A stretch of DNA of 61,293 nucleotides from a candidate division WOR-1 bacterium RIFOXYB2_FULL_37_13 (lineage in GTDB: Bacteria > Margulisbacteria > WOR-1 > XYC2-FULL-46-14 > XYC2-FULL-37-10). The position numbers were made by a program, and so were the translations under genes. Where the stretch lies: NCBI GenBank assembly GCA_001771535.1, contig MEUB01000009.1:1-61293 (forward strand), written 5' to 3'. The notes under the pieces were generated by a model, which had not been told where the DNA came from, did not search any database, and saw only the letters and a program-made list of their open reading frames with translations. Of the stretch, positions 1 through 61,293 are shown in pieces (positions within the stretch are counted from its first letter, which is position 1; each line of letters begins with the position of its first letter).

Positions 1-2
1 GA

Positions 3-128
3 GATATCCCCTGGATACACTTGGATATCGCGGGGACTGCTTATCTAAGCAAAAGTTATGAGCCTTACAGCGATGGGGCGACAGGGGTTCCTTTGAGAAC
101 TATTGTTGAGTGGGTAAAAAGGTCATGA
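3..128 (+). CDS. pepA: Leucyl aminopeptidase, C-terminal end (partial)
   Basis: Only the last 41 residues are in the window; the gene begins upstream. The visible tail contains DIPWIHLDIAGTAYL and GATGVPLRTIVEW, which match the conserved end of the M17 leucyl aminopeptidase catalytic domain (the 'W.H.DIAG' and 'GATG..VR.L' segments). M17 enzymes are cytosolic, two-metal peptidases that remove N-terminal residues. The metal ligands and catalytic residues lie outside the window. The TGA stop at 126-128 overlaps the ATG of the next gene at 125, so the two are probably co-transcribed. Confidence 0.85.
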   Translation, partial: DIPWIHLDIAGTAYLSKSYEPYSDGATGVPLRTIVEWVKRS

Positions 129-1243
129 AACAAGGTTTCGAGGTCAGGAACTTCGGATACTTTCTGCTTGTTGCTTTTTTTCTTCTTCTTACTTGTTTGT
201 CAAACTTCTCAAATGCCAAACAAACTTCTAATGAAAGTTTTGTCGAGCAATTCCGCATAAAAATAATTAACACTAAAAACGGGGAAGTTTCTGTTAGTAA
301 GAATTTTGGGGAAACTTTTCAAGTTGTCGGGCATGTTGTCTATCCTGCTGGGAAGATTAACCCAAAAGGATTTACTGCGACACAGTGGATCGGGTCGTCG
401 GAAGTTGCGGCGACATCTGTAAACGCAATACATGTTAAAGTTGATGATAAGAAAGGGATTTTTTCCATTGTTCCCAAAGAATTTTTATCTTCAATTAAAA
501 ATTATAAGTCTTATCTAAATTCCAACTCCTCAATTTATACCGATATCCCCGCAAGTAAATCGATATTTGGCGGCGGGCTTGCCCCGTTTGTCGGGAATGA
601 AGTTTACATAAACGGAGAAAAGACAACAAAAGAGATAAAAGACGGAGATTTAATTATTATTGTTGTAAAAAAACCTGTTAAATGGCCGGAGAGCATTGTT
701 TTTGAAAATAAATTTGCCGGTAAAATTTTTGTAAATTATCCCGACGGAAAAAGCAATGTTGTTGGCGAAGTCTTGAGGCCTGTTCAGGGGGTGGGACGTT
801 TTGAGGGTTCTATGTATTTGAATCCTGGAAGAATTCGAGCAAATCATCCGGGTGTAATTGATATTTCAACTTCAACAGCCGGAAGGGTCGGCGGATTTCA
901 AATTATCCCAGCCGGTCACGCACAAAGCCCCGAAATGAGTTATGCAAGGATTAAAACCCAATGGATGGTTGTTTCGATGCCTTCGGTTTTTGACGGTACG
1001 CCGGAAGGGAAGCCACCATTGTTTAAATATTTCCTAAAGCCCCAATATGATTATGATGATATAAATGCAAAGGATTGGGAAAATAAATTTTTATCAAGAT
1101 TTTTGGTAGAAGTCATGATTGAGAACACTGATAAATGGCAACCAATGCCGGTTTATGGGCTTATACGCGGAGAAGAGTTGCCTGATTACGCGGACACTTT
1201 TCTGAAAAATGTCGAAAAAATTAAAATTTTATTTCCACAGTAG
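125..1243 (+). CDS. Secreted protein of unknown family
   Basis: A 372-residue protein that I do not recognise. The start is placed at the ATG at 125 because it overlaps the pepA stop by four bases (ATGA); a GTG at 110 is in frame but less likely. Residues 1-31 form a signal peptide: basic start, then a long Phe/Leu-rich core ending near SNFSNA. The mature part is rich in beta-type sequence with repeated Gly/Pro turns and no Cys pairs. It has no transmembrane segment after the signal, so it is probably periplasmic or exported. A possible match is cell-wall or copper-amine-oxidase-like beta domains, but no motif supports this. Confidence 0.6.
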   Translation: MKQGFEVRNFGYFLLVAFFLLLTCLSNFSNAKQTSNESFVEQFRIKIINTKNGEVSVSKNFGETFQVVGHVVYPAGKINPKGFTATQWIGSSEVAATSVNAIHVKVDDKKGIFSIVPKEFLSSIKNYKSYLNSNSSIYTDIPASKSIFGGGLAPFVGNEVYINGEKTTKEIKDGDLIIIVVKKPVKWPESIVFENKFAGKIFVNYPDGKSNVVGEVLRPVQGVGRFEGSMYLNPGRIRANHPGVIDISTSTAGRVGGFQIIPAGHAQSPEMSYARIKTQWMVVSMPSVFDGTPEGKPPLFKYFLKPQYDYDDINAKDWENKFLSRFLVEVMIENTDKWQPMPVYGLIRGEELPDYADTFLKNVEKIKILFPQ

Positions 1244-1269
1244 TTTTCCATTTAGGAAGGTTTGTGGTA

Positions 1270-1278
1270 TGTTATAAT
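1270..1278 (+). promoter_or_regulatory. Extended -10 promoter of ychF
   Basis: TG at 1270-1271, one base, then TATAAT at 1273-1278. No convincing -35 box is seen. The expected transcription start, about seven bases downstream, falls on the ATG at 1285, so the transcript would be leaderless. There is no Shine-Dalgarno sequence before the ATG. The same arrangement recurs across the window. Confidence 0.7.
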
Positions 1279-1284
1279 GTTTTT

Positions 1285-2364
1285 ATGGGATTTTCTCTAG
1301 GAATTGTTGGTCTTCCAAATGTTGGAAAATCGACCCTTTTTTCCGCTCTTTGCGCGAATAAAGTTGACATCCAAAACTACCCCTTTACGACAATTGACCC
1401 CAACATTGGCGTTGTTCCTGTTCCTGATGAGCGGCTGAAGTTTATCCATGAAAATTTGAAATCAAAAAAAGCTGTTGCCACAACAATTGAATTTTATGAT
1501 ATCGCGGGGCTTGTAAAAGGCGCGCATAAAGGAGAAGGGCTTGGTAACCAATTTCTTTCTCAAATAAGGAATGTCGATGCAATTGCTCATGTTGTCAGGT
1601 GTTTTGATTCGGGTCAAATTATGCATGTAAGCGGAGCGGTTGACCCGATAAAAGACATTGAAATTGTTGAAACGGAGCTTATTCTTTCCGATCTTGAACT
1701 TGTCGACCGAAAAATTAGAGTTTTAAAAATACAAGCAAAGACGGGAGATAAAAAAAATTCAGCCAAACTTACTGTTTGTGAGAAACTTTATGATCATTTA
1801 AGCCAAGGAAAACTTGCGATCCACTTTGACTTTAATTTGGATGAAGAAGAATTAAAGGCTGAATTGGCTCTTTTAACAATTAAGCCGGTTTTGTATATTG
1901 CCAATGTTGATGAGACCGGAAATGTGGATAGGGTTGCAAACATAAAAGATTTCTCAACTTTAAAAGGATTCTCTGTTGTGCCGATTTGTTCAAAACTGGA
2001 ACTTGATCTTGCTGAGATGGACGAAGCTTCCGCACGGGAGTATCGAGAAGTGTCAGGAATAAAACAGAGCGGGCTCGCTTCTTTGACCATTTCCGGCTAT
2101 GAATTGCTTGGTCTTATAACATTTTTCACATCAAACGACAAAGAAACTCATGCTTGGACAATTAGAAAAGGAACTTCCGTCCAAAGAGCCGCCGGCAAAA
2201 TTCATTCTGATATGGAGAAGAAATTTATCGCGGCCGAGGTTATTCATTTTGACGATCTTCAAAATTTCCCATCTTTAGAAGCCTTGAAAAACAAGGGACT
2301 TTTCCATCTTGAAGGCAAGGGATATATTGTTCAAAACGGCGATTTGATTTATATTAGGATTTAA
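1285..2364 (+). CDS. ychF: Redox-regulated ATPase YchF (Obg-like)
   Basis: A 359-residue member of the universal YchF/OLA1 family, a ribosome-associated P-loop NTPase of the Obg group. The G1 loop is GLPNVGKST near the N terminus. The switch region contains FYDIAGLVKGAHKGEGLGNQF and the C terminus has the TGS-like domain (TFFTSNDKETHAWTIRKGT and 'AAGKIHSDMEKKFIAAEV'). YchF proteins lack the standard NKxD specificity motif and often prefer ATP; here the equivalent region reads YIANVDE. The ATG at 1285 is chosen over an in-frame GTG at 1264 because it matches the family start and sits exactly at the predicted transcription start. Confidence 0.95.
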   Translation: MGFSLGIVGLPNVGKSTLFSALCANKVDIQNYPFTTIDPNIGVVPVPDERLKFIHENLKSKKAVATTIEFYDIAGLVKGAHKGEGLGNQFLSQIRNVDAIAHVVRCFDSGQIMHVSGAVDPIKDIEIVETELILSDLELVDRKIRVLKIQAKTGDKKNSAKLTVCEKLYDHLSQGKLAIHFDFNLDEEELKAELALLTIKPVLYIANVDETGNVDRVANIKDFSTLKGFSVVPICSKLELDLAEMDEASAREYREVSGIKQSGLASLTISGYELLGLITFFTSNDKETHAWTIRKGTSVQRAAGKIHSDMEKKFIAAEVIHFDDLQNFPSLEALKNKGLFHLEGKGYIVQNGDLIYIRI

Positions 2365-2423
2365 AAGCGTATTTTACCGTAAGCCTTTCATTTGTGATAT
2401 AATATACAAAAATAGTTGATTTT

Positions 2424-3596
2424 ATGCAAAAAGAAGCGGACAGATTATTAAAACTTCCAATATATGTATTTGCCCAGTTGGACAAACTTAAAGCAAAAGA
2501 GTATGCCAAAGGGGTTGATTTAATTGATCTTGGGATGGGAAATCCTGATATCCCGCCACCACCGGAGGTTATAGACTCTCTTGTTGAATCTTTAAAAAAT
2601 CCTGAAAATCATAGGTACCCATCGTTTGAAGGGGCGCCTGAATTTAAACAAGCTGTCTCTGATTGGTGCAAAAAACAATACAACATAAACATTGATCCCG
2701 AACATGAAGTTGTAACATTGATCGGATCCAAAGAAGGAGTTGTCCATTTTGCTTTTGCTTACATCAATCCCGGCGACATAACTCTTGTGCCTATGCCTGC
2801 GTATCCGGCTCATTTTAGAGGTACAATCCTTGCGGGCGGCGATCCTTATATATTGCCTACAACTTCACATAGGGGTTTTATGCCCGATTTAAAAATTATC
2901 GATCCTGCTATTGCGCAAAAGGCAAAGATGATGATATTAAGCTATCCTACAAATCCGACAGCCTCTTTTGCAACGAAAGAGTTTTTTAAAGAGGCAGTTG
3001 ATTTCTGCAAAAAATATGACATTATTTTAGTCCACGATTTTGCGTATGCTGAAATTTATTTTGGAGATGAAAAGCCGATCTCCATGCTTTCGATTCCTGG
3101 GGCAAAAGATATTTGCATAGAGTTTCACACGACATCCAAAACATTTGGAATGCCCGGATGGAGATGTGGGTTTGCGGTTGGCAAAAGGGAGCTTATAGAA
3201 TCCTTGCGTAAAATAAAGACCAATCTTGATTATGGTTTGTTTACGGCGGTTCAAAAAGCGGCTATTACCGCCTTGCAGTTGGGAAACGGCTACATTGATA
3301 ATGTCAGAAAGACTTATGAAAAAAGAATGCACCTTTTTGTTGACGGGATGAATTCTCTCGGATGGAATATAGAAAAAACAAAAGGAACAATGTATGTCTG
3401 GTTGCCTGTCCCTTCCGGTTTTGATTCAACAGAATTTTGTATGTATTTACTTGAAAAGACAGGAGTTGTTGTCTCTCCCGGGGTTGCTTTTGGTGATTTG
3501 GGTGAAGGGTATATAAGGGTTGCCATGGTTGCGCCGGAAGCAAGAATTATTGAAGCTGTCGACCGCATTAAAAAAGCAGGGATTTGTTTTAAGTAG
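2424..3596 (+). CDS. Class I/II aminotransferase (AlaC/DapL-like)
   Basis: A 390-residue PLP-dependent fold-type I aminotransferase. The N terminus (LPIYVFAQLDKLKAKE, then IDLGMGNPDIPPP) is like AlaC alanine transaminase and LL-diaminopimelate aminotransferase. The PLP lysine is in TTSKTFGMPGWRCGF and the cofactor-contacting segment is SYPTNPTASFATKEFF. The conserved C-terminal Arg is in EGYIRVAMVAPEARI. It probably makes alanine from pyruvate or acts in lysine/diaminopimelate synthesis; the sequence alone does not separate these. An extended -10 (TGATATAAT, 2395-2403) lies 20 bases upstream of the ATG. Confidence 0.85.
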   Translation: MQKEADRLLKLPIYVFAQLDKLKAKEYAKGVDLIDLGMGNPDIPPPPEVIDSLVESLKNPENHRYPSFEGAPEFKQAVSDWCKKQYNINIDPEHEVVTLIGSKEGVVHFAFAYINPGDITLVPMPAYPAHFRGTILAGGDPYILPTTSHRGFMPDLKIIDPAIAQKAKMMILSYPTNPTASFATKEFFKEAVDFCKKYDIILVHDFAYAEIYFGDEKPISMLSIPGAKDICIEFHTTSKTFGMPGWRCGFAVGKRELIESLRKIKTNLDYGLFTAVQKAAITALQLGNGYIDNVRKTYEKRMHLFVDGMNSLGWNIEKTKGTMYVWLPVPSGFDSTEFCMYLLEKTGVVVSPGVAFGDLGEGYIRVAMVAPEARIIEAVDRIKKAGICFK

Positions 3597-3608
3597 TTTA
3601 GAGCTAAA

Positions 3609-4616
3609 ATGAAAAATCGTTCACTAATTGCAGTAACAATGGGAGATCCCGCGGGAATCGGACCCGAAGTTTGTGTTAAGGCTCTCTCAACCCCTGAAGT
3701 TTACAACTTTACCCGCTCTTTTATCATTGGAGACCTCAAAGTTCTCCAGCACGCGATAAAAATTTCAAAACTGCCTGGAGTCGTTATAAGCCCTATAGAA
3801 AAAATATCAGATGCCAGATTTTTGCGTAACAGAATTGATGTTTTAACCGTTGGAAAGATAGACATTTCCAACCTTAAAATGGGAAAACTTTCTGCGGAGT
3901 GCGGGAAAGCTTCTATCTTGTATATTGAAGAAGCAATCAGATTGGCAAAAGCCAAAAAGGTTGATGCTATAGTAACAGCTCCCATCAACAAAGAGGCTAT
4001 CCATAAGGCAGGATATAAATTTGACGGACATACCGAAATTTTGGCCAAACATACCAACACCAAAAAGTATGCGATGCTTTTTGTTGCGGACAAGTTTTGG
4101 GTTGTACTTGCAACAACTCATCTTCCCTTAAAGCTTGTTTCAAAGAATATAACGCAGGAAAAAATATTGACCGCTATAGAGCTTGCGAGTGAAGCCTTAA
4201 AAATGGCGGGTAAAAATAAGGCTAAAATTGCGGTTGCGGGACTCAATCCTCATGCGGGCGAAGGGGGCATTTTTGGGGATGAAGAGATAAAGCATATAGC
4301 GCCTGCCGTAAAAGAGGCTCAAAGAAGAGGACTCAAAGTTTATGGGCCAATATCTCCTGACGCTGTTTTTAACCTTGCAAACGCTGGACTTTTTGACCTT
4401 GTTGTCGCAATGTACCACGATCAAGGCTTGATACCTCTAAAGCTCACCTCTTTTAACCGATCAGTAAATGTTACACTTGGACTTCCATTTGTTCGGACAT
4501 CTGTTGACCACGGGACAGGATTTGATATTGCGGGAAAAGGAGTTGCAAACCCTCAAAGCTTGATCCACGCTATCAAAGTCGCCGCCCATTTTGCACGCGC
4601 AAAACAATTAATTTAA
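3609..4616 (+). CDS. pdxA: 4-hydroxythreonine-4-phosphate dehydrogenase
   Basis: A 335-residue PdxA family enzyme, which oxidises and decarboxylates 4-phosphohydroxy-L-threonine in DXP-dependent pyridoxal phosphate synthesis. Diagnostic motifs are VTMGDPAGIGPEV at the N terminus, the metal-binding His in FDGHTEIL, MYHDQGLIPLK, and the C-terminal VDHGTGFDIAGKG. Full length for the family. It lies 12 bases after the aminotransferase and its TAA directly abuts the rsmA ATG. The same pdxA-rsmA pairing is found in enterobacteria (surA-pdxA-rsmA). Confidence 0.95.
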   Translation: MKNRSLIAVTMGDPAGIGPEVCVKALSTPEVYNFTRSFIIGDLKVLQHAIKISKLPGVVISPIEKISDARFLRNRIDVLTVGKIDISNLKMGKLSAECGKASILYIEEAIRLAKAKKVDAIVTAPINKEAIHKAGYKFDGHTEILAKHTNTKKYAMLFVADKFWVVLATTHLPLKLVSKNITQEKILTAIELASEALKMAGKNKAKIAVAGLNPHAGEGGIFGDEEIKHIAPAVKEAQRRGLKVYGPISPDAVFNLANAGLFDLVVAMYHDQGLIPLKLTSFNRSVNVTLGLPFVRTSVDHGTGFDIAGKGVANPQSLIHAIKVAAHFARAKQLI

Positions 4617-5402
4617 ATGTCATCTCTTTTAAAGATCACAAAAGAATTGCTTGCGGTTCATAATCGTCGGCCACGGAAGAGTTTAGGTCAAAATTTTTTG
4701 GTTGACCCCCAAGTTTTGGAAAGGATTGTCGATACCGCGCAATTATCTCCTGATGATATTGTCCTGGAAATTGGTACAGGGCTCGGGGTTTTAACAAATG
4801 CAATGGCCGAGAAAGTTTGCAAAGTTATCACACTTGACCCCGACCTCGAGATGCTCGGGATGGCAAAAAGCGTCCTTGGAAAACATGGAAATATAGAATT
4901 TATCCCCGAGAGTTTTTTGGAATATGATCCTTGCCTTCGAGGCTGGCCGTTCAATAAAATTGTTGCGAATGTTCCATATTACATAACAACCCCGATTATT
5001 GAGAAGATTTTATCGTGGGAGAAAAAGCCAGAGCTTGTAATTTTGACTGTTCAAAAAGAAGTTGCGGAGAGGATTGTTTCAAACCCTGGAACCAAGAAAT
5101 ACGGATCTTTTTCTGTTTTTGTGCAAAATAAGGCACAATCCAATATTGCTTCTCTTGTTTCAAGGCGGTCATTTTATCCTGCGCCCAATGTTGAATCAGC
5201 TATATTGGTCTTAAAGCCTTACGATAAGCCTCTTTATGATATAGATGAAAAAGTTGTGCGCGCGGCATTTTCTCAGAGAAGAAAAACGATAAGGAATACC
5301 CTTAAGGCTTTTAATGTAGATTTTGAAAAGAAAGGCATTGATTCATCTAGAAGAGCAGAGACCTTGTCGCTTGAAGAATTGCAAGAGCTCAGCCATAGCT
5401 AG
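4617..5402 (+). CDS. rsmA: 16S rRNA dimethyladenosine transferase
   Basis: A 261-residue RsmA/KsgA enzyme that dimethylates two adjacent adenosines near the 3' end of 16S rRNA. The SAM-binding motif I is LEIGTGLGVLT after RKSLGQNFLVD, and the catalytic NvPY motif is ANVPYYITTPI. The C-terminal helical region contains FSQRRKTIRNTL. Of normal length. The ATG follows the pdxA stop with no gap, so translation is probably coupled. Confidence 0.95.
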   Translation: MSSLLKITKELLAVHNRRPRKSLGQNFLVDPQVLERIVDTAQLSPDDIVLEIGTGLGVLTNAMAEKVCKVITLDPDLEMLGMAKSVLGKHGNIEFIPESFLEYDPCLRGWPFNKIVANVPYYITTPIIEKILSWEKKPELVILTVQKEVAERIVSNPGTKKYGSFSVFVQNKAQSNIASLVSRRSFYPAPNVESAILVLKPYDKPLYDIDEKVVRAAFSQRRKTIRNTLKAFNVDFEKKGIDSSRRAETLSLEELQELSHS

Positions 5403-5440
5403 AAAAAAACAATTTACATGATAAAATACTATTTAGAAGA

Positions 5441-6703
5441 ATGAAAACATTATTTTTAAACAGATGGTTCCAGGTATTTTTACTTGCAATTCTTATAGTA
5501 ATATTTTGGTATCCAATTTGCTCAAATGAGTTTTTTTATGACGATTGGACGTTTATCAACAAAGTTCAATCAGGTAATTTTTCTTTTGGGTCGTTATTTT
5601 TTGCAACTAATGGCCATTTTGCCCCCATATTTACAGGTCTTTTTTTTGTTATGCTTAAATTGTTTGGATTAAACATTGTCCCTTATATGTGTTTTTCCAT
5701 ATTTATGCAGATTTTAACATGTTCTCTTCTGTTTTATTTGCTGACACTCATATTCCCTCAAAATAAATATCTGCCGTTTTTGCTGGCTTTATATTTTTCC
5801 TTAAACACCGTATATTTTGAGATTTTACATTGGTTTTCGGGGCTTGGGCAGTCTTTTTCTTTTTTACCGCTTTTGCTGACCCTCATATTTTTGCATAGGG
5901 GAGTTTTGGAATCAAATAAGAAGTTTTTAGCAATATCTGTTATTACATCTTTCTTTATACCGATGCATTATTCAATGGGGTTTACGGGCATAGGTTTTAT
6001 CTTTTTATATTATTTATTTGTTTTAAATAAATACAAAGAAATTGGAGGATTTAAGCGGGGAATTATTTTTTTTCTTCCTTATGTTTTTGCATGGCTCCTG
6101 TTTTTTGTTGTTTATTTAATATTTGCTCTTCCTGTTCTTTTAAATCAACCTGATACCGCGCCTTCACTTACTTTTAATGTAAATAGCGTTCTTGCCTATA
6201 CATTATTAGGGTTTACAGGTTTGCTGGTCAAAAATCTTGGATATAGCATTTTAGTTTTTCCTTATACAACGGGGCTTGCTGTTTTACTGACATTTTTCTT
6301 TATAGTATTTTTTATGATGATGTTGCTTTATTTTTTTCTCACTCCTCAAAAAAACAGGATAGCGCTGTTTTTCAACCGTAATCTTGCAATTTTTTCTTTT
6401 ATAACCATGTTTTTTTGCTATTCTTTATTAGCTTTTGCCCGCGCTTCGCTTGGTGTTGAGGCTTTTTTAAGTTGGGGGAGATATCATTACTTTCCCATGT
6501 TTTCTTTTACAATTTTACTTGGCGCGGTTATTCCTCAAGTTATAAATATTTTTTCTAAACTGTTTGACAGAAGAAGATTTAAGATTTTTTTGGTGGTGAT
6601 TTTTATATTGTTTCTGATGACGCATTTTATTTTAATCCGCCAGAAATCAGAGTCGCCGATTCGAACTGAAGGGGCGCTTCCTGCTGCTTATCTTGTTTCC
6701 TGA
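5441..6703 (+). CDS. Multi-spanning membrane protein, GT-C glycosyltransferase-like
   Basis: A 420-residue protein with about ten hydrophobic segments. After the first segment comes NEFFYDDWTFINKV: an acidic Asp-Asp in the first external loop, typical of GT-C fold enzymes that use polyprenyl-phosphate sugars (PMT/ArnT type). This is inference from topology and the DD motif only. There is no large soluble C-terminal domain. The last residues after the final transmembrane segment (SPIRTEGALPAAYLVS) are unlike a typical ending, so the 3' end may be eroded. It faces the tautomerase gene tail to tail. A TGATAAAAT box ends at 5427, 13 bases before the ATG. Confidence 0.55.
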   Translation: MKTLFLNRWFQVFLLAILIVIFWYPICSNEFFYDDWTFINKVQSGNFSFGSLFFATNGHFAPIFTGLFFVMLKLFGLNIVPYMCFSIFMQILTCSLLFYLLTLIFPQNKYLPFLLALYFSLNTVYFEILHWFSGLGQSFSFLPLLLTLIFLHRGVLESNKKFLAISVITSFFIPMHYSMGFTGIGFIFLYYLFVLNKYKEIGGFKRGIIFFLPYVFAWLLFFVVYLIFALPVLLNQPDTAPSLTFNVNSVLAYTLLGFTGLLVKNLGYSILVFPYTTGLAVLLTFFFIVFFMMMLLYFFLTPQKNRIALFFNRNLAIFSFITMFFCYSLLAFARASLGVEAFLSWGRYHYFPMFSFTILLGAVIPQVINIFSKLFDRRRFKIFLVVIFILFLMTHFILIRQKSESPIRTEGALPAAYLVS

Positions 6704-6709
6704 TTTTTA

Positions 6710-6889
6710 TTATTCCGCCTGTTTTCCGTTAATGCCCCAATTTTCTTTTGGGATATCTTCTATGACAATTTGAACAGCTTCCGGAGGACATTTAATTGCT
6801 TCGCAGGTTGCTTTTGTCACGTTGTCAATCAGCTTCTTTTTTGTCTCTTTATCCCGTCCCTGCCACATTTGGATGTTTATTATAGGCAT
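6710..6889 (-). CDS. 4-oxalocrotonate tautomerase family protein
   Basis: A 59-residue protein encoded on the minus strand. It begins MPIINIQMWQGRDKETKKKL, with Pro2, which becomes the catalytic N-terminal proline after Met removal. It also has the GR segment and the C-terminal PKENWGINGKQAE, all characteristic of the 4-OT/DmpI/YwhB group of tautomerases. A strong GGAGGG site lies just upstream (6895-6900). A TGATATAAT box on the minus strand (near 6914-6922) serves as promoter, back to back with the promoter of the radical SAM gene. The substrate is unknown. Confidence 0.88.
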   Translation of the reverse strand: MPIINIQMWQGRDKETKKKLIDNVTKATCEAIKCPPEAVQIVIEDIPKENWGINGKQAE

Positions 6890-6950
6890 GATGACCCTCC
6901 AATTATTTAATTAAATTATATCATACAAAAAGATGCTAAAATGATTAATA

Positions 6951-8573
6951 ATGAAAGAAAAACTTGAGCAAATTTTGCCGCTTATTAGAAAGCCTGCCCA
7001 ATATATCGGCAATGAGCTGAATTCTATCCATAAAGAGTGGTCTGCCTGCAATTTGAAAATCGCAATCGGGTATCCCGATCTTTATGAGGTCGGCATGTCC
7101 AATCTTGGAATTCAAATTCTTTATCATATTCTGAACTCTCAAGCAAAAATTCTTTGTGAAAGATTTTTTGCTCCGATGATCGATATGGAAAAACTTCTTA
7201 TTGAAAAAGACCTTTCGCTCTTTTCCCTCGAATCTTTTCGCCCGTTAAAAGATTTTGACTTGATCGGATTTTCTGTGGGGCATGAGCTTACATATACAAA
7301 CTTGGTAAATATTTTGCACCTTTCAAAAATTCCAATCTATGCAAAAGATCGCGGCGAAAATGATCCGCTTATTTTTGCAGGGGGGCCGAGTGTTACATCT
7401 AATCCCATGCCAATTGAAGATTTTGTGGATTTTTTTCTGATCGGTGACGGTGAGGAGGCAATAAGGGAAATTGTTAACAGTGTGCAGTGTACAGTGTACA
7501 GAAAAGATAGACTGGAAAAACTTTCTCAAATAGAAGGAGTTTATGTCCCGTCAATTGGGAATGTTGCAAAAAAACGGATTGTGAAGAATTTAGATGCGGC
7601 ACCATATCCCACAAAGCCGATTGTCCCGTTTATCAAGACTGTCCACGATAGGGCGGTTGTCGAGATTATGCGAGGGTGTTTTAGGGGATGTAAATTTTGT
7701 TCTGCTTTTTGTGCCTACAAACCGGTGCGGGAGCGATCGCCGCAAAAGGTGATCGAACTTGCGAGAGAGATTTTAAAAAATACCGGCTACGACGAGCTCT
7801 CTTTGATTTCTCTTTCATCATCTGATTACTCACAAATTGAATATGTTGCAAAAACTTTGGCTGACGAACTTGCGAAACAAAAGGTCAATCTTGCCTTGCC
7901 GTCACTGCGGCTTGATTCTATGAGTGTAAAACTAATGAAAGAGACGCAAAGAGTTCGTTCATCGTCTGTTACTGTTGCGCCGGAAGCAGGGACTCAAAGG
8001 CTTAGAGATTTAACAAACAAGAGATTATCTGAAGATGAAATTCTAAGCGGAGTAAGCGCTGCTTTTTCGGAAGGGATTTCTAAAATAAAACTTTATTTCA
8101 TGATAGGGCTTCCGACCGAAACGGAAGAAGATTTGCAGGGGATTGTCGACCTTTCAAAAAAGATTGCTGAAGTCGGCAGACATTATACCAGCAAGGCTCA
8201 TGTTACTTCTGCGGTCTCGACATTTATCCCAAAGCCACATACCTCTTTTGAGAGAGAGAGGCAGATTTCTATAGAAGAGACAATCGATAAACAGAAATTT
8301 CTTAAACAGTATTTAAAGGGGAAAGGGCTTGAGCTCCGCTGGCATGATGCTAAGACCTCTCTTCTCGAGGGGATATTTTCGCGGGGGGACAAGAATCTCT
8401 CTTCTGTAATTGTCGAAGCGTGGAAGCTTGGGGCAAGGCTTGACGCATGGTCAGAAAATTTTAATTTTGAAACATGGGGAAAGGCATTTTGCAATTGCGG
8501 AATTGATATGGAAGAGTATATGAAAGCAAAGGAGAAGAATAAGGAGTTGGCATGGAACAAAATTATCATGTAA
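6951..8573 (+). CDS. TIGR03960-type B12-binding radical SAM protein
   Basis: A 540-residue protein with an N-terminal cobalamin-binding-like domain (IGYPDLYEVGMSNLGIQILYH, then DLIGFSVGHELTYTNLV) and a radical SAM domain. The cluster motif is CFRGCKFC in EIMRGCFRGCKFCSAFCAY, the CxxxCxxC arrangement. It ends in a segment including ICNCG-like cysteines (FCNCGIDMEEYM). The family is usually adjacent or fused to a DUF2344 (TIGR03936) protein, as here. The exact reaction is not established for the family. Residues around 180-195 carry an unusual repeat-derived stretch (SVQCTVYRKDR). A TGCTAAAAT box ends eight bases before the ATG. Confidence 0.85.
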   Translation: MKEKLEQILPLIRKPAQYIGNELNSIHKEWSACNLKIAIGYPDLYEVGMSNLGIQILYHILNSQAKILCERFFAPMIDMEKLLIEKDLSLFSLESFRPLKDFDLIGFSVGHELTYTNLVNILHLSKIPIYAKDRGENDPLIFAGGPSVTSNPMPIEDFVDFFLIGDGEEAIREIVNSVQCTVYRKDRLEKLSQIEGVYVPSIGNVAKKRIVKNLDAAPYPTKPIVPFIKTVHDRAVVEIMRGCFRGCKFCSAFCAYKPVRERSPQKVIELAREILKNTGYDELSLISLSSSDYSQIEYVAKTLADELAKQKVNLALPSLRLDSMSVKLMKETQRVRSSSVTVAPEAGTQRLRDLTNKRLSEDEILSGVSAAFSEGISKIKLYFMIGLPTETEEDLQGIVDLSKKIAEVGRHYTSKAHVTSAVSTFIPKPHTSFERERQISIEETIDKQKFLKQYLKGKGLELRWHDAKTSLLEGIFSRGDKNLSSVIVEAWKLGARLDAWSENFNFETWGKAFCNCGIDMEEYMKAKEKNKELAWNKIIM

Positions 8574-8872
8574 TAAAAATCAAATACAGCAAGGGGGATG
8601 AGATAAAATATATTTCTCACCTTGATTTAATTCGCGCCTTGGAGCGGGCGATCCGCCGTGCGGGCTTGCCGATAGCCTATTCGCAGGGATTTAATCCAAG
8701 AATGCTTATTTCTTACAAAACGCGGGCATTAAAAGTTGGCGAAACTTCGGACGAATGCGAAGCGGAGATAAAGCTTCTCGAAAATATTCCACTCCAGGAA
8801 ATTAAGAATATTATGAATACAGTACTTCCAAAAGGAATGGAGATTGCAGCAACCGATATGCTAAGCTGTTAA
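8552..8872 (+). CDS. DUF2344/TIGR03936 radical SAM-associated protein, shortened
   Basis: A 106-residue protein starting at an ATG behind AAGGAG and overlapping the radical SAM gene by 22 bases. The N-terminal half is clearly DUF2344: KYSKGDEIKYISHLDLIRAL and AYSQGFNPRMLIS. Family members usually run to roughly 190-230 residues; this one stops after LPKGMEIAATDMLSC. The missing half would lie where the minus-strand gene at 8811-9422 now is. It may be a functional minimal form or an eroded gene; the sequence does not decide this. Confidence 0.75.
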   Translation: MEQNYHVIKIKYSKGDEIKYISHLDLIRALERAIRRAGLPIAYSQGFNPRMLISYKTRALKVGETSDECEAEIKLLENIPLQEIKNIMNTVLPKGMEIAATDMLSC

Positions 8873-9422
8873 GAAACCCTTTTGGTTGAGGTTCAAATTG
8901 CAGCCTGCTTATCCATAAAGGAACAGTTTTGCTTTGTTCGGCTGATTTTTCGAATAAATTTGTCGCAGCTGCCCGTCCTATTATTACCCTGTGTGCTGTT
9001 ATAAAAATATTTTTGTCTCTATTGTTTTTTATTACTGGAAAAGCTTTTAAGAATTCTTCTTCTTCTTTAGAAAAAGGCAATAGAGCTTGTTCTTTCCCTT
9101 GAGTTAAAAGTTCTTTATCCCCACTTTGCAAAGACATATTTTCAGGTAAATTTCCAAGAATTTTTTCAGCCATTAACCTTTTTCCGAGAAGACGATTTGA
9201 TAGAAACCCAGAAAAAGTTCTCACGTCTAATTTGCCGTCTAAGAAGGGTTCAACACGCAGCATGCCTTTTTCTATAAGAAGGCTTACATTCTTTTCGCCT
9301 ATTTTAGAATCTAATAAGCTTCTTGGCAATGTGCTTATAAATATGTTTTTGTAGGCAGGTGTTAGCACAAAACCTCTTCTCTCGACTGTTGTTCCGAATC
9401 TGACCAATGAAGATGTAACCAT
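8811..9422 (-). CDS. Protein of unknown function
   Basis: A 203-residue protein that I do not recognise. Two consecutive Met codons are possible starts (9425 and 9422). The second is preferred because a TATAAT box on the minus strand (9429-9434) puts the transcription start there, giving a leaderless message. The sequence is soluble, Leu-rich, with no signal peptide or transmembrane segment and no clear motif. Its 3' end overlaps the shortened DUF2344 gene by 62 bases in the opposite orientation, which is unusual and suggests a past rearrangement. Confidence 0.5.
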   Translation of the reverse strand: MVTSSLVRFGTTVERRGFVLTPAYKNIFISTLPRSLLDSKIGEKNVSLLIEKGMLRVEPFLDGKLDVRTFSGFLSNRLLGKRLMAEKILGNLPENMSLQSGDKELLTQGKEQALLPFSKEEEEFLKAFPVIKNNRDKNIFITAHRVIIGRAAATNLFEKSAEQSKTVPLWISRLQFEPQPKGFLNSLAYRLLQSPFLLEVLYS

Positions 9423-9523
9423 CATGCTATTATATCGTTAAAAATAATTAAATATTTCAAAATTTCTTAATCATCTGATTTAAAGTGATTTTTCCCCGAG
9501 ATATTTTTGGAGTTTCTTTTTGC

Positions 9524-9553
9524 TTGACCTTGTTTTGTTTTCGGACTTATAAT
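9524..9553 (+). promoter_or_regulatory. Promoter of the beta-helix protein gene
   Basis: TTGACC at 9524-9529 and TATAAT at 9548-9553 with an 18-base spacer: one of the few near-consensus sigma70-type promoters here with both boxes. The expected start of transcription is within two bases of the ATG at 9562, so the mRNA is probably leaderless. Confidence 0.75.
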
Positions 9554-9561
9554 GAACCTGC

Positions 9562-12144
9562 ATGAAAAAAATTCTGGCGCTTTTCTTTTTGTGTTTTTTA
9601 CAATTTTCTTCTTATGCTATTACCTTTACAGTAACCAATTGTGCTTCTTCTCCTTTGGTTAATGGGTCGCTTCCATGGGCGGTTGAACAGGCCAATAGCA
9701 GCGGCACAAATGTTGTTATAAATTTTAATATTTCGACAACTGAAACAGGGTATGTGACTGAGGGAGGGGTTTCTTTTTGGCGGATAGAATTAGCTTCTCC
9801 GTTATCTCTTTCTTATGATGGGATATTTATTAATGGCTCTTCACAAAAAGAAAATCAGGGAGACTCAAACTTAAGCGGCCCGGAAATTGAAATTACAGCC
9901 GCGTCCGGTTCTAATATGGAGTCTCTGATAAAAATTCATGCCGTAAATAATTGCACAATAGAAGGATTGGCAATTAATGGTTCTCCGGGATATGGCGTTT
10001 TTATAAGCTATGGGAATTATAACCGGTTGTCTGGCAATTATATCGGAACAACTGTTTCGGGTGAAGCTGCCAAACCCAATATTTCGGACGGAATTTATAT
10101 AGAAGGGGCGGATCATAACACTATTGGAGGGATTATTTCTTCGGAGGGGAACCTTATTTCTGGAAACGGACGTTACGGCGTATATTTAAATTTATCAACT
10201 TATAATAATGTTTTTTTAAATAAAATAGGAGTTTCAAGCAACGAAAGCGGATCAATTAAGAATACAAGATCCGGCATATACCTTTATAATCAATCTCGTT
10301 ATCAAACAATTCGGTCAAACGTTATCGCTTTTAATGGGACTGCTTCTTATCCATACGGGGTATTGTTGGATGGGACAGAAACCAGAGATAATTTTATTTC
10401 TCAAAATAAAAGCTTTTCTAATTATGGTGCCGGGATTAAGCTTTTAAATTACGCGAATCGCAGCATTGTTCCGCCGACAATTGCTTCTGTTGAAGTTTAT
10501 CCCGTATCTAATAGAACATATTTATTTGGAACTTCTGAAGGGAATGCTTATATTGAAATTTTCCAGTCAGTAACTGATGAAACCGATGCCGCGGGTGAAG
10601 GTAAAATTTTTATAGGGTCAACTGAAGCTGACCTTCTTGGAAATTGGCTCATGAGCATTTCAGGGACATATGAGGGCGAAATTACCGCTACCCAGACGGA
10701 TGGGAATTTTAATACTTCTCAATTTGCGGTTAAGCTGAGCGTTGTTTCGTCAGGAGTTGAGCATAGGCCGGATGGTGAAATTGCTTTAATTTTGGGAGGG
10801 GCCGATTATGTAGGGAGTGGAATTATAAATGCTTCCGGCTTGAACCAGACAAAGACCAAAAATATTTATTATGGCCAAACTGCTTCGTTTTACATAAAAG
10901 CAAAAAATCAGGGAACAACAGATGAAGCATTTGTAGTTTACGGAACCAAAAGCGATGCAAGCTGGGAAGTTACTTATTATAGCGCTACAGCAGAGGGAAT
11001 TAATATTACTTCTTCTGTTACCTTAGATGGATGGCAAACTGCTGTTTTGGCTACAGCTGAAGAGATTACCTTTCGGGTTGAAGCGAAATCTTTAACTTCC
11101 GAGACAAGCACAAAGAACCTTTATATAACAATTGTTTCAAGCAATGACGCTGTTAAAAAAGACGTTGTGGCTGCGGTTGCCAATTCCAGAGTATCTCCTG
11201 ATACATTTGATCATTTTACATTTGATTATCCGTCAACTACTGAAGCAGCTGCTTCTTTTCTTTTGACTATTGAAGCAAGAAATGTGCTGGGGGACATAAC
11301 CACCGAAGTAAACTCCCAAACAAATTTATCTGTTGATTATGGAACAATTTTGCCATCCAGTATTGAATCTTCTCAATTTTCTGATGATGGAATATGGAGC
11401 GGCAACATTACTTTGTCTAAAGCCGGAAAAAGAAAGATTACTGCTTTGGCAGTTGACGCGACCGGCAGTTTTGAAATAACAGTTTATAACGCGGAAAAAG
11501 AATTTTCAGAAGACAGTTTGGATGTTTCAGTTCGAGTTCCGTCCGGCCTTACTTCAGACGAAGTTTCAATATCTATTTCGGAAATAAATTCTTTACCGGG
11601 TTCCTCTCCGTCAAATAAATGGCAGGCAGGAAAAATCATAGAATTGACCGCAAATGTGGACAACTTTCAGAAGCCCTTAACTGTTACCTTGCCTTTATAT
11701 CCAGGAGCTAAATCTCCGGAAGTTTATTATTGGACAGACAGTAGTTGGAGCCAGGACGGATTGACTAAGGAAACGGTGACAAGTTCTTCGATTACTTTTT
11801 CAACCATGCATCTTACGGTATTTGTTCCGTTTGGTGATGCGTCGACGAATCAATTTACATTTGGCCCAAGTCCATATAATCCGGAAAGAGATAATACAGC
11901 ATATTTTTGGTACTGGTTAAATGCTGATAGTGCTACCTCTATTTATGTTGTCAATATTTCCGGAGGGCTTATATATAAACGAGAATTTATTGCCGGGGTT
12001 AATGGGGGGCAAGGAGGGCTTAATCAGATAGCATGGGAGGGGAGAGATCATTACGGCAGGATGCTGGAAAATGGAGTTTATCTTTATAAAATTGTGCAGG
12101 GTTTAAATGTTATTGCCAAGGGGAAATTTATCGTTTTGAGATAA
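9562..12144 (+). CDS. Secreted right-handed beta-helix protein with C-terminal FlgD-like Ig domain
   Basis: An 860-residue exported protein. Residues 1-19 are a signal peptide (KKILALFFLCFLQFSSYA). Residues about 20-310 look like a right-handed parallel beta-helix of the pectate-lyase/NosD kind: 'LPWAVEQANSSGTNVVINF', then turns such as NCTIEGLAINGS, NYNRLSGNYIG, DHNTIGG and NLISGNGRYGVYL. The middle is several Ig-like or beta-sandwich regions. The last ~90 residues (FTFGPSPYNPERD to GVYLYKIVQG) match the FlgD-type Ig-like domain often found at the C terminus of exported proteins, possibly a sorting module. It probably acts at the surface, perhaps binding or cutting polysaccharide; no catalytic residue is identified. 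Confidence 0.75.
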   Translation: MKKILALFFLCFLQFSSYAITFTVTNCASSPLVNGSLPWAVEQANSSGTNVVINFNISTTETGYVTEGGVSFWRIELASPLSLSYDGIFINGSSQKENQGDSNLSGPEIEITAASGSNMESLIKIHAVNNCTIEGLAINGSPGYGVFISYGNYNRLSGNYIGTTVSGEAAKPNISDGIYIEGADHNTIGGIISSEGNLISGNGRYGVYLNLSTYNNVFLNKIGVSSNESGSIKNTRSGIYLYNQSRYQTIRSNVIAFNGTASYPYGVLLDGTETRDNFISQNKSFSNYGAGIKLLNYANRSIVPPTIASVEVYPVSNRTYLFGTSEGNAYIEIFQSVTDETDAAGEGKIFIGSTEADLLGNWLMSISGTYEGEITATQTDGNFNTSQFAVKLSVVSSGVEHRPDGEIALILGGADYVGSGIINASGLNQTKTKNIYYGQTASFYIKAKNQGTTDEAFVVYGTKSDASWEVTYYSATAEGINITSSVTLDGWQTAVLATAEEITFRVEAKSLTSETSTKNLYITIVSSNDAVKKDVVAAVANSRVSPDTFDHFTFDYPSTTEAAASFLLTIEARNVLGDITTEVNSQTNLSVDYGTILPSSIESSQFSDDGIWSGNITLSKAGKRKITALAVDATGSFEITVYNAEKEFSEDSLDVSVRVPSGLTSDEVSISISEINSLPGSSPSNKWQAGKIIELTANVDNFQKPLTVTLPLYPGAKSPEVYYWTDSSWSQDGLTKETVTSSSITFSTMHLTVFVPFGDASTNQFTFGPSPYNPERDNTAYFWYWLNADSATSIYVVNISGGLIYKREFIAGVNGGQGGLNQIAWEGRDHYGRMLENGVYLYKIVQGLNVIAKGKFIVLR

Positions 12145-12220
12145 TTAAGAGAGTTGTGAGGGAATGTTGTGGGTTGTGGGGATAAAGGACAAAGATATCA
12201 TTCCTCGTAATGATTTTTAC

Positions 12221-12529
12221 TTATTCTATTGCCAGAATTTTATTTTGTTTTTCTCTCTCAGCCAAAATAGTTCCAATAGGGATATAGGCCCATCCTATAG
12301 ACTTAAATTCTATAGGCCCCAAGAAGAATTTCAAATAAACCTTATACCAGTTTGCATCCTTTGAAATATCAAGTAGCTTTACCTCTATAGGTATTTCATA
12401 TACAAGTTTTGAATTGCCGTCCGGATCTGAATATAAGCTTTTTACATCAATGTTATATGGCTCGTTTTGGGCATAACCAAAAACGGGCAAAAGAAAGAGA
12501 ATAATTAATATGGCTGCTAAATATCTCAT
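12221..12529 (-). CDS. Small exported SH3-like domain protein
   Basis: A 102-residue protein. The start at 12529 is chosen because it gives a clean signal peptide (MRYLAAILIILFLLPVFGYA) and follows a GGGAG site; an upstream in-frame Met at 12547 would spoil it. The mature part resembles a bacterial SH3 domain: SLYSDPDGNSKLVYEIP, then DANWYKVYLKF and a closing GWAYIPIG. Such domains usually sit in the periplasm and bind cell-wall or peptide ligands. It converges on the beta-helix gene. No operon partner is seen. Confidence 0.6.
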   Translation of the reverse strand: MRYLAAILIILFLLPVFGYAQNEPYNIDVKSLYSDPDGNSKLVYEIPIEVKLLDISKDANWYKVYLKFFLGPIEFKSIGWAYIPIGTILAEREKQNKILAIE

Positions 12530-12664
12530 TTTGGGGCTCCCATGCATATAATCGAGTTTTGCAGAGTAAAACTTGCTTTGTGATGTGCGTTAGTGTTTGA
12601 ATAATTGCAAAGGACTAAAGATAAAATTGAAAACCGCAACCCCACATAGTATAATAGAACCCTG

Positions 12665-13426
12665 ATGGGAGTTATTACAGCTTTTGTAAACCAAAAAGGC
12701 GGAGTTGGTAAAACTACCACAACGGTAAATCTGGCCGCTTATTTAGCTTCTTTAGATAAAAAAGTTTTGGTTCTTGATATGGATCCTCAGGGAAATGCTA
12801 CTGTTGGATGCGGAGTTGACCGCCAAAACCTTGAAACCTGTATCTATAATGTTATGGTTGATCAAGTTCCTATTATTGATGTTATACAAAAAACAGCAAT
12901 TAATAATCTTGACATAATTCCCGCAACGGCCAGGCTGGCAGGAGCAGAGGTTGAATTGGTTTCTGCTCCGGAAAGAGAATTCAGACTAAAGAAAGCTTTG
13001 TTTGACGCGAAACAGGTTTATGATTATTTAATGATAGATTGTCCCCCTTCATTAAACCTTTTAACGGTTAACGCTTTAACAGCCGCAGATGAAGTGGTGA
13101 TTCCAATACAATGCGAATATTATGCTCTTGAGGGTATAAGCCAGCTAATAAAGACTCTTGATCTTGTTCGAGAGAGGTTAAACCCTATGTTGAAAATTGG
13201 CGGAGTTTTACTGACAATGCATGATCAAAGAACTGTTCTTGCAAATCAGGTCGTTGAGGAAGCGCGGAAACATTTTGGCTCAAAGGTGTTTCAAACAATT
13301 ATTCCAAGAAATGTCCGTCTGGCTGAAGCTCCGAGTTTTGGCCAGCCTATAATATTTTATGACCCGGGTTCAAAAGGAGCATTAGCTTATGAGCAACTGA
13401 GTAGGGAGGTAGTTGGAAATGAATAA
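12665..13426 (+). CDS. parA: Chromosome partitioning ATPase ParA/Soj
   Basis: A 253-residue chromosomal ParA. The deviant Walker A is KGGVGKTTTTVN near the start, the Walker A' region is VLDMDPQGNAT, and Walker B is YLMIDCPPSLNLL. It lacks the N-terminal helix-turn-helix extension of plasmid ParA type Ia. ParA forms ATP-dependent dimers on the nucleoid and moves ParB-parS complexes. A TATAAT at 12650-12655 ends nine bases before the ATG, with no Shine-Dalgarno site. The stop overlaps parB by eight bases. Confidence 0.95.
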   Translation: MGVITAFVNQKGGVGKTTTTVNLAAYLASLDKKVLVLDMDPQGNATVGCGVDRQNLETCIYNVMVDQVPIIDVIQKTAINNLDIIPATARLAGAEVELVSAPEREFRLKKALFDAKQVYDYLMIDCPPSLNLLTVNALTAADEVVIPIQCEYYALEGISQLIKTLDLVRERLNPMLKIGGVLLTMHDQRTVLANQVVEEARKHFGSKVFQTIIPRNVRLAEAPSFGQPIIFYDPGSKGALAYEQLSREVVGNE

Positions 13427-14345
13427 AAAAGGATTGGGAAGGGGGTTGTCTGCGCTTATTCCTGAAGGGTCTGTTTTTACGGGAGGACGTACAATTGTCA
13501 ATATAGCAGTTGATAAGATTGTTCCTAATCCTCGCCAGCCGCGCACTGTTTTTAATGAAGAAAATTTAAGAGAATTATCAGAAAGCATTAAAATTTCCGG
13601 AATTGCCCAACCGGTTCTTGTTCGCATGAGAAAGGGAACTTACGAACTTGTTGCGGGCGAACGCCGTCTGCGCGCCGCGAAATTAGCTGGATTAAACGTT
13701 GTTCCTGCTATCATAAAGGACTTTAGTGATGAAGAGTCCGTTCAACTTGCCTTAATTGAGAATTTACAGCGTGAAGATTTAAACCCTTTAGATGAAGCGC
13801 TTGCTTATTCCAGACTGGCATCTGAATTTAACATGAGCCAGGCTGAAATCGCAAAAAGGGTAAGCAAAAATCGTTCTACGGTTGCAAACATGCTCAGGTT
13901 AATTGAATTGCCTTTGGAAATCCAGGAATCATTAAAAAGCGGCGAAATTTCTACAGGACATGCCAGAGCTCTCCTTTCAATAGAAAGCAATGACAGAAAA
14001 CTAACAGTTTTTGCTGATATTATAAAAAACAAACTTAGCGTTCGTGATGTCGAATTAATTATTTATGGTGAGCCGAAGCTTTCAAAAAAGAAAAAAAGTT
14101 CCAAACGAGCTGAAAGGATTGATGAAGAATTAAAACCTTGGGCCGAAAAGCTTGTTTCCTTACTGGCAACAAAGGTCAAAATGCGAGGAACTAAAAATCG
14201 CGGAAGAATTGAAATAGAATATTTTTCTAAGGAAGATTTAGAACGACTACTCGATATTATCTTGGGAGATAAGAAGCAGTCTGATGAAGTTTTTAATGCT
14301 GTTAATAATGAAGGAGGGATGGATGTTGACAGGCAAATTAATTAA
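13419..14345 (+). CDS. parB: Chromosome partitioning protein ParB
   Basis: A 308-residue ParB family CTPase/DNA-binding protein. The N terminus MNKKGLGRGLSALIP is typical. The CTP-binding motif region is PRQPRTVFNEENL with VAGERRLRAAKLAG, and the helix-turn-helix is 'MSQAEIAKRVSKNRSTVANMLRL'. The C-terminal dimerisation part ends in IEIEYFSKEDLERLLDII. The ATG at 13419, behind a GGAGG at about 13405, is preferred over a TTG two codons upstream. No parS-like palindrome was noticed in the window. Confidence 0.95.
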   Translation: MNKKGLGRGLSALIPEGSVFTGGRTIVNIAVDKIVPNPRQPRTVFNEENLRELSESIKISGIAQPVLVRMRKGTYELVAGERRLRAAKLAGLNVVPAIIKDFSDEESVQLALIENLQREDLNPLDEALAYSRLASEFNMSQAEIAKRVSKNRSTVANMLRLIELPLEIQESLKSGEISTGHARALLSIESNDRKLTVFADIIKNKLSVRDVELIIYGEPKLSKKKKSSKRAERIDEELKPWAEKLVSLLATKVKMRGTKNRGRIEIEYFSKEDLERLLDIILGDKKQSDEVFNAVNNEGGMDVDRQIN

Positions 14346-14487
14346 ATTGATATTGGGAGCTGTTTTTGTTGTTTTGGGCATTTGGACTTTTGTTATTTGG
14401 TGGGGGGACGTATTATCGTTGGTTAGAGGAAGTTTAGGTTTCTTTTTGATTTTGCTGGGTTTAATCTTTTTTGCTGTGTTGGATTAA
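14323..14487 (+). CDS. Small two-helix membrane protein
   Basis: A 54-residue protein with two hydrophobic segments (LIKLILGAVFVVLGIW and LGFFLILLGLIFFAVLD) joined by a short loop. The start is placed at the ATG at 14323, behind AAGGAGGG at 14311-14318. It overlaps the end of parB by 23 bases and is therefore likely translated from the same message. No known family is recognised. Small membrane proteins of this shape are sometimes found next to parB, but a role in segregation is only a guess. Confidence 0.55.
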   Translation: MLTGKLIKLILGAVFVVLGIWTFVIWWGDVLSLVRGSLGFFLILLGLIFFAVLD

Positions 14488-14498
14488 TAGCTATAAAA

Positions 14499-14756
14499 TT
14501 AAAACATAAACTCATTGTTTTTGGCCAAAGAGAGCTCTTTTTTAAGGCTTTCTATTGTTTCTGGTATAGAAAGCTTGTTTTCTGCCGCATTTATCATGCC
14601 AGCATAAATTTTTCTTGTTCTTTCATCGGATTTTGCAAGCACTGAGCCTATTTGTACTTGAAAAGCGGCTTTCCCTTGAGCTGTCAGAGCTGAATATACA
14701 TCAAAAAAATCAGCCAATTGCTGCCGCATTCTTTCATTAGTGTGTATAATATCCAT
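14499..14756 (-). CDS. Small helical protein of unknown function
   Basis: An 85-residue, soluble, predicted all-helical protein (HTNERMRQQLADFFDVYSAL, then IESLKKELSLAKN). It has no cysteines, signal peptide or known motif. It is monocistronic, divergent from the DUF1015 gene, and has its own TGATATAAT box ending nine bases before the ATG. I do not recognise a family. It may be lineage-specific. Confidence 0.5.
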   Translation of the reverse strand: MDIIHTNERMRQQLADFFDVYSALTAQGKAAFQVQIGSVLAKSDERTRKIYAGMINAAENKLSIPETIESLKKELSLAKNNEFMF

Positions 14757-14765
14757 AGTAGAAAA

Positions 14766-14787
14766 ATTATATCATATATGCTATAAT
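14766..14787. promoter_or_regulatory. Back-to-back -10 boxes in a 41-bp divergent intergenic region
   Basis: On the minus strand TATAAT occupies 14771-14766 and reads toward the gene starting at 14756. On the plus strand TGCTATAAT ends at 14787 and reads toward the GTG at 14798. The two boxes are ten bases apart, so the polymerase footprints overlap and the two genes cannot both be initiated at once from one DNA molecule. Confidence 0.6.
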
Positions 14788-14797
14788 AAGTAACATA

Positions 14798-16132
14798 GTG
14801 GTTAATATATTTCCTTTTCGAGGGGTAGTATATAACAAAAAAAAGGTAAAAAAACTATCTAAAGTTATTTCCCCGCCTTATGATGTGATATCTTCTGAAG
14901 AGCAGGACGATCTTTACAACTTATCTGATTTTAATGTTATCCACCTGATTTTTGGCAAAGAATTTCCGGGAGATAACGAATACAACAATAAGTATGTTAG
15001 AGCTGCCTCTACTTTTGAAGGCTGGCTTCGCCATGAAATTTTAGTAATCGAAGAAAAGCCTTATATGTATGTTTATGAACAACAATTTAAACATAAAGGT
15101 AAAATTTATTCAAGAAAGGGTATTATCGGTCTTTTAAAACTGGAGGATTTTGGCAGGGGTAAGATTTTTCCTCATGAATATACATTATCCAGGCCTAAAC
15201 AGGATCGGATAGAACTTATACGCGCTACTTCTGCCAATTTTGACCCTGTTTTTTCTATTTTTTCTGATGATAAAGATAAAGTTGAAAAAATCATGAAAAA
15301 GGTAGTAAGGCGCAATCCTGATTTTGAGGCAAAAGGGATTGATTGTGTCATTAATCGTTTGTGGCGGATAAAGCAAAAAGGGGTAATAAAAAAACTTCAA
15401 AAAGAGTTTAAGGATAAAAGCGTGTTTATAGCAGATGGGCATCATAGGTATGAAGCAGCTTTGCAATTTAGAAATGAGATGAAATTGCGCAATACCAGAA
15501 TAACAGAAGAAGAGCCCAACAATTATGCAATGATGGGCTTTGTTCCTATTCAGAGCTCAGGATTGGTAGTATTTCCGATTCACAGAATTATTAAAATCCC
15601 ATTACAATTTGATCTCCAATATATATTGTCGCAGCTTAAGTTGTATTTTGATGTAAAAGAATTCTCTTTTGGCAAGAAAACGGAATCGCTTGCTCGCAAG
15701 AAACTTTTGAAAAAACTTGCTGATATGCAAAGTAAACATGCTTTTGGACTTTATTTTAATGAAAAAATCGATTCTTATTATCTTCTTGTGCTGAAAGATG
15801 AATCTATTATGCGTGATATTGTGAAGAACGAAAAACCTGAAGAGTGGAAAAAACTGGATACAACTATTTTACATACTCTGGTTTTTCAGCATATTCTTGG
15901 AATTCAAGATGAAGATAGCTATATTTTTACGCACAATGAAGAAGAAGCAATTGCGGCCGTAAAAAATGGAGGCGCGCCTATGTCCGTGCTGCTTAACCCT
16001 ATAAACATTGAGAATATTGTAAAGATCGCGCAAAAATTTGAACGTATGCCTCAAAAATCAACTTATTTTTATCCTAAACTTACAACCGGTATGGTAATGA
16101 ATAAGCTTATTTATGGTGAAAAGATAGAGTGA
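14798..16132 (+). CDS. DUF1015 family protein
   Basis: A 444-residue protein of the DUF1015 family. The N terminus MVNIFPFRGVVYNKKKV and SPPYDVISSEEQ, and the internal KSVFIADGHHRYEAALQF, are family hallmarks. DUF1015 proteins are cytosolic and often near serine/phosphoserine metabolism genes; their function is not settled, although some have been proposed as SerC-linked kinases. The GTG start at 14798 fits both the family start and a -10 box ending ten bases upstream. The following acyltransferase is 31 bases downstream. Confidence 0.9.
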   Translation: MVNIFPFRGVVYNKKKVKKLSKVISPPYDVISSEEQDDLYNLSDFNVIHLIFGKEFPGDNEYNNKYVRAASTFEGWLRHEILVIEEKPYMYVYEQQFKHKGKIYSRKGIIGLLKLEDFGRGKIFPHEYTLSRPKQDRIELIRATSANFDPVFSIFSDDKDKVEKIMKKVVRRNPDFEAKGIDCVINRLWRIKQKGVIKKLQKEFKDKSVFIADGHHRYEAALQFRNEMKLRNTRITEEEPNNYAMMGFVPIQSSGLVVFPIHRIIKIPLQFDLQYILSQLKLYFDVKEFSFGKKTESLARKKLLKKLADMQSKHAFGLYFNEKIDSYYLLVLKDESIMRDIVKNEKPEEWKKLDTTILHTLVFQHILGIQDEDSYIFTHNEEEAIAAVKNGGAPMSVLLNPINIENIVKIAQKFERMPQKSTYFYPKLTTGMVMNKLIYGEKIE

Positions 16133-16163
16133 GCTTTCACCTTTTAAATAAAGGTTTTTCCCC

Positions 16164-16871
16164 ATGAATTTAATTAGAACAGTTTTATTATGTTTAGTCG
16201 CACTGATAACTTTTTTTATCGGGTCAATTCTGACTATTTTAATTTCTTTTTTTTATTTCCCCAAAGATAAAGTTTTTATTTTTCAGCGAGCTGCGATTGT
16301 TTGGGCTCGTTTACTTGTTTGGATAAGCGGGATTCCAATTAATGTATATGGGAGAGAAAATATTCCTCTAAATGAGCCGTTGATACTGGTATCAAACCAT
16401 CAGGGAATGGCGGATATTTTAATAGCGCTTGCGATTCTTCCTGTCAGATTTCGGTTTATTATAAAAAAAGAATTGTTTAGCGTTCCGATTTTTGGTTGGT
16501 ATTTGAGAAAATCAGGATATATTCCAGTTGACAGGGGAACGAGAAAGGGAGCTCTTGATATGTTTGTTTTGTCCAAAGAGGTGCTTGAAAAAGGGGAGAG
16601 CATCTTAATTTTCCCTGAAGGGACAAGAAGCCCTGATGGAAAATTACAGGAATTTAAACGAGGGAGCATGTTTTTAGCTATTAAAAATAAGGTTAGGGTT
16701 CTGCCTCTTGCTATATCGGGGAGTTTTGGCATTATGCCTAAGAAGAGTTATATAATTCATAGTGTGCCTGTACAAATAAAAATTGGGAAGCCTGTTTCGC
16801 TTAAACAATATGGCAAGGATTCGGATAAAGCGAACGAAGAGGTTTATCGCATCATAAAAGAAATGCTTTAA
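16164..16871 (+). CDS. plsC: 1-acyl-sn-glycerol-3-phosphate acyltransferase
   Basis: A 235-residue PlsC-type enzyme, which adds the second acyl chain to lysophosphatidic acid at the inner membrane. Residues about 5-33 form one or two membrane segments. The catalytic block I is VSNHQGMADIL: the usual NHxxxxD is present as NHQGMAD. Block III is FPEGTRSPDGKLQEFKRGS. Full length for the family. Its stop is directly adjacent to the convergent radA stop, with no space for a normal terminator. Confidence 0.93.
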   Translation: MNLIRTVLLCLVALITFFIGSILTILISFFYFPKDKVFIFQRAAIVWARLLVWISGIPINVYGRENIPLNEPLILVSNHQGMADILIALAILPVRFRFIIKKELFSVPIFGWYLRKSGYIPVDRGTRKGALDMFVLSKEVLEKGESILIFPEGTRSPDGKLQEFKRGSMFLAIKNKVRVLPLAISGSFGIMPKKSYIIHSVPVQIKIGKPVSLKQYGKDSDKANEEVYRIIKEML

Positions 16872-18221
16872 TTATTTAATATTAGTAAACGCTTCCGATA
16901 TTGAGCTTATGCCGCAGATTTCTATTTTGGATTTTTTTGCCTGCTTCAAATTTCCATAGGGGATCAGGATTTTTTTGAATCCCAGTTTCTCTGCTTCTAT
17001 TATCCTTCTTTCAATTTGATTGACAGCCCTGATTTCTCCGGTTAAGCCAATCTCTCCGACGGCGGCCAAATCTTCCGGCAGGGGTTTGTTTTTGTAAGAT
17101 GAAGCAATTGCCATTGCGATTGGAAGATCGAGCGCTGGCTCATTTGCACGAAGCCCACCCGCTATATTCACAAAAACATCAAGAGAAGAGAGTACTAAAC
17201 TGGCTCTTTTTTCCAATACAGCCAAAATCATCATCAGCCTGTTATAATCTACCCCGACTGCTGTCCGTCTTGGCATTGCCATCTTGGTAAAAGCGGTAAG
17301 AGCCTGGATCTCTATAAGAAGGGGACGGGTACCTTCTATTACAGCTGTAATTGCCGATCCGCTTTGTCCGTGGGGTCGCTCCGACAAGAAAATTTCAGAA
17401 GGGTTGGAAACAGGGATTAAGCCGTTCTCCTTCATTTCAAAAATCCCAATTTCCAATATGGAGCCAAAACGGTTTTTTACGCCGCGCAGGATCCTGAACT
17501 GCTTGTGTTCTTCCCCTTCAAAATAGATGACCGCATCGACAATATGTTCCAAAAGCCTGGGACCTGCTATATTCCCCTCTTTTGTGACATGGCCTATTAT
17601 AAAAATAGGAATATGGCTTTTTTTGGCTATACCCACAAGATACGCCGCGCACTCTCTTACCTGTGAAACAGAGCCAGGCGCTGACTCTATGTCTTCGCGG
17701 AACATTGTTTGGATGGAATCTATTATTACAAGCTCCGGCTTTTCACTTTCAATCGCTTTTTCTATTAAAAAGATATCCGTTTCAGTATATATTTTCAAAT
17801 TTTCCGACAATGTCCCCAACCTTTCCCCCCTTATTCTTATCTGTTTTGCCGATTCTTCTCCCGATGCGTATAAAACATTCTTGCCTGAATTGTTTGCAAC
17901 CTGCAGCATAAGAGTCGATTTCCCGATTCCGGGATCTCCTCCTATTAAAATAACGGCTCCGGGTACAATTCCTCCACCCAAAACTCTGTCAAATTCAGGA
18001 AGGCCAGAAGATTTTCTATCCCCATCTTGATAATCAATCTCTTTTATAGAAAGAGGAGTTGCGTCTGAATTGGTTGACTGTTTGCTGTGAAGAGATTTTT
18101 TGCTTTTGGTGAAGGGTTCTTCAATAAGGCTGTTCCATGCTCCGCATGCTGTACATTGTCCTGACCAGCGGGGAAAATCATTTCCACACTCTTTGCAAAA
18201 AAATCTTATTCCGGATTTCAT
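16872..18221 (-). CDS. radA: DNA repair ATPase RadA/Sms
   Basis: A 449-residue RadA, a RecA-like helicase acting on recombination intermediates. The N-terminal zinc finger is [21 protein letters not shown] (four Cys). Walker A is [13 protein letters not shown] and the RadA-specific KNRFGS motif is present. The C-terminal Lon-protease-like domain contains [21 protein letters not shown] and lacks the proteolytic Ser-Lys pair, as expected. Its ATG overlaps the clpC stop by four bases (ATGA), the clpC-radA order seen in Firmicutes. Confidence 0.95.
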
Positions 18222-20689
18222 TTTTCCTGTAAAACTTCTTCTTTAACTGGAGCTTCTTTTGAAGTTGAAATTTGTTTGGAGGTAAAGATGATTTTTTCAT
18301 CTTTTAAATCAGCCTTAATTTGTGAGCCAAAGGTGATTTTGCCGCGTAATACATCTTCAGAAAGGGCATCTTCTATATTATCTTCAATTGTTCTTCTTAA
18401 AAGCCTAGCTCCGAATTTTGGATCAAATCCCTTTTCCACTAAAAAGTTTTCTGCTTTTTTAGAAATTGTTATTTCCATTTCTTTTTCTTTAATTCGTTCA
18501 TTTACATCATTTATCATTAATTTGACAATTTCACCCAGATCTTCTTTTGAAAGAGGCGCAAAGACAACAACTTCATCGACGCGGTTTAAGAATTCAGGCC
18601 TGAATTCTTTTGAAAGTTTATCCAAAACGTCTTTTTTGGTTTTTTCATAATTCGCGTGGGCGTCGTTTCGATTTATAAAACCAATTGAATTTTCTTTATT
18701 AAAAAGTTCTCCGCCAATGTTACTTGTCATTATAATTACAGTATTTTTGAAATCGACTTTGCGTCCCTGGGCATCTGTTGCTGTCCCGTCTTCCAGTATC
18801 TGCAAAAGGATGTTCATTATATCCTTGTGAGCCTTTTCAATCTCATCAAGCAGTACGACCGAATGAGGCTTTTTGCGTACAGGTTCGGTTAAAAGGCCCC
18901 CTTCTCCATGGCCGATATATCCGGGAGGAGAGCCCAAAAGCCTTGAAATCGTATGAGCTTCCAAGTATTCTGACATGTCTATTCTTACCATCGCGTCGGG
19001 ATCCCCAAAAAGAAAGTCTGCCAGTCTTTTGGCAAGCTCTGTTTTGCCGACGCCGGACGGTCCAAGAAATATAAAAGAACCTATGGGCCTATTTGGATTT
19101 TTTAGCCCTGTCCGAGCCCTTCTAATCGACTTTGAAATTGTGGTTATTGCTTCTTTTTGTCCTACGACTCGCGATCCCAGCTCGTCCTCCATTTTAAGCA
19201 GCCTCTTGGTCTCTTCTTCTGTGAGTTGGGTTACTGGAAATCCTGTCCACGAAGAAACAATTTCCGCTATTACTTCAGAATTTACAATTGGATATTCATC
19301 ATACGGTATAGCAGAACTTTTCTTTGCTATTTCTTCATATTGAATTTTTAATTTTGTTTCCTGGTCTCTCATTTCTGCTGCCGATTCATATTCCTGATTT
19401 TGGACGGCAGCTTCTTTTTTGATTTTTATTTCTTCTAATTTTTTGTTTAGTTCTATGAGCTCTGGAGGGGCGACACTTGCTTTAAGCATGATTTTTGATG
19501 ATGCTTCGTCCATAAGATCAATTGCTTTGTCCGGCAGTTTTCTTTCCGACATATAACGATCTGACAGGCGAGCCGCGGCCACTAATGCGTCTCCTGTTAT
19601 GCGAACCTTGTGAAACTCTTCATATCGGGCGCGCAATCCCTTTAAAATTTCAATCGTTTCAGGAACCTTGGGTTCATCAACTATTACAGGCTGAAATCTT
19701 CGTTCAAGCGCTGGATCTGACTCTATTTTTTTACGGTATTCATTTAAGGTTGTTGCCCCGATCACATGGATTTCACCGCGGGCTAACGCGGGCTTTAATA
19801 TATTGGCGGCATCCATGGCTCCCTCTGCGGCGCCTGCTCCTATTAAGGTATGGACTTCGTCTATAAAGAGTATTACTTTGCCTGATTTTATGATTTCCAT
19901 CATTATTTTTTTTAGCCGTTCTTCAAATTCTCCCCTGAATCTGGTTCCAGACACAAGCAGCCCCAAGTCCAAAGCTATAATCCTTTTATCTAAAAGAAGG
20001 TGTGGGACATTTCCTGATACAATCCTTTGAGCAAGCCCCTCGACTATAGCTGTTTTCCCAACTCCAGCTTCGCCGACCAGGACCGGATTGTTTTTCTTTC
20101 TGCGTGAGAGTGTTTGTATAACTCGTTCAATTTCTTTATGGCGGCCAATTACTGGATCAAGTTTTGATTCTCTTGATAACAGAGTTATATCCCTTCCAAA
20201 AGTATCAAGGACCGGAGTGTCAGTTTTTTTTGGGAAATTTTTGGGCAGTATTGTTTGTTGTGTCATTATAGAAATTAATTGCGTCCTTGCCTGCTGCAAT
20301 GTAATGTTAAAATCCTTTAAGATCTCGCTCACTGTTCCTGACCCTTCTCTTAAAAGTGCCAAAAAGAGATGCTCTACTCCGATGTAGCTATGTCCTAAAT
20401 TTCTTGCCTCTTCCCATGATAATTCAATAACTTTTTTTACAGTATTTGAGAATGGAATTTCTATATTTACGGTAATTGATTCCTGGATAATTTTATCTTC
20501 AAGTTTAGTTTTTAAATCACCAGGAGCCACATTAAATAATTCAATGACTTTAAGTATAGAAGGCTCGTTTTCTTTTAACATCCCCAGCAGAAGATGTTCT
20601 TTTTCCACTTGCGAGGATTTTGTCCTTTTGGCTTCTTCCTGAGCAGCCATGATAAGGCGAATTGCGTGTTCAGAAAATCTTTCAAACAT
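18218..20689 (-). CDS. clpC: ATP-dependent Clp protease ATP-binding subunit ClpC
   Basis: An 823-residue Hsp100 unfoldase. It has two Clp N-domain repeats ([20 protein letters not shown] and the second repeat from about residue 80), AAA1 with [15 protein letters not shown], a UVR domain ([19 protein letters not shown]) that marks ClpC rather than ClpA/B, and AAA2 with [15 protein letters not shown]. The start at 20689 fits the family; 34 extra in-frame codons upstream do not. TATACT on the minus strand (20697-20702) ends seven bases before it. No ctsR or mcsAB genes are beside it, so regulation differs from Firmicutes. Confidence 0.95.
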
Positions 20690-20765
20690 ATTAAAAAGTA
20701 TAACATCTGCGCAAGTTTTAGGCAATTGTTTACGATTATTATTAAAAGAATCAGGAGATAAATTA

Positions 20766-20999
20766 ATGAGTTTAGATGGAGTTAATTCCAATATAACACC
20801 GCAATCAGTAAAATGGATACCTTCCTCCGGGGTTATAGACGTTGCTGGTTACATTCCCGTTAAGCCTAATATCCCGCTTCCTAAGAGTTTACAAACTGAC
20901 ATAGAATTTTTTACTACCTTAGCCAAGGTTTTGGAGCCAAAAAATGATAATTCTCCTGAAATAAAAACTATATCTCCTGGTGTTTCTGCGGTAACATAA
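20766..20999 (+). CDS. Small protein of unknown function
   Basis: A 77-residue protein, start at the ATG at 20766 behind an AGGAG site at about 20753. Pro- and Ser-rich sequence ([29 protein letters not shown]) with a short helix ([16 protein letters not shown]). No family, signal peptide or cysteine is seen. It is transcribed away from clpC and its end overlaps the 3' end of the convergent kinase gene by 32 bases. The good ribosome-binding site is the main support for it being real. Confidence 0.45.
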
Positions 21000-23178
21000 C
21001 AATAAAAGAAGTCCCTTCCCCTGGTTTGCTTTTAACTCTGATTGATCCGGCATGTTCTTGAATTATTCGTAAAGTAATTGGCAGTCCCATTCCTGTTCCT
21101 TTTACTTTTGTTGTAAAAAACGGATCAAAAAGAGACTTTAAATGTTCCTCATCTATTCCAGGACCGGTATCTGTGATTTCAACAAAGATAGCATCAATAG
21201 ATGTAGGCTGTTTCTTTGTTTTCCCTTCTCCCCATATTCTTGACCCGTCTTCTTTTAGATCTCCCTCTTTTGTTTCATCCGCATATACTACTTTCCCTGT
21301 ATCTGTTTTTACTATAAGCTCGCCATTTTTATCCATAGCTTGAATCGCGTTTAGGATTAAATTAACAAAAGCTTGTGATAATTGTTGACTGTCGCCTGTA
21401 ATCTCCGGCAATTTTGAAAATTTTGTGCTGACATTAATATTATTCTTTTTGCATTCGCTTTCAAATAACAGCAGGATTTCTTCAAGAATCATAGTAACAT
21501 CAGCTTTCCCCATTTCAGGTTTGCTTGGCCTGCCAAATTTTAAAAGACTTTCGGCTATCTTATTTATCCTTTCAATTTCGGTTGGAACTATTTGCGCAAA
21601 TTTTTCTCTAAATTCCTTGTCTTCCCACCTAGTTTGCATAAGCTGTGAAAAAGTCCGAAGTGAAACCAGCGGGTTTTTTATTTCATGCGCCATCCCGGCT
21701 GACATAGTGCCTAACGCTGCCAATTTCTCTGAAAGGATTAACCGATCCTGGCTGTCTCTCAGGTAGCGTATCATTTTATTAAAAGCAAACGCGAGCTTCC
21801 CAATTTCGTCAGGCGAATCAACATCTATTTTCGTGTTAAGATCTCCCTTGGAAATGGATTCTGTTCCTAGTGTAAGTTTGTGAAGAGGATTTTCTATGCT
21901 TTGTGCCAGAGAAAGTCCGGTAATTACGGTTATTATGATTCCTAAAATTACAAACAAAAGAGAATTTGTCTCGAGTTGGCGCATTTTGTAATATGCATCT
22001 TTTAATGGCTCTTCAATAATTACCGCTCCGCCAAATTTTTTAATTGGAGAAAAAGCACCTGCTTTTATTTGGCCAAAGTCATCTTCCCCTAAAAGACCGG
22101 AACCCGATTGTCCGCTTAAAGCTTTTTTTACGGGGGGAAAGTTTTTCAGGTTTTGTTTTAGGTAAATCCTTGTTTTGTCAGGATGGGCAATGACTGTCCC
22201 GTTTGAGTCTACAACAAAAACTATTCCGCTTTTTCCTGGCCTTTTATTTTCGACAATATTTTGGATTACTTTTTCGTTAAAAGTATCCATTGTTTCGATT
22301 TGATCTTTTATGTTTTTCGCTGTTTCCCTATAGCTTGAAAAGATTGACTCTTGAAGCGCTTGTTTGCCCAGGTTTAAAGTAACAAGAGTTGTTATTTCAA
22401 AAAGAATGACAATAATAAGGACAAAAATAAAAATAAGTTTAAACAAAATCCTGCTGCGGAAAAAACCAAAAGGATTTTCGGCTAACAATGAGTTGGAGGG
22501 TATGATTTCTGCCAAGGTTATATTTATAACTCCAAGTAAAATAGAGCTCCAAGAGGCCAATAGGTAATAACTATTTTGGGTTGATAAATAAGCAACCATC
22601 GGTAAGAACGAAAAAAATATTAAAAAAGCGCCAAGGCTTTCGTGGAGCAAAAGAGTCTTTTCCCCTCCTTTTTTTTTAAAGGCGGTAAAAAAAGCTGTTA
22701 TGGAAAGAATAAGCCACATATTTGACCATACAGGCCTTAAATATAGAGGTATGGAAAAATTTACTATGGGCTCTACTACTTCTACCCTGTAAATTAAACT
22801 TATAGATGACGCTCCCACCCTATAAAACATAGTTAAGGCCGCGACGGCAAAAATCCAAAGGATATAGTTTATAACTTTCGGGTTAAAACGATATTTTATA
22901 AAAACCAGAATAAGAAAAGCATCTATAATAAGGTTATATGAAATAAGCCTTTGGATGAAAATAAGAGTTGATAGGGGCTTGTCTAAATTATAAAGCATCT
23001 GTGATGCTATAACTAAACATGGGTATATGGTAAACGAAATAAGGACAAGGCTTAGCGTTAAATCTTTTTTTTGTCCAGACTCAGAAAACTTTTTTGCAAA
23101 AGCAAAAGACGCAAAAAATAAAGCCCCCACGCTGAAGATTTCCATGAAAATATTTATTATAGTTATTGTTGATAGCAT
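20968..23178 (-). CDS. Membrane sensor histidine kinase with Cache-like domain and HAMP
   Basis: A 736-residue kinase. Residues 1-225 hold about seven membrane segments, 245-265 another, and 270-400 an extracytoplasmic Cache-like domain (GIVFVVDSNGTVIAHPDKTR). A further segment at 405-425 leads into HAMP (NPLHKLTLGTESISKGDL). The phospho-accepting His is H498 in MAHEIKNPL. N box: NLILNAIQAM; G boxes: DTGPGID and GTGMGLPI. It is the last gene of a four-gene run with SLH envelope proteins, 34 bases after the preceding stop, and no response regulator is encoded nearby. It probably senses an envelope signal; this is inference. Confidence 0.85.
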   Translation of the reverse strand: MLSTITIINIFMEIFSVGALFFASFAFAKKFSESGQKKDLTLSLVLISFTIYPCLVIASQMLYNLDKPLSTLIFIQRLISYNLIIDAFLILVFIKYRFNPKVINYILWIFAVAALTMFYRVGASSISLIYRVEVVEPIVNFSIPLYLRPVWSNMWLILSITAFFTAFKKKGGEKTLLLHESLGAFLIFFSFLPMVAYLSTQNSYYLLASWSSILLGVINITLAEIIPSNSLLAENPFGFFRSRILFKLIFIFVLIIVILFEITTLVTLNLGKQALQESIFSSYRETAKNIKDQIETMDTFNEKVIQNIVENKRPGKSGIVFVVDSNGTVIAHPDKTRIYLKQNLKNFPPVKKALSGQSGSGLLGEDDFGQIKAGAFSPIKKFGGAVIIEEPLKDAYYKMRQLETNSLLFVILGIIITVITGLSLAQSIENPLHKLTLGTESISKGDLNTKIDVDSPDEIGKLAFAFNKMIRYLRDSQDRLILSEKLAALGTMSAGMAHEIKNPLVSLRTFSQLMQTRWEDKEFREKFAQIVPTEIERINKIAESLLKFGRPSKPEMGKADVTMILEEILLLFESECKKNNINVSTKFSKLPEITGDSQQLSQAFVNLILNAIQAMDKNGELIVKTDTGKVVYADETKEGDLKEDGSRIWGEGKTKKQPTSIDAIFVEITDTGPGIDEEHLKSLFDPFFTTKVKGTGMGLPITLRIIQEHAGSIRVKSKPGEGTSFIVMLPQKHQEI

Positions 23179-23212
23179 TTATTTGTTGTTCCTGTTTTCT
23201 TCCTTTATTTAT

Positions 23213-24049
23213 TTACGGAGTCACATTCAGGACTATGTTTTTTTCTCCGATGTTTCCGTCATTGTTTATAGCGTAAATAGTTAAAGATTTTTCTCCTCTT
23301 TTAACAATTGAGGGCACTATGGCATTTAAAGAAAACTCATTATAATTTTTTTTAATTAATTTGACATTTTCCCCCAATGCTAGGCTTCTTAAATCCGCAA
23401 AAACTTCTTTTATTCCTATTTTTTCGTATGGGCTTATGACTTTTGCTGTTATGGTAATAGGAGTCTCTGCTCCCGCTTTAACAGTTTTCGGATAAATATT
23501 CAATTCTATTATTTGCGGTGATTTGTCAACTATAATTGTTGTTTTTGAAAGAGCCAGCCATCCATTTTTGTTTATTGCTTTAACGGATATTTCTTTATCT
23601 CCCAAAGAAATATTTGGACTGACGTTTGATTGCAGGGAATAGATATTGTCTCCTGCCACTTGATCTCCCCATAATCCTGTATCAACCAGTGTTGCCTCTT
23701 TTAATTTCCCAATATTTTCCAAATCAGCCCTGACACCCTTTATATTTGTAGGGCCTTCAGGGTCATCTATGAGTGCATAAAGCTCTAAAACCGTTCTTCC
23801 GTCCGGCGGGATTCTTTTTGGCACTACTTTTACATATTTAATGGAAGGAACAAGCTTTATCTTGTTTATTGCACTTAAATCATATCCTTTTGTCCATGAA
23901 AATAAGTTTCCGATTTTTTGCCTAACAAATTTAGCCGCGGAAATTATGTCTATGGCATCTCCTTTTGAAATGACTTCTTCCCCAAAAGAAGACACGGCAA
24001 TTACAAATAACATGAAAATCGCTATAACAATTTTTTTTCTTATTGCCAT
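23213..24049 (-). CDS. Secreted protein with Ig-like (choice-of-anchor-X-like) domains
   Basis: A 278-residue protein with a signal peptide (residues 1-23). Residues about 75-175 resemble the bacterial Ig-like repeat of 'choice-of-anchor X' proteins: VVPKRIPPDGRTVLELYALIDD, then ATLVDTGLWGDQVAGDNIYS. A second beta-sandwich region fills the C terminus (LNIYPKTVKAGAETPITITA). It starts two bases before the stop of the upstream SLH-barrel gene. A related domain ends the first gene of the operon, so the products may share a binding partner. Periplasmic or surface location inferred. Confidence 0.6.
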   Translation of the reverse strand: MAIRKKIVIAIFMLFVIAVSSFGEEVISKGDAIDIISAAKFVRQKIGNLFSWTKGYDLSAINKIKLVPSIKYVKVVPKRIPPDGRTVLELYALIDDPEGPTNIKGVRADLENIGKLKEATLVDTGLWGDQVAGDNIYSLQSNVSPNISLGDKEISVKAINKNGWLALSKTTIIVDKSPQIIELNIYPKTVKAGAETPITITAKVISPYEKIGIKEVFADLRSLALGENVKLIKKNYNEFSLNAIVPSIVKRGEKSLTIYAINNDGNIGEKNIVLNVTP

Positions 24050-24051
24050 TA

Positions 24052-25749
24052 TTATTTATTTTCCTTGATTTTTCTTAAAATTTCATCTGCTTCTGCTTTT
24101 GTTACAGGTTTGTCGGGATAAAAATAACTACTCTGTCCAACCATTATTTTTTTATCCGCTACGGCTTTTATGTAAGGAGCAAAGGGATGATCTGCCGGCA
24201 CATCAGTGAAAACAGCTTTTGTGACCTGAGACAGAGGGATATCCAGGGATTTTGTAACCCAGCTTGCGAATTCTCCCCTTAACATTGGCGCATTGAGCGC
24301 GATTTCTTTGTCCGGTTCTGCGTCAATTACTCCTATCGTTATCAATGCTTCAAGTTTTTCTTTTCTTATAGTAATTATTTGTATATCCTTTTTGATTTTT
24401 TGAATATCATCTTTTGTTGTCGCGTTTTTTAATTCTTCTTCCGCCTTTTTCTCTTCGACAATTTCAACCTTGCTTTTTCTTAAAACTTTGATATTGGCAG
24501 TATCGCTAAAATCATCCAAAGAGGCTTTAATTGCTATCAGATTTTTTCCTATTTGTAATGGAAAAACAACTTCAAATCTGTTGTTTTTATCTAAGATAAC
24601 AAGTTGATCGTTTACAAAAACCTTTGTCCCATTTTTTGCTTCTCCACTTACAATTAGGCTGTCTTTATAAGTTGTGATTTCTCTTGGGATATCTATTTTC
24701 AGCATTGGTGCTGTTTTTTCTTCTCTTTTCTTTTCTTCTTTACCGGTTTTTGTAAAAGTCCAGATGTTTGGATCATATGATATCGAAAAAATATAGGATC
24801 TAGAGTCTTTTAGTAAATCATATGATGAAGCAAAATCTATTCCCCATTCTCCGGGATTAAATCCCAGGCCAAAACTGCTTGTGTTGCCGGAAGCTTCTTT
24901 TACGATAAAACCTCCGCGAAGAGAGAGATAATCTTGAAAAATCCATTCCAATCCAAAATGGCCAATTCCTTGTGATATCATGGAAGATTCTGCATCAAAG
25001 TTTATAAAAATCCTATTATTTTCTGAATAGACAGGAGCATTTTCCTTGTCGACCGGTTTGAGGCTTATACCGCTTCTTAAAATTGCCGGAACCCCTTCAA
25101 GTCCTCCTGTGTTCCAGTCAATGACCCCTCCATCATTAACGTTTTTGCCTTTTGGCATGGTATTTTGAATTACAGCGCCAAAAGAAAACCATGATGATGG
25201 GTTATAAAGGAATCCAAAGTCGAGTTCCCATCCTCGTGTTATTTTATTTGCCGATCCTGTCAAATCAAAGCTTCCAGTTGCCAACTGAGAAAGAATCGAT
25301 TTGAAATTTAAGCCTAATCCTATTGATTGGGAATTTGGAACCTTACTAATTATCGGAATGGAACTCAATTTTGTCCCAACAGAAAAAAGAATTATGCTGC
25401 TTGAGAAATCACCCGCCCCCGATTCATTTATGACAAGGTCTGAGATTTTTGAACGGACATATCCTATCCCCAGCGTAATGCCCGATCCTGTTGGAAAAGC
25501 TTGAGCGGCAGATAAATTGTTGAAATCTTTTCCGGATAAAATTATCCCTTTTGACCAGGGGAGTCCGCCGGGGTTGTAAAATAAAGTATTGGGGTCTCCT
25601 ATCATTGCGGAAAAAGCCGCTCCCATGCCTAATGGATGAGCGCCTAATTCGGTGTTAAATACCTGATCACCCAACTCGGGAAAAGTCAAAGAAAAAGAAA
25701 TAACCTGTAAGAGTATAAATAAAGTTAAACTTAATAGGGTTTTTTTCAT
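24052..25749 (-). CDS. PorV/UPF0164-like outer-membrane barrel with Ig domain and one SLH domain
   Basis: A 565-residue protein. Signal peptide at 1-22. Residues about 25-340 look like an FadL/PorV-type barrel: ELGAHPLGMGAAFSAMIGD and LFYNPGGLPW are the N-terminal signature of that group. A short Ig-like domain follows (VSGEAKNGTKVFVNDQLV), then a charged helical linker, then one SLH domain near the C terminus (RGEFASWVTKSLDI, FTDVPADHPFAPYIKAVADK). The family barrel is known to sit in the outer membrane; SLH domains bind secondary cell-wall polymers or peptidoglycan. The protein probably ties outer membrane to wall. The ATG overlaps the upstream stop by four bases. Confidence 0.75.
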   Translation of the reverse strand: MKKTLLSLTLFILLQVISFSLTFPELGDQVFNTELGAHPLGMGAAFSAMIGDPNTLFYNPGGLPWSKGIILSGKDFNNLSAAQAFPTGSGITLGIGYVRSKISDLVINESGAGDFSSSIILFSVGTKLSSIPIISKVPNSQSIGLGLNFKSILSQLATGSFDLTGSANKITRGWELDFGFLYNPSSWFSFGAVIQNTMPKGKNVNDGGVIDWNTGGLEGVPAILRSGISLKPVDKENAPVYSENNRIFINFDAESSMISQGIGHFGLEWIFQDYLSLRGGFIVKEASGNTSSFGLGFNPGEWGIDFASSYDLLKDSRSYIFSISYDPNIWTFTKTGKEEKKREEKTAPMLKIDIPREITTYKDSLIVSGEAKNGTKVFVNDQLVILDKNNRFEVVFPLQIGKNLIAIKASLDDFSDTANIKVLRKSKVEIVEEKKAEEELKNATTKDDIQKIKKDIQIITIRKEKLEALITIGVIDAEPDKEIALNAPMLRGEFASWVTKSLDIPLSQVTKAVFTDVPADHPFAPYIKAVADKKIMVGQSSYFYPDKPVTKAEADEILRKIKENK

Positions 25750-26978
25750 TCTACAACTAAAACCTTTATATTTTTATAATCTTTCCAGCCTAGATTATCA
25801 CCCGCGATTATATTTATGTTTTTTTCTCCAGTTGCTTCTGCCGAGGCCAAAAACTTGATTGTATAATTTCCGTCTCCTTTGAGAGTGTCCCCATTTGTCC
25901 CGTCATCATACATTTGCACGTCAGCAAAATTGTTCAAGGATGAAAGATCTGATTTTACGTAAAGGATTTTCTCCAACCCATCCCTATTCCTGGTCATAGC
26001 ATTAATTGTTATGGCGGAGGGGGTGTTAATTGTTATCGATTCGGGGGATGCTTTGGCACTGAGAATTTCGGGAGGAATATTGATTTTCGCAAAATCATCG
26101 TCCGTATACTCTGTCTGGAAATCATATAATTCTTTTTTTAGGGAGGCAACTCTTTTTAGCCGAGACAAAAGAATAGCTGTTTCTGCCCTGGTTATATCCC
26201 TGTCGGGTTCAAAGAGAGGAGAGTTTAAAGATATTCCTTTTATAAGCCCCAGAGCTTTTGCAATTTTAAGTTGTTTAAAAAGCGGGTGGATCAAAGGGAC
26301 ATCTTCAAAAAAATCGATAGAGACGACTTCATTAATAGAAGGTTCTTCCGCCTTTAAACAAGTTACAGCTGCTTCTGCTCGGCTGATATTTATATCTATT
26401 CCAAAACTGCCGGTTGTGTCCGCTTCCATATAGCCTTTGTCCGCAACTGCCTTTATATATCGGGATCTCCAATGTTCTTTTGGAACATCTTTAAAAGGGT
26501 CTTCTTTTGGATTGTCTGTCATAAGACCCTGCGCTTTGCATAGCCATGTCGCAAATTCTCCTCTTGTGGCACTGTCATTCATGTAATAATTTCCGTCCGG
26601 AAATCCTTCCAGTATTCCAAGAGTCGCAAGAGCTTCTATCTCTTTTTTTGCCCAATGAAACCTTCCATTGTATAAGTTGCTTAAATCTGGAAATGAAATT
26701 AAACGTAAAACTCTGAATTGGCCGATATCTTGAATATTAATAAGGTTCTTTCCGGGATGCAGGATAAACGCGCAATGTAAAAGATTGTTTTTCAGGTTAA
26801 GCAGGACATTGTTTACCCTGATTTTTGTTGTATTTCCGGCTTTTTCTTTTATTTCTAAAATATCCTGGTATGTTATAAGAGTGTCTTTAATATTTGAAAG
26901 TTCAAATAAAATCGCGTGTGAAACGGCAGCCAGAAAAAAAATGAAAGAAATTAATAGCAAAAGAGTTTTCTTTTTCAT
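25746..26978 (-). CDS. Secreted triple-SLH protein with C-terminal Ig-like domain
   Basis: A 410-residue protein with a signal peptide (1-22) and three SLH domains at about residues 98-155, 160-212 and 222-275. Their hallmarks are FHWAKKEIEALATLGILEGFPDG, TRGEFATWL, FKDVPKEHWRSRYIKAVADKGYM and ITRAETAILLSRL. The last ~100 residues resemble the Ig-like domain of the 23213-24049 gene (DVQMYDDGTNGDTLKGDGNYTIKF). It is the first gene of the operon that ends with the sensor kinase. Probably a cell-wall-bound periplasmic or surface protein. Confidence 0.75.
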   Translation of the reverse strand: MKKKTLLLLISFIFFLAAVSHAILFELSNIKDTLITYQDILEIKEKAGNTTKIRVNNVLLNLKNNLLHCAFILHPGKNLINIQDIGQFRVLRLISFPDLSNLYNGRFHWAKKEIEALATLGILEGFPDGNYYMNDSATRGEFATWLCKAQGLMTDNPKEDPFKDVPKEHWRSRYIKAVADKGYMEADTTGSFGIDINISRAEAAVTCLKAEEPSINEVVSIDFFEDVPLIHPLFKQLKIAKALGLIKGISLNSPLFEPDRDITRAETAILLSRLKRVASLKKELYDFQTEYTDDDFAKINIPPEILSAKASPESITINTPSAITINAMTRNRDGLEKILYVKSDLSSLNNFADVQMYDDGTNGDTLKGDGNYTIKFLASAEATGEKNINIIAGDNLGWKDYKNIKVLVVE

Positions 26979-27034
26979 TGAAAGCTATTTTAACAGGGCT
27001 TAAAATTGTTTGCAAGAGAATCATTATATGATAA

Positions 27035-27040
27035 TATAAT
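27035..27040 (+). promoter_or_regulatory. -10 box of smc
   Basis: TATAAT ends five bases before the ATG at 27046. Transcription would begin at or one base beyond the start codon, so the message would be leaderless; no Shine-Dalgarno sequence precedes the gene. The start codon is well supported because the protein begins MHLKFLEIKGFKTFAD, the usual SMC N terminus. Confidence 0.6.
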
Positions 27041-27045
27041 GGCCG

Positions 27046-29376
27046 ATGCATCTGAAATTTCTGGAAATTAAAGGTTTCAAAACTTTTGCCGACGGCGAAA
27101 AGATTATTTTTGATTCTTCATCCGGAATTACTGCTATTGTAGGTCCAAATGGATGCGGGAAAAGCAATGTTGTTGATGCTTTTCGTTTTGTTCTTGGAGA
27201 AGCAAATATCCGCAGTCTCCGTGTAAACACGGCACAGGAAGTTATTTTTGCTGGAACCGAGACCAGAAAATCGCTGTCAATGGCTGAGGTTGCTTTAACA
27301 TTTGACAATTCCGATAAGGCCTTACCTCTTGATTACAATGAAGTTTGCGTAAAGAGAAGAACTTTTCGCGATGGAGAAAGTAAATTTTTAATTAATGGAC
27401 AATCTTGCAGGTTAAAAGATATACGGGATCTTTTTCTAGATTCCGGATTGAGCACGGAATCCCTTTCAATTATAAGCCAGGGACGTGTTGATGCCATTCT
27501 TTCTTCAAAACCTGAGGAACGCCGTTCGGTTTTTGAAGAAGTCGCAGGCATTAATAAATACAGGTTTCGAAAATCAGAAGCTGAAAGAAAGCTTATTTTA
27601 TCTGAACAAAACTTGCTTAGAATAGCTGATATTAAAATTGAAATTGGTGAACAGCTTATTTCTCTTGAGCATCAGGCAAAATCTGCCAAAGAATATAAGG
27701 AAATACAAGAGAATGTCCGCCAAATGGAATTAACTGCTTTCAAAAAACAGGCAAAACTTCTTTTGACCCGCAGAGAAATTATTGCGGAAGAAGTTGCGGT
27801 GTTACGTAAGCTTGCCGAGGAAAGAGAAGAAGAACGCTTAAAACTAAAGGAAGAGAGAGAAGGAAAGCAGAAGATTTTACAACAGCTTGAAATTGAGCTG
27901 AATCAGATTTTTTTAAATCTGGAAAAGATTAAAGATTTAATAGAAGAAGAACGGGGGAATCTCATTATTGAAAAAGAGAGGCATCTTTTTGAAGAAAAAA
28001 ACAAAGTCCGCGACCTTAAAGAAGAAGAACGATTTTTATCTTATGCGATCAAGAATGTGACGGATGGGCTAAAAACCCTTTATGCAAAAAAACAAGAGAT
28101 TGGGGATAAGAGGCGTGAAGCCTCATCTGTAAATTTAGATGAGTTTGGAGATTTTCAGGAAGCTGTCAGGCTTACGGTTGAAATATCTCAAAAACTCAAA
28201 ACAATACTTGTTGATTACTTTGGAAAATCCTGGGAAGAGTTAAAAGAAGATGTTTCAGTAGAAAAATTCCGCAAACTTTTGGATGTTGAATCCCAGGGGA
28301 TAGAAAAAGAAATAGCGGTTCAAAGCGAAGAGTTGAAAGCCAAGAATACGCAACTTAATAATTTGGCAGTTGATATATCTGCTGCGGAAAATAAATTAAC
28401 GGAATTGGTTAAACAGACCGAAGATTTTGAAAAAACTCCGCTGAGCGAAGAAACTTCAAAGCTCCAAGCTGAAAAAAATTCTTTAGAAAAGCAAAAAAAT
28501 GAACTAAAAATAAGGAAAGATGAAATTGTTAATGTTCTTCATGAGTTAAATAACGCGGCATTTGATGAAGTCAGTGGAGATGGGCAATCGTCTGATCTTT
28601 TAAGAAAAGAGGTTTCTCTGGCAAAAATAGAGACAGAATTGGCTCAAATTGAAAAATTTGTAGAAGAGGAATATTCTCTTTTGTTCGCGGATCTTCTGTC
28701 TTTTGATGAAGAAGCTTTGGGTGCCAATAAAAACAAAAAAGAGATAGAAGAACTTAAAAAAAAGTTGAGGGCATTGGAACCTGTTAATCTTCTTGCTATA
28801 GATGAGTTTGAAAAATGCAAAGAACGGCATATTTTTATTGAAACACAGCATCAGGATATTTTATTAGCTCGAGAAAACCTAAAGACACTTATTACCGAGT
28901 TGGATATTAAAGCGCGTGAAGACTTCCAAAAAGCAATTGGGGTTATAGCAGGCAATTTTTCTTCTGTTTTTTCCGAGCTGTTTGAAGGTGGAGAGGCCAA
29001 AATAATGATGGAAGAAGGGAAAGATGCTTTAGCTGCGGGCATTGAAATTTCCGTGCGTCCAAATGGTCGTAAATGGCTGAATATCTCTTTACTTTCCGGA
29101 GGGGAAAGGTCTTTGACTGCCATTGCCCTTCTTTTTGCCATATTAAAAACTTCGCCCAGCCCTCTTTGTATTTTAGATGAAGTTGATGCTGCGCTTGATG
29201 ATTCAAATATTGCCAGATTTACTTCATACCTAAAAAATTTTTCTCAGGCTTCTCAAATGCTGGTTATTACTCATAGCAAACGGACAATGGCTGTAGCAGA
29301 TTCAATTTATGGCATAACAATGGAAGAGCCTGGCATTTCAAAGGTTATTTCTATGAAACTCGAAAAGGTGGGATAG
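27046..29376 (+). CDS. smc: SMC chromosome segregation protein, short form without recognisable hinge
   Basis: A 776-residue SMC; bacterial SMCs are usually about 1,150-1,200. The N-terminal head is complete: Walker A GPNGCGKSN at 33-41, the Q-loop SIISQGRVDAI at 141-151, and FEEVAGINKYRFRK. The C-terminal head has LEPVNLLAIDEFE (577-589), signature LSGGERSLTA (683-692) and Walker B PLCILDEVDAAL (706-717). Coiled-coil runs at about 175-360 and 415-600. Between them lies only a ~60-residue segment (361-420) with no glycine-rich hinge and no CxxC hook. ScpA and ScpB are encoded at 40.6-41.9 kb. The reading frame is uninterrupted, so this is not a frameshift product. Confidence 0.9.
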   Translation: MHLKFLEIKGFKTFADGEKIIFDSSSGITAIVGPNGCGKSNVVDAFRFVLGEANIRSLRVNTAQEVIFAGTETRKSLSMAEVALTFDNSDKALPLDYNEVCVKRRTFRDGESKFLINGQSCRLKDIRDLFLDSGLSTESLSIISQGRVDAILSSKPEERRSVFEEVAGINKYRFRKSEAERKLILSEQNLLRIADIKIEIGEQLISLEHQAKSAKEYKEIQENVRQMELTAFKKQAKLLLTRREIIAEEVAVLRKLAEEREEERLKLKEEREGKQKILQQLEIELNQIFLNLEKIKDLIEEERGNLIIEKERHLFEEKNKVRDLKEEERFLSYAIKNVTDGLKTLYAKKQEIGDKRREASSVNLDEFGDFQEAVRLTVEISQKLKTILVDYFGKSWEELKEDVSVEKFRKLLDVESQGIEKEIAVQSEELKAKNTQLNNLAVDISAAENKLTELVKQTEDFEKTPLSEETSKLQAEKNSLEKQKNELKIRKDEIVNVLHELNNAAFDEVSGDGQSSDLLRKEVSLAKIETELAQIEKFVEEEYSLLFADLLSFDEEALGANKNKKEIEELKKKLRALEPVNLLAIDEFEKCKERHIFIETQHQDILLARENLKTLITELDIKAREDFQKAIGVIAGNFSSVFSELFEGGEAKIMMEEGKDALAAGIEISVRPNGRKWLNISLLSGGERSLTAIALLFAILKTSPSPLCILDEVDAALDDSNIARFTSYLKNFSQASQMLVITHSKRTMAVADSIYGITMEEPGISKVISMKLEKVG

Positions 29377-29386
29377 CCAAGGGCGT

Positions 29387-32152
29387 ATGCTAGTTAACCA
29401 ATTAAATTGCTTTGCCGGTTATTTGAGAAAAAATATTCGACAGATCAAATTGGTTAATATGCTGATTTGTCTCGGATTGTTCTTTTTGTTCTTATCTTTC
29501 TATTCCGCTTTTTCAGAATATGTTGCTTCTCCTAATTATCCGACCTCTTTATGGAAAGAAGGGGGAGTTGTTGTTAATGATTCAATAGGAAATACTCTTC
29601 AACAGCATCCTAAACTTGTCAGGTCAGGAGCCTCTAATAATATTTTGGTTTTTGAAGATTTTCGTGATGGAAATGCCGACCTGTATATCCAAAAAATAAA
29701 CGATGAAGGGAGCCGCCTTTGGGGGAAAAGTGCTTTTCCATTGGCAAAATTTAAGAATGAACAAATATTTCCTCAAATTGCCGCTGATGGCATAGGTGGG
29801 GCTTTTATTGTCTGGCAGGATAACAGGAGCAAAGACTTTGACATTTATCTGCAAAGAGTGGATGCGAACGGGGCGCTTTTATTTCCAAAGAACGGAATTC
29901 CTGTATGCACTGAAAAAGGAGGGCAGGTTTTCCCTCAACTTGTTGCGGATGGAAAGGGAGGGGTGATAGTTACATGGTTTGATTACCGATCAGGGGAGGA
30001 AGATATTTATGCCCAAAGGATTACTTCAAAAGGAGAGCTTCTTTGGTCTATAAATGGAGTTCCTGTTTGTAAAGAAAAAGCCACTCAATGGTATCCTAAA
30101 CTTGTTGATGATGGGGAGGGTGGCGCTTTTTTTGTATGGGCGGACAGGAGATCAGGAGATTTTGATATTTATGCGCAACAACTTGATGCAAAAGGAACCT
30201 TATTATGGCCGGCGTCCGGCATTGCTGTGTGCAGAGCGGAGGGAAATCAAGACAAGCCTCAAATAGTAAGAAATGACAACGACAGAATCTTTATTGCCTG
30301 GTCAGATGGAAGACCAAGAGAGCCTGGCGTGTTTGTTCAAAGTTTAGATTATAATGGCAAGAATTTTTTTGCTCAGAATGGAATTAGGGTTGCCAATAAT
30401 TTTGTAAAAGAAACTACTCCCTGCATTATAAAAGACACGAAGGGAGGATGCCTGGTAGTTTGGAGTGATTCACACGCCGGTGATTCGGATGTTTATATGC
30501 AAAAAGTTTCACAGAATGGTGAGATGTTGTGGGGGGAAGCCTCGCGCCCTGTTATCAGTAAAAGCGGTCTTCAGGAAAATCCGATTATTTTTGGTGATTC
30601 TCCCTTCTATGTTGCATGGGAAGAATCATCGGGGAAAGCTCAAAAGATATATTTGCAAAAAATAACAGAAGATGGTTATCTGATTTTTGATAAAGAAGGC
30701 ATTCTATTGTCAGAGGGGGAACATAGCGCGCAGCAGATGGATGTTTCTGTTGATAAAGACGGAGATGTTAACTTTTGTTTCCAGGATAACAAAGAAGGGA
30801 ATTTTGATATTTATGCCCAAAAAATATCAAAAGGGGGAGGATATTCCTGGGGGAAGGAGGGAAGAGTCATAAATAATGTTTCCGGTTCTGTTATCCAGCA
30901 GAATTTCAAAGTAATTGGAGAGGAAGATGATTCTTTTTATTTTGTTTTCGAGGATAAGCGTTCCGGTTTTTTTAATGTTTACGCTCAAAAACTTAATTTG
31001 CAGGGTTTTCTTCTTTGGGATACAAATGGCGTTTGTGTTGAAAAAGAGTTTTTTGATCAGAAAAATCCTGATGTAGCGTTGGACGGAAGGGGAGGCGCGT
31101 ATGTTGTTTGGGAAGATTACAGAAATTATTCTAATCCAAAAATTTATCTTCAGCATTTTAATCAGGAGGGAGAATCATTTTTGCAAAGTGGGGTGGTTCT
31201 TACCCCCAAGCTAGCCTTCGCAAAACAGAGGCAGCCAAAAATTATTTATGATGGGAATGGAGGAGCTGTTATTGTTTTTGTGAACGAGGGTGAAGGCGGA
31301 ACAGCTATATATGCTCAGAGAGTAAACTCAAAAGGAGAACTTTTGTGGGGGGATGAAGGGAAAATATTAAGCAAATTTGCGGGTAGGCTGGAGGAACCTC
31401 TAATTGATTCAAAATCCTTGATTTCTGTTTGGACTGATTATAGAAAAGGGGATCGAAACTCTGATATTTACGCGCAAAAAGTAGATTTATCCGGTAAAAC
31501 ATTATTGGCAAATAATGGTGCAGCCATTTGTGAAGCTCCTGATTTACAAAGTGATGTTGTGCTTGTTAATGATGCGGGGCTGGGGGTTATTGTAGGATGG
31601 ACAGATAAGGGAAGTGGGAATTTTGATATTTACGCTCAAAAGGTTGGGGTTGAAGGCAATCCTCTTTGGATAAAAGACGGAGTTCCCGTCTGTCAGGTAG
31701 GAAGAACTCAGCAGCGTCCGAAAATTATTTCTCTTTCAGGCGGATCATCCTTTTTTGTCTGGGAAGATTTTCGTTTTGGCAATTGGGATATTTTTGGGCA
31801 GGAGCTGGATTCGCAAGGGAGGGTACAACAGTTTGGAGAAACAGGAAAAGATGGAGTAGCAATTTGTACAGTACCGGGGACGCAGTATTCTCCGGAGATC
31901 ATAAATCTGGGCAAAAACAAGCTGATTGCATGGGAAGATTATCGGGATGGAAAAGTTTATAGCATTTATTTGCAGGCTTTGGATAATAAAAATTCCACTA
32001 TTTTTGACAAAAATGGCATTTTAATAAAAGAAACGAGAGCAGGAGCCCGTTTACCTCAACTTGTTTCCGTGGGATCCAGAGCTTTTCTCTTGGCATGGGA
32101 AGATTATAATAACGGGGGAAGATCTATCATGGCGCAAAAATTTAGGTTTTAG
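29387..32152 (+). CDS. Large secreted repeat protein, probable beta-propeller
   Basis: A 921-residue protein. An N-terminal hydrophobic segment (LVNMLICLGLFFLFLSFYSAF) is a signal peptide or anchor after a ~22-residue leader; the ATG at 29459 is an alternative start. The rest is 16 repeats of about 53 residues with the pattern 'P.i..dg.GG.fvvW.D.RsgdfDIYaQkvd..G.llW...G..vc'. Examples are GGAFIVWQDNRSKDFDIYLQ and GGAFFVWADRRSGDFDIYAQ. The repeat length and W.D motifs suit propeller blades, possibly two eight-bladed propellers, which is inference. It begins ten bases after smc and may be read through from it. Probably a surface-binding protein. Confidence 0.75.
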   Translation: MLVNQLNCFAGYLRKNIRQIKLVNMLICLGLFFLFLSFYSAFSEYVASPNYPTSLWKEGGVVVNDSIGNTLQQHPKLVRSGASNNILVFEDFRDGNADLYIQKINDEGSRLWGKSAFPLAKFKNEQIFPQIAADGIGGAFIVWQDNRSKDFDIYLQRVDANGALLFPKNGIPVCTEKGGQVFPQLVADGKGGVIVTWFDYRSGEEDIYAQRITSKGELLWSINGVPVCKEKATQWYPKLVDDGEGGAFFVWADRRSGDFDIYAQQLDAKGTLLWPASGIAVCRAEGNQDKPQIVRNDNDRIFIAWSDGRPREPGVFVQSLDYNGKNFFAQNGIRVANNFVKETTPCIIKDTKGGCLVVWSDSHAGDSDVYMQKVSQNGEMLWGEASRPVISKSGLQENPIIFGDSPFYVAWEESSGKAQKIYLQKITEDGYLIFDKEGILLSEGEHSAQQMDVSVDKDGDVNFCFQDNKEGNFDIYAQKISKGGGYSWGKEGRVINNVSGSVIQQNFKVIGEEDDSFYFVFEDKRSGFFNVYAQKLNLQGFLLWDTNGVCVEKEFFDQKNPDVALDGRGGAYVVWEDYRNYSNPKIYLQHFNQEGESFLQSGVVLTPKLAFAKQRQPKIIYDGNGGAVIVFVNEGEGGTAIYAQRVNSKGELLWGDEGKILSKFAGRLEEPLIDSKSLISVWTDYRKGDRNSDIYAQKVDLSGKTLLANNGAAICEAPDLQSDVVLVNDAGLGVIVGWTDKGSGNFDIYAQKVGVEGNPLWIKDGVPVCQVGRTQQRPKIISLSGGSSFFVWEDFRFGNWDIFGQELDSQGRVQQFGETGKDGVAICTVPGTQYSPEIINLGKNKLIAWEDYRDGKVYSIYLQALDNKNSTIFDKNGILIKETRAGARLPQLVSVGSRAFLLAWEDYNNGGRSIMAQKFRF

Positions 32153-32176
32153 CTTATTGCCGCGCTATTTCCATCC

Positions 32177-32205
32177 TTGAAAGTACGGTAAAATTTCTGT
32201 AGAAT
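32177..32205 (+). promoter_or_regulatory. Promoter of tRNA-Phe
   Basis: TTGAAA at 32177-32182 and TAGAAT at 32200-32205, separated by 17 bases. This places the transcription start about 18 bases before the mature tRNA. It lies just after the stop of the repeat protein gene. Confidence 0.55.
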
Positions 32206-32230
32206 TATAAAAGGTCAAGGTTTCTTTCGT

Positions 32231-32303
32231 GCCGCGGTAGCTCAGTTGGTAGAGCAGTAGCCTGAAAAGCTATGTGTCGGCGGTTCAATTCCGCCCTGCG
32301 GCA
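32231..32303 (+). tRNA. tRNA-Phe (GAA)
   Basis: A 73-base cloverleaf: acceptor gccgcgg pairs with ctgcggc with one G-U pair, the D arm has GCTCAGTTGGTAGAGC, the anticodon stem gtagc/gctat encloses loop CTGAAAA with anticodon GAA, and the T arm is ggcgg-TTCAATT-ccgcc. The CCA end is not encoded. A run of six T follows directly and may serve as a terminator. Confidence 0.95.
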
Positions 32304-32430
32304 TTTTTTATAATGCAATTTTTTTTGCTCTTTTTCTTCCCCTTTAAAAATTCCAAAAATGTTGTAAAATGAAGGTTGTAAATAGTGGTTAGTTTTATTT
32401 TTTGATTTGAAAGTTAAGAAGGAGGAATTA

Positions 32431-33147
32431 ATGAAGCTCTTTTTAAAAATAGAAGCTCTGTTCCCGTCGCTTTTTCTTTTTACCCTGTTTATTGTTAATA
32501 GATCCTCATCGGCTGAGTCCCCTGGGCTTAAAGATGTTTTAACGCAGCAATCGTTTTCTTTTAATTGGGCTGCGGTTCTTCTTGGTGTTTTGCTTATATT
32601 AACATCAGGAGCTGTTTTTTTTGCCGCAAAAACCTATATGGGTCACAGAAAAAACAAAAAGAAGGACAATGAAGAAGCTGTTGAAAAAAAAGATTCTTTT
32701 ATTTCCGAAGTTGAGGCTAAGCTTTCATTTGTTTCTGCGGAACTGAAAAGCAAAGAAATGGAAAGTGAAAACCTTAAAAATGAACTCAAAAAAATGAATG
32801 AAATAATTGGTGAAAGGATTAAAAATGAAGAGCTTTTGAAAAAGAGCGCCATAGAGCTTCGCAAGGAACAGGGAAAAATCCTTGCCGAGAAAGATCGGCT
32901 TTCCCAGGAATTAAGCAGGCAGAACTCATCGAAGCTTTTTGGCGCCCACGATATTGATATTGAAGAGATAATTGTTGTTGAAGGCGATGTGTTTGGTAAA
33001 GAAAAAAATAGGAAAACAGAAAAAGAAGCGCAGGACAGAGGGGAGCTTGCTTTAAAACAAATTATTCAGGATGAAACAAAAAAAAATAAAAAGTCGAAAA
33101 TTTTAAAGAAAAAAAATGGAAGGAAAAAAAAGGTGGAAATTCAATGA
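32431..33147 (+). CDS. Membrane-anchored coiled-coil protein of unknown function
   Basis: A 238-residue protein. The start is the ATG at 32431 behind AAGGAGG. An N-terminal signal-like segment (LFPSLFLFTLFIVNRSSSA) is followed by a clear transmembrane helix (WAAVLLGVLLILTSGAVFFAA), a charged coiled coil of about 100 residues rich in Glu/Lys heptads, and a strongly basic tail (KKNKKSKILKKKNGRKKK). The topology suggests a cytoplasmic coiled coil and basic tail, which could touch DNA, RNA or phospholipid. It is the first gene of a three-gene envelope operon and overlaps the next by four bases. Confidence 0.55.
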   Translation: MKLFLKIEALFPSLFLFTLFIVNRSSSAESPGLKDVLTQQSFSFNWAAVLLGVLLILTSGAVFFAAKTYMGHRKNKKKDNEEAVEKKDSFISEVEAKLSFVSAELKSKEMESENLKNELKKMNEIIGERIKNEELLKKSAIELRKEQGKILAEKDRLSQELSRQNSSKLFGAHDIDIEEIIVVEGDVFGKEKNRKTEKEAQDRGELALKQIIQDETKKNKKSKILKKKNGRKKKVEIQ

Positions 33148-33749
33148 AAAAGCTTGTTCTTTTTATATTGATTATTTTTGTTGCAGCATCCGCGGCATAT
33201 GCCAGGTTGACTTTTTATCTCGTAGATAATTTTGAAGATGGGATACTGTCAAACAGATGGTATGTATTTGACAAGATAAGCGCTTCTGTCGTGCCTAACC
33301 CTGAAAGCAAAGAAGAAGATTCTGTCGCGGAAGCTTGCGGTGACAAGGTTTTAAAGTTGGAAGGAAAAACTTCAGGCTGGTACGTAGGAGGCATGGGAAC
33401 TATTTTAGGTATTGATGGGGCGGATTATTCCCGTATGGTTATAGATATTTATGGAAGTAAGTCTTTTGGTAAAATAAAATTAGAACTTTTTGAGAAAAAT
33501 GGCCAAGAAGGGACAAATGAAAATGAAAAAGAAACTAAATGGGTAGTTGAAATTCCTGTTCTTGGAAAAGGGTTTACAAGATATTCTGTTCCTTTGTCGG
33601 CATTTTATAACGAAGATACGAAAGACTCTGACGTTGTTTTCCATGGGACTAATGGTGGAAACATATCGAAATTACAGGTCATATTTGTTTCAGCGACAAA
33701 AGAAGGGGTTTTTGATTGTGCTGTTGATAATATAATGTTTACTTTTTAA
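33144..33749 (+). CDS. Secreted carbohydrate-binding-like (CBM11/CIA30-like) protein
   Basis: A 201-residue protein with a signal peptide (KKLVLFILIIFVAASAAYA). The mature part is a single beta-sandwich: LVDNFEDGILSNRWYVFD at the start, YSRMVIDIYGSKSFGKIKLELF in the middle and FDCAVDNIMFTF at the end. This 'nFEd.....W' plus terminal 'iDNi.f' pattern is shared by CBM11 and CIA30-type sugar-binding folds. No catalytic module is attached. The ATG overlaps the upstream stop by four bases. A glycan or lipid ligand is plausible but not shown. Confidence 0.6.
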   Translation: MKKLVLFILIIFVAASAAYARLTFYLVDNFEDGILSNRWYVFDKISASVVPNPESKEEDSVAEACGDKVLKLEGKTSGWYVGGMGTILGIDGADYSRMVIDIYGSKSFGKIKLELFEKNGQEGTNENEKETKWVVEIPVLGKGFTRYSVPLSAFYNEDTKDSDVVFHGTNGGNISKLQVIFVSATKEGVFDCAVDNIMFTF

Positions 33750-33771
33750 TAGAAAAATAAAGGGGGAGTAG

Positions 33772-35259
33772 ATGAAAAAAATATTTTTATTATTATTGTC
33801 TGTTTTGTTGTTTGTTGGAGGAACAGCATCTTTTGCTATTTCGTTTAAGGATTTTGACGAACAGGGGGTGAGCCTAAAAGCAGGGCCTACGGACGCAGTT
33901 GAAAATTTGTCTATTGCCTGGGTTGAAACGGCTCTCTATCCAAAAAATGTTGAAAAAGGGCGCGAGATTTTTGTTGAAGTAAAGCTTACATCAAAAATGG
34001 AAAGAGTTTTTGCGGAGCTTGATTTTGGGGACACCTCTGAAAAAGTCGAGCTTTCTTCGAGTGATGGATTTTCCTGGACGAATGTATCTAAAACTCCTAT
34101 GGAAATAAAACCAGGAAGCCATTTAGCCAAAATAACCATTGAGAATAAAAAAGGGAAACAAATTACCAGGACGTTGGATTTTGCTGTTTTGCCTGATACT
34201 CCAAGCTCGGCTCAGGCGCCGGAATTTGACGTAACAGCTTTGACCGATGTTTATATTGTGAAAGAAGGCGGCGAGATAAAAAAGTTATCAAAAGGCGAAA
34301 AAGTAACGGCTCTTTTTAAGGCTCCTTTTTATCGGGTAAAACTTGATAATGGGACGGAGGGTTGGATTGAAGCCTCGAAAGTGAACGAACCTACAGAAGA
34401 ATTTTATCTTAAGGGCTATAAATTTTATAGTTCTCGAGATTATAAAATGGCAGAGATATATTATTTACAAGCAGTCAGATTGGATCCTTCTCATACAAAA
34501 GCGCGTTATTGGCTTGCAAAAAGTTATATAAAACAAGGTAAAAATTTATTGGCTAAAGATCAGCTGAAAGAAGTCTTGGCGCAAAATTCCAACTTCCCCG
34601 GAGCCAGAGAATTAGCTTCTTTGGTTGTAGAAGATTATTATAGTGCGGCTGAGAGGGATATAAAAAACAAAGAATACAAAAAAGCATTAATTAGCCTTAA
34701 TAATATAGTGGACATTAATCCTGGCATGATTTCAGCATGGATAAGGATTGGAGAAACTTATCGAGCCATGGGGCTTCAAACTGATGCAAAAGTTGCCTGG
34801 AGAGAAGCATTAAAGATTGACCCTGAAGATAAGCAGGCAAGGCTTCTCTTAGGTTATAAAGATAATGTTGTTACAGCCAGCATTGAGAAACATCCAAGGG
34901 TTGTTGTCGCTTCTTCTTCAAAAGTTAAAAATGATCTTACAAGCAATAAAAACAGTGTTTCTGAAGATTTTGTGAAAAAATCGATCCAATTAGTTCAAAA
35001 TGCGAAAACTTCAAGAGGAACAGAAGTTGCTTCAGCGATTAAATCTGTTATGGCATTGACTAAGTCTTTGGGTACAAAAATTAATGAAGATGGATGGAAG
35101 GTTTCTGCGGTAGGAAATGGTTTTTTGGTGCAATATGCATGTCGTCAGGAGCGTAAGGGAAGAATTGAAGCTGAAAATTTTGATTGGAAAATAGATCCTG
35201 ACACTCGCCGTATTATGGCGATAAATGATAATTCCAAGCTATTGATGAGCAGATGGTGA
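33772..35259 (+). CDS. Secreted SH3-like and TPR-repeat protein
   Basis: A 495-residue protein, ATG behind GGGGGAG. Signal peptide at 1-22. A beta-sandwich region fills residues 40-145, an SH3-like domain about 155-200 (KEGGEIKKLSKGEKVTALF, then GTEGWIEASKV), and tetratricopeptide repeats about 205-355 (FYSSRDYKMAEIYYLQAVRL, MISAWIRIGETYRAMGLQTD). The C terminus is a small beta domain (GNGFLVQYACRQERKGRIEAENF). TPR proteins in the periplasm usually assemble complexes. It follows the CBM-like gene by 22 bases and probably works with it in the envelope. Confidence 0.65.
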   Translation: MKKIFLLLLSVLLFVGGTASFAISFKDFDEQGVSLKAGPTDAVENLSIAWVETALYPKNVEKGREIFVEVKLTSKMERVFAELDFGDTSEKVELSSSDGFSWTNVSKTPMEIKPGSHLAKITIENKKGKQITRTLDFAVLPDTPSSAQAPEFDVTALTDVYIVKEGGEIKKLSKGEKVTALFKAPFYRVKLDNGTEGWIEASKVNEPTEEFYLKGYKFYSSRDYKMAEIYYLQAVRLDPSHTKARYWLAKSYIKQGKNLLAKDQLKEVLAQNSNFPGARELASLVVEDYYSAAERDIKNKEYKKALISLNNIVDINPGMISAWIRIGETYRAMGLQTDAKVAWREALKIDPEDKQARLLLGYKDNVVTASIEKHPRVVVASSSKVKNDLTSNKNSVSEDFVKKSIQLVQNAKTSRGTEVASAIKSVMALTKSLGTKINEDGWKVSAVGNGFLVQYACRQERKGRIEAENFDWKIDPDTRRIMAINDNSKLLMSRW

Positions 35260-35281
35260 TAAGTCTACAATAAACGAATAC

Positions 35282-35354
35282 GCCGACGTAGCTCAGTTGG
35301 TAGAGCAGCTGTTTCGTAAACAGCAGGTCAGCGGTTCGATCCCGCTCGTCGGCT
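35282..35354 (+). tRNA. tRNA-Thr (CGT)
   Basis: Acceptor gccgacg pairs with cgtcggc; the D arm has GCTCAGTTGGTAGAGC; the anticodon stem gctgt/acagc encloses loop TTCGTAA, anticodon CGT (reads ACG); the T arm is agcgg-TTCGATC-ccgct. Length 73 bases, CCA not encoded. Confidence 0.93.
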
Positions 35355-35362
35355 GCTAATTT

Positions 35363-35385
35363 AATGTCCAAGTTCCAATGTCCAA
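35363..35385. repeat. Short repeat, inverted relative to copy at 35634
   Basis: Reads AATGTCCAAGTTCCAATGTC and on to position 35385. Its reverse complement resembles the tandem ATTGGACA units at 35634-35672, so inverted copies flank tRNA-Thr(TGT). Confidence 0.5.
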
Positions 35386-35387
35386 GG

Positions 35388-35410
35388 ATTATATCGCTTT
35401 GCGATATAAT
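35388..35410. repeat. Perfect 10-bp palindrome with 3-base loop
   Basis: ATTATATCGC, loop TTT, GCGATATAAT. There is no T-run after it, so it is not an ordinary terminator. The right arm contains a TATAAT box. Confidence 0.7.
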
Positions 35411-35544
35411 ATAGGGATTGGGATTTATGATATAATTAAAGGTCTGTTGCTAAATGCAGGGTTTAGATAAATGAAAAGTTTTTTAGGTGTTTATTGTCGA
35501 TCGGTTGCGCGGCTCGAATCGGTTCCCAGGTCATAGGCTAAGAT

Positions 35545-35617
35545 GCCGATGTAGCTCAATTGGTAGAGCAACTGATTTGTAATCAGTAGGTTGGTGGTTC
35601 AAGTCCACTCGTCGGCT
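35545..35617 (+). tRNA. tRNA-Thr (TGT)
   Basis: Acceptor gccgatg pairs with cgtcggc with one T-G pair; the anticodon stem actga/tcagt encloses TTTGTAA, anticodon TGT (reads ACA); the T arm is ggtgg-TTCAAGT-ccact. A TGATATAAT box at about 35428-35436 could start a transcript with a ~100-base leader. The 190 bases between the two tRNA-Thr genes contain no convincing protein gene. Confidence 0.93.
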
Positions 35618-35633
35618 TTTATTATGAAAGTTT

Positions 35634-35672
35634 ATTGGAAATTGGAAATTGGACATTGGACATTGGACATTA
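35634..35672. repeat. Tandem 8-bp repeat ATTGGACA/ATTGGAAA
   Basis: Two ATTGGAA-type units followed by three ATTGGACA-type units, immediately upstream of the holA start. Related in inverted orientation to 35363-35385. Confidence 0.6.
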
Positions 35673-35676
35673 AAAC

Positions 35677-36594
35677 ATGATCTACCTTCTTTATGGTGAA
35701 GAACAGTTTTTGGTAAAGGAAGAATATTTAAGGATTCTGGCTAAGCATCCTAACTACTCCAAAGAAATTCTTCAAGATGTTTCAGCTAGTCAGATTGTTG
35801 AGATGGTATCAATGCCTTCTCTTTTTTATCCGCAAAGAATTATTGTTTTGGATGAATTTGATTTTGAAAAGAGTTCGGATTTGCTGGTTGATTGCTTATC
35901 AAATATTCCGGAAGGCGTTATTGTTATTATAAAAAATCCTTTGGAAATGGATAAACGATCCAAGCTTTATAAAATGATAAATTCAAAAGGAGAAGTTCAT
36001 GAGTTTAAAACTATCCCTGAATGGGAGGAAGACAAGGCTGTCTCTTTTGTGAAGAAAATGTTTCTGCGGTTTGGCAAAAAAATAAGCGATGAAGACGCTC
36101 GTTTTTTGGTGGAAGGAGTTGGGAGAAACCTTTCTTTGTTATATTCTGAGATTGAAAAGATAGCTACCTATCTTGGCGGTTACGAGCTTGTTGCCAGAAA
36201 TGATATTGAGGCCTTAATGACGCGATCCGGATGGGATCTTTTTACTTTTTTGAATGCCGTTTTTGCCAAAGACTCTTCTTTGTCTTTTGTAACTTTGGAT
36301 CGCTTGTTTAAAGATAACGAAGAGCCTATTTCTCTCTTATCTTTTCTTTCATCTCAGTATAGGACACTTTTTAAAACAAAACTTCTGGCCTCTATGGGGC
36401 ATGAGCTTTCACAAATTGCGTCTCTTTTAAAAGCTTCTCCTTATTATATAAAACGTCTTTATAATTATTCCAAAAGATTTGAAATAGAAGAATTAAAAAA
36501 TGGGCTGCAAAGGATGTATGACGCGGACTTAAAAATTAAAAGCGGATATAGTGGACGGGTAGAGTTATCATTGTTATTGGCGAGTTTGTGGTAG
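35677..36594 (+). CDS. holA: DNA polymerase III subunit delta
   Basis: A 305-residue HolA, the clamp-loader subunit that opens the beta clamp. The N terminus MIYLLYGEEQFLVKEEYLR is typical, followed by the AAA+-like fold without a functional ATP site. The central VEGVGRNLSLLYSEIEKIATYLGG is the most conserved family block ('G.dl..l.nEieKl..y'). The C-terminal helical collar domain contains the SLLSFLSSQYRTLFKTKLLA segment. Length is normal. No clear Shine-Dalgarno site is visible before the ATG. The transpeptidase gene begins four bases after its stop. Confidence 0.9.
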   Translation: MIYLLYGEEQFLVKEEYLRILAKHPNYSKEILQDVSASQIVEMVSMPSLFYPQRIIVLDEFDFEKSSDLLVDCLSNIPEGVIVIIKNPLEMDKRSKLYKMINSKGEVHEFKTIPEWEEDKAVSFVKKMFLRFGKKISDEDARFLVEGVGRNLSLLYSEIEKIATYLGGYELVARNDIEALMTRSGWDLFTFLNAVFAKDSSLSFVTLDRLFKDNEEPISLLSFLSSQYRTLFKTKLLASMGHELSQIASLLKASPYYIKRLYNYSKRFEIEELKNGLQRMYDADLKIKSGYSGRVELSLLLASLW

Positions 36595-36598
36595 CAGT

Positions 36599-38263
36599 AT
36601 GAACAAAAAACGTTTAAAACTTTTTTTAATATTAATCTTTGTTGTATTTGGTATTGTTATCATCAGGCTGATAGATATCCAGATTGTTCATCATTCTTTT
36701 TATAAACAAAAAGCGCAAAACCAAAGGCGCCGCATTATCCCTATAGCCATGGAAAGGGGTGATATCTATGACCGTGAAGGACGGCTTTTGGCGACTTCGG
36801 TAGACGTAAAATCCATTTATATAAATCCGAAAGAATTTAGGGATTATGCTAAGCTTGAAAATGTTTTAGGAAAAAAAATCCCGAGGTTTTCAAATAAAAA
36901 ACTTTTTGCGTGGGTTAAAAGGAAAGTTGATTTCTTAACGGCAAAAAAAATTGAAGAGATTGGAATCCCAGGCGTTTATTTTCTTGATGAAAAGAAAAGA
37001 GTTTATCCAAAAGGACGATTGGCGGCTCAGATTTTGGGGTTTGTCGGGTTGGATAATGAAGGATTATCCGGCATTGAACTTGGGATGGAGGACTATTTAA
37101 AAGGTGAAGAGCAAAACATAGTAACAGAAAGCGATCCTTCCGGATATGAATTGCTTACCAAGCGTGAAAGCAAAAAAAAGAAAGTTTCTTCAGGGTCTGA
37201 TATATATTTGACAATAGATGAAAGCATCCAATTTTTTGCTGAGCGTGAATTGGAGCGTACTGTTGCCGAATATTCTGCTCTTTCCGGACTTATTATTGTT
37301 ATTGATGTGGAAAACGGAGAAATTTTGGCGCTTGCGGGAAAGCCGGATTTTGATCCGAATTATTATGCAAAATCCAACCCTAAAAACTGGCATTGTAAAT
37401 CTGTTGATATATATGAGCCGGGATCAACTTTTAAAGTAATTACAGCGGCCTCTGGTTTGGATTGCGGAGTTATAACTCTTGATACAAAGCTTAGGGCGTT
37501 AGACCAGTTTGAAATCGGAGGGAGAGTAATAAAAAATTCTCATCAAATAAATTGGGGGGGGAATTCTACTGTTTCAGTTTCCAAAATGCTTGAGCAATCG
37601 ATAAATACAGCAGTTGCCCAGATAGGCATCAAAATGGGAAAGGAAAGATTTTATCAAAAGATACGGCAGTTTGGATTCGGTGACCTTATTGGGCTTGGAC
37701 TTCCAGGCGAATCCAGAGGAATTGTGAAAGAGCCTTCAACATGGTATGCGCCTGATATTGCTATGATGACATTTGGCCAAAGCATAGCTGTTACCCCAGT
37801 TCAGCTATGTGCCGCTTATATGAGTATAGCAAATGATGGCAATTTAATAAGGCCACAGCTCATTAAAAAAATTCAGAATGAGGATTTGAGCTTTATTAAA
37901 AAATCAAGAAGAGAAGAGATAGGGAAAAGTCTATCTTCGAAAGCAGCAGAAGATGCTAGGCTTCTTTTGGGAAATGTTGTCTTAAAGGGATCTGGAAGAA
38001 AAGCAAAAATAGAGGGATTTACCGTTGGGGGAAAAACAGGGACAGCGCAAAAAGCGGCAGAAGGGGGAAGGGGATATCTTAAAGATCGTTATATTGCTTC
38101 GTTTATAGGGTTTGCGCCTTTGTCAAAGCCTAAAATACTCGCGCTGGTTTTGGTTGATGAACCAAAAAGAGTTATTTGGGGAGAAACTGTTTGTGGTCCC
38201 GCTTTTAAGAATGTTGTTGAAAATACTTTGAGATATTTAAATATTAAGCCGGATAACGGATGA
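36599..38263 (+). CDS. Penicillin-binding protein, FtsI/SpoVD type transpeptidase
   Basis: A 554-residue class B penicillin-binding protein that cross-links peptidoglycan. One N-terminal membrane anchor (LKLFLILIFVVFGIVIIRLI) is followed by the dimerisation domain (RRRIIPIAMERGDIYDREGR). The catalytic domain has the three motifs: SxxK as STFK in YEPGSTFKVITA, SxN as SIN in EQSINTAVAQIG, and KTGT in VGGKTGTAQKA. The RGDIYDR and GESRG elements favour FtsI over PBP2. There is no C-terminal PASTA domain. Not located in a dcw cluster, which is unusual for ftsI. Confidence 0.9.
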   Translation: MNKKRLKLFLILIFVVFGIVIIRLIDIQIVHHSFYKQKAQNQRRRIIPIAMERGDIYDREGRLLATSVDVKSIYINPKEFRDYAKLENVLGKKIPRFSNKKLFAWVKRKVDFLTAKKIEEIGIPGVYFLDEKKRVYPKGRLAAQILGFVGLDNEGLSGIELGMEDYLKGEEQNIVTESDPSGYELLTKRESKKKKVSSGSDIYLTIDESIQFFAERELERTVAEYSALSGLIIVIDVENGEILALAGKPDFDPNYYAKSNPKNWHCKSVDIYEPGSTFKVITAASGLDCGVITLDTKLRALDQFEIGGRVIKNSHQINWGGNSTVSVSKMLEQSINTAVAQIGIKMGKERFYQKIRQFGFGDLIGLGLPGESRGIVKEPSTWYAPDIAMMTFGQSIAVTPVQLCAAYMSIANDGNLIRPQLIKKIQNEDLSFIKKSRREEIGKSLSSKAAEDARLLLGNVVLKGSGRKAKIEGFTVGGKTGTAQKAAEGGRGYLKDRYIASFIGFAPLSKPKILALVLVDEPKRVIWGETVCGPAFKNVVENTLRYLNIKPDNG

Positions 38264-38331
38264 AGTTAAAACGAAAAATGTGATATAATATATTTATCTT
38301 CAACAATGAAAATGTTTTAAAGGAGTGGTAA

Positions 38332-38568
38332 GTGGAACAAACAAAAGAGGTTCAAAAAGAAATAGTGTTTTATGCCAAAAAACTTTCTCCATTCAAGCAA
38401 ATAGAAGCACTTGATTTTATCAAGTGGTTATATGGGGGACCAAGTAAAGAAGATAATTACACATCCGAAGAAATAAAAAAAATTAAAACATTGGTATCTA
38501 AAAAAGGCGGAGAGAAATTTAAAAATTGGGAAGATGCAAAAGAATACTTGAAGAGTTTAGCCAATTGA
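38332..38568 (+). CDS. Antitoxin-like partner of the RelE-type toxin
   Basis: A 78-residue acidic-basic helical protein starting at GTG, behind AAAGGAG at 38319-38325; a TGATATAAT box ends at 38289. No known DNA-binding fold is recognised. The FIKWLYGGPSKED segment and the C-terminal NWEDAKEYLKSLAN would suit an antitoxin that wraps the toxin. Its TGA overlaps the toxin start (TTGA), which implies coupled translation. Called an antitoxin from position and size only. Confidence 0.6.
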   Translation: MEQTKEVQKEIVFYAKKLSPFKQIEALDFIKWLYGGPSKEDNYTSEEIKKIKTLVSKKGGEKFKNWEDAKEYLKSLAN

Positions 38569-38840
38569 TTTACTTTTTCAAACCATCGTTTAAACGCTTA
38601 TTCAAAAAGCTTCAAGCATTGAAACGAGATCAGGTTCTTGAAGCAATTGAAGCACTAAAAATAGTCCTTGAATCAAAAAAATCCATTGAAGGGCTTGGTT
38701 TAAAGCTTTTGAGTAATAATATTTGGGAAATAAGATCATCTCTTAAGGATAGAATTATTTTTACTTTTGACGATGAAATAATTACATTTGTTCTAGTCGG
38801 CAACCACGATGAAGTCAAAAGATATTTAAAAAACTTATAA
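38565..38840 (+). CDS. RelE/ParE-superfamily toxin
   Basis: A 91-residue protein starting at TTG (38565), overlapping the antitoxin stop by four bases. The pattern 'F.PSFKRLFKKL', then GLGLKLLSNNIWEIRSSLKDRIIFTF and FVLVGNHDEVKRYL is the RelE/HigB-type fold with the conserved 'lWElR....RI.f' core. Family members cut mRNA in the ribosome or, for ParE, inhibit gyrase. It is 40-50% like the toxin at 42985-43257 by eye, although the partner genes are unrelated. Confidence 0.75.
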   Translation: MIYFFKPSFKRLFKKLQALKRDQVLEAIEALKIVLESKKSIEGLGLKLLSNNIWEIRSSLKDRIIFTFDDEIITFVLVGNHDEVKRYLKNL

Positions 38841-38867
38841 TCTTGCACCTAAAAAAACAGGTTCTTT

Positions 38868-39359
38868 TTAGATTTTTGCAAAATTAGGGTTAGGTATCCA
38901 CCTGTTAGTTATTTGTTCCAAGGCGCCCACTATATAATTAGGATCTAACGCTTTTCTGCCGTTCATAAAATAAGGATCTTTGCTGAGAACTTCTTCTTTG
39001 CAAACATATTTACCTATATCAGGAACTCCGCCCGATTCGAAATCTTCTTCACATTCCTTTGTGGCTTGTCTTATGATCGCCTTAGGAATGTCAATAATAA
39101 GAACATAGCCTTGCCCCCCCCGATGCGCATATGTTCTCAATGAATTTAAATGACAACTGTCAAATGGCAAGGTAGTATTTCCTATTGCCCCATTTTTTAT
39201 AAAAAGACCACATTCAAAAATGTGCCTTAATCTTTTTTGATCTACATTAGATCCAGTAAAATGTACATATCTACAAAAATCTGGTTTACTGCCTGGCACA
39301 TTGGGGGCACTACTAACCAGCCCTTTAAGAGACCTATAAAAATTAATAGCTATTCCCAT
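38868..39359 (-). CDS. Unknown protein, possible ADP-ribosyltransferase-like fold
   Basis: A 163-residue protein with no signal peptide. Around residues 30-100 it reads RYVHFTGSNVDQKRLRHIFECGL, then TTLPFDS, then TYAHRGGQGYVLIIDIP. The 'H-x-T/F-T ... l..I...GL ... yvl.idIP' order resembles small NAD-dependent ADP-ribosyltransferases of the DarT/ART kind. It ends DPNYIVGALEQ and WIPNPNF. The match is weak and no catalytic Glu is assigned. It stands alone beside the first toxin-antitoxin pair and may be an accessory gene. Confidence 0.4.
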   Translation of the reverse strand: MGIAINFYRSLKGLVSSAPNVPGSKPDFCRYVHFTGSNVDQKRLRHIFECGLFIKNGAIGNTTLPFDSCHLNSLRTYAHRGGQGYVLIIDIPKAIIRQATKECEEDFESGGVPDIGKYVCKEEVLSKDPYFMNGRKALDPNYIVGALEQITNRWIPNPNFAKI

Positions 39360-39492
39360 ATACTAATTTATCGAATTGGCATAAAAAATTCTTGCAACAA
39401 CCTGTTGCGTTTGCATTAAGTCTGAAAAAAATCTACCCTAAATTATGCTATAATAAAAACAGCTTATTTATTGTTATTAGGAGGGAATTATT

Positions 39493-39669
39493 ATGACGCC
39501 TGTTGAAGCAAAGGCTGAAGTTTTTTTGACTGCTTTTTTGAGTTTGGCAAATAAAGAACAGGATGCTGTGCTTTTGAAGATGATCGAAAACCAGAGATTG
39601 CGTGAAGAGCTTATAGATCTTGCTATAGCGGAAGAAAGAAAATCCGAGAAAACAATATCATTAAAATGA
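39493..39669 (+). CDS. Small protein encoded directly upstream of trpS
   Basis: A 58-residue helical acidic protein (VEAKAEVFLTAFLSLANKEQ, LREELIDLAIAEERK). The ATG at 39493 follows a strong AGGAGGG site, with a TGCTATAAT box about 40 bases upstream. Its TGA overlaps the trpS ATG by four bases (ATGA), so trpS translation is probably coupled to it. No family recognised. No tryptophan codons or attenuator-like hairpins were seen, so it is not a leader peptide of the trp type. Confidence 0.6.
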   Translation: MTPVEAKAEVFLTAFLSLANKEQDAVLLKMIENQRLREELIDLAIAEERKSEKTISLK

Positions 39670-40652
39670 CAAGAAAACGCGTTTTATCAGGCATTCAACC
39701 AAGCGGGAAGCTCCATCTTGGGAATTTAGTTGGAGCTCTTCAAAATTGGGTTTCACTTCAAGACAAATATGATTGTTTCTTTTTTATTGCCGATTATCAT
39801 GCTTTAACTACAGGTTATGACAATGTAAAAGCCCTTCCCGGATATATAAAAGATGTTGCGATCGATCTTTTGGCTGTTGGTCTTGATCCAAAAAAGTGTG
39901 TCCTTTTTAAACAATCAGATGTTACAGCACATTGCGAGCTCCATCTCCTCTTTTCAATGATAACGCCTCTTTCTTGGCTGGAAAGAGTTCCAACTTATAA
40001 AAGCAAAATAGCCGAGTTAAAAGGGAAAGATTTGGGGACTTACGGGTTTTTGGGGTATCCAGTCCTTCAGGCTGTTGATATTTTACTTTATAAACCGGCA
40101 TTTGTTCCTGTTGGCGAAGACCAACTCCCTCATCTTGAACTGACGCGTGAAATTTCTAGGCGGTTTAACCATTTTTATGGGGATATATTCCCTGAACCTA
40201 AGGCTCTTTTGACCCATGTTCCTACAATGCCGGGTCTCGACGGTAGAAAAATGAGCAAAAGTTATGGCAATACTATCGCATTGTCTGACACTTCCGATGA
40301 TATAAAGAAAAAAGTTAATTCAATGATTACCGATCCTGCACGAGTAAAAAAAGAAGATATTGGCCACCCCGATGTCTGCACAGTGTTTTCATACCATAAA
40401 ATTTTCAACCAGGCAGGAGTTCCGGCAATTGAACAAGAGTGCAAAGAAGCCTCTCGCGGTTGTGTGGCATGCAAAAAAGAATTCTTATCGCATCTGCTTG
40501 AAATTTTGGAACCTATTCAAAAAAGGCGCCGCGAGATAGAAACAGATGAAAACAAACTTCACGATATTCTGGCGGACGGAGCTAAGAAGGCGAAGAGCAT
40601 CGCATCAACAACTTTAAAAGAGGCCAAAGAGGCTATGGGGCTTATATCTTGA
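39666..40652 (+). CDS. trpS: Tryptophanyl-tRNA synthetase
   Basis: A 328-residue class I synthetase. The HIGH-like motif is SGKLHLGN in GIQPSGKLHLGNLVGAL, and the KMSKS motif is GRKMSKSYGN. The tryptophan-binding region contains FIADYHALTT and GYPVLQAVDILLY. Length and motifs are normal for the short bacterial TrpRS. The gene starts within the stop of a 58-residue protein and ends within the start of scpA (TTGA overlap), giving a tightly packed operon trpS-scpA-scpB, an order also known in Firmicutes and relatives. Confidence 0.96.
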   Translation: MTRKRVLSGIQPSGKLHLGNLVGALQNWVSLQDKYDCFFFIADYHALTTGYDNVKALPGYIKDVAIDLLAVGLDPKKCVLFKQSDVTAHCELHLLFSMITPLSWLERVPTYKSKIAELKGKDLGTYGFLGYPVLQAVDILLYKPAFVPVGEDQLPHLELTREISRRFNHFYGDIFPEPKALLTHVPTMPGLDGRKMSKSYGNTIALSDTSDDIKKKVNSMITDPARVKKEDIGHPDVCTVFSYHKIFNQAGVPAIEQECKEASRGCVACKKEFLSHLLEILEPIQKRRREIETDENKLHDILADGAKKAKSIASTTLKEAKEAMGLIS

Positions 40653-41377
40653 CTGTAGAGACGTTTAAAATAGAGACTGAAAAATATACAGGACCGTTTG
40701 ATCTTTTGCTTGCCGCTATAAAAGATGAAAAACTTGAGATATTTGACGTATCGCTTGCCAAAATAACATCGTCATACTTTGAATATTTAAAAAAATCGGA
40801 GGTTCTTGACCTTTCTTTGGCATCTGAGTTTCTTTTGATGGCTGCCGTTCTTTTAGAATTAAAATCAAAAGAAGTACTTCCAAAACCGCAGGAGAAACTG
40901 TTACAGGAAGAAGAAAACGAAATTGAACAGGATTTGGCAAAACACCTTGAAGAATATAGGATGTTTAAGCAAATTGCAGAAGAATTGCGGACAAGAGGGG
41001 CGACATTTAAGAAAATATTTTCACGTTATCACAGGGATGACGGGAGAAGAAAGACCGAGAAGGTGGAGTATGAATTTAAGAATGTAGGGCTTGATAAACT
41101 TGTAGAGGCATTTAAGCGTGTTTGGGATTCTATCCCGCAACAAAGGGCTCTTCAGCACATAGAAGACGAAGATGTTACTCTTCCTCAAAGAATTGAAGAG
41201 ATAACAGATATGATAAAACGATCCGGTTGTGGAATAGAGTTTGAACAGCTTTTTATCCGTAGGACAAGGCTTGAGGTTGTTGTGACTTTTTTAGCTATTC
41301 TTGAATTGGCCAAAAGGCGGGAAATTAAAATAGTACAAGGAGGGAATTTTGGTGGAATTACAATTAAATGTGCTTAA
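40649..41377 (+). CDS. scpA: Segregation and condensation protein A
   Basis: A 242-residue kleisin that bridges the SMC heads. It starts at TTG (40649), overlapping the trpS stop. The N terminus KYTGPFDLLLAAIKDEKLEIFDVSLAKITSSYFEYL is the classic ScpA helical domain that contacts the SMC neck. The C-terminal winged helix (FEQLFIRRTRLEVVVTFLAILELAKRREIKI) contacts the other head. Length is normal, so the ring partner has not been shortened in parallel with SMC. Confidence 0.93.
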   Translation: MTVETFKIETEKYTGPFDLLLAAIKDEKLEIFDVSLAKITSSYFEYLKKSEVLDLSLASEFLLMAAVLLELKSKEVLPKPQEKLLQEEENEIEQDLAKHLEEYRMFKQIAEELRTRGATFKKIFSRYHRDDGRRKTEKVEYEFKNVGLDKLVEAFKRVWDSIPQQRALQHIEDEDVTLPQRIEEITDMIKRSGCGIEFEQLFIRRTRLEVVVTFLAILELAKRREIKIVQGGNFGGITIKCA

Positions 41378-41903
41378 GAAAAACCTGGAAGCCTTGCTTT
41401 TTGCCACTAGAAAACCTTTGTCAATTGACGAATTAACGAATCTTTTAGAGGCAGGCAAAGAGGATGTTGAAAAAGGAATTTACGAACTAACAGCAGAGTA
41501 TGCAGAGAGAGGGATTAAGATACTTGAAATTTCGGGTGGGTTTATTATGGGGACAGATTCTTCCTGTTCTGAGTATGTTGACCGTATGTTTAACATCAAA
41601 ATTGAAACGACATTGTCTCCTCAATCTATGGAGACGCTTTCAATTGTCGCTTACAAACAGCCTGTTACAAAAGCGGAAATTGAAAGGATCAGAGGCCTTT
41701 ATTCCGACGGAACAATTGCGACTCTTCTTGACAGAGGGCTAATTGAGGAGAAGGGGCGGGCTGACTCTTTGGGGAGGCCTATTTTGTATGGGACGACGGA
41801 AGATTTTTTAAAGCATTTTGGACTAAAAGATGTTTCTTCCCTTCCAGAAATCAACGAAAGCGAACTTTCGCGAGGCAAAGTTTTTGAAGTAGCGTTGAAG
41901 TAG
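41352..41903 (+). CDS. scpB: Segregation and condensation protein B
   Basis: A 183-residue ScpB with two winged-helix domains: LEALLFATRKPLSIDELTNLL and LSPQSMETLSIVAYKQPVTKAEIERIRG, the second being the most conserved family block, followed by LLDRGLIEEKGRADSLGRP. It dimerises and binds ScpA. GTG at 41352 is chosen because it sits seven bases after AAGGAGGG; a TTG at 41349 is also possible. It overlaps scpA by 26 bases. Confidence 0.93.
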   Translation: MELQLNVLKKNLEALLFATRKPLSIDELTNLLEAGKEDVEKGIYELTAEYAERGIKILEISGGFIMGTDSSCSEYVDRMFNIKIETTLSPQSMETLSIVAYKQPVTKAEIERIRGLYSDGTIATLLDRGLIEEKGRADSLGRPILYGTTEDFLKHFGLKDVSSLPEINESELSRGKVFEVALK

Positions 41904-41904
41904 T

Positions 41905-41934
41905 CCGGAATTGCGGGAAATATTGTGGTAAAAT
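41905..41934 (+). repeat. Promoter-bearing repeat, copy A (partial)
   Basis: CCGGAATTGCGGGAAATATT followed by GTGGTAAAAT: matches the right two thirds of copies B (42641-42685) and C (43379-43423). The -10 TGGTAAAAT at its end drives the DUF5678 gene. Confidence 0.75.
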
Positions 41935-41965
41935 ATAACAAATAAAAACAGGAGGGATTGATTCT

Positions 41966-42187
41966 ATGAAAAAGAAAATGTTTTTAAGAATTGGAAGGAA
42001 AGGAGTCAATCTTGATAAATATGCTGGTAGTTGGGTGGCTTTTTTGGATAACAAACCTGTAGCTTGGGATAAAACGCTTAAAGATTTAATGGAAAAAGTT
42101 GAAGAAAAACATTTTTCCAAAGAACCTTCTGTCATGCTTGTTCCTCACAAAGGTGAAGGACCTTATCTTTTGACCATAATTTTATGA
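41966..42187 (+). CDS. DUF5678-like small protein
   Basis: A 73-residue protein behind AGGAGGG. The core KYAGSWVAFLDNKPVAWDKTLKDLMEKV is the DUF5678-type pattern ('y.g.wVAi.d.kVvasG.t..el...'). Function unknown in the family. The TGA overlaps the ATG of the aspartic protease gene by four bases, the same coupling as in toxin-antitoxin pairs. A decayed copy of this gene lies at 43296-43372. Confidence 0.7.
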   Translation: MKKKMFLRIGRKGVNLDKYAGSWVAFLDNKPVAWDKTLKDLMEKVEEKHFSKEPSVMLVPHKGEGPYLLTIIL

Positions 42188-42576
42188 AAATGGAATTTCC
42201 TTATTTTAAAAAAGGTGCTCAATCATTTCCAATTATTGATGTTCAGCTTAGAACCCGTGATTCTTCTATTACGCTTAAGGCATTGGTTGATTCTGGCGCT
42301 TCTTTTTCGGTTTTTCGCCATGAAGTTGCGGAATATTTAGGGATAACAATAGAAAAGGGGAATAAAATCTATCTGGAAGGTATTGGCGGAAGAATTCTCG
42401 GATATATCCATAGCTTGATTTTGGTTATAGGTGATATGGGCTATAAATGCAAAGTAGTATTTTCTCGAGAACTTACGGTTTCTTTCAATATATTAGGGAG
42501 AGATAACTTTTTTATGCCATTCTTAATCACATTTTGCGAAAAAGATAAAAAAGTTATAATTGAGAAAAACGACTAA
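42184..42576 (+). CDS. Retropepsin-like aspartic protease
   Basis: A 130-residue single-domain protein with the catalytic motif LVDSGASFSVF (D-S-G-A) near residue 38, then a flap-like GIGGRILGYIHSLIL and a second hydrophobic strand NILGRDNFF. This is the architecture of bacterial retroviral-type aspartic proteases, which need to dimerise because each chain provides one Asp. No signal peptide, so it should act in the cytosol. It is translationally coupled to the DUF5678 gene. Its target is unknown; the DUF5678 partner could be inhibitor, adaptor or substrate. Confidence 0.75.
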   Translation: MKMEFPYFKKGAQSFPIIDVQLRTRDSSITLKALVDSGASFSVFRHEVAEYLGITIEKGNKIYLEGIGGRILGYIHSLILVIGDMGYKCKVVFSRELTVSFNILGRDNFFMPFLITFCEKDKKVIIEKND

Positions 42577-42640
42577 ACAAGCTCCTCAATCTTATAATCA
42601 TTAAAAAAACTCTCCTTCTCCTGATTCCCCCTACATTATT

Positions 42641-42685
42641 ATCGTCAAATTTGGGGCGGAATTGCGGGGGAGATTGTGGTAAAAT
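42641..42685 (+). repeat. Promoter-bearing repeat, copy B
   Basis: ATCGTCAAATTTGGGGCGGA, then ATTGCGGGGGAGATTGTGGT and AAAAT. Ends in a TGGTAAAAT -10 box that serves the AbrB-like antitoxin gene. Nearly identical to copy C over 45 bases. Confidence 0.85.
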
Positions 42686-42730
42686 AAATATATCCATATT
42701 AAAGTATAAATATTTTGGAGGAACTAAAGC

Positions 42731-42988
42731 ATGACTGTTAAAATCTTAGAAAAAAACAATTTAAAAATGATTACTATCCCGGAGAATATATTAAAACATG
42801 TAGGACTAAGTTCCGGAGGATTAGTTGAAGTGACAGATGATGGTTATCATATAATTCTTACCCCAATTGATGAAGAATTCACTGAAAGTGAGTGGAAAAA
42901 ACTTGGAATGTTGAAGAAAGAAAAAGGAAAGGTTTTTCAAAACAAAAAATCTTTCATTAAAGGGCTAAAAGGATTAATGAAAAAGTGA
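42731..42988 (+). CDS. AbrB/MazE-fold antitoxin
   Basis: An 85-residue protein, ATG behind GGAGGA. The N-terminal half is a SpoVT/AbrB-type swapped-hairpin DNA-binding domain: KILEKNNLKMITIPENILKHVGLSSGGLVEVTDDGYHIILTP, whose 'iPe.i....gl..Gd.v.v...' rhythm is diagnostic. The C-terminal basic tail (KGKVFQNKKSFIKGLKGLMKK) probably covers the toxin. The TGA overlaps the toxin GTG by four bases. Such antitoxins usually repress their own promoter, here repeat copy B. Confidence 0.75.
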   Translation: MTVKILEKNNLKMITIPENILKHVGLSSGGLVEVTDDGYHIILTPIDEEFTESEWKKLGMLKKEKGKVFQNKKSFIKGLKGLMKK

Positions 42989-43257
42989 GATATGAAAGAA
43001 AAAGGTCTTTTGATCGAATTTTCAAAAAACTTAATTACGGTGAACAAGTAACTATTGTTGAAGCCATAGATAAATTACTTTCTTTTTATGAATCAGGAAT
43101 CAAGTCTGAAGGTCTTGGGTTAAAACATTTAAAGGATGATTTATGGGAAATAAGAACTTCTATAAGAAATCGGATTTTGTTTTCAATTTATGGTGATTTA
43201 ATATCTTTTTTATTGCTTGGCAATCATGAAATTAAAAAGTTTTTAAGAAGTTATTAA
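42985..43257 (+). CDS. RelE/ParE-superfamily toxin
   Basis: A 90-residue protein starting at GTG (42985) inside the antitoxin stop. The core GLGLKHLKDDLWEIRTSIRNRILFSIYGDLISFLLLGNHEIKKFL lines up with the toxin at 38565-38840 (GLGLKLLSNNIWEIRSS...). Same fold, same length, but here paired with an AbrB-type antitoxin. Probably a ribosome-dependent mRNA nuclease; catalytic residues of RelE vary and are not assigned. Confidence 0.75.
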   Translation: MRYERKRSFDRIFKKLNYGEQVTIVEAIDKLLSFYESGIKSEGLGLKHLKDDLWEIRTSIRNRILFSIYGDLISFLLLGNHEIKKFLRSY

Positions 43258-43295
43258 CCATTTCTTTAATCCTTTTCTCTAAGTTTTTGCAGAGG

Positions 43296-43372
43296 TTTAA
43301 GAATTGAAAGAAAAGGAGTCAATCTTGAATAAATATGTGAGTAGTTAAGTAGCTTTTTTGGATAACAAACCT
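43296..43372 (+). pseudogene. Decayed fragment of a DUF5678 gene
   Basis: About 77 bases match 41983-42059, the 5' part of the DUF5678 gene: shared blocks include GGAGTCAATCTTG and CTTTTTTGGATAACAAACCT. It has an extra base after CTTGA and in-frame stops, so it cannot be translated. It lies between the RelE-type toxin and repeat copy C. Confidence 0.8.
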
Positions 43373-43378
43373 TTAATT

Positions 43379-43423
43379 GTCGTCAAATTTGAGGCGGAAT
43401 TGAGGGGAAGATTGTGGTAGAAT
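43379..43423 (+). repeat. Promoter-bearing repeat, copy C
   Basis: GTCGTCAAATTTGAGGCGGA, then ATTGAGGGGAAGATTGTGGT and AGAAT. The TGGTAGAAT box at its end lies nine bases before the queE ATG, so the repeat supplies the queE promoter. Confidence 0.85.
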
Positions 43424-43432
43424 CCCTAATAT

Positions 43433-44191
43433 ATGAGCTCAACTGACGCGCAATTGCATGAGGTATTTACATCGATCCAAGGAGAGGGGGTTTATCTTGG
43501 AGAGAGGCAGGTTTTTGTCCGTTTTTCGGGGTGCAACCTTTCTTGCGATTACTGCGATACCGACCAAGCGCTCTCTTTAACTCCCGAATATAAAGCAGAG
43601 CAAACTCCCGGCAAACACGATTTCAAAAACTTTAAAAACCCCATATCAAAAGATGATCTTTTAAAGCTTATCTTGGATTTATGCAAGCCAAATTATTTTG
43701 TCCATTCAGTTTCGATAACAGGGGGAGAGCCCCTTCTACAGGTCGACTTCTTAAAAAACTTTTTGCCGCGGCTCAAAGAAAATAAACTTAAAGTTTATCT
43801 GGAGACAAACGGGACCCTTTCTAACCACTTGGAAGAGATAATAGAGTTTATAGATATTGTTTCTATGGACATAAAACTTCCTTCATCGTCGGGATGCGCT
43901 TTGAATGTTAGGGATTTTAAGAAATTTTTAGAGATAGCTTACCTAAAAGAGGTTTTTGTCAAAGTGATCGTTACACCTTTAAGCATTATAAAAGAAATTG
44001 AAGAGGCGGCAAAGGTTGTCGCGGAGATTGACAATAAAATACCTTTTATAATTCAGCCAGCGGCGCCTGGGAAAAAAATAAAGCATCTTCCCCCTATTTC
44101 AGACTTGTTTGCCTGGCGTACAATTGCAAAAAAACATTTGGAAAATGTAAAAATAATTCCACAGATTCACAAAGCATTAGGTGTTCTTTAA
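43433..44191 (+). CDS. queE: 7-carboxy-7-deazaguanine synthase
   Basis: A 252-residue radical SAM enzyme that makes CDG from carboxytetrahydropterin in the queuosine/7-deazapurine pathway. The N terminus LHEVFTSIQGEGVYLGERQVFVRFSGCNLSCDYCD holds the substrate loop and the CxxxCxxC-type cluster motif (C-NLS-C-DY-C). SITGGEPLLQ and YLETNGTL follow as expected. Length is typical of the larger QueE form. No other que genes are in the window. The 3' end overlaps the convergent gene by 15 bases. Confidence 0.93.
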   Translation: MSSTDAQLHEVFTSIQGEGVYLGERQVFVRFSGCNLSCDYCDTDQALSLTPEYKAEQTPGKHDFKNFKNPISKDDLLKLILDLCKPNYFVHSVSITGGEPLLQVDFLKNFLPRLKENKLKVYLETNGTLSNHLEEIIEFIDIVSMDIKLPSSSGCALNVRDFKKFLEIAYLKEVFVKVIVTPLSIIKEIEEAAKVVAEIDNKIPFIIQPAAPGKKIKHLPPISDLFAWRTIAKKHLENVKIIPQIHKALGVL

Positions 44192-45442
44192 ATTCTCAAA
44201 TATTTCGCTAAGCCACTTTATATCTTTTTCCCTGTTTGCCTCATAGGAAAGTGTCTGCATCGATTTTAGGAGCTCAATTTTATATTTAGCCGCCTGCAAA
44301 GCCATATCTTCGAGCTTTGTTTCAATCCATTTTGCTCCCTCGCGGCTTATGTGTAATCCTAATTCACGAGTTCTTCCTGTATAGGCATTTATTTTGTGCG
44401 TCAAAGCTTCAAAAGCTTTTTTTGTTTCCGATAAAACCCTGGTTAAATGCAACTCTTTTAGTACAACAATCGATTTTAACCATGCTATCCTTTTTGCATC
44501 GTAGAGTATAGATTCAATTCTTTGGAGATTGGTTTGAAGGCTTAACAGTTTTCTTTTAATAAAACTGATCTCAATGGAGGATTTATATCTTTCAAAGAGG
44601 TTGTCTGCCATCAATTCCTTAACAAACTTATTTTTCAATTCATCTTCCATGTGTTGGATTTCTGTTTTCTTTTTAAGTTCCATGTCCTTTATTTTAATAA
44701 CATTGTTTGTCAGGAAAACTGTTTCTCTATTATATAAACGTTTTAATGCGCCCTCCGTTATTTCCAAATCTTTTAATAATCCTATCAATCCTGACAGTTT
44801 TAATGTTATTTTTTCCGCGTAATAATCTAAAAGTATTTGTGGTTTGTTGGCCTTTAATACTATATAAGAAGCTAATTTAAGATCTTTAAATTTATTGGTT
44901 ATTTCCTCCTTTAAAAATTTTAACAAAAGAGACTCTATTGCCTGCTCAGCATTTATTTGTATTGATGTTATGGTTGTAGGATCAATTTTATTTTCTAAAA
45001 TAATAAGTTCTTCAAAGTTTATGGATATTCCTAAAAGTTTTTGCCCGTATAAGACCGCATATTCATGAAGAGATTCTTCATCTTCTTTGCCAAATTTATC
45101 TTCAGGCTTAATTTCTTCATTTGATATAAAAGGCCTGTCCTGCGGATTTAATAAAGGAGAATGCTTTATAAGCCGTTTTTCTAGGGTTATCCTGGTTGTG
45201 GCATTTTCATGAGGGAGGCTTTCTTGTATATCTGTTTCTGCCCTGTCTATCATTAATGCTTTGTCCATCATATCTTTTGCGATATCCACAAAATTTCTTG
45301 TGGTATCAAAATCTCCAACCCTGTCTCCAACGCGGTTTCGAATCATTTCACGATCAGCGGCAGTGAAAATTGCTTTTGCAGAACCGGCAATTGCTTCTTG
45401 TGTCGGAGTTAATGGCACAATAGGATTTATTTGTTCAGCCAT
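44177..45442 (-). CDS. Large helical protein of unknown function
   Basis: A 421-residue protein, soluble and predicted almost wholly helical with many Leu/Ile/Lys/Glu heptads (KRKLLSLQTNLQRIESILYDAKRIAWLKS). No signal peptide, cysteine motif or known domain. It starts just inside the end of nth (eight-base overlap), so it is probably the last gene of the redox/nth operon. The N terminus (MAEQINPIVPLTPTQEAIAG) is Pro-rich and flexible, a feature of secreted effectors or surface filaments, but nothing firm supports either. Confidence 0.5.
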   Translation of the reverse strand: MAEQINPIVPLTPTQEAIAGSAKAIFTAADREMIRNRVGDRVGDFDTTRNFVDIAKDMMDKALMIDRAETDIQESLPHENATTRITLEKRLIKHSPLLNPQDRPFISNEEIKPEDKFGKEDEESLHEYAVLYGQKLLGISINFEELIILENKIDPTTITSIQINAEQAIESLLLKFLKEEITNKFKDLKLASYIVLKANKPQILLDYYAEKITLKLSGLIGLLKDLEITEGALKRLYNRETVFLTNNVIKIKDMELKKKTEIQHMEDELKNKFVKELMADNLFERYKSSIEISFIKRKLLSLQTNLQRIESILYDAKRIAWLKSIVVLKELHLTRVLSETKKAFEALTHKINAYTGRTRELGLHISREGAKWIETKLEDMALQAAKYKIELLKSMQTLSYEANREKDIKWLSEIFENLKNT

Positions 45443-46100
45443 GGCTCTTTATTGTATATAGGGAGTTTTGTTGTATGCTTTTATAATATGGGCATAGTTT
45501 TTGTAAGGCGCATTCGGGGCACTTGGGGTTTCTTGCAATACAAGTTTTTCTTCCATGGCTTATTAACAGATGAGGGAGGATAAACCATGAATTTTTCGGG
45601 AAAAGATTTATTAGATCCTGCTCGATTTTTACGGCATCCTTGTTTTTACTAAATCCCAATCTTTGTGAAAGCCTTATAACGTGCGTGTCAACCGTTATCC
45701 CTTCAATTTTATTAAAAGCATGAGATAAAACAACAGTTGCTGTTTTTCTTGCGACACCTGGAAGTTTAAGGAGCTCTTCCATGGATTGGGGAACTTCGCC
45801 TTTAAAATCTTTTAAGATCATTTTAGCTGCGCCAATAATATTTCTTGCTTTGTTTCTATAAAAACCGGTGGATCGGATCTCTTTTTCAAAAACGGATTGT
45901 TTGGCATTTGCATAATCTTTTAAAGAATTATATTTTTTAAATAGATCTTTTGTAACAATATTTACCCGCTTGTCAGTACATTGCGCGGATAAAATTGTAG
46001 CGACAAGAAGCTCAATATGAGTTTTATAGTTTAAAGCGATTTTGGCGTCAGGATATGTTTTTTTGAGGATTTTTATTATTTGGGAGTTTTTTTTGTCCAT
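45435..46100 (-). CDS. nth: Endonuclease III
   Basis: A 221-residue base-excision DNA glycosylase/AP lyase for oxidised pyrimidines. Helix-hairpin-helix LLKLPGVARKTATVVL is followed by the catalytic Asp in ITVDTHVIRLSQRLG; the catalytic Lys is in SAQCTDKRVN. The 4Fe-4S cluster is CIARNPKCPECALQKLCP (C-x6-C-x2-C-x5-C). The start at 46100 (MDKKNS) is preferred over an upstream TTG. It lies 19 bases after a ferredoxin gene, at the end of a redox gene run. Confidence 0.94.
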   Translation of the reverse strand: MDKKNSQIIKILKKTYPDAKIALNYKTHIELLVATILSAQCTDKRVNIVTKDLFKKYNSLKDYANAKQSVFEKEIRSTGFYRNKARNIIGAAKMILKDFKGEVPQSMEELLKLPGVARKTATVVLSHAFNKIEGITVDTHVIRLSQRLGFSKNKDAVKIEQDLINLFPKNSWFILPHLLISHGRKTCIARNPKCPECALQKLCPYYKSIQQNSLYTIKSHG

Positions 46101-46119
46101 CTTTTGTGCCCCCAACAAC

Positions 46120-46299
46120 CTACTTCATGCTTATTGCCTGTACCGGGCACGCATCAACGCATACCGAACAGCTTGTACATTTCTCAGGATCGACTTTTGC
46201 CACATTGTCAGCCATTTTTATTGCTTCTGATGGGCAAGAATCGATACAAATGCTGCATCCGGTGCAAACATTTGGATCGACAACTGCTTTTTCTGCCAT
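46120..46299 (-). CDS. 2[4Fe-4S] ferredoxin
   Basis: A 59-residue bacterial-type ferredoxin with two cluster motifs: CTGCSICIDSCP and CTSCSVCVDACP (each C-x2-C-x2-C-x3-CP). The second Cys quartet is complete, so both clusters should form. ATG at 46299 follows AAAGGAGG. It lies between a single-cluster ferredoxin gene and nth. It carries low-potential electrons, in anaerobes often for ferredoxin-dependent oxidoreductases. Confidence 0.93.
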   Translation of the reverse strand: MAEKAVVDPNVCTGCSICIDSCPSEAIKMADNVAKVDPEKCTSCSVCVDACPVQAISMK

Positions 46300-46322
46300 A
46301 ATTATTCCTCCTTTCTTGGTAA

Positions 46323-46505
46323 TTAATTTGAAACTTCAATTGCTTCAACAGGGCACATATCTTCAATCTCTTCAAGAGAACAGGTTTCGCAGGCCTGTTT
46401 TATAACAATAGCTTTGCCTTCTGAATCAAAAGAAAAAACTTCAGGGCACGCGTCTACGCAAATTCCACAGCCTATACATAATGATTGATCTACTTTTACT
46501 GCCAT
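46323..46505 (-). CDS. Single-cluster [4Fe-4S] ferredoxin
   Basis: A 60-residue protein with one cluster site: CIGCGICVDACPEVF plus the distant Cys in DMCPVEAIEV; the extra CETC between them may form the disulfide seen in Thermotoga-type ferredoxins. Acidic, cytosolic. It follows the glutaredoxin-like gene by 20 bases and precedes the two-cluster ferredoxin. Confidence 0.92.
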   Translation of the reverse strand: MAVKVDQSLCIGCGICVDACPEVFSFDSEGKAIVIKQACETCSLEEIEDMCPVEAIEVSN

Positions 46506-46525
46506 TGCATCACCTCTTAAAATAT

Positions 46526-46765
46526 TTATTGCAGGCCAAGAATCGTTTTAATTTCGGGCTTATTAAACCCTATAATAATTTTACCGTCAATTTCAATAAC
46601 CGGAACTCCCATTTGGCCAGACTTGTTTATCATTTCACTTGCGGCTGTCTGATTTATTGAAACATCTATATCTTCAAAAGATATATTATTTTCCTGGAAA
46701 AACTTTTTAGCCATTTTGCAATATGGGCAAGTTGGGGTTGAATAGACTTTTACATTCCGTAACAC
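46526..46765 (-). CDS. Glutaredoxin-like (YruB/NrdH-type) thiol redox protein
   Basis: A 79-residue thioredoxin-fold protein with active site STPTCPYCKMAKKFF (CPYC) and the cis-Pro segment MGVPVIEIDGKIIIGF. The length fits the YruB/NrdH-redoxin group. It reduces disulfides, perhaps of ribonucleotide reductase or a peroxidase. GTG start at 46765 lies behind AGGAGGG. In a run with ferredoxins and a zinc-ribbon protein. Confidence 0.9.
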   Translation of the reverse strand: MLRNVKVYSTPTCPYCKMAKKFFQENNISFEDIDVSINQTAASEMINKSGQMGVPVIEIDGKIIIGFNKPEIKTILGLQ

Positions 46766-46775
46766 AATTTCCCTC

Positions 46776-47027
46776 CTACAGCCTTACATCGAAAAAACCC
46801 CGTTTTTCACGTTCTGACATTCTTCTTTCGCAATCAAAAGTGCGGCATTCTTTGTCCGGGATAAGGCATAAAGCGCATCTTAATTTCCTTTTTCCTTTTT
46901 CAATTCCCAGATGCAACTGTGCAAAACAATTTGGGCAGGTTACCCTTGCGCCAACTTGAGTATCAGACGGGATTTCTATCTCATGTTCGCAGACAGAACA
47001 TTTTAGTTTTAAATGATTATTGTTCAT
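46776..47027 (-). CDS. Zinc-ribbon protein with two CxxC pairs
   Basis: An 83-residue protein. Residues 10-35 form a zinc ribbon, LKCSVCEHEIEIP and VTCPNCFAQ, like LysW or MJ0042-type ribbons. A second Cys set follows, LRCALCLIPDKECRTFDCE, which could hold another metal or a cluster. The gene overlaps the upstream DUF1858 gene by 11 bases. Function unknown; its company suggests a redox or metal-relay role. Confidence 0.7.
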   Translation of the reverse strand: MNNNHLKLKCSVCEHEIEIPSDTQVGARVTCPNCFAQLHLGIEKGKRKLRCALCLIPDKECRTFDCERRMSEREKRGFFDVRL

Positions 47028-47217
47028 TGATAGCTTTTAACAACTCCTCAATTGGAATGCCATGGACGTCTGCTGCCTGTTCCAGTGTTTCTCCCTGTGC
47101 TATGACACATCCAAGGCAATGCATCCCATGAGACATTAAAACAGCTGCTGAAGCAGGTTTTATTTTTATTATTTCTGCAATAGTCATGTTTTTTGTTATT
47201 TTTGTCTCTTCACTCAT
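47017..47217 (-). CDS. DUF1858 (hybrid-cluster-associated redox disulfide) protein
   Basis: A 66-residue protein of the DUF1858/TIGR03980 type: MTIAEIIKIKPASAAVLMSHGMHCLGC followed by VIAQGETLEQAADVHGIP. The HCLGC cysteine pair is the family hallmark and is thought to be a redox disulfide. First gene of the redox operon; TATAAT on the minus strand (47224-47229) ends six bases before the ATG, so the operon mRNA starts leaderless. Confidence 0.88.
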   Translation of the reverse strand: MSEETKITKNMTIAEIIKIKPASAAVLMSHGMHCLGCVIAQGETLEQAADVHGIPIEELLKAINEQ

Positions 47218-47291
47218 AGTTTTATTATATCCTAAAATTTAAAATGGGACAAGATAAAAGTGACTGATTTACTGATATTTATTATGCTTGC

Positions 47292-48404
47292 TTATTTTAG
47301 TATATAACCTGACAACAGGATATCATTGCCTAATTGTTCTGTCTTTAAACCTTTTACTCGTATTGCTTTTAAGAGAAGGGATATTCCTTTTCCTTCAACA
47401 GGGGTTATTGCGTTTTTTCCTCCGATTATTTTAGGGGCGATAAAAAAATAGGCTTTATCAACAATTCCGGAAGATAATGCTGCCGCATGTGTCTTTCCTC
47501 CCCCTTCTATTAATATGCTTGTTATTCCCATTGATCCAAGATTTCTCATTAATTTATTCATGTTGAACTTGCCGTTTTTATCTGTATCGGCAATTAAAAC
47601 TTTTGCGCCTGTCGATGTAACTTTTCTGATTTTATTTTTGGAAGCTTTTTTAGATGCTATAACTATTGTTGCTTTTGGGTTTATTCTTAAGACCTTATTT
47701 TTTAGGGTTATTTTGCATTGTGGGTCTAAAATGATTTTTTGAGGATCTTTAATCTTGTTTCTGATGTTGCGTACCGTAAGCTGCGGATCATCTTTTAATA
47801 CTGTCCCAATGCCTACCATTACGGCATCGACAATATTGCGCAATTCGGCTCCTTTTTGCCTTGCTTTTTCGCCTGTTATCCATTTACTTTCACCAGTTTT
47901 TGTGGCTATTTTACCATCCAGGCTCATAGCTGCTTTTATGATTACAAAAGGGTAGCCAGTTGTAATGTTTTTTATAAAGATCTCATTTAGTTTTTTTGCT
48001 TCATCTTCCAAAAGGCCTGTTTTAACTTCAATTCCGGCAGAGATTAACGCTTGGATCCCTTTTCCATTGACACATGGATTCGGATCCTGCATTGAAGTTA
48101 TAACTTTTTTTATGCCTGATTCAATAATTATTTTTGTGCATGGAGGATTGTTTTTGGCCTCAAAAAAACAACATGGCTCCAGGTTTACATAAAGCGTTCC
48201 TCCCCTGGCTTTTTTCCCCGCTTTTTTTATTGCCCATGCTTCGGCATGAGGGGTTGCCTGTTCCGCGTGATAACCTGAAGCAATAATTGTTTGATTTTTA
48301 ACTATAACAGCTCCAACCATTGGGTCCGGAGAGGTCTTCCCTTGCGCACTTTTTGCAAGGCGTAAAGCTTCCCGCATAAATTTTATGTCGTTATCTGTCC
48401 ACAT
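47292..48404 (-). CDS. ribD: Riboflavin biosynthesis deaminase/reductase
   Basis: A 370-residue bifunctional enzyme. The N-terminal deaminase has the zinc motif HAEAWAIKKAG and LEPCCFFEAKNNPPCTK. The C-terminal reductase contains KAAMSLDGKIATKTGESKWITG and ILIEGGGKTHAAAL, the NADPH/substrate-binding segments. Converts the GTP-cyclohydrolase product to the ribitylamino-uracil precursor. The rest of the rib operon is absent, and no FMN riboswitch is seen upstream. TGTTAAAAT ends seven bases before the ATG. Confidence 0.95.
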   Translation of the reverse strand: MWTDNDIKFMREALRLAKSAQGKTSPDPMVGAVIVKNQTIIASGYHAEQATPHAEAWAIKKAGKKARGGTLYVNLEPCCFFEAKNNPPCTKIIIESGIKKVITSMQDPNPCVNGKGIQALISAGIEVKTGLLEDEAKKLNEIFIKNITTGYPFVIIKAAMSLDGKIATKTGESKWITGEKARQKGAELRNIVDAVMVGIGTVLKDDPQLTVRNIRNKIKDPQKIILDPQCKITLKNKVLRINPKATIVIASKKASKNKIRKVTSTGAKVLIADTDKNGKFNMNKLMRNLGSMGITSILIEGGGKTHAAALSSGIVDKAYFFIAPKIIGGKNAITPVEGKGISLLLKAIRVKGLKTEQLGNDILLSGYILK

Positions 48405-48449
48405 AGCATTGATTTTAACACCTGGCGTTTGAAATTTCGAGGGAAAAAC

Positions 48450-50234
48450 TTATTTCCCTAATTTTAAAACAGCCATAAAAGCTTCTTGAGGAACATCTAC
48501 CGATCCGATTCTCTTCATTCGCTTTTTCCCTTCTTTTTGTTTCTCAAGAAGTTTGCGTTTGCGGGTAATGTCGCCACCATAACATTTTTGCAGAACATCT
48601 TTTCGCAGTGCAGGTTTTGTTTCGCGTGCTATTACTTTGCTTCCAATTGATGCCTGAATTGGTATTTGGAATTGATGGCGCGGAATTACATCTTTTAGCT
48701 TTTCAACAAGAAGTTTGCCTTTATAGTATGCTTTTTCTCTGTGAACAATTGTTGAGAGCGCGTCAATCGGTTCTTCGTTGAGAAGAATGTCCATTTTTAC
48801 AAGATCAGATTTCCTGTAACCTACAAGTTCATAGTCCATAGAAGCGTAGCCCTTTGAAGCTGATTTCATATCATTGTGATATTCTGAAATAAGCTCAGAT
48901 AAAGGTATTTCATAACTGAGCATTACTCGTGTCGGATCAAGATATTCCATTCCCTTGAAAACACCGCGTTTGTCCATTGTAATTTCCATAAGACTGCCAA
49001 CAAATTCACTTGGCGTAAAGAGTGTCAATTTACAATATGGTTCTTCGATGCTTTCTATGTCTGATGGATTTGGAAAATCAACGGGATTATCAATGAAAAT
49101 AGCAGGCTTGTTTCTAAAATTAATTTCATATATAACGTTTGGGGCTGTCGCTATAAGATCGATATTATATTCTCTCTCCAGCCGCTCCTGTACGATCTCT
49201 AGATGAAGAAGTCCTAAGAATCCGCATCTAAAACCAAATCCTAAAGCGGCGGATGTCTCTTTTTCAAAGAAAAGGGCGGCGTCGTTTAGTTGTAATTTTT
49301 CAAGAGCCTCAGTTAGATGCTCAAAATCGCTTGCATTTATAGGATAAAATCCGCAATAGACCATTGGTTTAATTGGCTTATATCCTGAGAGAGCTTCTTT
49401 TGAAGGATTTATTATTGTTGTAACAGTATCTCCAACCCTGAATTCGCGGACATTTCTAACTCCTGATATTAAATAGCCCACTTCGCCTGGAGTTAGTTCG
49501 TCCCCCTTTATTAAACCTAATCTCAAAGTTCCAACTTCCAGCACTTCATAGTTTCCGCCCGTTCCCATCATTCTGACTCTGGCACCTGTTTTTAGTACGC
49601 CATTTATTATTCGCAGATAAGAGACAACTCCGCGATATATATCGTACTGAGAATCAAAGATTAGCGCTTGAAGGGGTGCAGCTTGATCACCTTTTGGTGG
49701 AGGAACTTTTTCTATGATTGCCGCAAGTATCTCTTCCATTCCTGTCCCTTCTTTGGCGCTTGCAAGAATTATTTCCTCTTTTTTAAAACCGAAAACATTT
49801 TTTATCTCTTCAATGGCTTTATCTATTTCCGCGTTTGGAAGGTCGATTTTATTTATAACAGGAATTATTGTAAGGTCGCTGTTTAAAGCTAAATAAGCAT
49901 TTGCAAGTGTTTGTGCTTCGATTCCTTGAGTTGCATCTACTATAAGAATGGCTCCTTCGCATGCGGCAAGTGAACGGGATACTTCATAAGAGAAATCGAC
50001 ATGGCCCGGTGTATCTATAAGATTTAATGAATAGCCTTGGTATTCCATCCTGATAGCTTGTGCCTTAATCGTAATTCCTCGTTCCCTCTCAAGCTCCATC
50101 GTATCAAGAACCTGCTCTTTCATCTGGCGTTTTTCGATTGTCCCTGTAAATTCAAGAAGCCTGTCGGCCAAAGTTGATTTCCCATGATCTATGTGGGCGA
50201 TTATAGAAAAGTTGCGTATTTTTTTGATGTCCAT
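48450..50234 (-). CDS. lepA: Elongation factor 4
   Basis: A 594-residue LepA, a translational GTPase that acts on stalled or maturing ribosomes. G1 [17 protein letters not shown]3 [12 protein letters not shown]4 NKIDLPNAE. The LepA-specific C-terminal domain ends with [23 protein letters not shown]. Full length. It begins 13 bases after the vapC-like gene stop with no distinct promoter visible between them. Confidence 0.96.
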
Positions 50235-50247
50235 ATTTCTTTAATTT

Positions 50248-50667
50248 TTAATATTGAAAATCTAAAGGATCTATTCGAGAAACTTTTTCTATTTTATCAA
50301 AATGCCTGTCTGCGCTTATCATTTCTTTTACATTGTTTTTTATCATAGAAGCAATGTGAATTGAATCTCTTGGATTGAGGAAATTATATTCCTTAAAAAG
50401 CTGTAAAGTTATTTCTAAATCATCTTTTTCTATAGGCCAGACCATGTGAATTATATCTAAAGCGTTTCTTGCCATTTCTATTCCTATCTTTGTTTGCCCG
50501 ATAGAAAAGTATTTATAAAAAATTTCCTGCAAAACTTCCGCATTAATTATTCCAAATATTTTATCAATCGAAATAAGATGCATAATTTCAAGACAGGCAT
50601 TTTTATATTTATTGGGCTTGCCATGGGCATACATTAATATATTGGTATCAATAAAATAAGATTTCAC
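50248..50667 (-). CDS. PIN-domain toxin (VapC family)
   Basis: A 139-residue PIN-domain ribonuclease: first acidic residue in FIDTNILMYAHG, then NAEVLQEIFY and the closing acidic pair in LNPRDSIHIASM and MISADRHFDKI. These are the four conserved PIN acids. The start is the GTG at 50667, overlapping the antitoxin stop by four bases (GTGA). Family members cut tRNA or rRNA. Confidence 0.85.
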   Translation of the reverse strand: MKSYFIDTNILMYAHGKPNKYKNACLEIMHLISIDKIFGIINAEVLQEIFYKYFSIGQTKIGIEMARNALDIIHMVWPIEKDDLEITLQLFKEYNFLNPRDSIHIASMIKNNVKEMISADRHFDKIEKVSRIDPLDFQY

Positions 50668-50912
50668 TTGCCGGTTTTTCTCGCTTGCATGATTTTTGCT
50701 TCTTCCTTTTCCCAAGTGGAAACAGGAGCATTAAAAGAGCGTATTTTGTCTAAGATAAGCAATCGTCCTTCTTTTGTCGGGAGCCTGCTTGCATAAATCT
50801 CCGCCGATTCCCTTAAAATAGACCCTATGGATTTATGGTATTTTTGACCGATCCTTTTTAATTTATTATATTCTTCTTCTTCCAAGAGAACTTGAATCTT
50901 TTTTGTAAGCAT
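50664..50912 (-). CDS. Ribbon-helix-helix-like antitoxin (VapB type)
   Basis: An 82-residue protein; the ATG at 50912 follows GGAGG. The N-terminal part TKKIQVLLEEEEYNKLKRIGQKYHKSIGSILRESAEIYA fits a ribbon-helix-helix: one strand (KKIQVLL) and two helices. The C-terminal part (STWEKEEAKIMQARKTGK) would bind the toxin. An inverted repeat lies directly upstream. Coupled to the PIN gene by a four-base overlap. Confidence 0.8.
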   Translation of the reverse strand: MLTKKIQVLLEEEEYNKLKRIGQKYHKSIGSILRESAEIYASRLPTKEGRLLILDKIRSFNAPVSTWEKEEAKIMQARKTGK

Positions 50913-50925
50913 TTGCGACCTCCAT

Positions 50926-50945
50926 ATACATATGTTTATATGTAT
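50926..50945. promoter_or_regulatory. Palindromic operator of the VapBC-like pair
   Basis: Perfect 8-bp inverted repeat ATACATAT-GTTT-ATATGTAT, 14 bases upstream of the antitoxin start. Position and symmetry suit autorepression by a dimeric ribbon-helix-helix antitoxin. Confidence 0.6.
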
Positions 50946-51063
50946 GTTATCAAAAAATAGAAAACTTGTCAATTTTTCATTAAGGCTTCTCTTCTCGAGG
51001 TCTACAACAGTTACTCCTTCTCATCTTGCAACCTTAACTTCTTCTGCTATAATTACAGCGACA

Positions 51064-52707
51064 ATGAAGAAAATTTTTGTTGTAATTCTTCTGTTAGTTT
51101 CTTTTTCCGTTGTTTCATGGGCTATTTCTGCCGACTTGGGTGAAGTTGGAGTTGGCGCGCGGCCTTTGTCTTTGGGAAAGGCTTATGTCGGCTACGCGCA
51201 GGATGCTTCTGCTATATTTTTAAATCCGGCTGGACTAGCTGAGATACCAAAGCTTTCTCTTGTCTCTATGACTGGCAAAATGCTTGAAGATATAACGTAT
51301 GTTTCGTTTGGCATCAGCAACCCTACTCCTTTTATGACCTTTGGGTTTGGGTTTATAAGCGCTGCGACCTCGGGTATACCTTTAACTACAATTACAACAA
51401 CAACTACAGAAATTGTTGTTAACCAATATGGGGCGACTGATTATTCTTCTTCTTTGATGTATTTTTCTTTTGCTAAACCTTTTTTTGGAAACATGTCATT
51501 TGGTGGAAATGCGAAGATTTTTTATCAGGGATTTTCAGACACTTCTGCTTCTTTGGAGGGGGGAAGCGGGTATGGAACCGACTTGGATATGGGATTAAAA
51601 TGGAACGCAAGAAAAGGGATTGATTTTGGGCTAACAGCTCAAAATTTGCTTCCCATGAGCAATGGAGGAAAATTTACATGGGGGACGGGAAGAGAAGAAG
51701 GCATTCCTGCTACGTTTAAATTGGGAAGCTCCATTTTGCTTTTGGGTGAAAAAGGTTTACGGCAATATAAAGACCAGAATCTTTTATTGAATGTTGATCT
51801 TGAAATGAGCAATAATTCTATCCCTTCTGTTTGGCATGCCGGAGTTGAATGGTGGATAAACAAGATTTTTGCTTTAAGGGGTGGGGTTGATCAGACGCCA
51901 AAAGCTACTGAGGCAGGGGTTGGAATCGAAAATAATTTGACGGCAGGGGTGGGGCTTAAATATAAAGGATTTAGCTTTGATTATGCTTATCATCAATACG
52001 GTGAAATTACGCAAAATGCCGCGCACTTCTTTTCTATAGGCTTTTTAAATGAAAAAGAGCCGTTTAATGCTAAAGAAATGTTAAAAAGCGAAGTTTTTAC
52101 TACTCAGCTTAAAAAAACGGAAAATTTAAAGGCTTTTCTTGATGTTTCTGATAATTATTGGGCGAAGGATCCAATAAAATACCTTGCAACACTTGGTATT
52201 ATTGACGGATATCCGGACAATACATTTAGACCCGAACAGCCTTTAACCCGCGGAGAACTTGCAGCGCTTTTAGTTAAGGCAAAAGGACTTGAAATCGATA
52301 AATCAGTAAATGAAGATATTTTTGCTGATGTCGACAAAGACCATTGGGCTGCTCCTTATGTTAAGGCAGTGGTTGCGAAGAAATATATGTCAGGATATGA
52401 GAACGGCAAATTTAAACCGTGGAAAATTATAACAAGAGATGAAGCGGTTGTTGTCTTATCTAAATTTGCCGGCCTAATAATTCCAGAAACACTTTCTGCC
52501 AATCCTTATAACGATGTTAAGAAAAATAATTGGGCCGCGAGGTATATATCCGCGGCCAAAAATGCCGGACTTTTGGAATATTTGAGTGTCGGCGAGTTCG
52601 AACCTAACCGTGCCTTTACTCGCGCGGAAGCCGCTGAGATTATAAGTAAAATGAAGTTTGCCAAAGAGCGGATTCAAAAAGAATTGTTCAAGAAATCAAC
52701 GACATAA
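51064..52707 (+). CDS. PorV-like outer-membrane barrel with three SLH domains
   Basis: A 547-residue protein. The ATG at 51064 is preferred: it starts a clean signal peptide (1-22) and lies ten bases after TGCTATAAT; in-frame codons further upstream are promoter DNA. Residues about 24-330 are a PorV/UPF0164-type barrel with the signature GARPLSLGKAYVGYA and IFLNPAGLAEIP. SLH domains occupy about 357-410, 418-470 and 480-532 (FLDVSDNYWAKDPIKYLATL, TRGELAALLVKA, FADVDKDHWAAPYVKAVVAK, FTRAEAAEIISKM). Same architecture as the 24052-25749 gene with a different SLH count, at a separate locus. Probably links outer membrane and wall. Confidence 0.8.
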   Translation: MKKIFVVILLLVSFSVVSWAISADLGEVGVGARPLSLGKAYVGYAQDASAIFLNPAGLAEIPKLSLVSMTGKMLEDITYVSFGISNPTPFMTFGFGFISAATSGIPLTTITTTTTEIVVNQYGATDYSSSLMYFSFAKPFFGNMSFGGNAKIFYQGFSDTSASLEGGSGYGTDLDMGLKWNARKGIDFGLTAQNLLPMSNGGKFTWGTGREEGIPATFKLGSSILLLGEKGLRQYKDQNLLLNVDLEMSNNSIPSVWHAGVEWWINKIFALRGGVDQTPKATEAGVGIENNLTAGVGLKYKGFSFDYAYHQYGEITQNAAHFFSIGFLNEKEPFNAKEMLKSEVFTTQLKKTENLKAFLDVSDNYWAKDPIKYLATLGIIDGYPDNTFRPEQPLTRGELAALLVKAKGLEIDKSVNEDIFADVDKDHWAAPYVKAVVAKKYMSGYENGKFKPWKIITRDEAVVVLSKFAGLIIPETLSANPYNDVKKNNWAARYISAAKNAGLLEYLSVGEFEPNRAFTRAEAAEIISKMKFAKERIQKELFKKSTT

Positions 52708-52716
52708 TTTTTACTA

Positions 52717-53544
52717 TCAAATTAACTCAAATGCCTTTGTGAAGAGTTCTTCGTCTTTACGTATAAATTCAACATTACGCCTTGCCATAGCTGTTTTTGC
52801 GGTTTTTATCGCCTGTTCTAGTGTTTGCTTTCCTTTTATTCCCCAGGCAAAAGAAGGTATAAATTTTTTATAATAAGGTTCTCCAAATAAATTCGCGCAA
52901 ACTCCTATAACGCATCCTGTGTATATCATTGTTCCGATTGCTGTTTTTGTATGATCCCCTATGAAACATCCCAGAAATGTTTGTCCTGAATCGACCATTT
53001 TACCGTCAACTTGAACCTTTACACTATCGTAATTGTTTTTTAAGTTTGAGTTTGTTGTGCCTGCTCCAAGGTTAACCCATGAGCAGATATAAGAATGGCC
53101 GATAAACCCATAGTGTCCTTTGTTTGTGTAATCCATTATTACAGAGTGAACAATTTCTCCTGATATTCTACATTCTTTTCCAATATATAAAGGACCTCTT
53201 AAAAGAGCATGCGGGTGGACGATTGTTTTGTCTCCTATATAAATTGGGCCTTTTGAAGCGTCCAAGACCGCACAAGGTCCAATTTCCGTATCTTTTCCAA
53301 TGTGGATATTTTTTTTGTTAATTAAAACAGCTGCTTTGTCGATTTTACCTTTTATTCCGATATCAATGCACTTAAAATCCTCTTCCATATCTTCTTTGAG
53401 GTTGGAAATAAGATCCCAAGGATAGGAAACTTTTCTGTTTTCTGCTCTCTGCTTTTTGCTTACTGATACGGCTCCGCAGATAAGGTCTTCTTTTGGCCTT
53501 AGAAGTGTTAATGGAAACAAATTTTTATCTTCTTTATTTTTCAT
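52717..53544 (-). CDS. GlmU-like left-handed beta-helix protein with reduced N terminus
   Basis: A 275-residue protein. The last two thirds are hexapeptide repeats of a left-handed beta-helix (IHIGKDTEIGPCAVLDASKGPIYIGD, IGKECRISGEIVHSVIM, IGDHTKTAIGTMIYTGCVIG), as in GlmU-type acetyltransferases. The N-terminal nucleotidyltransferase part is reduced to short motifs, LFPLTLLRPKEDLICGA and YPWDLISNL. Related proteins in Bacteroidetes keep about 100 more residues there. So it is probably an acyltransferase-only form. It starts at 53544, overlapping ackA by 11 bases. Confidence 0.7.
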   Translation of the reverse strand: MKNKEDKNLFPLTLLRPKEDLICGAVSVSKKQRAENRKVSYPWDLISNLKEDMEEDFKCIDIGIKGKIDKAAVLINKKNIHIGKDTEIGPCAVLDASKGPIYIGDKTIVHPHALLRGPLYIGKECRISGEIVHSVIMDYTNKGHYGFIGHSYICSWVNLGAGTTNSNLKNNYDSVKVQVDGKMVDSGQTFLGCFIGDHTKTAIGTMIYTGCVIGVCANLFGEPYYKKFIPSFAWGIKGKQTLEQAIKTAKTAMARRNVEFIRKDEELFTKAFELI

Positions 53545-54793
53545 AATTTGGGGAATCAAAAGAATAGGTGAATTCTGTATGTGCTTTGTACCTTCCTTCT
53601 AAAATAGCGACAACATCTTCAATAAAAACTCTTTCTTCATCTGTTGGAATTACAAAAACTTTTACCTTTGAATCATTTGTTGAAATTTCAGTTTCTTGTT
53701 TGTTTGTGGCGGCCTGATTTTTGGACTTGTCAAAAACTATCCCCAGATTCTCCAAATCACCCAAAACATTTTCTCTTAGTTTCCAGTTTAGTTCGCCGGC
53801 TCCCGCGGTAAAAACGACAGCATCAACCTTTCCGAGTATCGCGGCGTATGTGCCTATATATTTTTTCAGCCTGTAAGCTTCTATCTTTTGTGCCAGTTGG
53901 CATCTTGGGTCTCCCTCTTCCGCGGCTTTATCCACATCACGCCTATCCATATATTTTCCTGTAATTCCCAGGAGGCCGCTTTTTTTGTTTAGAACAGTAT
54001 CAATTTCTTCGGCATAAAAGCCCTCTTTTTCTATCATAAACAAAATAATTGCAGGATCTATATTCCCGCACCTTGTTCCCATCACAGCCCCTTCAAGAGG
54101 GGTTAATCCCATGCTTGTATCGACAGATATGCCATTTTTAACGGCACAAATTGATACGCCATTGCCGATATGCATTGTAATTACATTTGTGTCGGCTGGC
54201 TTTTTGTTTAACATTACAGCCGCGCGCCTTGAAACATACAAGTGAGATGTTCCATGGAATCCGTATCTTCTGACCCCGTACATTTCATACCATTCATAGG
54301 GAGTGGCGTACATATAGGAATGTTCTGGCATTGTCTGATGGAAAGCAGTGTCAAAAACCGCTATTTGCGGAACATTTGGAAGTAATGTTTGTGCCGCTTT
54401 TATTCCTGCTATGTTGGGTGGATTATGAAGAGGGGCAAGGTCTTTTACTTTTTCAATTTCGTTTAAGACATTGTCATCGATTCGCACCGAACTTTTAAAC
54501 TTTTCTCCTCCATGAACCACTCTGTGGCCGACTGCGTTGATTTGAGATAAATTATCTAAAATGCCGTGTTCTTTGTGAAGCAGTGCGCTAACAATTAATT
54601 TTATTGCTTCTTCATGGTTTTTGCATTCATGATTTTCAAGGTAATTTCCCTTGCTTTTGGATTCCTGGCGAATAAAAGAACCCTGTATTCCGATCCTTTC
54701 AATTACTCCTTTTACCAGTAAGAATTTATTTTCCCAATCAAACACGCTATATTTTATTGAAGAGCTACCGCTGTTAATTGCCAGAATTTTCAT
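53534..54793 (-). CDS. ackA: Acetate kinase
   Basis: A 419-residue acetate kinase: MKILAINSGSSSIKYSVF is the phosphate-1 loop, NAVGHRVVHGGEKF and FDTAFHQTMPE the substrate region, and TMHIGNGVSICAVKNG and DTSMGLTPLEG the phosphate-2/adenosine motifs. It makes acetate and ATP from acetyl-phosphate, the final step of fermentative energy gain; no pta gene is in the window. It overlaps apbE by four bases, in the order apbE-ackA-glmU-like. Confidence 0.96.
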   Translation of the reverse strand: MKILAINSGSSSIKYSVFDWENKFLLVKGVIERIGIQGSFIRQESKSKGNYLENHECKNHEEAIKLIVSALLHKEHGILDNLSQINAVGHRVVHGGEKFKSSVRIDDNVLNEIEKVKDLAPLHNPPNIAGIKAAQTLLPNVPQIAVFDTAFHQTMPEHSYMYATPYEWYEMYGVRRYGFHGTSHLYVSRRAAVMLNKKPADTNVITMHIGNGVSICAVKNGISVDTSMGLTPLEGAVMGTRCGNIDPAIILFMIEKEGFYAEEIDTVLNKKSGLLGITGKYMDRRDVDKAAEEGDPRCQLAQKIEAYRLKKYIGTYAAILGKVDAVVFTAGAGELNWKLRENVLGDLENLGIVFDKSKNQAATNKQETEISTNDSKVKVFVIPTDEERVFIEDVVAILEGRYKAHTEFTYSFDSPNYEK

Positions 54794-55680
54794 ATATTGA
54801 CTTTAAAAACCTTTTTATCCTTTGTTATCAAAATTGCTCCCAAATTTAATGATTTTACGAGTTTAACCGCTTCATCTTTTTTCATTACAAAAAGACCAGT
54901 TGAAAGGCCATCTAAAAACCCCGCGTCTTTTCCGATAACTGTAATCGAAACCCAATAATCAACCTTCTTTTTGTCCACAGGATTTATAATGTGCAATCCC
55001 TGTTCGTAAGTTCCTGAAGTAGAGAGAGCCTGCCCGCTGTTTAGGCTGATTGTTTCAAAAATACCTGATTTTTCAAACGGATTTTTGACACCTATTTTTT
55101 TGGGAATATCAAAAACAGCGATGCTACTTCGCATATCTATGATACCATCTTTTACATTTCTTTTAAATAGTAGGAAACGCGCTTCTTCTACGGCAAACCC
55201 TTTTGCTATTCCATCTAAATTTAATTGTATTTTGGGTTTTAATATTTTTATGCTGTAATCTTCGGGGTTTAATGTCATGTTTTTATAATTTCCTGTCAGT
55301 GTAATATCAAAAGCTCCGTTTGTAAGCTTTGAAATGTTTTGGGCAAGCGCAATACAATTATAAGCATCTTTGCTTAATTTTATAATAAGAGGGGAGAACT
55401 TTTTTGTTTTTGTATTTTCGGCTAACTTTGAATTGATTTTGCTGATTTCACTTGCGGGGTCAAAACGATTGAATATTTTTTCCAGTTCTTTTATTCGATT
55501 ATAGGCTAGCGTTATATTTTTTGGGGCATTTACCCCTTTTATTTTTATTGTTACAAATGTCCCCATTGCCTCAAATGTTTTTGAGTGTTCTATTGGCAGG
55601 AACCGGGACAGACTGAAAATGGCAAAGAAAAGAAACAACAAAATAATTATAATTAAACTTAATTTAAAACGGCTTTGCAT
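54790..55680 (-). CDS. apbE: FAD:protein FMN transferase
   Basis: A 296-residue ApbE with one N-terminal membrane segment (residues 6-26), so it acts on the periplasmic side. Motifs: FEAMGTFVTIKI, FNRFDPASEISKIN, LNLDGIAKGFAVEEA and GLHIINPVDKK. ApbE attaches FMN to threonine in Rnf/Nqr subunits and other exported flavoproteins; no such target is seen nearby. TGCTATAAT ends eight bases before the ATG. Confidence 0.92.
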   Translation of the reverse strand: MQSRFKLSLIIIILLFLFFAIFSLSRFLPIEHSKTFEAMGTFVTIKIKGVNAPKNITLAYNRIKELEKIFNRFDPASEISKINSKLAENTKTKKFSPLIIKLSKDAYNCIALAQNISKLTNGAFDITLTGNYKNMTLNPEDYSIKILKPKIQLNLDGIAKGFAVEEARFLLFKRNVKDGIIDMRSSIAVFDIPKKIGVKNPFEKSGIFETISLNSGQALSTSGTYEQGLHIINPVDKKKVDYWVSITVIGKDAGFLDGLSTGLFVMKKDEAVKLVKSLNLGAILITKDKKVFKVNI

Positions 55681-56124
55681 TTTATATAATTATAGCAAAA
55701 TTCGGGCTATTTTGATAAGGAATCAAAGAAATTTTTTTTACTGCTTATCTTGTTACAGCGAAGTCTAACTAAAGAATGTCAAATAATTATATCAGGAGAA
55801 ATGAAAGGTTATTTGTAAAACTCACTCGATTTTAGCATTGGATAATGTTTTTTGTTGCAAGTCCACAATTTAAGGCTGTTGATTTTAACGATAGCGGCTA
55901 TAACAGCATCTGCCATATGGATGAAATTTCCCTATAAAGTTTATCGATATATTGTTATGAAAATTGGCATAGGAGCAATGGATAAGGCAAGAGGGACCGC
56001 TTGCCTTGTGGAAACACAAAGAAATATAACAACAACTTCTAGATTGCTTAAGGTGTTAGAGTTCGAAAAGACCTGTCCTGCGCAAAGCTAAGGGGTCTAT
56101 GTTTTACCATATTGGAGGAAAAGG
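55681..56124. other. 445-bp stretch without a confident gene
   Basis: Between the apbE start and the next plus-strand gene. One open frame at 55852-56091 (79 codons, TTG start) would encode a peptide with one hydrophobic segment (LRLLILTIAAITASAIW), but it has no clear ribosome-binding site and I do not recognise it. The apbE promoter occupies the left end. No tRNA-like fold, riboswitch or repeat was noticed. Confidence 0.5.
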
Positions 56125-57087
56125 ATGAAGGTAGGAGTAAAAAGATTCGCATATGACAGCGTAAAAGAACCAAGATTGGTTCTTTGCGTTAAAAATGAAG
56201 CATTAAAAACAGCTATGTTGCATGGCGATGTTGAGGGCGCCGGTTGGCATGGGTTTATTCAATCCAAAGAGATTGTTTTGGAAAGATGTTTAAGCTGGGG
56301 GGCTATAGGGGCTTCTTTTAAAAAAGCTGAAGAACCAGAAGAGATAGAAAATAAAATTATTCGGTATCTTGGGAGTGGGTTTTTAGCTGGTGATGTTACA
56401 AGGAAGTTTTTTGAAGAAAATATAGGGTTGAGGGAAGCTAGAGATAATTATAAAAATATGCGGACTCAAAGAGGAGCTTCGCAAAAGATAATATTTTCGA
56501 AAATTTTTAACGCAGACAGAATGGAGGCTCAGAGAACACCGGAAGAAATTATAACTTTAAGATATTATGAAGCATTAGTTCAAACATTGAAAAGCAAAAT
56601 AACAGAAGCTAATTTATGGGTTCTTTTTGAAAACAGAAACCCTCTTTTTGAACGGAATTTTGAAAATTTCTCCTCTGAAAAAGTAGAAAGGATAACTTCT
56701 TTCTTATTTGATGAAAAAGATGAAAGTTTAATATCAATTTTAACTCCGCAAATTGCTCTTTTTATAGGGACTTTAGGTTCCGCTTTGGGTTCATCGTTTT
56801 TGTTTGCTGATGGTAGAGATATCCCTGCGTTTCCTTTTTTGAGTGTTTTCATCCCCCTTCTTTTATGGAATCTTTACATTACGTGGGATTTTAGCAAGCG
56901 CACTACTAATGCGAAAAATTACATTTTTTTAACCGGGCTTTTTCGCGGTATTGAACTTCAAAGAGAACTCTTGTCTTTTTCAGGAAAAAGCGTAGGGGGG
57001 CATATTGCTCAACAAGAAAGAAGTCAAGAACCTTTGCTTTCAACAACAAACTCAGGTTTAAAAGCATTAGCGGTTTCAAAAAATTAA
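56125..57087 (+). CDS. Membrane protein of unknown function
   Basis: A 320-residue protein with ATG behind GGAGGAAAAGG. Residues 1-205 are soluble and mostly helical (RFAYDSVKEPRLVLCVKNEAL, RYYEALVQTLKSKI). Two hydrophobic segments follow at about 208-265 (LTPQIALFIGTLGSALGSSFLF and FPFLSVFIPLLLWNLYITW), then a cytosolic tail. No family recognised. Stands alone before pyrB. Confidence 0.55.
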   Translation: MKVGVKRFAYDSVKEPRLVLCVKNEALKTAMLHGDVEGAGWHGFIQSKEIVLERCLSWGAIGASFKKAEEPEEIENKIIRYLGSGFLAGDVTRKFFEENIGLREARDNYKNMRTQRGASQKIIFSKIFNADRMEAQRTPEEIITLRYYEALVQTLKSKITEANLWVLFENRNPLFERNFENFSSEKVERITSFLFDEKDESLISILTPQIALFIGTLGSALGSSFLFADGRDIPAFPFLSVFIPLLLWNLYITWDFSKRTTNAKNYIFLTGLFRGIELQRELLSFSGKSVGGHIAQQERSQEPLLSTTNSGLKALAVSKN

Positions 57088-57156
57088 AAAGCTTTATTTT
57101 TACAAGTACACCCCTGCGGATTTCATATGTTTATGCTATAATTAAGAAAGGTTAGA

Positions 57157-58116
57157 ATGAACAAGGTAAAAGGCCTTAAAACAAAAGATCTTCTCGGTCT
57201 GCGATATTTATCCGCGGAGGATATCAATCTTATTTTGGACACAACCCAATCGATGAAAGAAGTTATGACCCGTCCTGTCCGCAAAGTTCCTGCTCTTCTT
57301 GGAAAGAATATTGTTACACTGTTTTATGAACCTTCAACACGTACCCGCACAAGTTTTGATGTTGCCGCGAAAAACTTGTCGGCAAATACCACAAATATTG
57401 GTTTGGCTCAAAGCAGTGTTAAAAAAGGGGAGACCCTTATTGACACGGCAAAAAATCTGGAAGTTATGGGATATGACGGAGTTATTATCCGCCACAAAAT
57501 GTCGGGAGCGCCCCATCTTCTTGCAGAAAACATCAAAGGCGCTGTTATTAATGCCGGCGATGGGTGCAATGAACATCCAACTCAGGGACTGCTTGATATG
57601 TTTACTATGAAGGAGAAAAAAGGTGACCTTGCTGGCAAAAAAGTTGTTATTGTTGGCGATATTGCCCATTCGAGAGTTGCAAGAAGCAATATCTGGGGGT
57701 TAAACAAGCTTGGCGCAAAAGTGGTTGTTGTTGGCCCTCCAACCCTTATCCCGATTGGAATTACTGAAATGGGATGTGAAGTTTCTTATAATCTGGAGAA
57801 GGCAATTTCTGATGCTGATTTTATAAATGTTTTGAGAATCCAACTTGAACGGCAGGAAGAGGGGTTGTTCCCCTCTGTCGAAGAATATCACAAACTTTAC
57901 GGGATAACTGTTGACCGGCTCAAAAAATGTAAGCCTGATGTGGTTGTAATGCATCCCGGACCGATTAATCGCGGGGTTGAGATCTCTTCTGAAGTTGCGG
58001 ATGGCCCTTACAATGTAATTTTAGAGCAGGTGACAAACGGTGTCGCCGTTCGCATGGCGGTCCTCTTTTTACTCCTTTCTGGCAAAAAGCCGATGTTGAT
58101 GAAGAAGGGATTATAA
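57157..58116 (+). CDS. pyrB: Aspartate carbamoyltransferase catalytic subunit
   Basis: A 319-residue PyrB, second step of pyrimidine synthesis. The carbamoyl-phosphate loop is FYEPSTRTRTSFDVAAKNL, the following loop contains SVKKGETLIDTAKNLE, DGCNEHPTQGLLDM binds substrate, and MHPGPINRGVEISSEV is the C-terminal signature. No pyrI or pyrC gene follows, which fits the free-standing catalytic trimer type. TGCTATAAT ends 14 bases before the ATG, with AAAGG in the short leader. Confidence 0.96.
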   Translation: MNKVKGLKTKDLLGLRYLSAEDINLILDTTQSMKEVMTRPVRKVPALLGKNIVTLFYEPSTRTRTSFDVAAKNLSANTTNIGLAQSSVKKGETLIDTAKNLEVMGYDGVIIRHKMSGAPHLLAENIKGAVINAGDGCNEHPTQGLLDMFTMKEKKGDLAGKKVVIVGDIAHSRVARSNIWGLNKLGAKVVVVGPPTLIPIGITEMGCEVSYNLEKAISDADFINVLRIQLERQEEGLFPSVEEYHKLYGITVDRLKKCKPDVVVMHPGPINRGVEISSEVADGPYNVILEQVTNGVAVRMAVLFLLLSGKKPMLMKKGL

Positions 58117-58143
58117 TTCACCTTAATTTTAGTTTTTTGTTCT

Positions 58144-58203
58144 AAACAACGTATTCTTTTGGTGTAATATTGTTGCAAACAACCTATTCTTTGTGTATAA
58201 TGT
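58144..58203 (+). repeat. Tandem direct repeat carrying two -10 boxes
   Basis: AAACAACGTATTCTTTTGGT continuing to GTAATAT (58144-58170) and AAACAACCTATTCTTTGTGT continuing to ATAATGT (58177-58203): two imperfect 27-base copies with a 33-base period. The second contains TATAAT (58196-58201), six bases before the ATPase ATG. Confidence 0.7.
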
Positions 58204-58207
58204 GGTT

Positions 58208-59602
58208 ATGTTTAAACGTAAAATTGAAGAAAATTTGTTATTATGGAAGGAAAAAAACAATAGAAAACCTCTTATTATAAGAGGTGCCAGACAAACTGGA
58301 AAAACTACGCTTGTTAGAAACCTTTCAAAGCTTTTTCAAGGTTTTGTTGAATTAAACTTAGAAAAAGATGATGCAAAAAAGTTGTTTTCCGAAGTTAAAA
58401 ATGCAAAAGACATATTAAAAGATATCGAACTTTTTGTAAATAAAAAAATAATACCATCAAAAACCCTTTTGTTTATTGATGAAATTCAGAATTCTGCGGA
58501 AGCAATAAAAAGTTTGCGTTATTTTTATGAAGAAGTTCCGGAGCTTCATATAATAAGTGCCGGATCTTTGCTTGAAGTCCGCATGAAAAAAGAGGGATGG
58601 TCTTTTCCTGTTGGAAGGGTAGAGTTTTTATATCTATATCCCACGACTTTTGAAGAGTTTTTAAATGCTCTTGGAGAAAACAATCTTTTAGAATATCTTG
58701 GGAAATATAGACCAAACGAACCTTTGTCAGAAGTTATTGAGAATAAGTTATTTGGTCTCCTGTCGGACTATATGATTATAGGCGGCATGCCTGAAGTTAT
58801 AAAAGAATATCTTAAAAGTAAAGATTTAATAACTATAAAAAAATGTCACGATGATTTAATTCTTTCCTTTAAAGAAGACTTTGTTAAGTATGCAAAGCAT
58901 TCTGAAGTAGAATATTTAAAGCTTTTATGGGATAAAATTCCGTTTGAAACAGGGAAGAGAATAAAATATTCTAAATTAGGCGGAGAGCATAATAGTTCTC
59001 GAAGCATTTCTAACGCGTTTGATATTCTTCATGAAGCAATGCTTGTTGAAAGAATTTATCCCACAACTTCAATTTCATTGCCTTTAGTTTTAAAGTTTAA
59101 AGCATCTCCAAAGGCGATGTTTTTAGATATAGGATTATGTGCGCATGTGTTAAATTTAAAAAAAGAACAAATAAAAGAAAAATTAATTAATCCTTCTTAT
59201 GGAGGCGGCTTATTCGAAGAATTTTGTGCTCAAGAATTTATGGCGCTTAATTTTTATGATAGAAATGAATTGTATTTTTGGATGAGAGAAGAAAAGGGAG
59301 CCTCCTCGGAAGTGGATTTTATCCTAAATATTGAGGGGAATCTTGTTCCTGTTGAAGTAAAATCAAGTACTCAAGGATCACTAAAATCTCTTCATCAATT
59401 TTTATATAGAAGCAATCAAAAGACGGCAATACGCGTATATAGCGGCAAATTAAAATATGAACAAATGTCTGTTACTTTGCCAAATGGAATTGAATTAAAT
59501 TACAATTTATTATCCATTCCATTTTTTATATTATATAGAATAAAAGAGCTCTTTTTGCAAGCTGTAAATGTTCCGCACAATAAGGTAGCGCCTCAAGGGT
59601 AG
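58208..59602 (+). CDS. AAA ATPase with DUF4143 C-terminal domain
   Basis: A 464-residue protein of the widespread archaeal/bacterial 'ATPase plus DUF4143' family. Walker A is IIRGARQTGKTTLVRNL and Walker B LLFIDEIQNS. The C-terminal domain carries a PD-(D/E)xK-like signature: SEVDFILNIEGNLVPVEVKSS (D ... E-x-K). The middle contains the family phrase IIGGMPEVIKEYL. Function is unknown; these genes are accessory, often multicopy. The ATG at 58208 is preferred over a GTG at 58193 that lies in the promoter. Confidence 0.9.
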   Translation: MFKRKIEENLLLWKEKNNRKPLIIRGARQTGKTTLVRNLSKLFQGFVELNLEKDDAKKLFSEVKNAKDILKDIELFVNKKIIPSKTLLFIDEIQNSAEAIKSLRYFYEEVPELHIISAGSLLEVRMKKEGWSFPVGRVEFLYLYPTTFEEFLNALGENNLLEYLGKYRPNEPLSEVIENKLFGLLSDYMIIGGMPEVIKEYLKSKDLITIKKCHDDLILSFKEDFVKYAKHSEVEYLKLLWDKIPFETGKRIKYSKLGGEHNSSRSISNAFDILHEAMLVERIYPTTSISLPLVLKFKASPKAMFLDIGLCAHVLNLKKEQIKEKLINPSYGGGLFEEFCAQEFMALNFYDRNELYFWMREEKGASSEVDFILNIEGNLVPVEVKSSTQGSLKSLHQFLYRSNQKTAIRVYSGKLKYEQMSVTLPNGIELNYNLLSIPFFILYRIKELFLQAVNVPHNKVAPQG

Positions 59603-59658
59603 CGCGTAAAAAATCGAAATTTTAGACCGATTTTGTCGATATATATGTGGAAGTTAAT

Positions 59659-61293
59659 ATGATAAAAATCTTAAACTTTCTTATAAGCATATTAATTGCA
59701 GGTGTTTTTATGAGTGGAATAGGCAATGCATATTTAAGTGTGGAAGGGAATAAGGTTATTGGCTCTGATTCTAACGCAATAACATTAAAAGGGTTTGCGG
59801 TTGATAACGGGCTCTTCTCAAAATGGGATTCCAAAAAAGAAGAGATGGTAATGATTGAGGATTCAGACGAGGTTGAATGGTCGCTCAAAGAAGATGATGT
59901 AGAAAAAATCAGGGGACTTGGAGCAAATGTTGTAAGATATTGTATTAACATTGAACGCTTTTCTTATGACAATCCAAATCGTGATAAAAATTTTAAGATT
60001 TTCGAAAGACATTTGAAATGGCTTAAGAAAAATCACATCTATGTCATTGTCAATCTTCATGTCCCGCCCGGGTATACAAATACTATTAGGGGAACAGAAG
60101 ATTCTATCTTTGAAAGTAAAGATAACTGGGATAAATTTGTCGGCTTTTGGAAAGAGTTTATTGGCAGGTATAAAAAAGAAAAGTGGATTGCCGGTTGGGA
60201 GCTGTTTAATGAACCTCAAATTCCTGAAGGCATGACTAATGCTACTTGGAATGATAAAGTAGGAAAACTATTAAAAGATTTACGAACAATTGATCGCAAT
60301 CATATATTTTTCATTTCCAATCCTGAAGCAAAGGTTATTAATCGCGACCAAAATGGCTTGCATCATGTTGATTGGAATTTTATCCCTCTTGTAAAATATG
60401 ATGACCCAAATATTGTCTATGTATTTCACTTTTATCATCCGACACTTTTTACACAGCAAGGTGTTTTTAGCGATATTATGGGAGTTGAATTTCCATTTGA
60501 AGAGATTAAAAACCAGAAATGGATTTCTAATTCCGAAGCTAGGTTTCAAAAAGAAGAGAACGGATGGTTTTATTTTGCAACAGAGGCAGTATCTCCTCCT
60601 TCTGGAGCTGATACAGTATTTGGTTCTCCTTATTTTAGTGTTAGTCGTGGAGAAGGAAAGCTTTATGCCGATGATATGAAACTGTATGAGATCGATCCAG
60701 CTGGGAATAGAAAAGAACTCCCTTTGCCAAACAGATCGTTTAAGCCTGAACTGCCCGATTTTTTGAAAGATAAAGATCCTTGGTGGAATTTTTATAACAG
60801 AGAAAAATATTTGTACTGGTATACGTATTTCCCCGATAAATATGAGACCCCGAGAGATAAGGCGCTTGATCCGGTATATATTTACGAAACAACTCATGGC
60901 TTTGCCGATGCTTATTCGGTTTCTATTTCTAATCTCTATTTCCAATATGCTAATTGGATGCCGCTGCCGTCGCAATTTTACATCAAGCCTCTCCCTGGAT
61001 ATAAATATCAAATTGAAGGTTGGTTGTCAGATAAGGATCGGGCGCATATAGGAATATCTTGGAGTTCTGGAGACTTGGTTGTACATGATAAAGAAGAATT
61101 GGCAAAATTGATTTTTGAAAGATATGTTTTGTTTGCAGAAGAAAATAATGTTCCTTTATTTTGTACAGAGTTTGGATCTTCAGGTTTTGCTGATATTAAA
61201 AGTCGCGTTAAATGGACAAAAGATATGTTGGAAATATTTGACCAAAACGGGATTAGTTACACTTATTGGGATTACAATGGTTCCTGGGCCTGG
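59659..61293 (+). CDS. Secreted glycoside hydrolase, family GH5-like (3' end outside window)
   Basis: 545 codons are visible and the frame is open to the window edge. Signal peptide at about 1-26. A TIM-barrel cellulase-type start follows: LKGFAVDNGLF, IRGLGANVVRYCIN and YVIVNLHVPPGY. The acid/base Glu is in IAGWELFNEPQIP and the probable nucleophile Glu in PLFCTEFGSSGF. Between them lie about 290 residues, far more than in a plain GH5 barrel. This insert includes beta-sandwich phrases such as GKLYADDMKLYEIDPAGN and SQFYIKPLPGYKYQIEGW that resemble CBM4/9-type sugar-binding modules. Substrate unknown, probably a beta-glucan or mannan. Confidence 0.8.
   Translation, partial: MIKILNFLISILIAGVFMSGIGNAYLSVEGNKVIGSDSNAITLKGFAVDNGLFSKWDSKKEEMVMIEDSDEVEWSLKEDDVEKIRGLGANVVRYCINIERFSYDNPNRDKNFKIFERHLKWLKKNHIYVIVNLHVPPGYTNTIRGTEDSIFESKDNWDKFVGFWKEFIGRYKKEKWIAGWELFNEPQIPEGMTNATWNDKVGKLLKDLRTIDRNHIFFISNPEAKVINRDQNGLHHVDWNFIPLVKYDDPNIVYVFHFYHPTLFTQQGVFSDIMGVEFPFEEIKNQKWISNSEARFQKEENGWFYFATEAVSPPSGADTVFGSPYFSVSRGEGKLYADDMKLYEIDPAGNRKELPLPNRSFKPELPDFLKDKDPWWNFYNREKYLYWYTYFPDKYETPRDKALDPVYIYETTHGFADAYSVSISNLYFQYANWMPLPSQFYIKPLPGYKYQIEGWLSDKDRAHIGISWSSGDLVVHDKEELAKLIFERYVLFAEENNVPLFCTEFGSSGFADIKSRVKWTKDMLEIFDQNGISYTYWDYNGSWAW

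Follow-up and report, generated by a model that had tools for sequence, protein, structure and literature searches.

SMC complexes are taken to dimerise universally through the hinge, which in loop-extrusion models is also a candidate gate for DNA. In B. subtilis, an engineered Smc carrying the zinc hook of Rad50 in place of the hinge is functional, and its authors conclude that it does not matter which fold the dimerisation domain has; in the same work, the main modes of natural arm length are 238 and 341 residues, and the shortest functional engineered arm of B. subtilis Smc measures 253 residues (PMC5344682). An abundant cluster of "hinge-less" SMC sequences was described in 2025 from an ocean gene catalogue and assigned to Actinomycetes; an unknown lineage or function was proposed for it, and ScpA is not mentioned (PMC12153180). 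Because of that cluster, the idea of an SMC without a hinge is not wholly new.

The window analysed here is the whole stretch of 61,293 nucleotides from the candidate division WOR-1 bacterium RIFOXYB2_FULL_37_13, a member of the class WOR-1 in the phylum Margulisbacteria. All genes with a stated strand lie on its forward strand. The smc gene (27046..29376) is a single open frame of 776 codons, whose product scores 687.2 bits against TIGR02168 (SMC_prok_B, the NCBI equivalog for bacterial SMC; cut-off 567.35) and matches PF02463 at 9.7e-71. The N-terminal half of the ATPase head corresponds to residues 1-169 (27046..27552) and the C-terminal half, with the adjoining neck, to residues 577-776 (28774..29373); both are covered by PF02463 and by PDB structures of B. 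subtilis Smc heads (3zgx and 5h66 for the former, 5h66_B for the latter). As the sequence-only reading had stated, both half-heads are complete and in one frame, with Walker A at residues 33-41, the signature at 683-689 and Walker B at 706-714. The Walker A motif GPNGCGKSN (27142..27168), the ABC signature LSGGERS (29092..29112; S684, G685, G686 and E687) and the Walker B segment ending in the catalytic D711 and E712 (29161..29181; P706, D711 and E712), as well as the Q-loop and H-loop residues, do not vary among 19 members of the class. In the AlphaFold2 model a split ABC head is formed within the single chain, and the closest PDB structures are the Smc heads of B. subtilis and Geobacillus. 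As expected, this fold search returned the heads alone, and it is uninformative on the tip. By sequence descent the protein is an SMC, although it fails the textbook criterion of a hinge.

The absence of the hinge had been proposed from the letters alone, with a search of the middle of the protein against the Pfam hinge profile (PF06470) as the check. No match was obtained there or elsewhere in the 776 residues, even at E<=10, nor when all frames of the genome (1.79 Mb) were examined, in a search that was positive in 10 out of 14 control genomes; the profile was likewise unmatched in all 31 genomes of the class. A second hinge HMM, built in this analysis from 63 hinges, gave matches in 63 of the 69 SMCs used for comparison and left all 28 SMCs of the class unmatched. 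Neither model is perfectly sensitive: Pfam gave no match in the Caulobacter and Bacteroides controls, and our own HMM misses four proteins of 1100-1140 residues with real or likely hinges (L110, L059, L079 and L074). For this reason only clearly short proteins were counted as hinge-less in other lineages, on which the imperfect sensitivity of the Pfam model bears more than on the class. A divergent hinge overlooked by Pfam in the class SMC is ruled out by the length of the protein, by the independent HMM and by the all-helical model, in which no strands are predicted between the heads. Inspection of residues 300-450 found no cysteine, so that a CxxC zinc hook of the Rad50 type is also lacking, as had been noted. 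Profile searches of the whole genome revealed neither a second SMC nor a hinge-only protein; the one other SMC_N match above cut-off is a frame of 520 residues, the size of RecN. A second full-length SMC, which would have refuted the first reading, is accordingly absent. The same reading had placed about 60 residues without a hinge between the coiled coils: the lack of a hinge stands, while the segment is closer to 44 residues (359-402) and contains a predicted helix, rather than being an empty gap. Its description of the hinge as present in every standard SMC needs qualifying, since hinge-less SMCs exist in further lineages too (PMC12153180).

The AlphaFold2 model comprises the heads, an N-terminal arm made of one long helix (residues 170-358, 27553..28119), a loop, a short helix at residues 367-392 (28144..28221), a second loop, and the helical C-terminal arm, which starts at 403 and extends to 576 (28252..28773). 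The arms had been judged about half the usual length, and the measurements bear this out: from landmark to landmark (Y172 to E578) there are 405 residues, where the sister family that retains the hinge has 815, and the arms measure 192 (N) and 187 (C) residues compared with about 355 each in that family. The criterion of long arms for a bacterial SMC (about 340 residues) is therefore not met. In the class alignment the two arms are equal within 5-19 residues, and their lengths covary (r = 0.92, 25 proteins, shared ancestry not corrected); the hairpin accordingly turns at the helix 367-392, where the hinge would be expected. This tip helix differs in composition from the arms, with 40% of V, I, L, M, F and W (25-27% in the arms) and 21% of charged residues (38-42% in the arms). 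Among 331 windows of 24 columns along the arms it has the top hydrophobicity and one of the highest helical moments. Within a heptad, as many as three of its columns are hydrophobic (370, 373/374, 380/381, 384, 387/388 and 391/392). In coiled coils such a density is suited to bundles with more than two helices, and a multi-helix bundle fits better here than a two-stranded coil. The helix ends in an F/L-G-K motif (residues 392-394, 28219..28227); of 25 class members, 20 have G393 and 16 have K394. Conservation at the tip is otherwise low (mean BLOSUM score 0.2-0.7, versus 3-4 in the heads); residues being individually ill conserved, it is the pattern that is kept, not the sequence. Model confidence at the tip is moderate (pLDDT 45-70), and the AlphaFold2 alignment, from which homologues of the class were left out, contained only one other sequence there.

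The partners of a condensin are encoded in the same window. The kleisin ScpA (40649..41377) matches PF02616 at 1.7e-31 over profile positions 2-230 of 232, and the kite subunit ScpB (41349..41903) matches PF04079 at 6.5e-52 over positions 2-160 of 160; both are thus of normal length, as had been read at 40.6-41.9 kb. The criterion that kleisin and kite be encoded together with the SMC is met, in the absence of binding data. The two genes overlap by 29 bases (41349-41377) in different frames. A stretch comprising trpS, scpA and scpB is flanked on both sides by similar small ORFs (38526-38840 and 42985-43257), ending in ...VGNHDEVKRYLKNL and ...LGNHEIKKFLRSY, which look like toxin genes of the RelE/HigB type. 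Upstream of smc, at 24052-26978, two divergent genes carry repeats resembling S-layer homology domains, by reading and without a profile. ParB, the putative SMC loader (13413..14345), matches PF17762 at 1.1e-34, and directly upstream of its gene lies that of a ParA-like ATPase (12665..13426), recognised without a profile from the deviant Walker A motif KGGVGKTT in the ORF. Two perfect 16-bp parS sites, 2 kb apart, adjoin mnmE, jag, yidC and dnaA (identified by reading their ORFs), whereas a reversed-pattern control gave zero sites. A location of parS beside these genes is the usual one, near the origin. ScpA was found in 27 of the 31 class genomes, the four without it being among the less complete ones (79-89%; 84% for G030). 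With ScpA, ScpB and ParB in the window and parS beside dnaA, the protein looks like a normal condensin; being also the sole SMC of the genome, it would be the condensin of the cell, as the first reading had supposed and as far as genomes can tell.

Heads and coiled coil without a hinge also recall Rad50/SbcC and RecN, and a repair ATPase of that kind, or some other function outside condensin, could be imagined. Such a role is very improbable: the protein reaches 57.8 bits for Rad50 (cut-off 700) and 47.1 bits for RecN (cut-off 407.85), compared with 687 for SMC_prok_B; it has no CxxC and its best PDB matches are Smc heads; ScpA, ScpB, ParB and parS are all retained, and a separate gene of RecN size is present. 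As an identity for the 776-residue protein, Rad50 or RecN is rejected on the curated scores, which lie far under their cut-offs.

The short SMC is a property of the class, present in 30 of its 31 genomes, so that the orthologues of like length proposed as a check were found. Lengths range between 716 and 780 residues in most families and between about 845 and 905 in three early-branching ones. Since the genome is a draft of 71 contigs, a deletion, frameshift, chimera or misassembly might be suspected; the chance of this is negligible, given that the gene is one open frame and that the same architecture is shared by 28 independently assembled genomes, from nearly as many genera, including the single-contig G011. 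No genome of the class has a hinge, and an isolated deletion or assembly fault is ruled out by these relatives, a point on which the initial interpretation could have failed.

Within the phylum (74 genomes), the hinge is confined to the sister family f10, outside the class, whose SMC is 1193 residues long and carries its hinge at about 528-633. The remaining families have almost no SMC match above the level of RecN and almost no ScpA; a partial SMC frame of 193 residues occurs in one of their genomes (G044). Most of families f11-f30 show neither SMC nor ScpA, and one genome among them (G051) has ScpA and no SMC match. In a maximum-likelihood tree of the heads the class and f10 form one clade (support 100/98), within which the class itself is supported at 100/99, and the neighbours outside this clade bear hinges. 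Since f10 and the neighbours next to it in the tree bear hinges, and the class is a supported clade, the simplest reading of the tree is a single loss of the hinge, in the common ancestor of the class members.

Short SMCs were also encountered elsewhere. Among the matches listed in the scan of named genomes was an 811-residue SMC from Pelagibacteraceae AG-918-B08 (L047:6001-8433), and in the order Pelagibacterales (SAR11) a short SMC is present in 136 of 147 genomes, in frames mostly of 799-891 residues; in most other Alphaproteobacteria the protein measures about 1150-1200 residues. Neither the Pfam profile nor our own HMM detects a hinge in the SAR11 SMC, and AlphaFold2 models it as a bare hairpin of antiparallel helices, in which six residues (397-402) make the turn, with pLDDT 83-93 around them. 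SAR11 is far from the class in the head tree, and on that evidence its loss of the hinge is independent. An alphaproteobacterial SMC of 820 residues (L148/G245), 39% identical to the SAR11 protein over its full length, represents either a further short lineage or a deep relative of SAR11. A single SMC of 997 residues from Kiritimatiellaceae SAT197 (L071:6001-8991), whose sequence contains unresolved bases, gives no hinge match with either model, and its most hydrophobic stretch lies precisely at the midpoint; it groups with a hinge-bearing SMC of Pontiellaceae at 100/99, and a hinge is present in its close relative L051 (1191 residues). This protein is probably hinge-less as well, with less certainty, the case being a single one. 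Across the genomes seen here there were thus two or more losses of the hinge, probably three.

How a ring might be closed without a hinge is a matter of inference. The reading that we favour, with confidence somewhat above even, is that of a condensin working with ScpA-ScpB and loaded through ParB-parS, in which one ancestral loss removed the hinge and the tip helices dimerise as a bundle. About half of each arm would have disappeared together with the hinge, and each Smc would fold back on itself as a hairpin, its two strands of about 190 residues running antiparallel. Loaded at ParB-parS and acting with ScpA-ScpB, two such molecules could pack their tip helices into a helical bundle, probably of four helices, which would take over the dimerising job of the hinge; this is the weakest step. 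The ring would be closed by this bundle, the heads and the kleisin, and would be smaller because of the short arms; upon ATP binding the two heads would engage, bridged by ScpA, and head engagement would presumably still drive the movement of DNA. Non-hinge dimerisation is plausible, given that B. subtilis Smc works with a zinc hook (PMC5344682). Tip helices, heads and kleisin had been named from the start as possible sites of dimerisation; the list seems right, and the sequence favours the tip helix, with neither experiment nor dimer model behind the tip-to-tip bundle.

The amphipathic helix could, on the other hand, merely cap the hairpin of a single molecule. The protein would then be a condensin whose tips do not dimerise, the pair being held by ATP-engaged heads and by ScpA and ScpB, both full length. 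This is possible and less likely than the bundle; the weak conservation of the tip sequence agrees with it, as does the confidently modelled bare hairpin of SAR11, which suggests that tip dimerisation may be dispensable in some hinge-less SMCs. Against it are the strong amphipathicity and unusually low charge of the helix, and the fact that the functional replacement of the hinge in B. subtilis was another dimerisation domain (PMC5344682). A broader proposal, that bacterial condensins have lost the hinge on two or three occasions at least and that in some of them (the SAR11 model, possibly the class) the tips remain undimerised, the hinge or the closed two-arm ring being dispensable for a working Smc-ScpAB motor, is put forward only tentatively. 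A hinge supplied in trans by a tip-binding protein would account for an exposed greasy tip and has no direct support; with PF06470 absent from all frames of this genome and from the 31 genomes of the class it is improbable, a non-homologous adaptor not being excluded. With a short greasy helix where the hinge would be, ring closure in the class is a testable question.

Together with one of the commonest bacterial groups of the ocean, the class offers natural minimal motors for probing the purpose of the hinge and of long arms, and its short Smc proteins (about 720-780 residues) are a ready set for structural and single-molecule work. No paper on the hinge-less SMC of SAR11 or of the class, and no account of this lineage, its genome context or the recurrence of hinge loss, was found in the literature searched, which did not include subscription literature and preprints.

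Compared with known systems, the class SMC resembles the canonical Smc-ScpAB of B. subtilis and T. maritima (TIGR02168) in its heads, neck/joint sequence, ScpA and ScpB, ParB-parS and expected chromosomal role, and differs in the missing hinge, the arms of about half length and the helical tip. Rad50/SbcC likewise combines ABC heads and coiled coil without an SMC hinge, but needs the CxxC zinc hook absent here, and scores low. The engineered B. subtilis Smc proteins with a zinc hook or short arms also have the hinge fold replaced and short arms; they are artificial, retain a known dimerisation domain and function with arms of at least 253 residues, whereas the class arms, at about 190, fall below that minimum and both natural modes, the landmarks used not being identical (PMC5344682). 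The SAR11 Smc and its relatives (about 799-891 residues) share the absence of a hinge, by HMM and AlphaFold2, and differ in their independent origin and in a tip that is a bare hairpin, lacking the additional helix. The oceanic cluster likewise has SMC heads, a coiled-coil hairpin, and neither hinge nor zinc hook; it consists of gene-catalogue sequences, from a lineage other than the class as far as can be told, the sequences not having been compared (PMC12153180). For the class, in contrast, whole genomes are available, with a sole SMC, ScpAB, ParB-parS, polarity from the sister family and a tip helix. What is added to the earlier description, as far as can be told, is the lineage, the genome context, the polarity of the loss, the partners, the loader sites and a candidate for what takes the place of the hinge.
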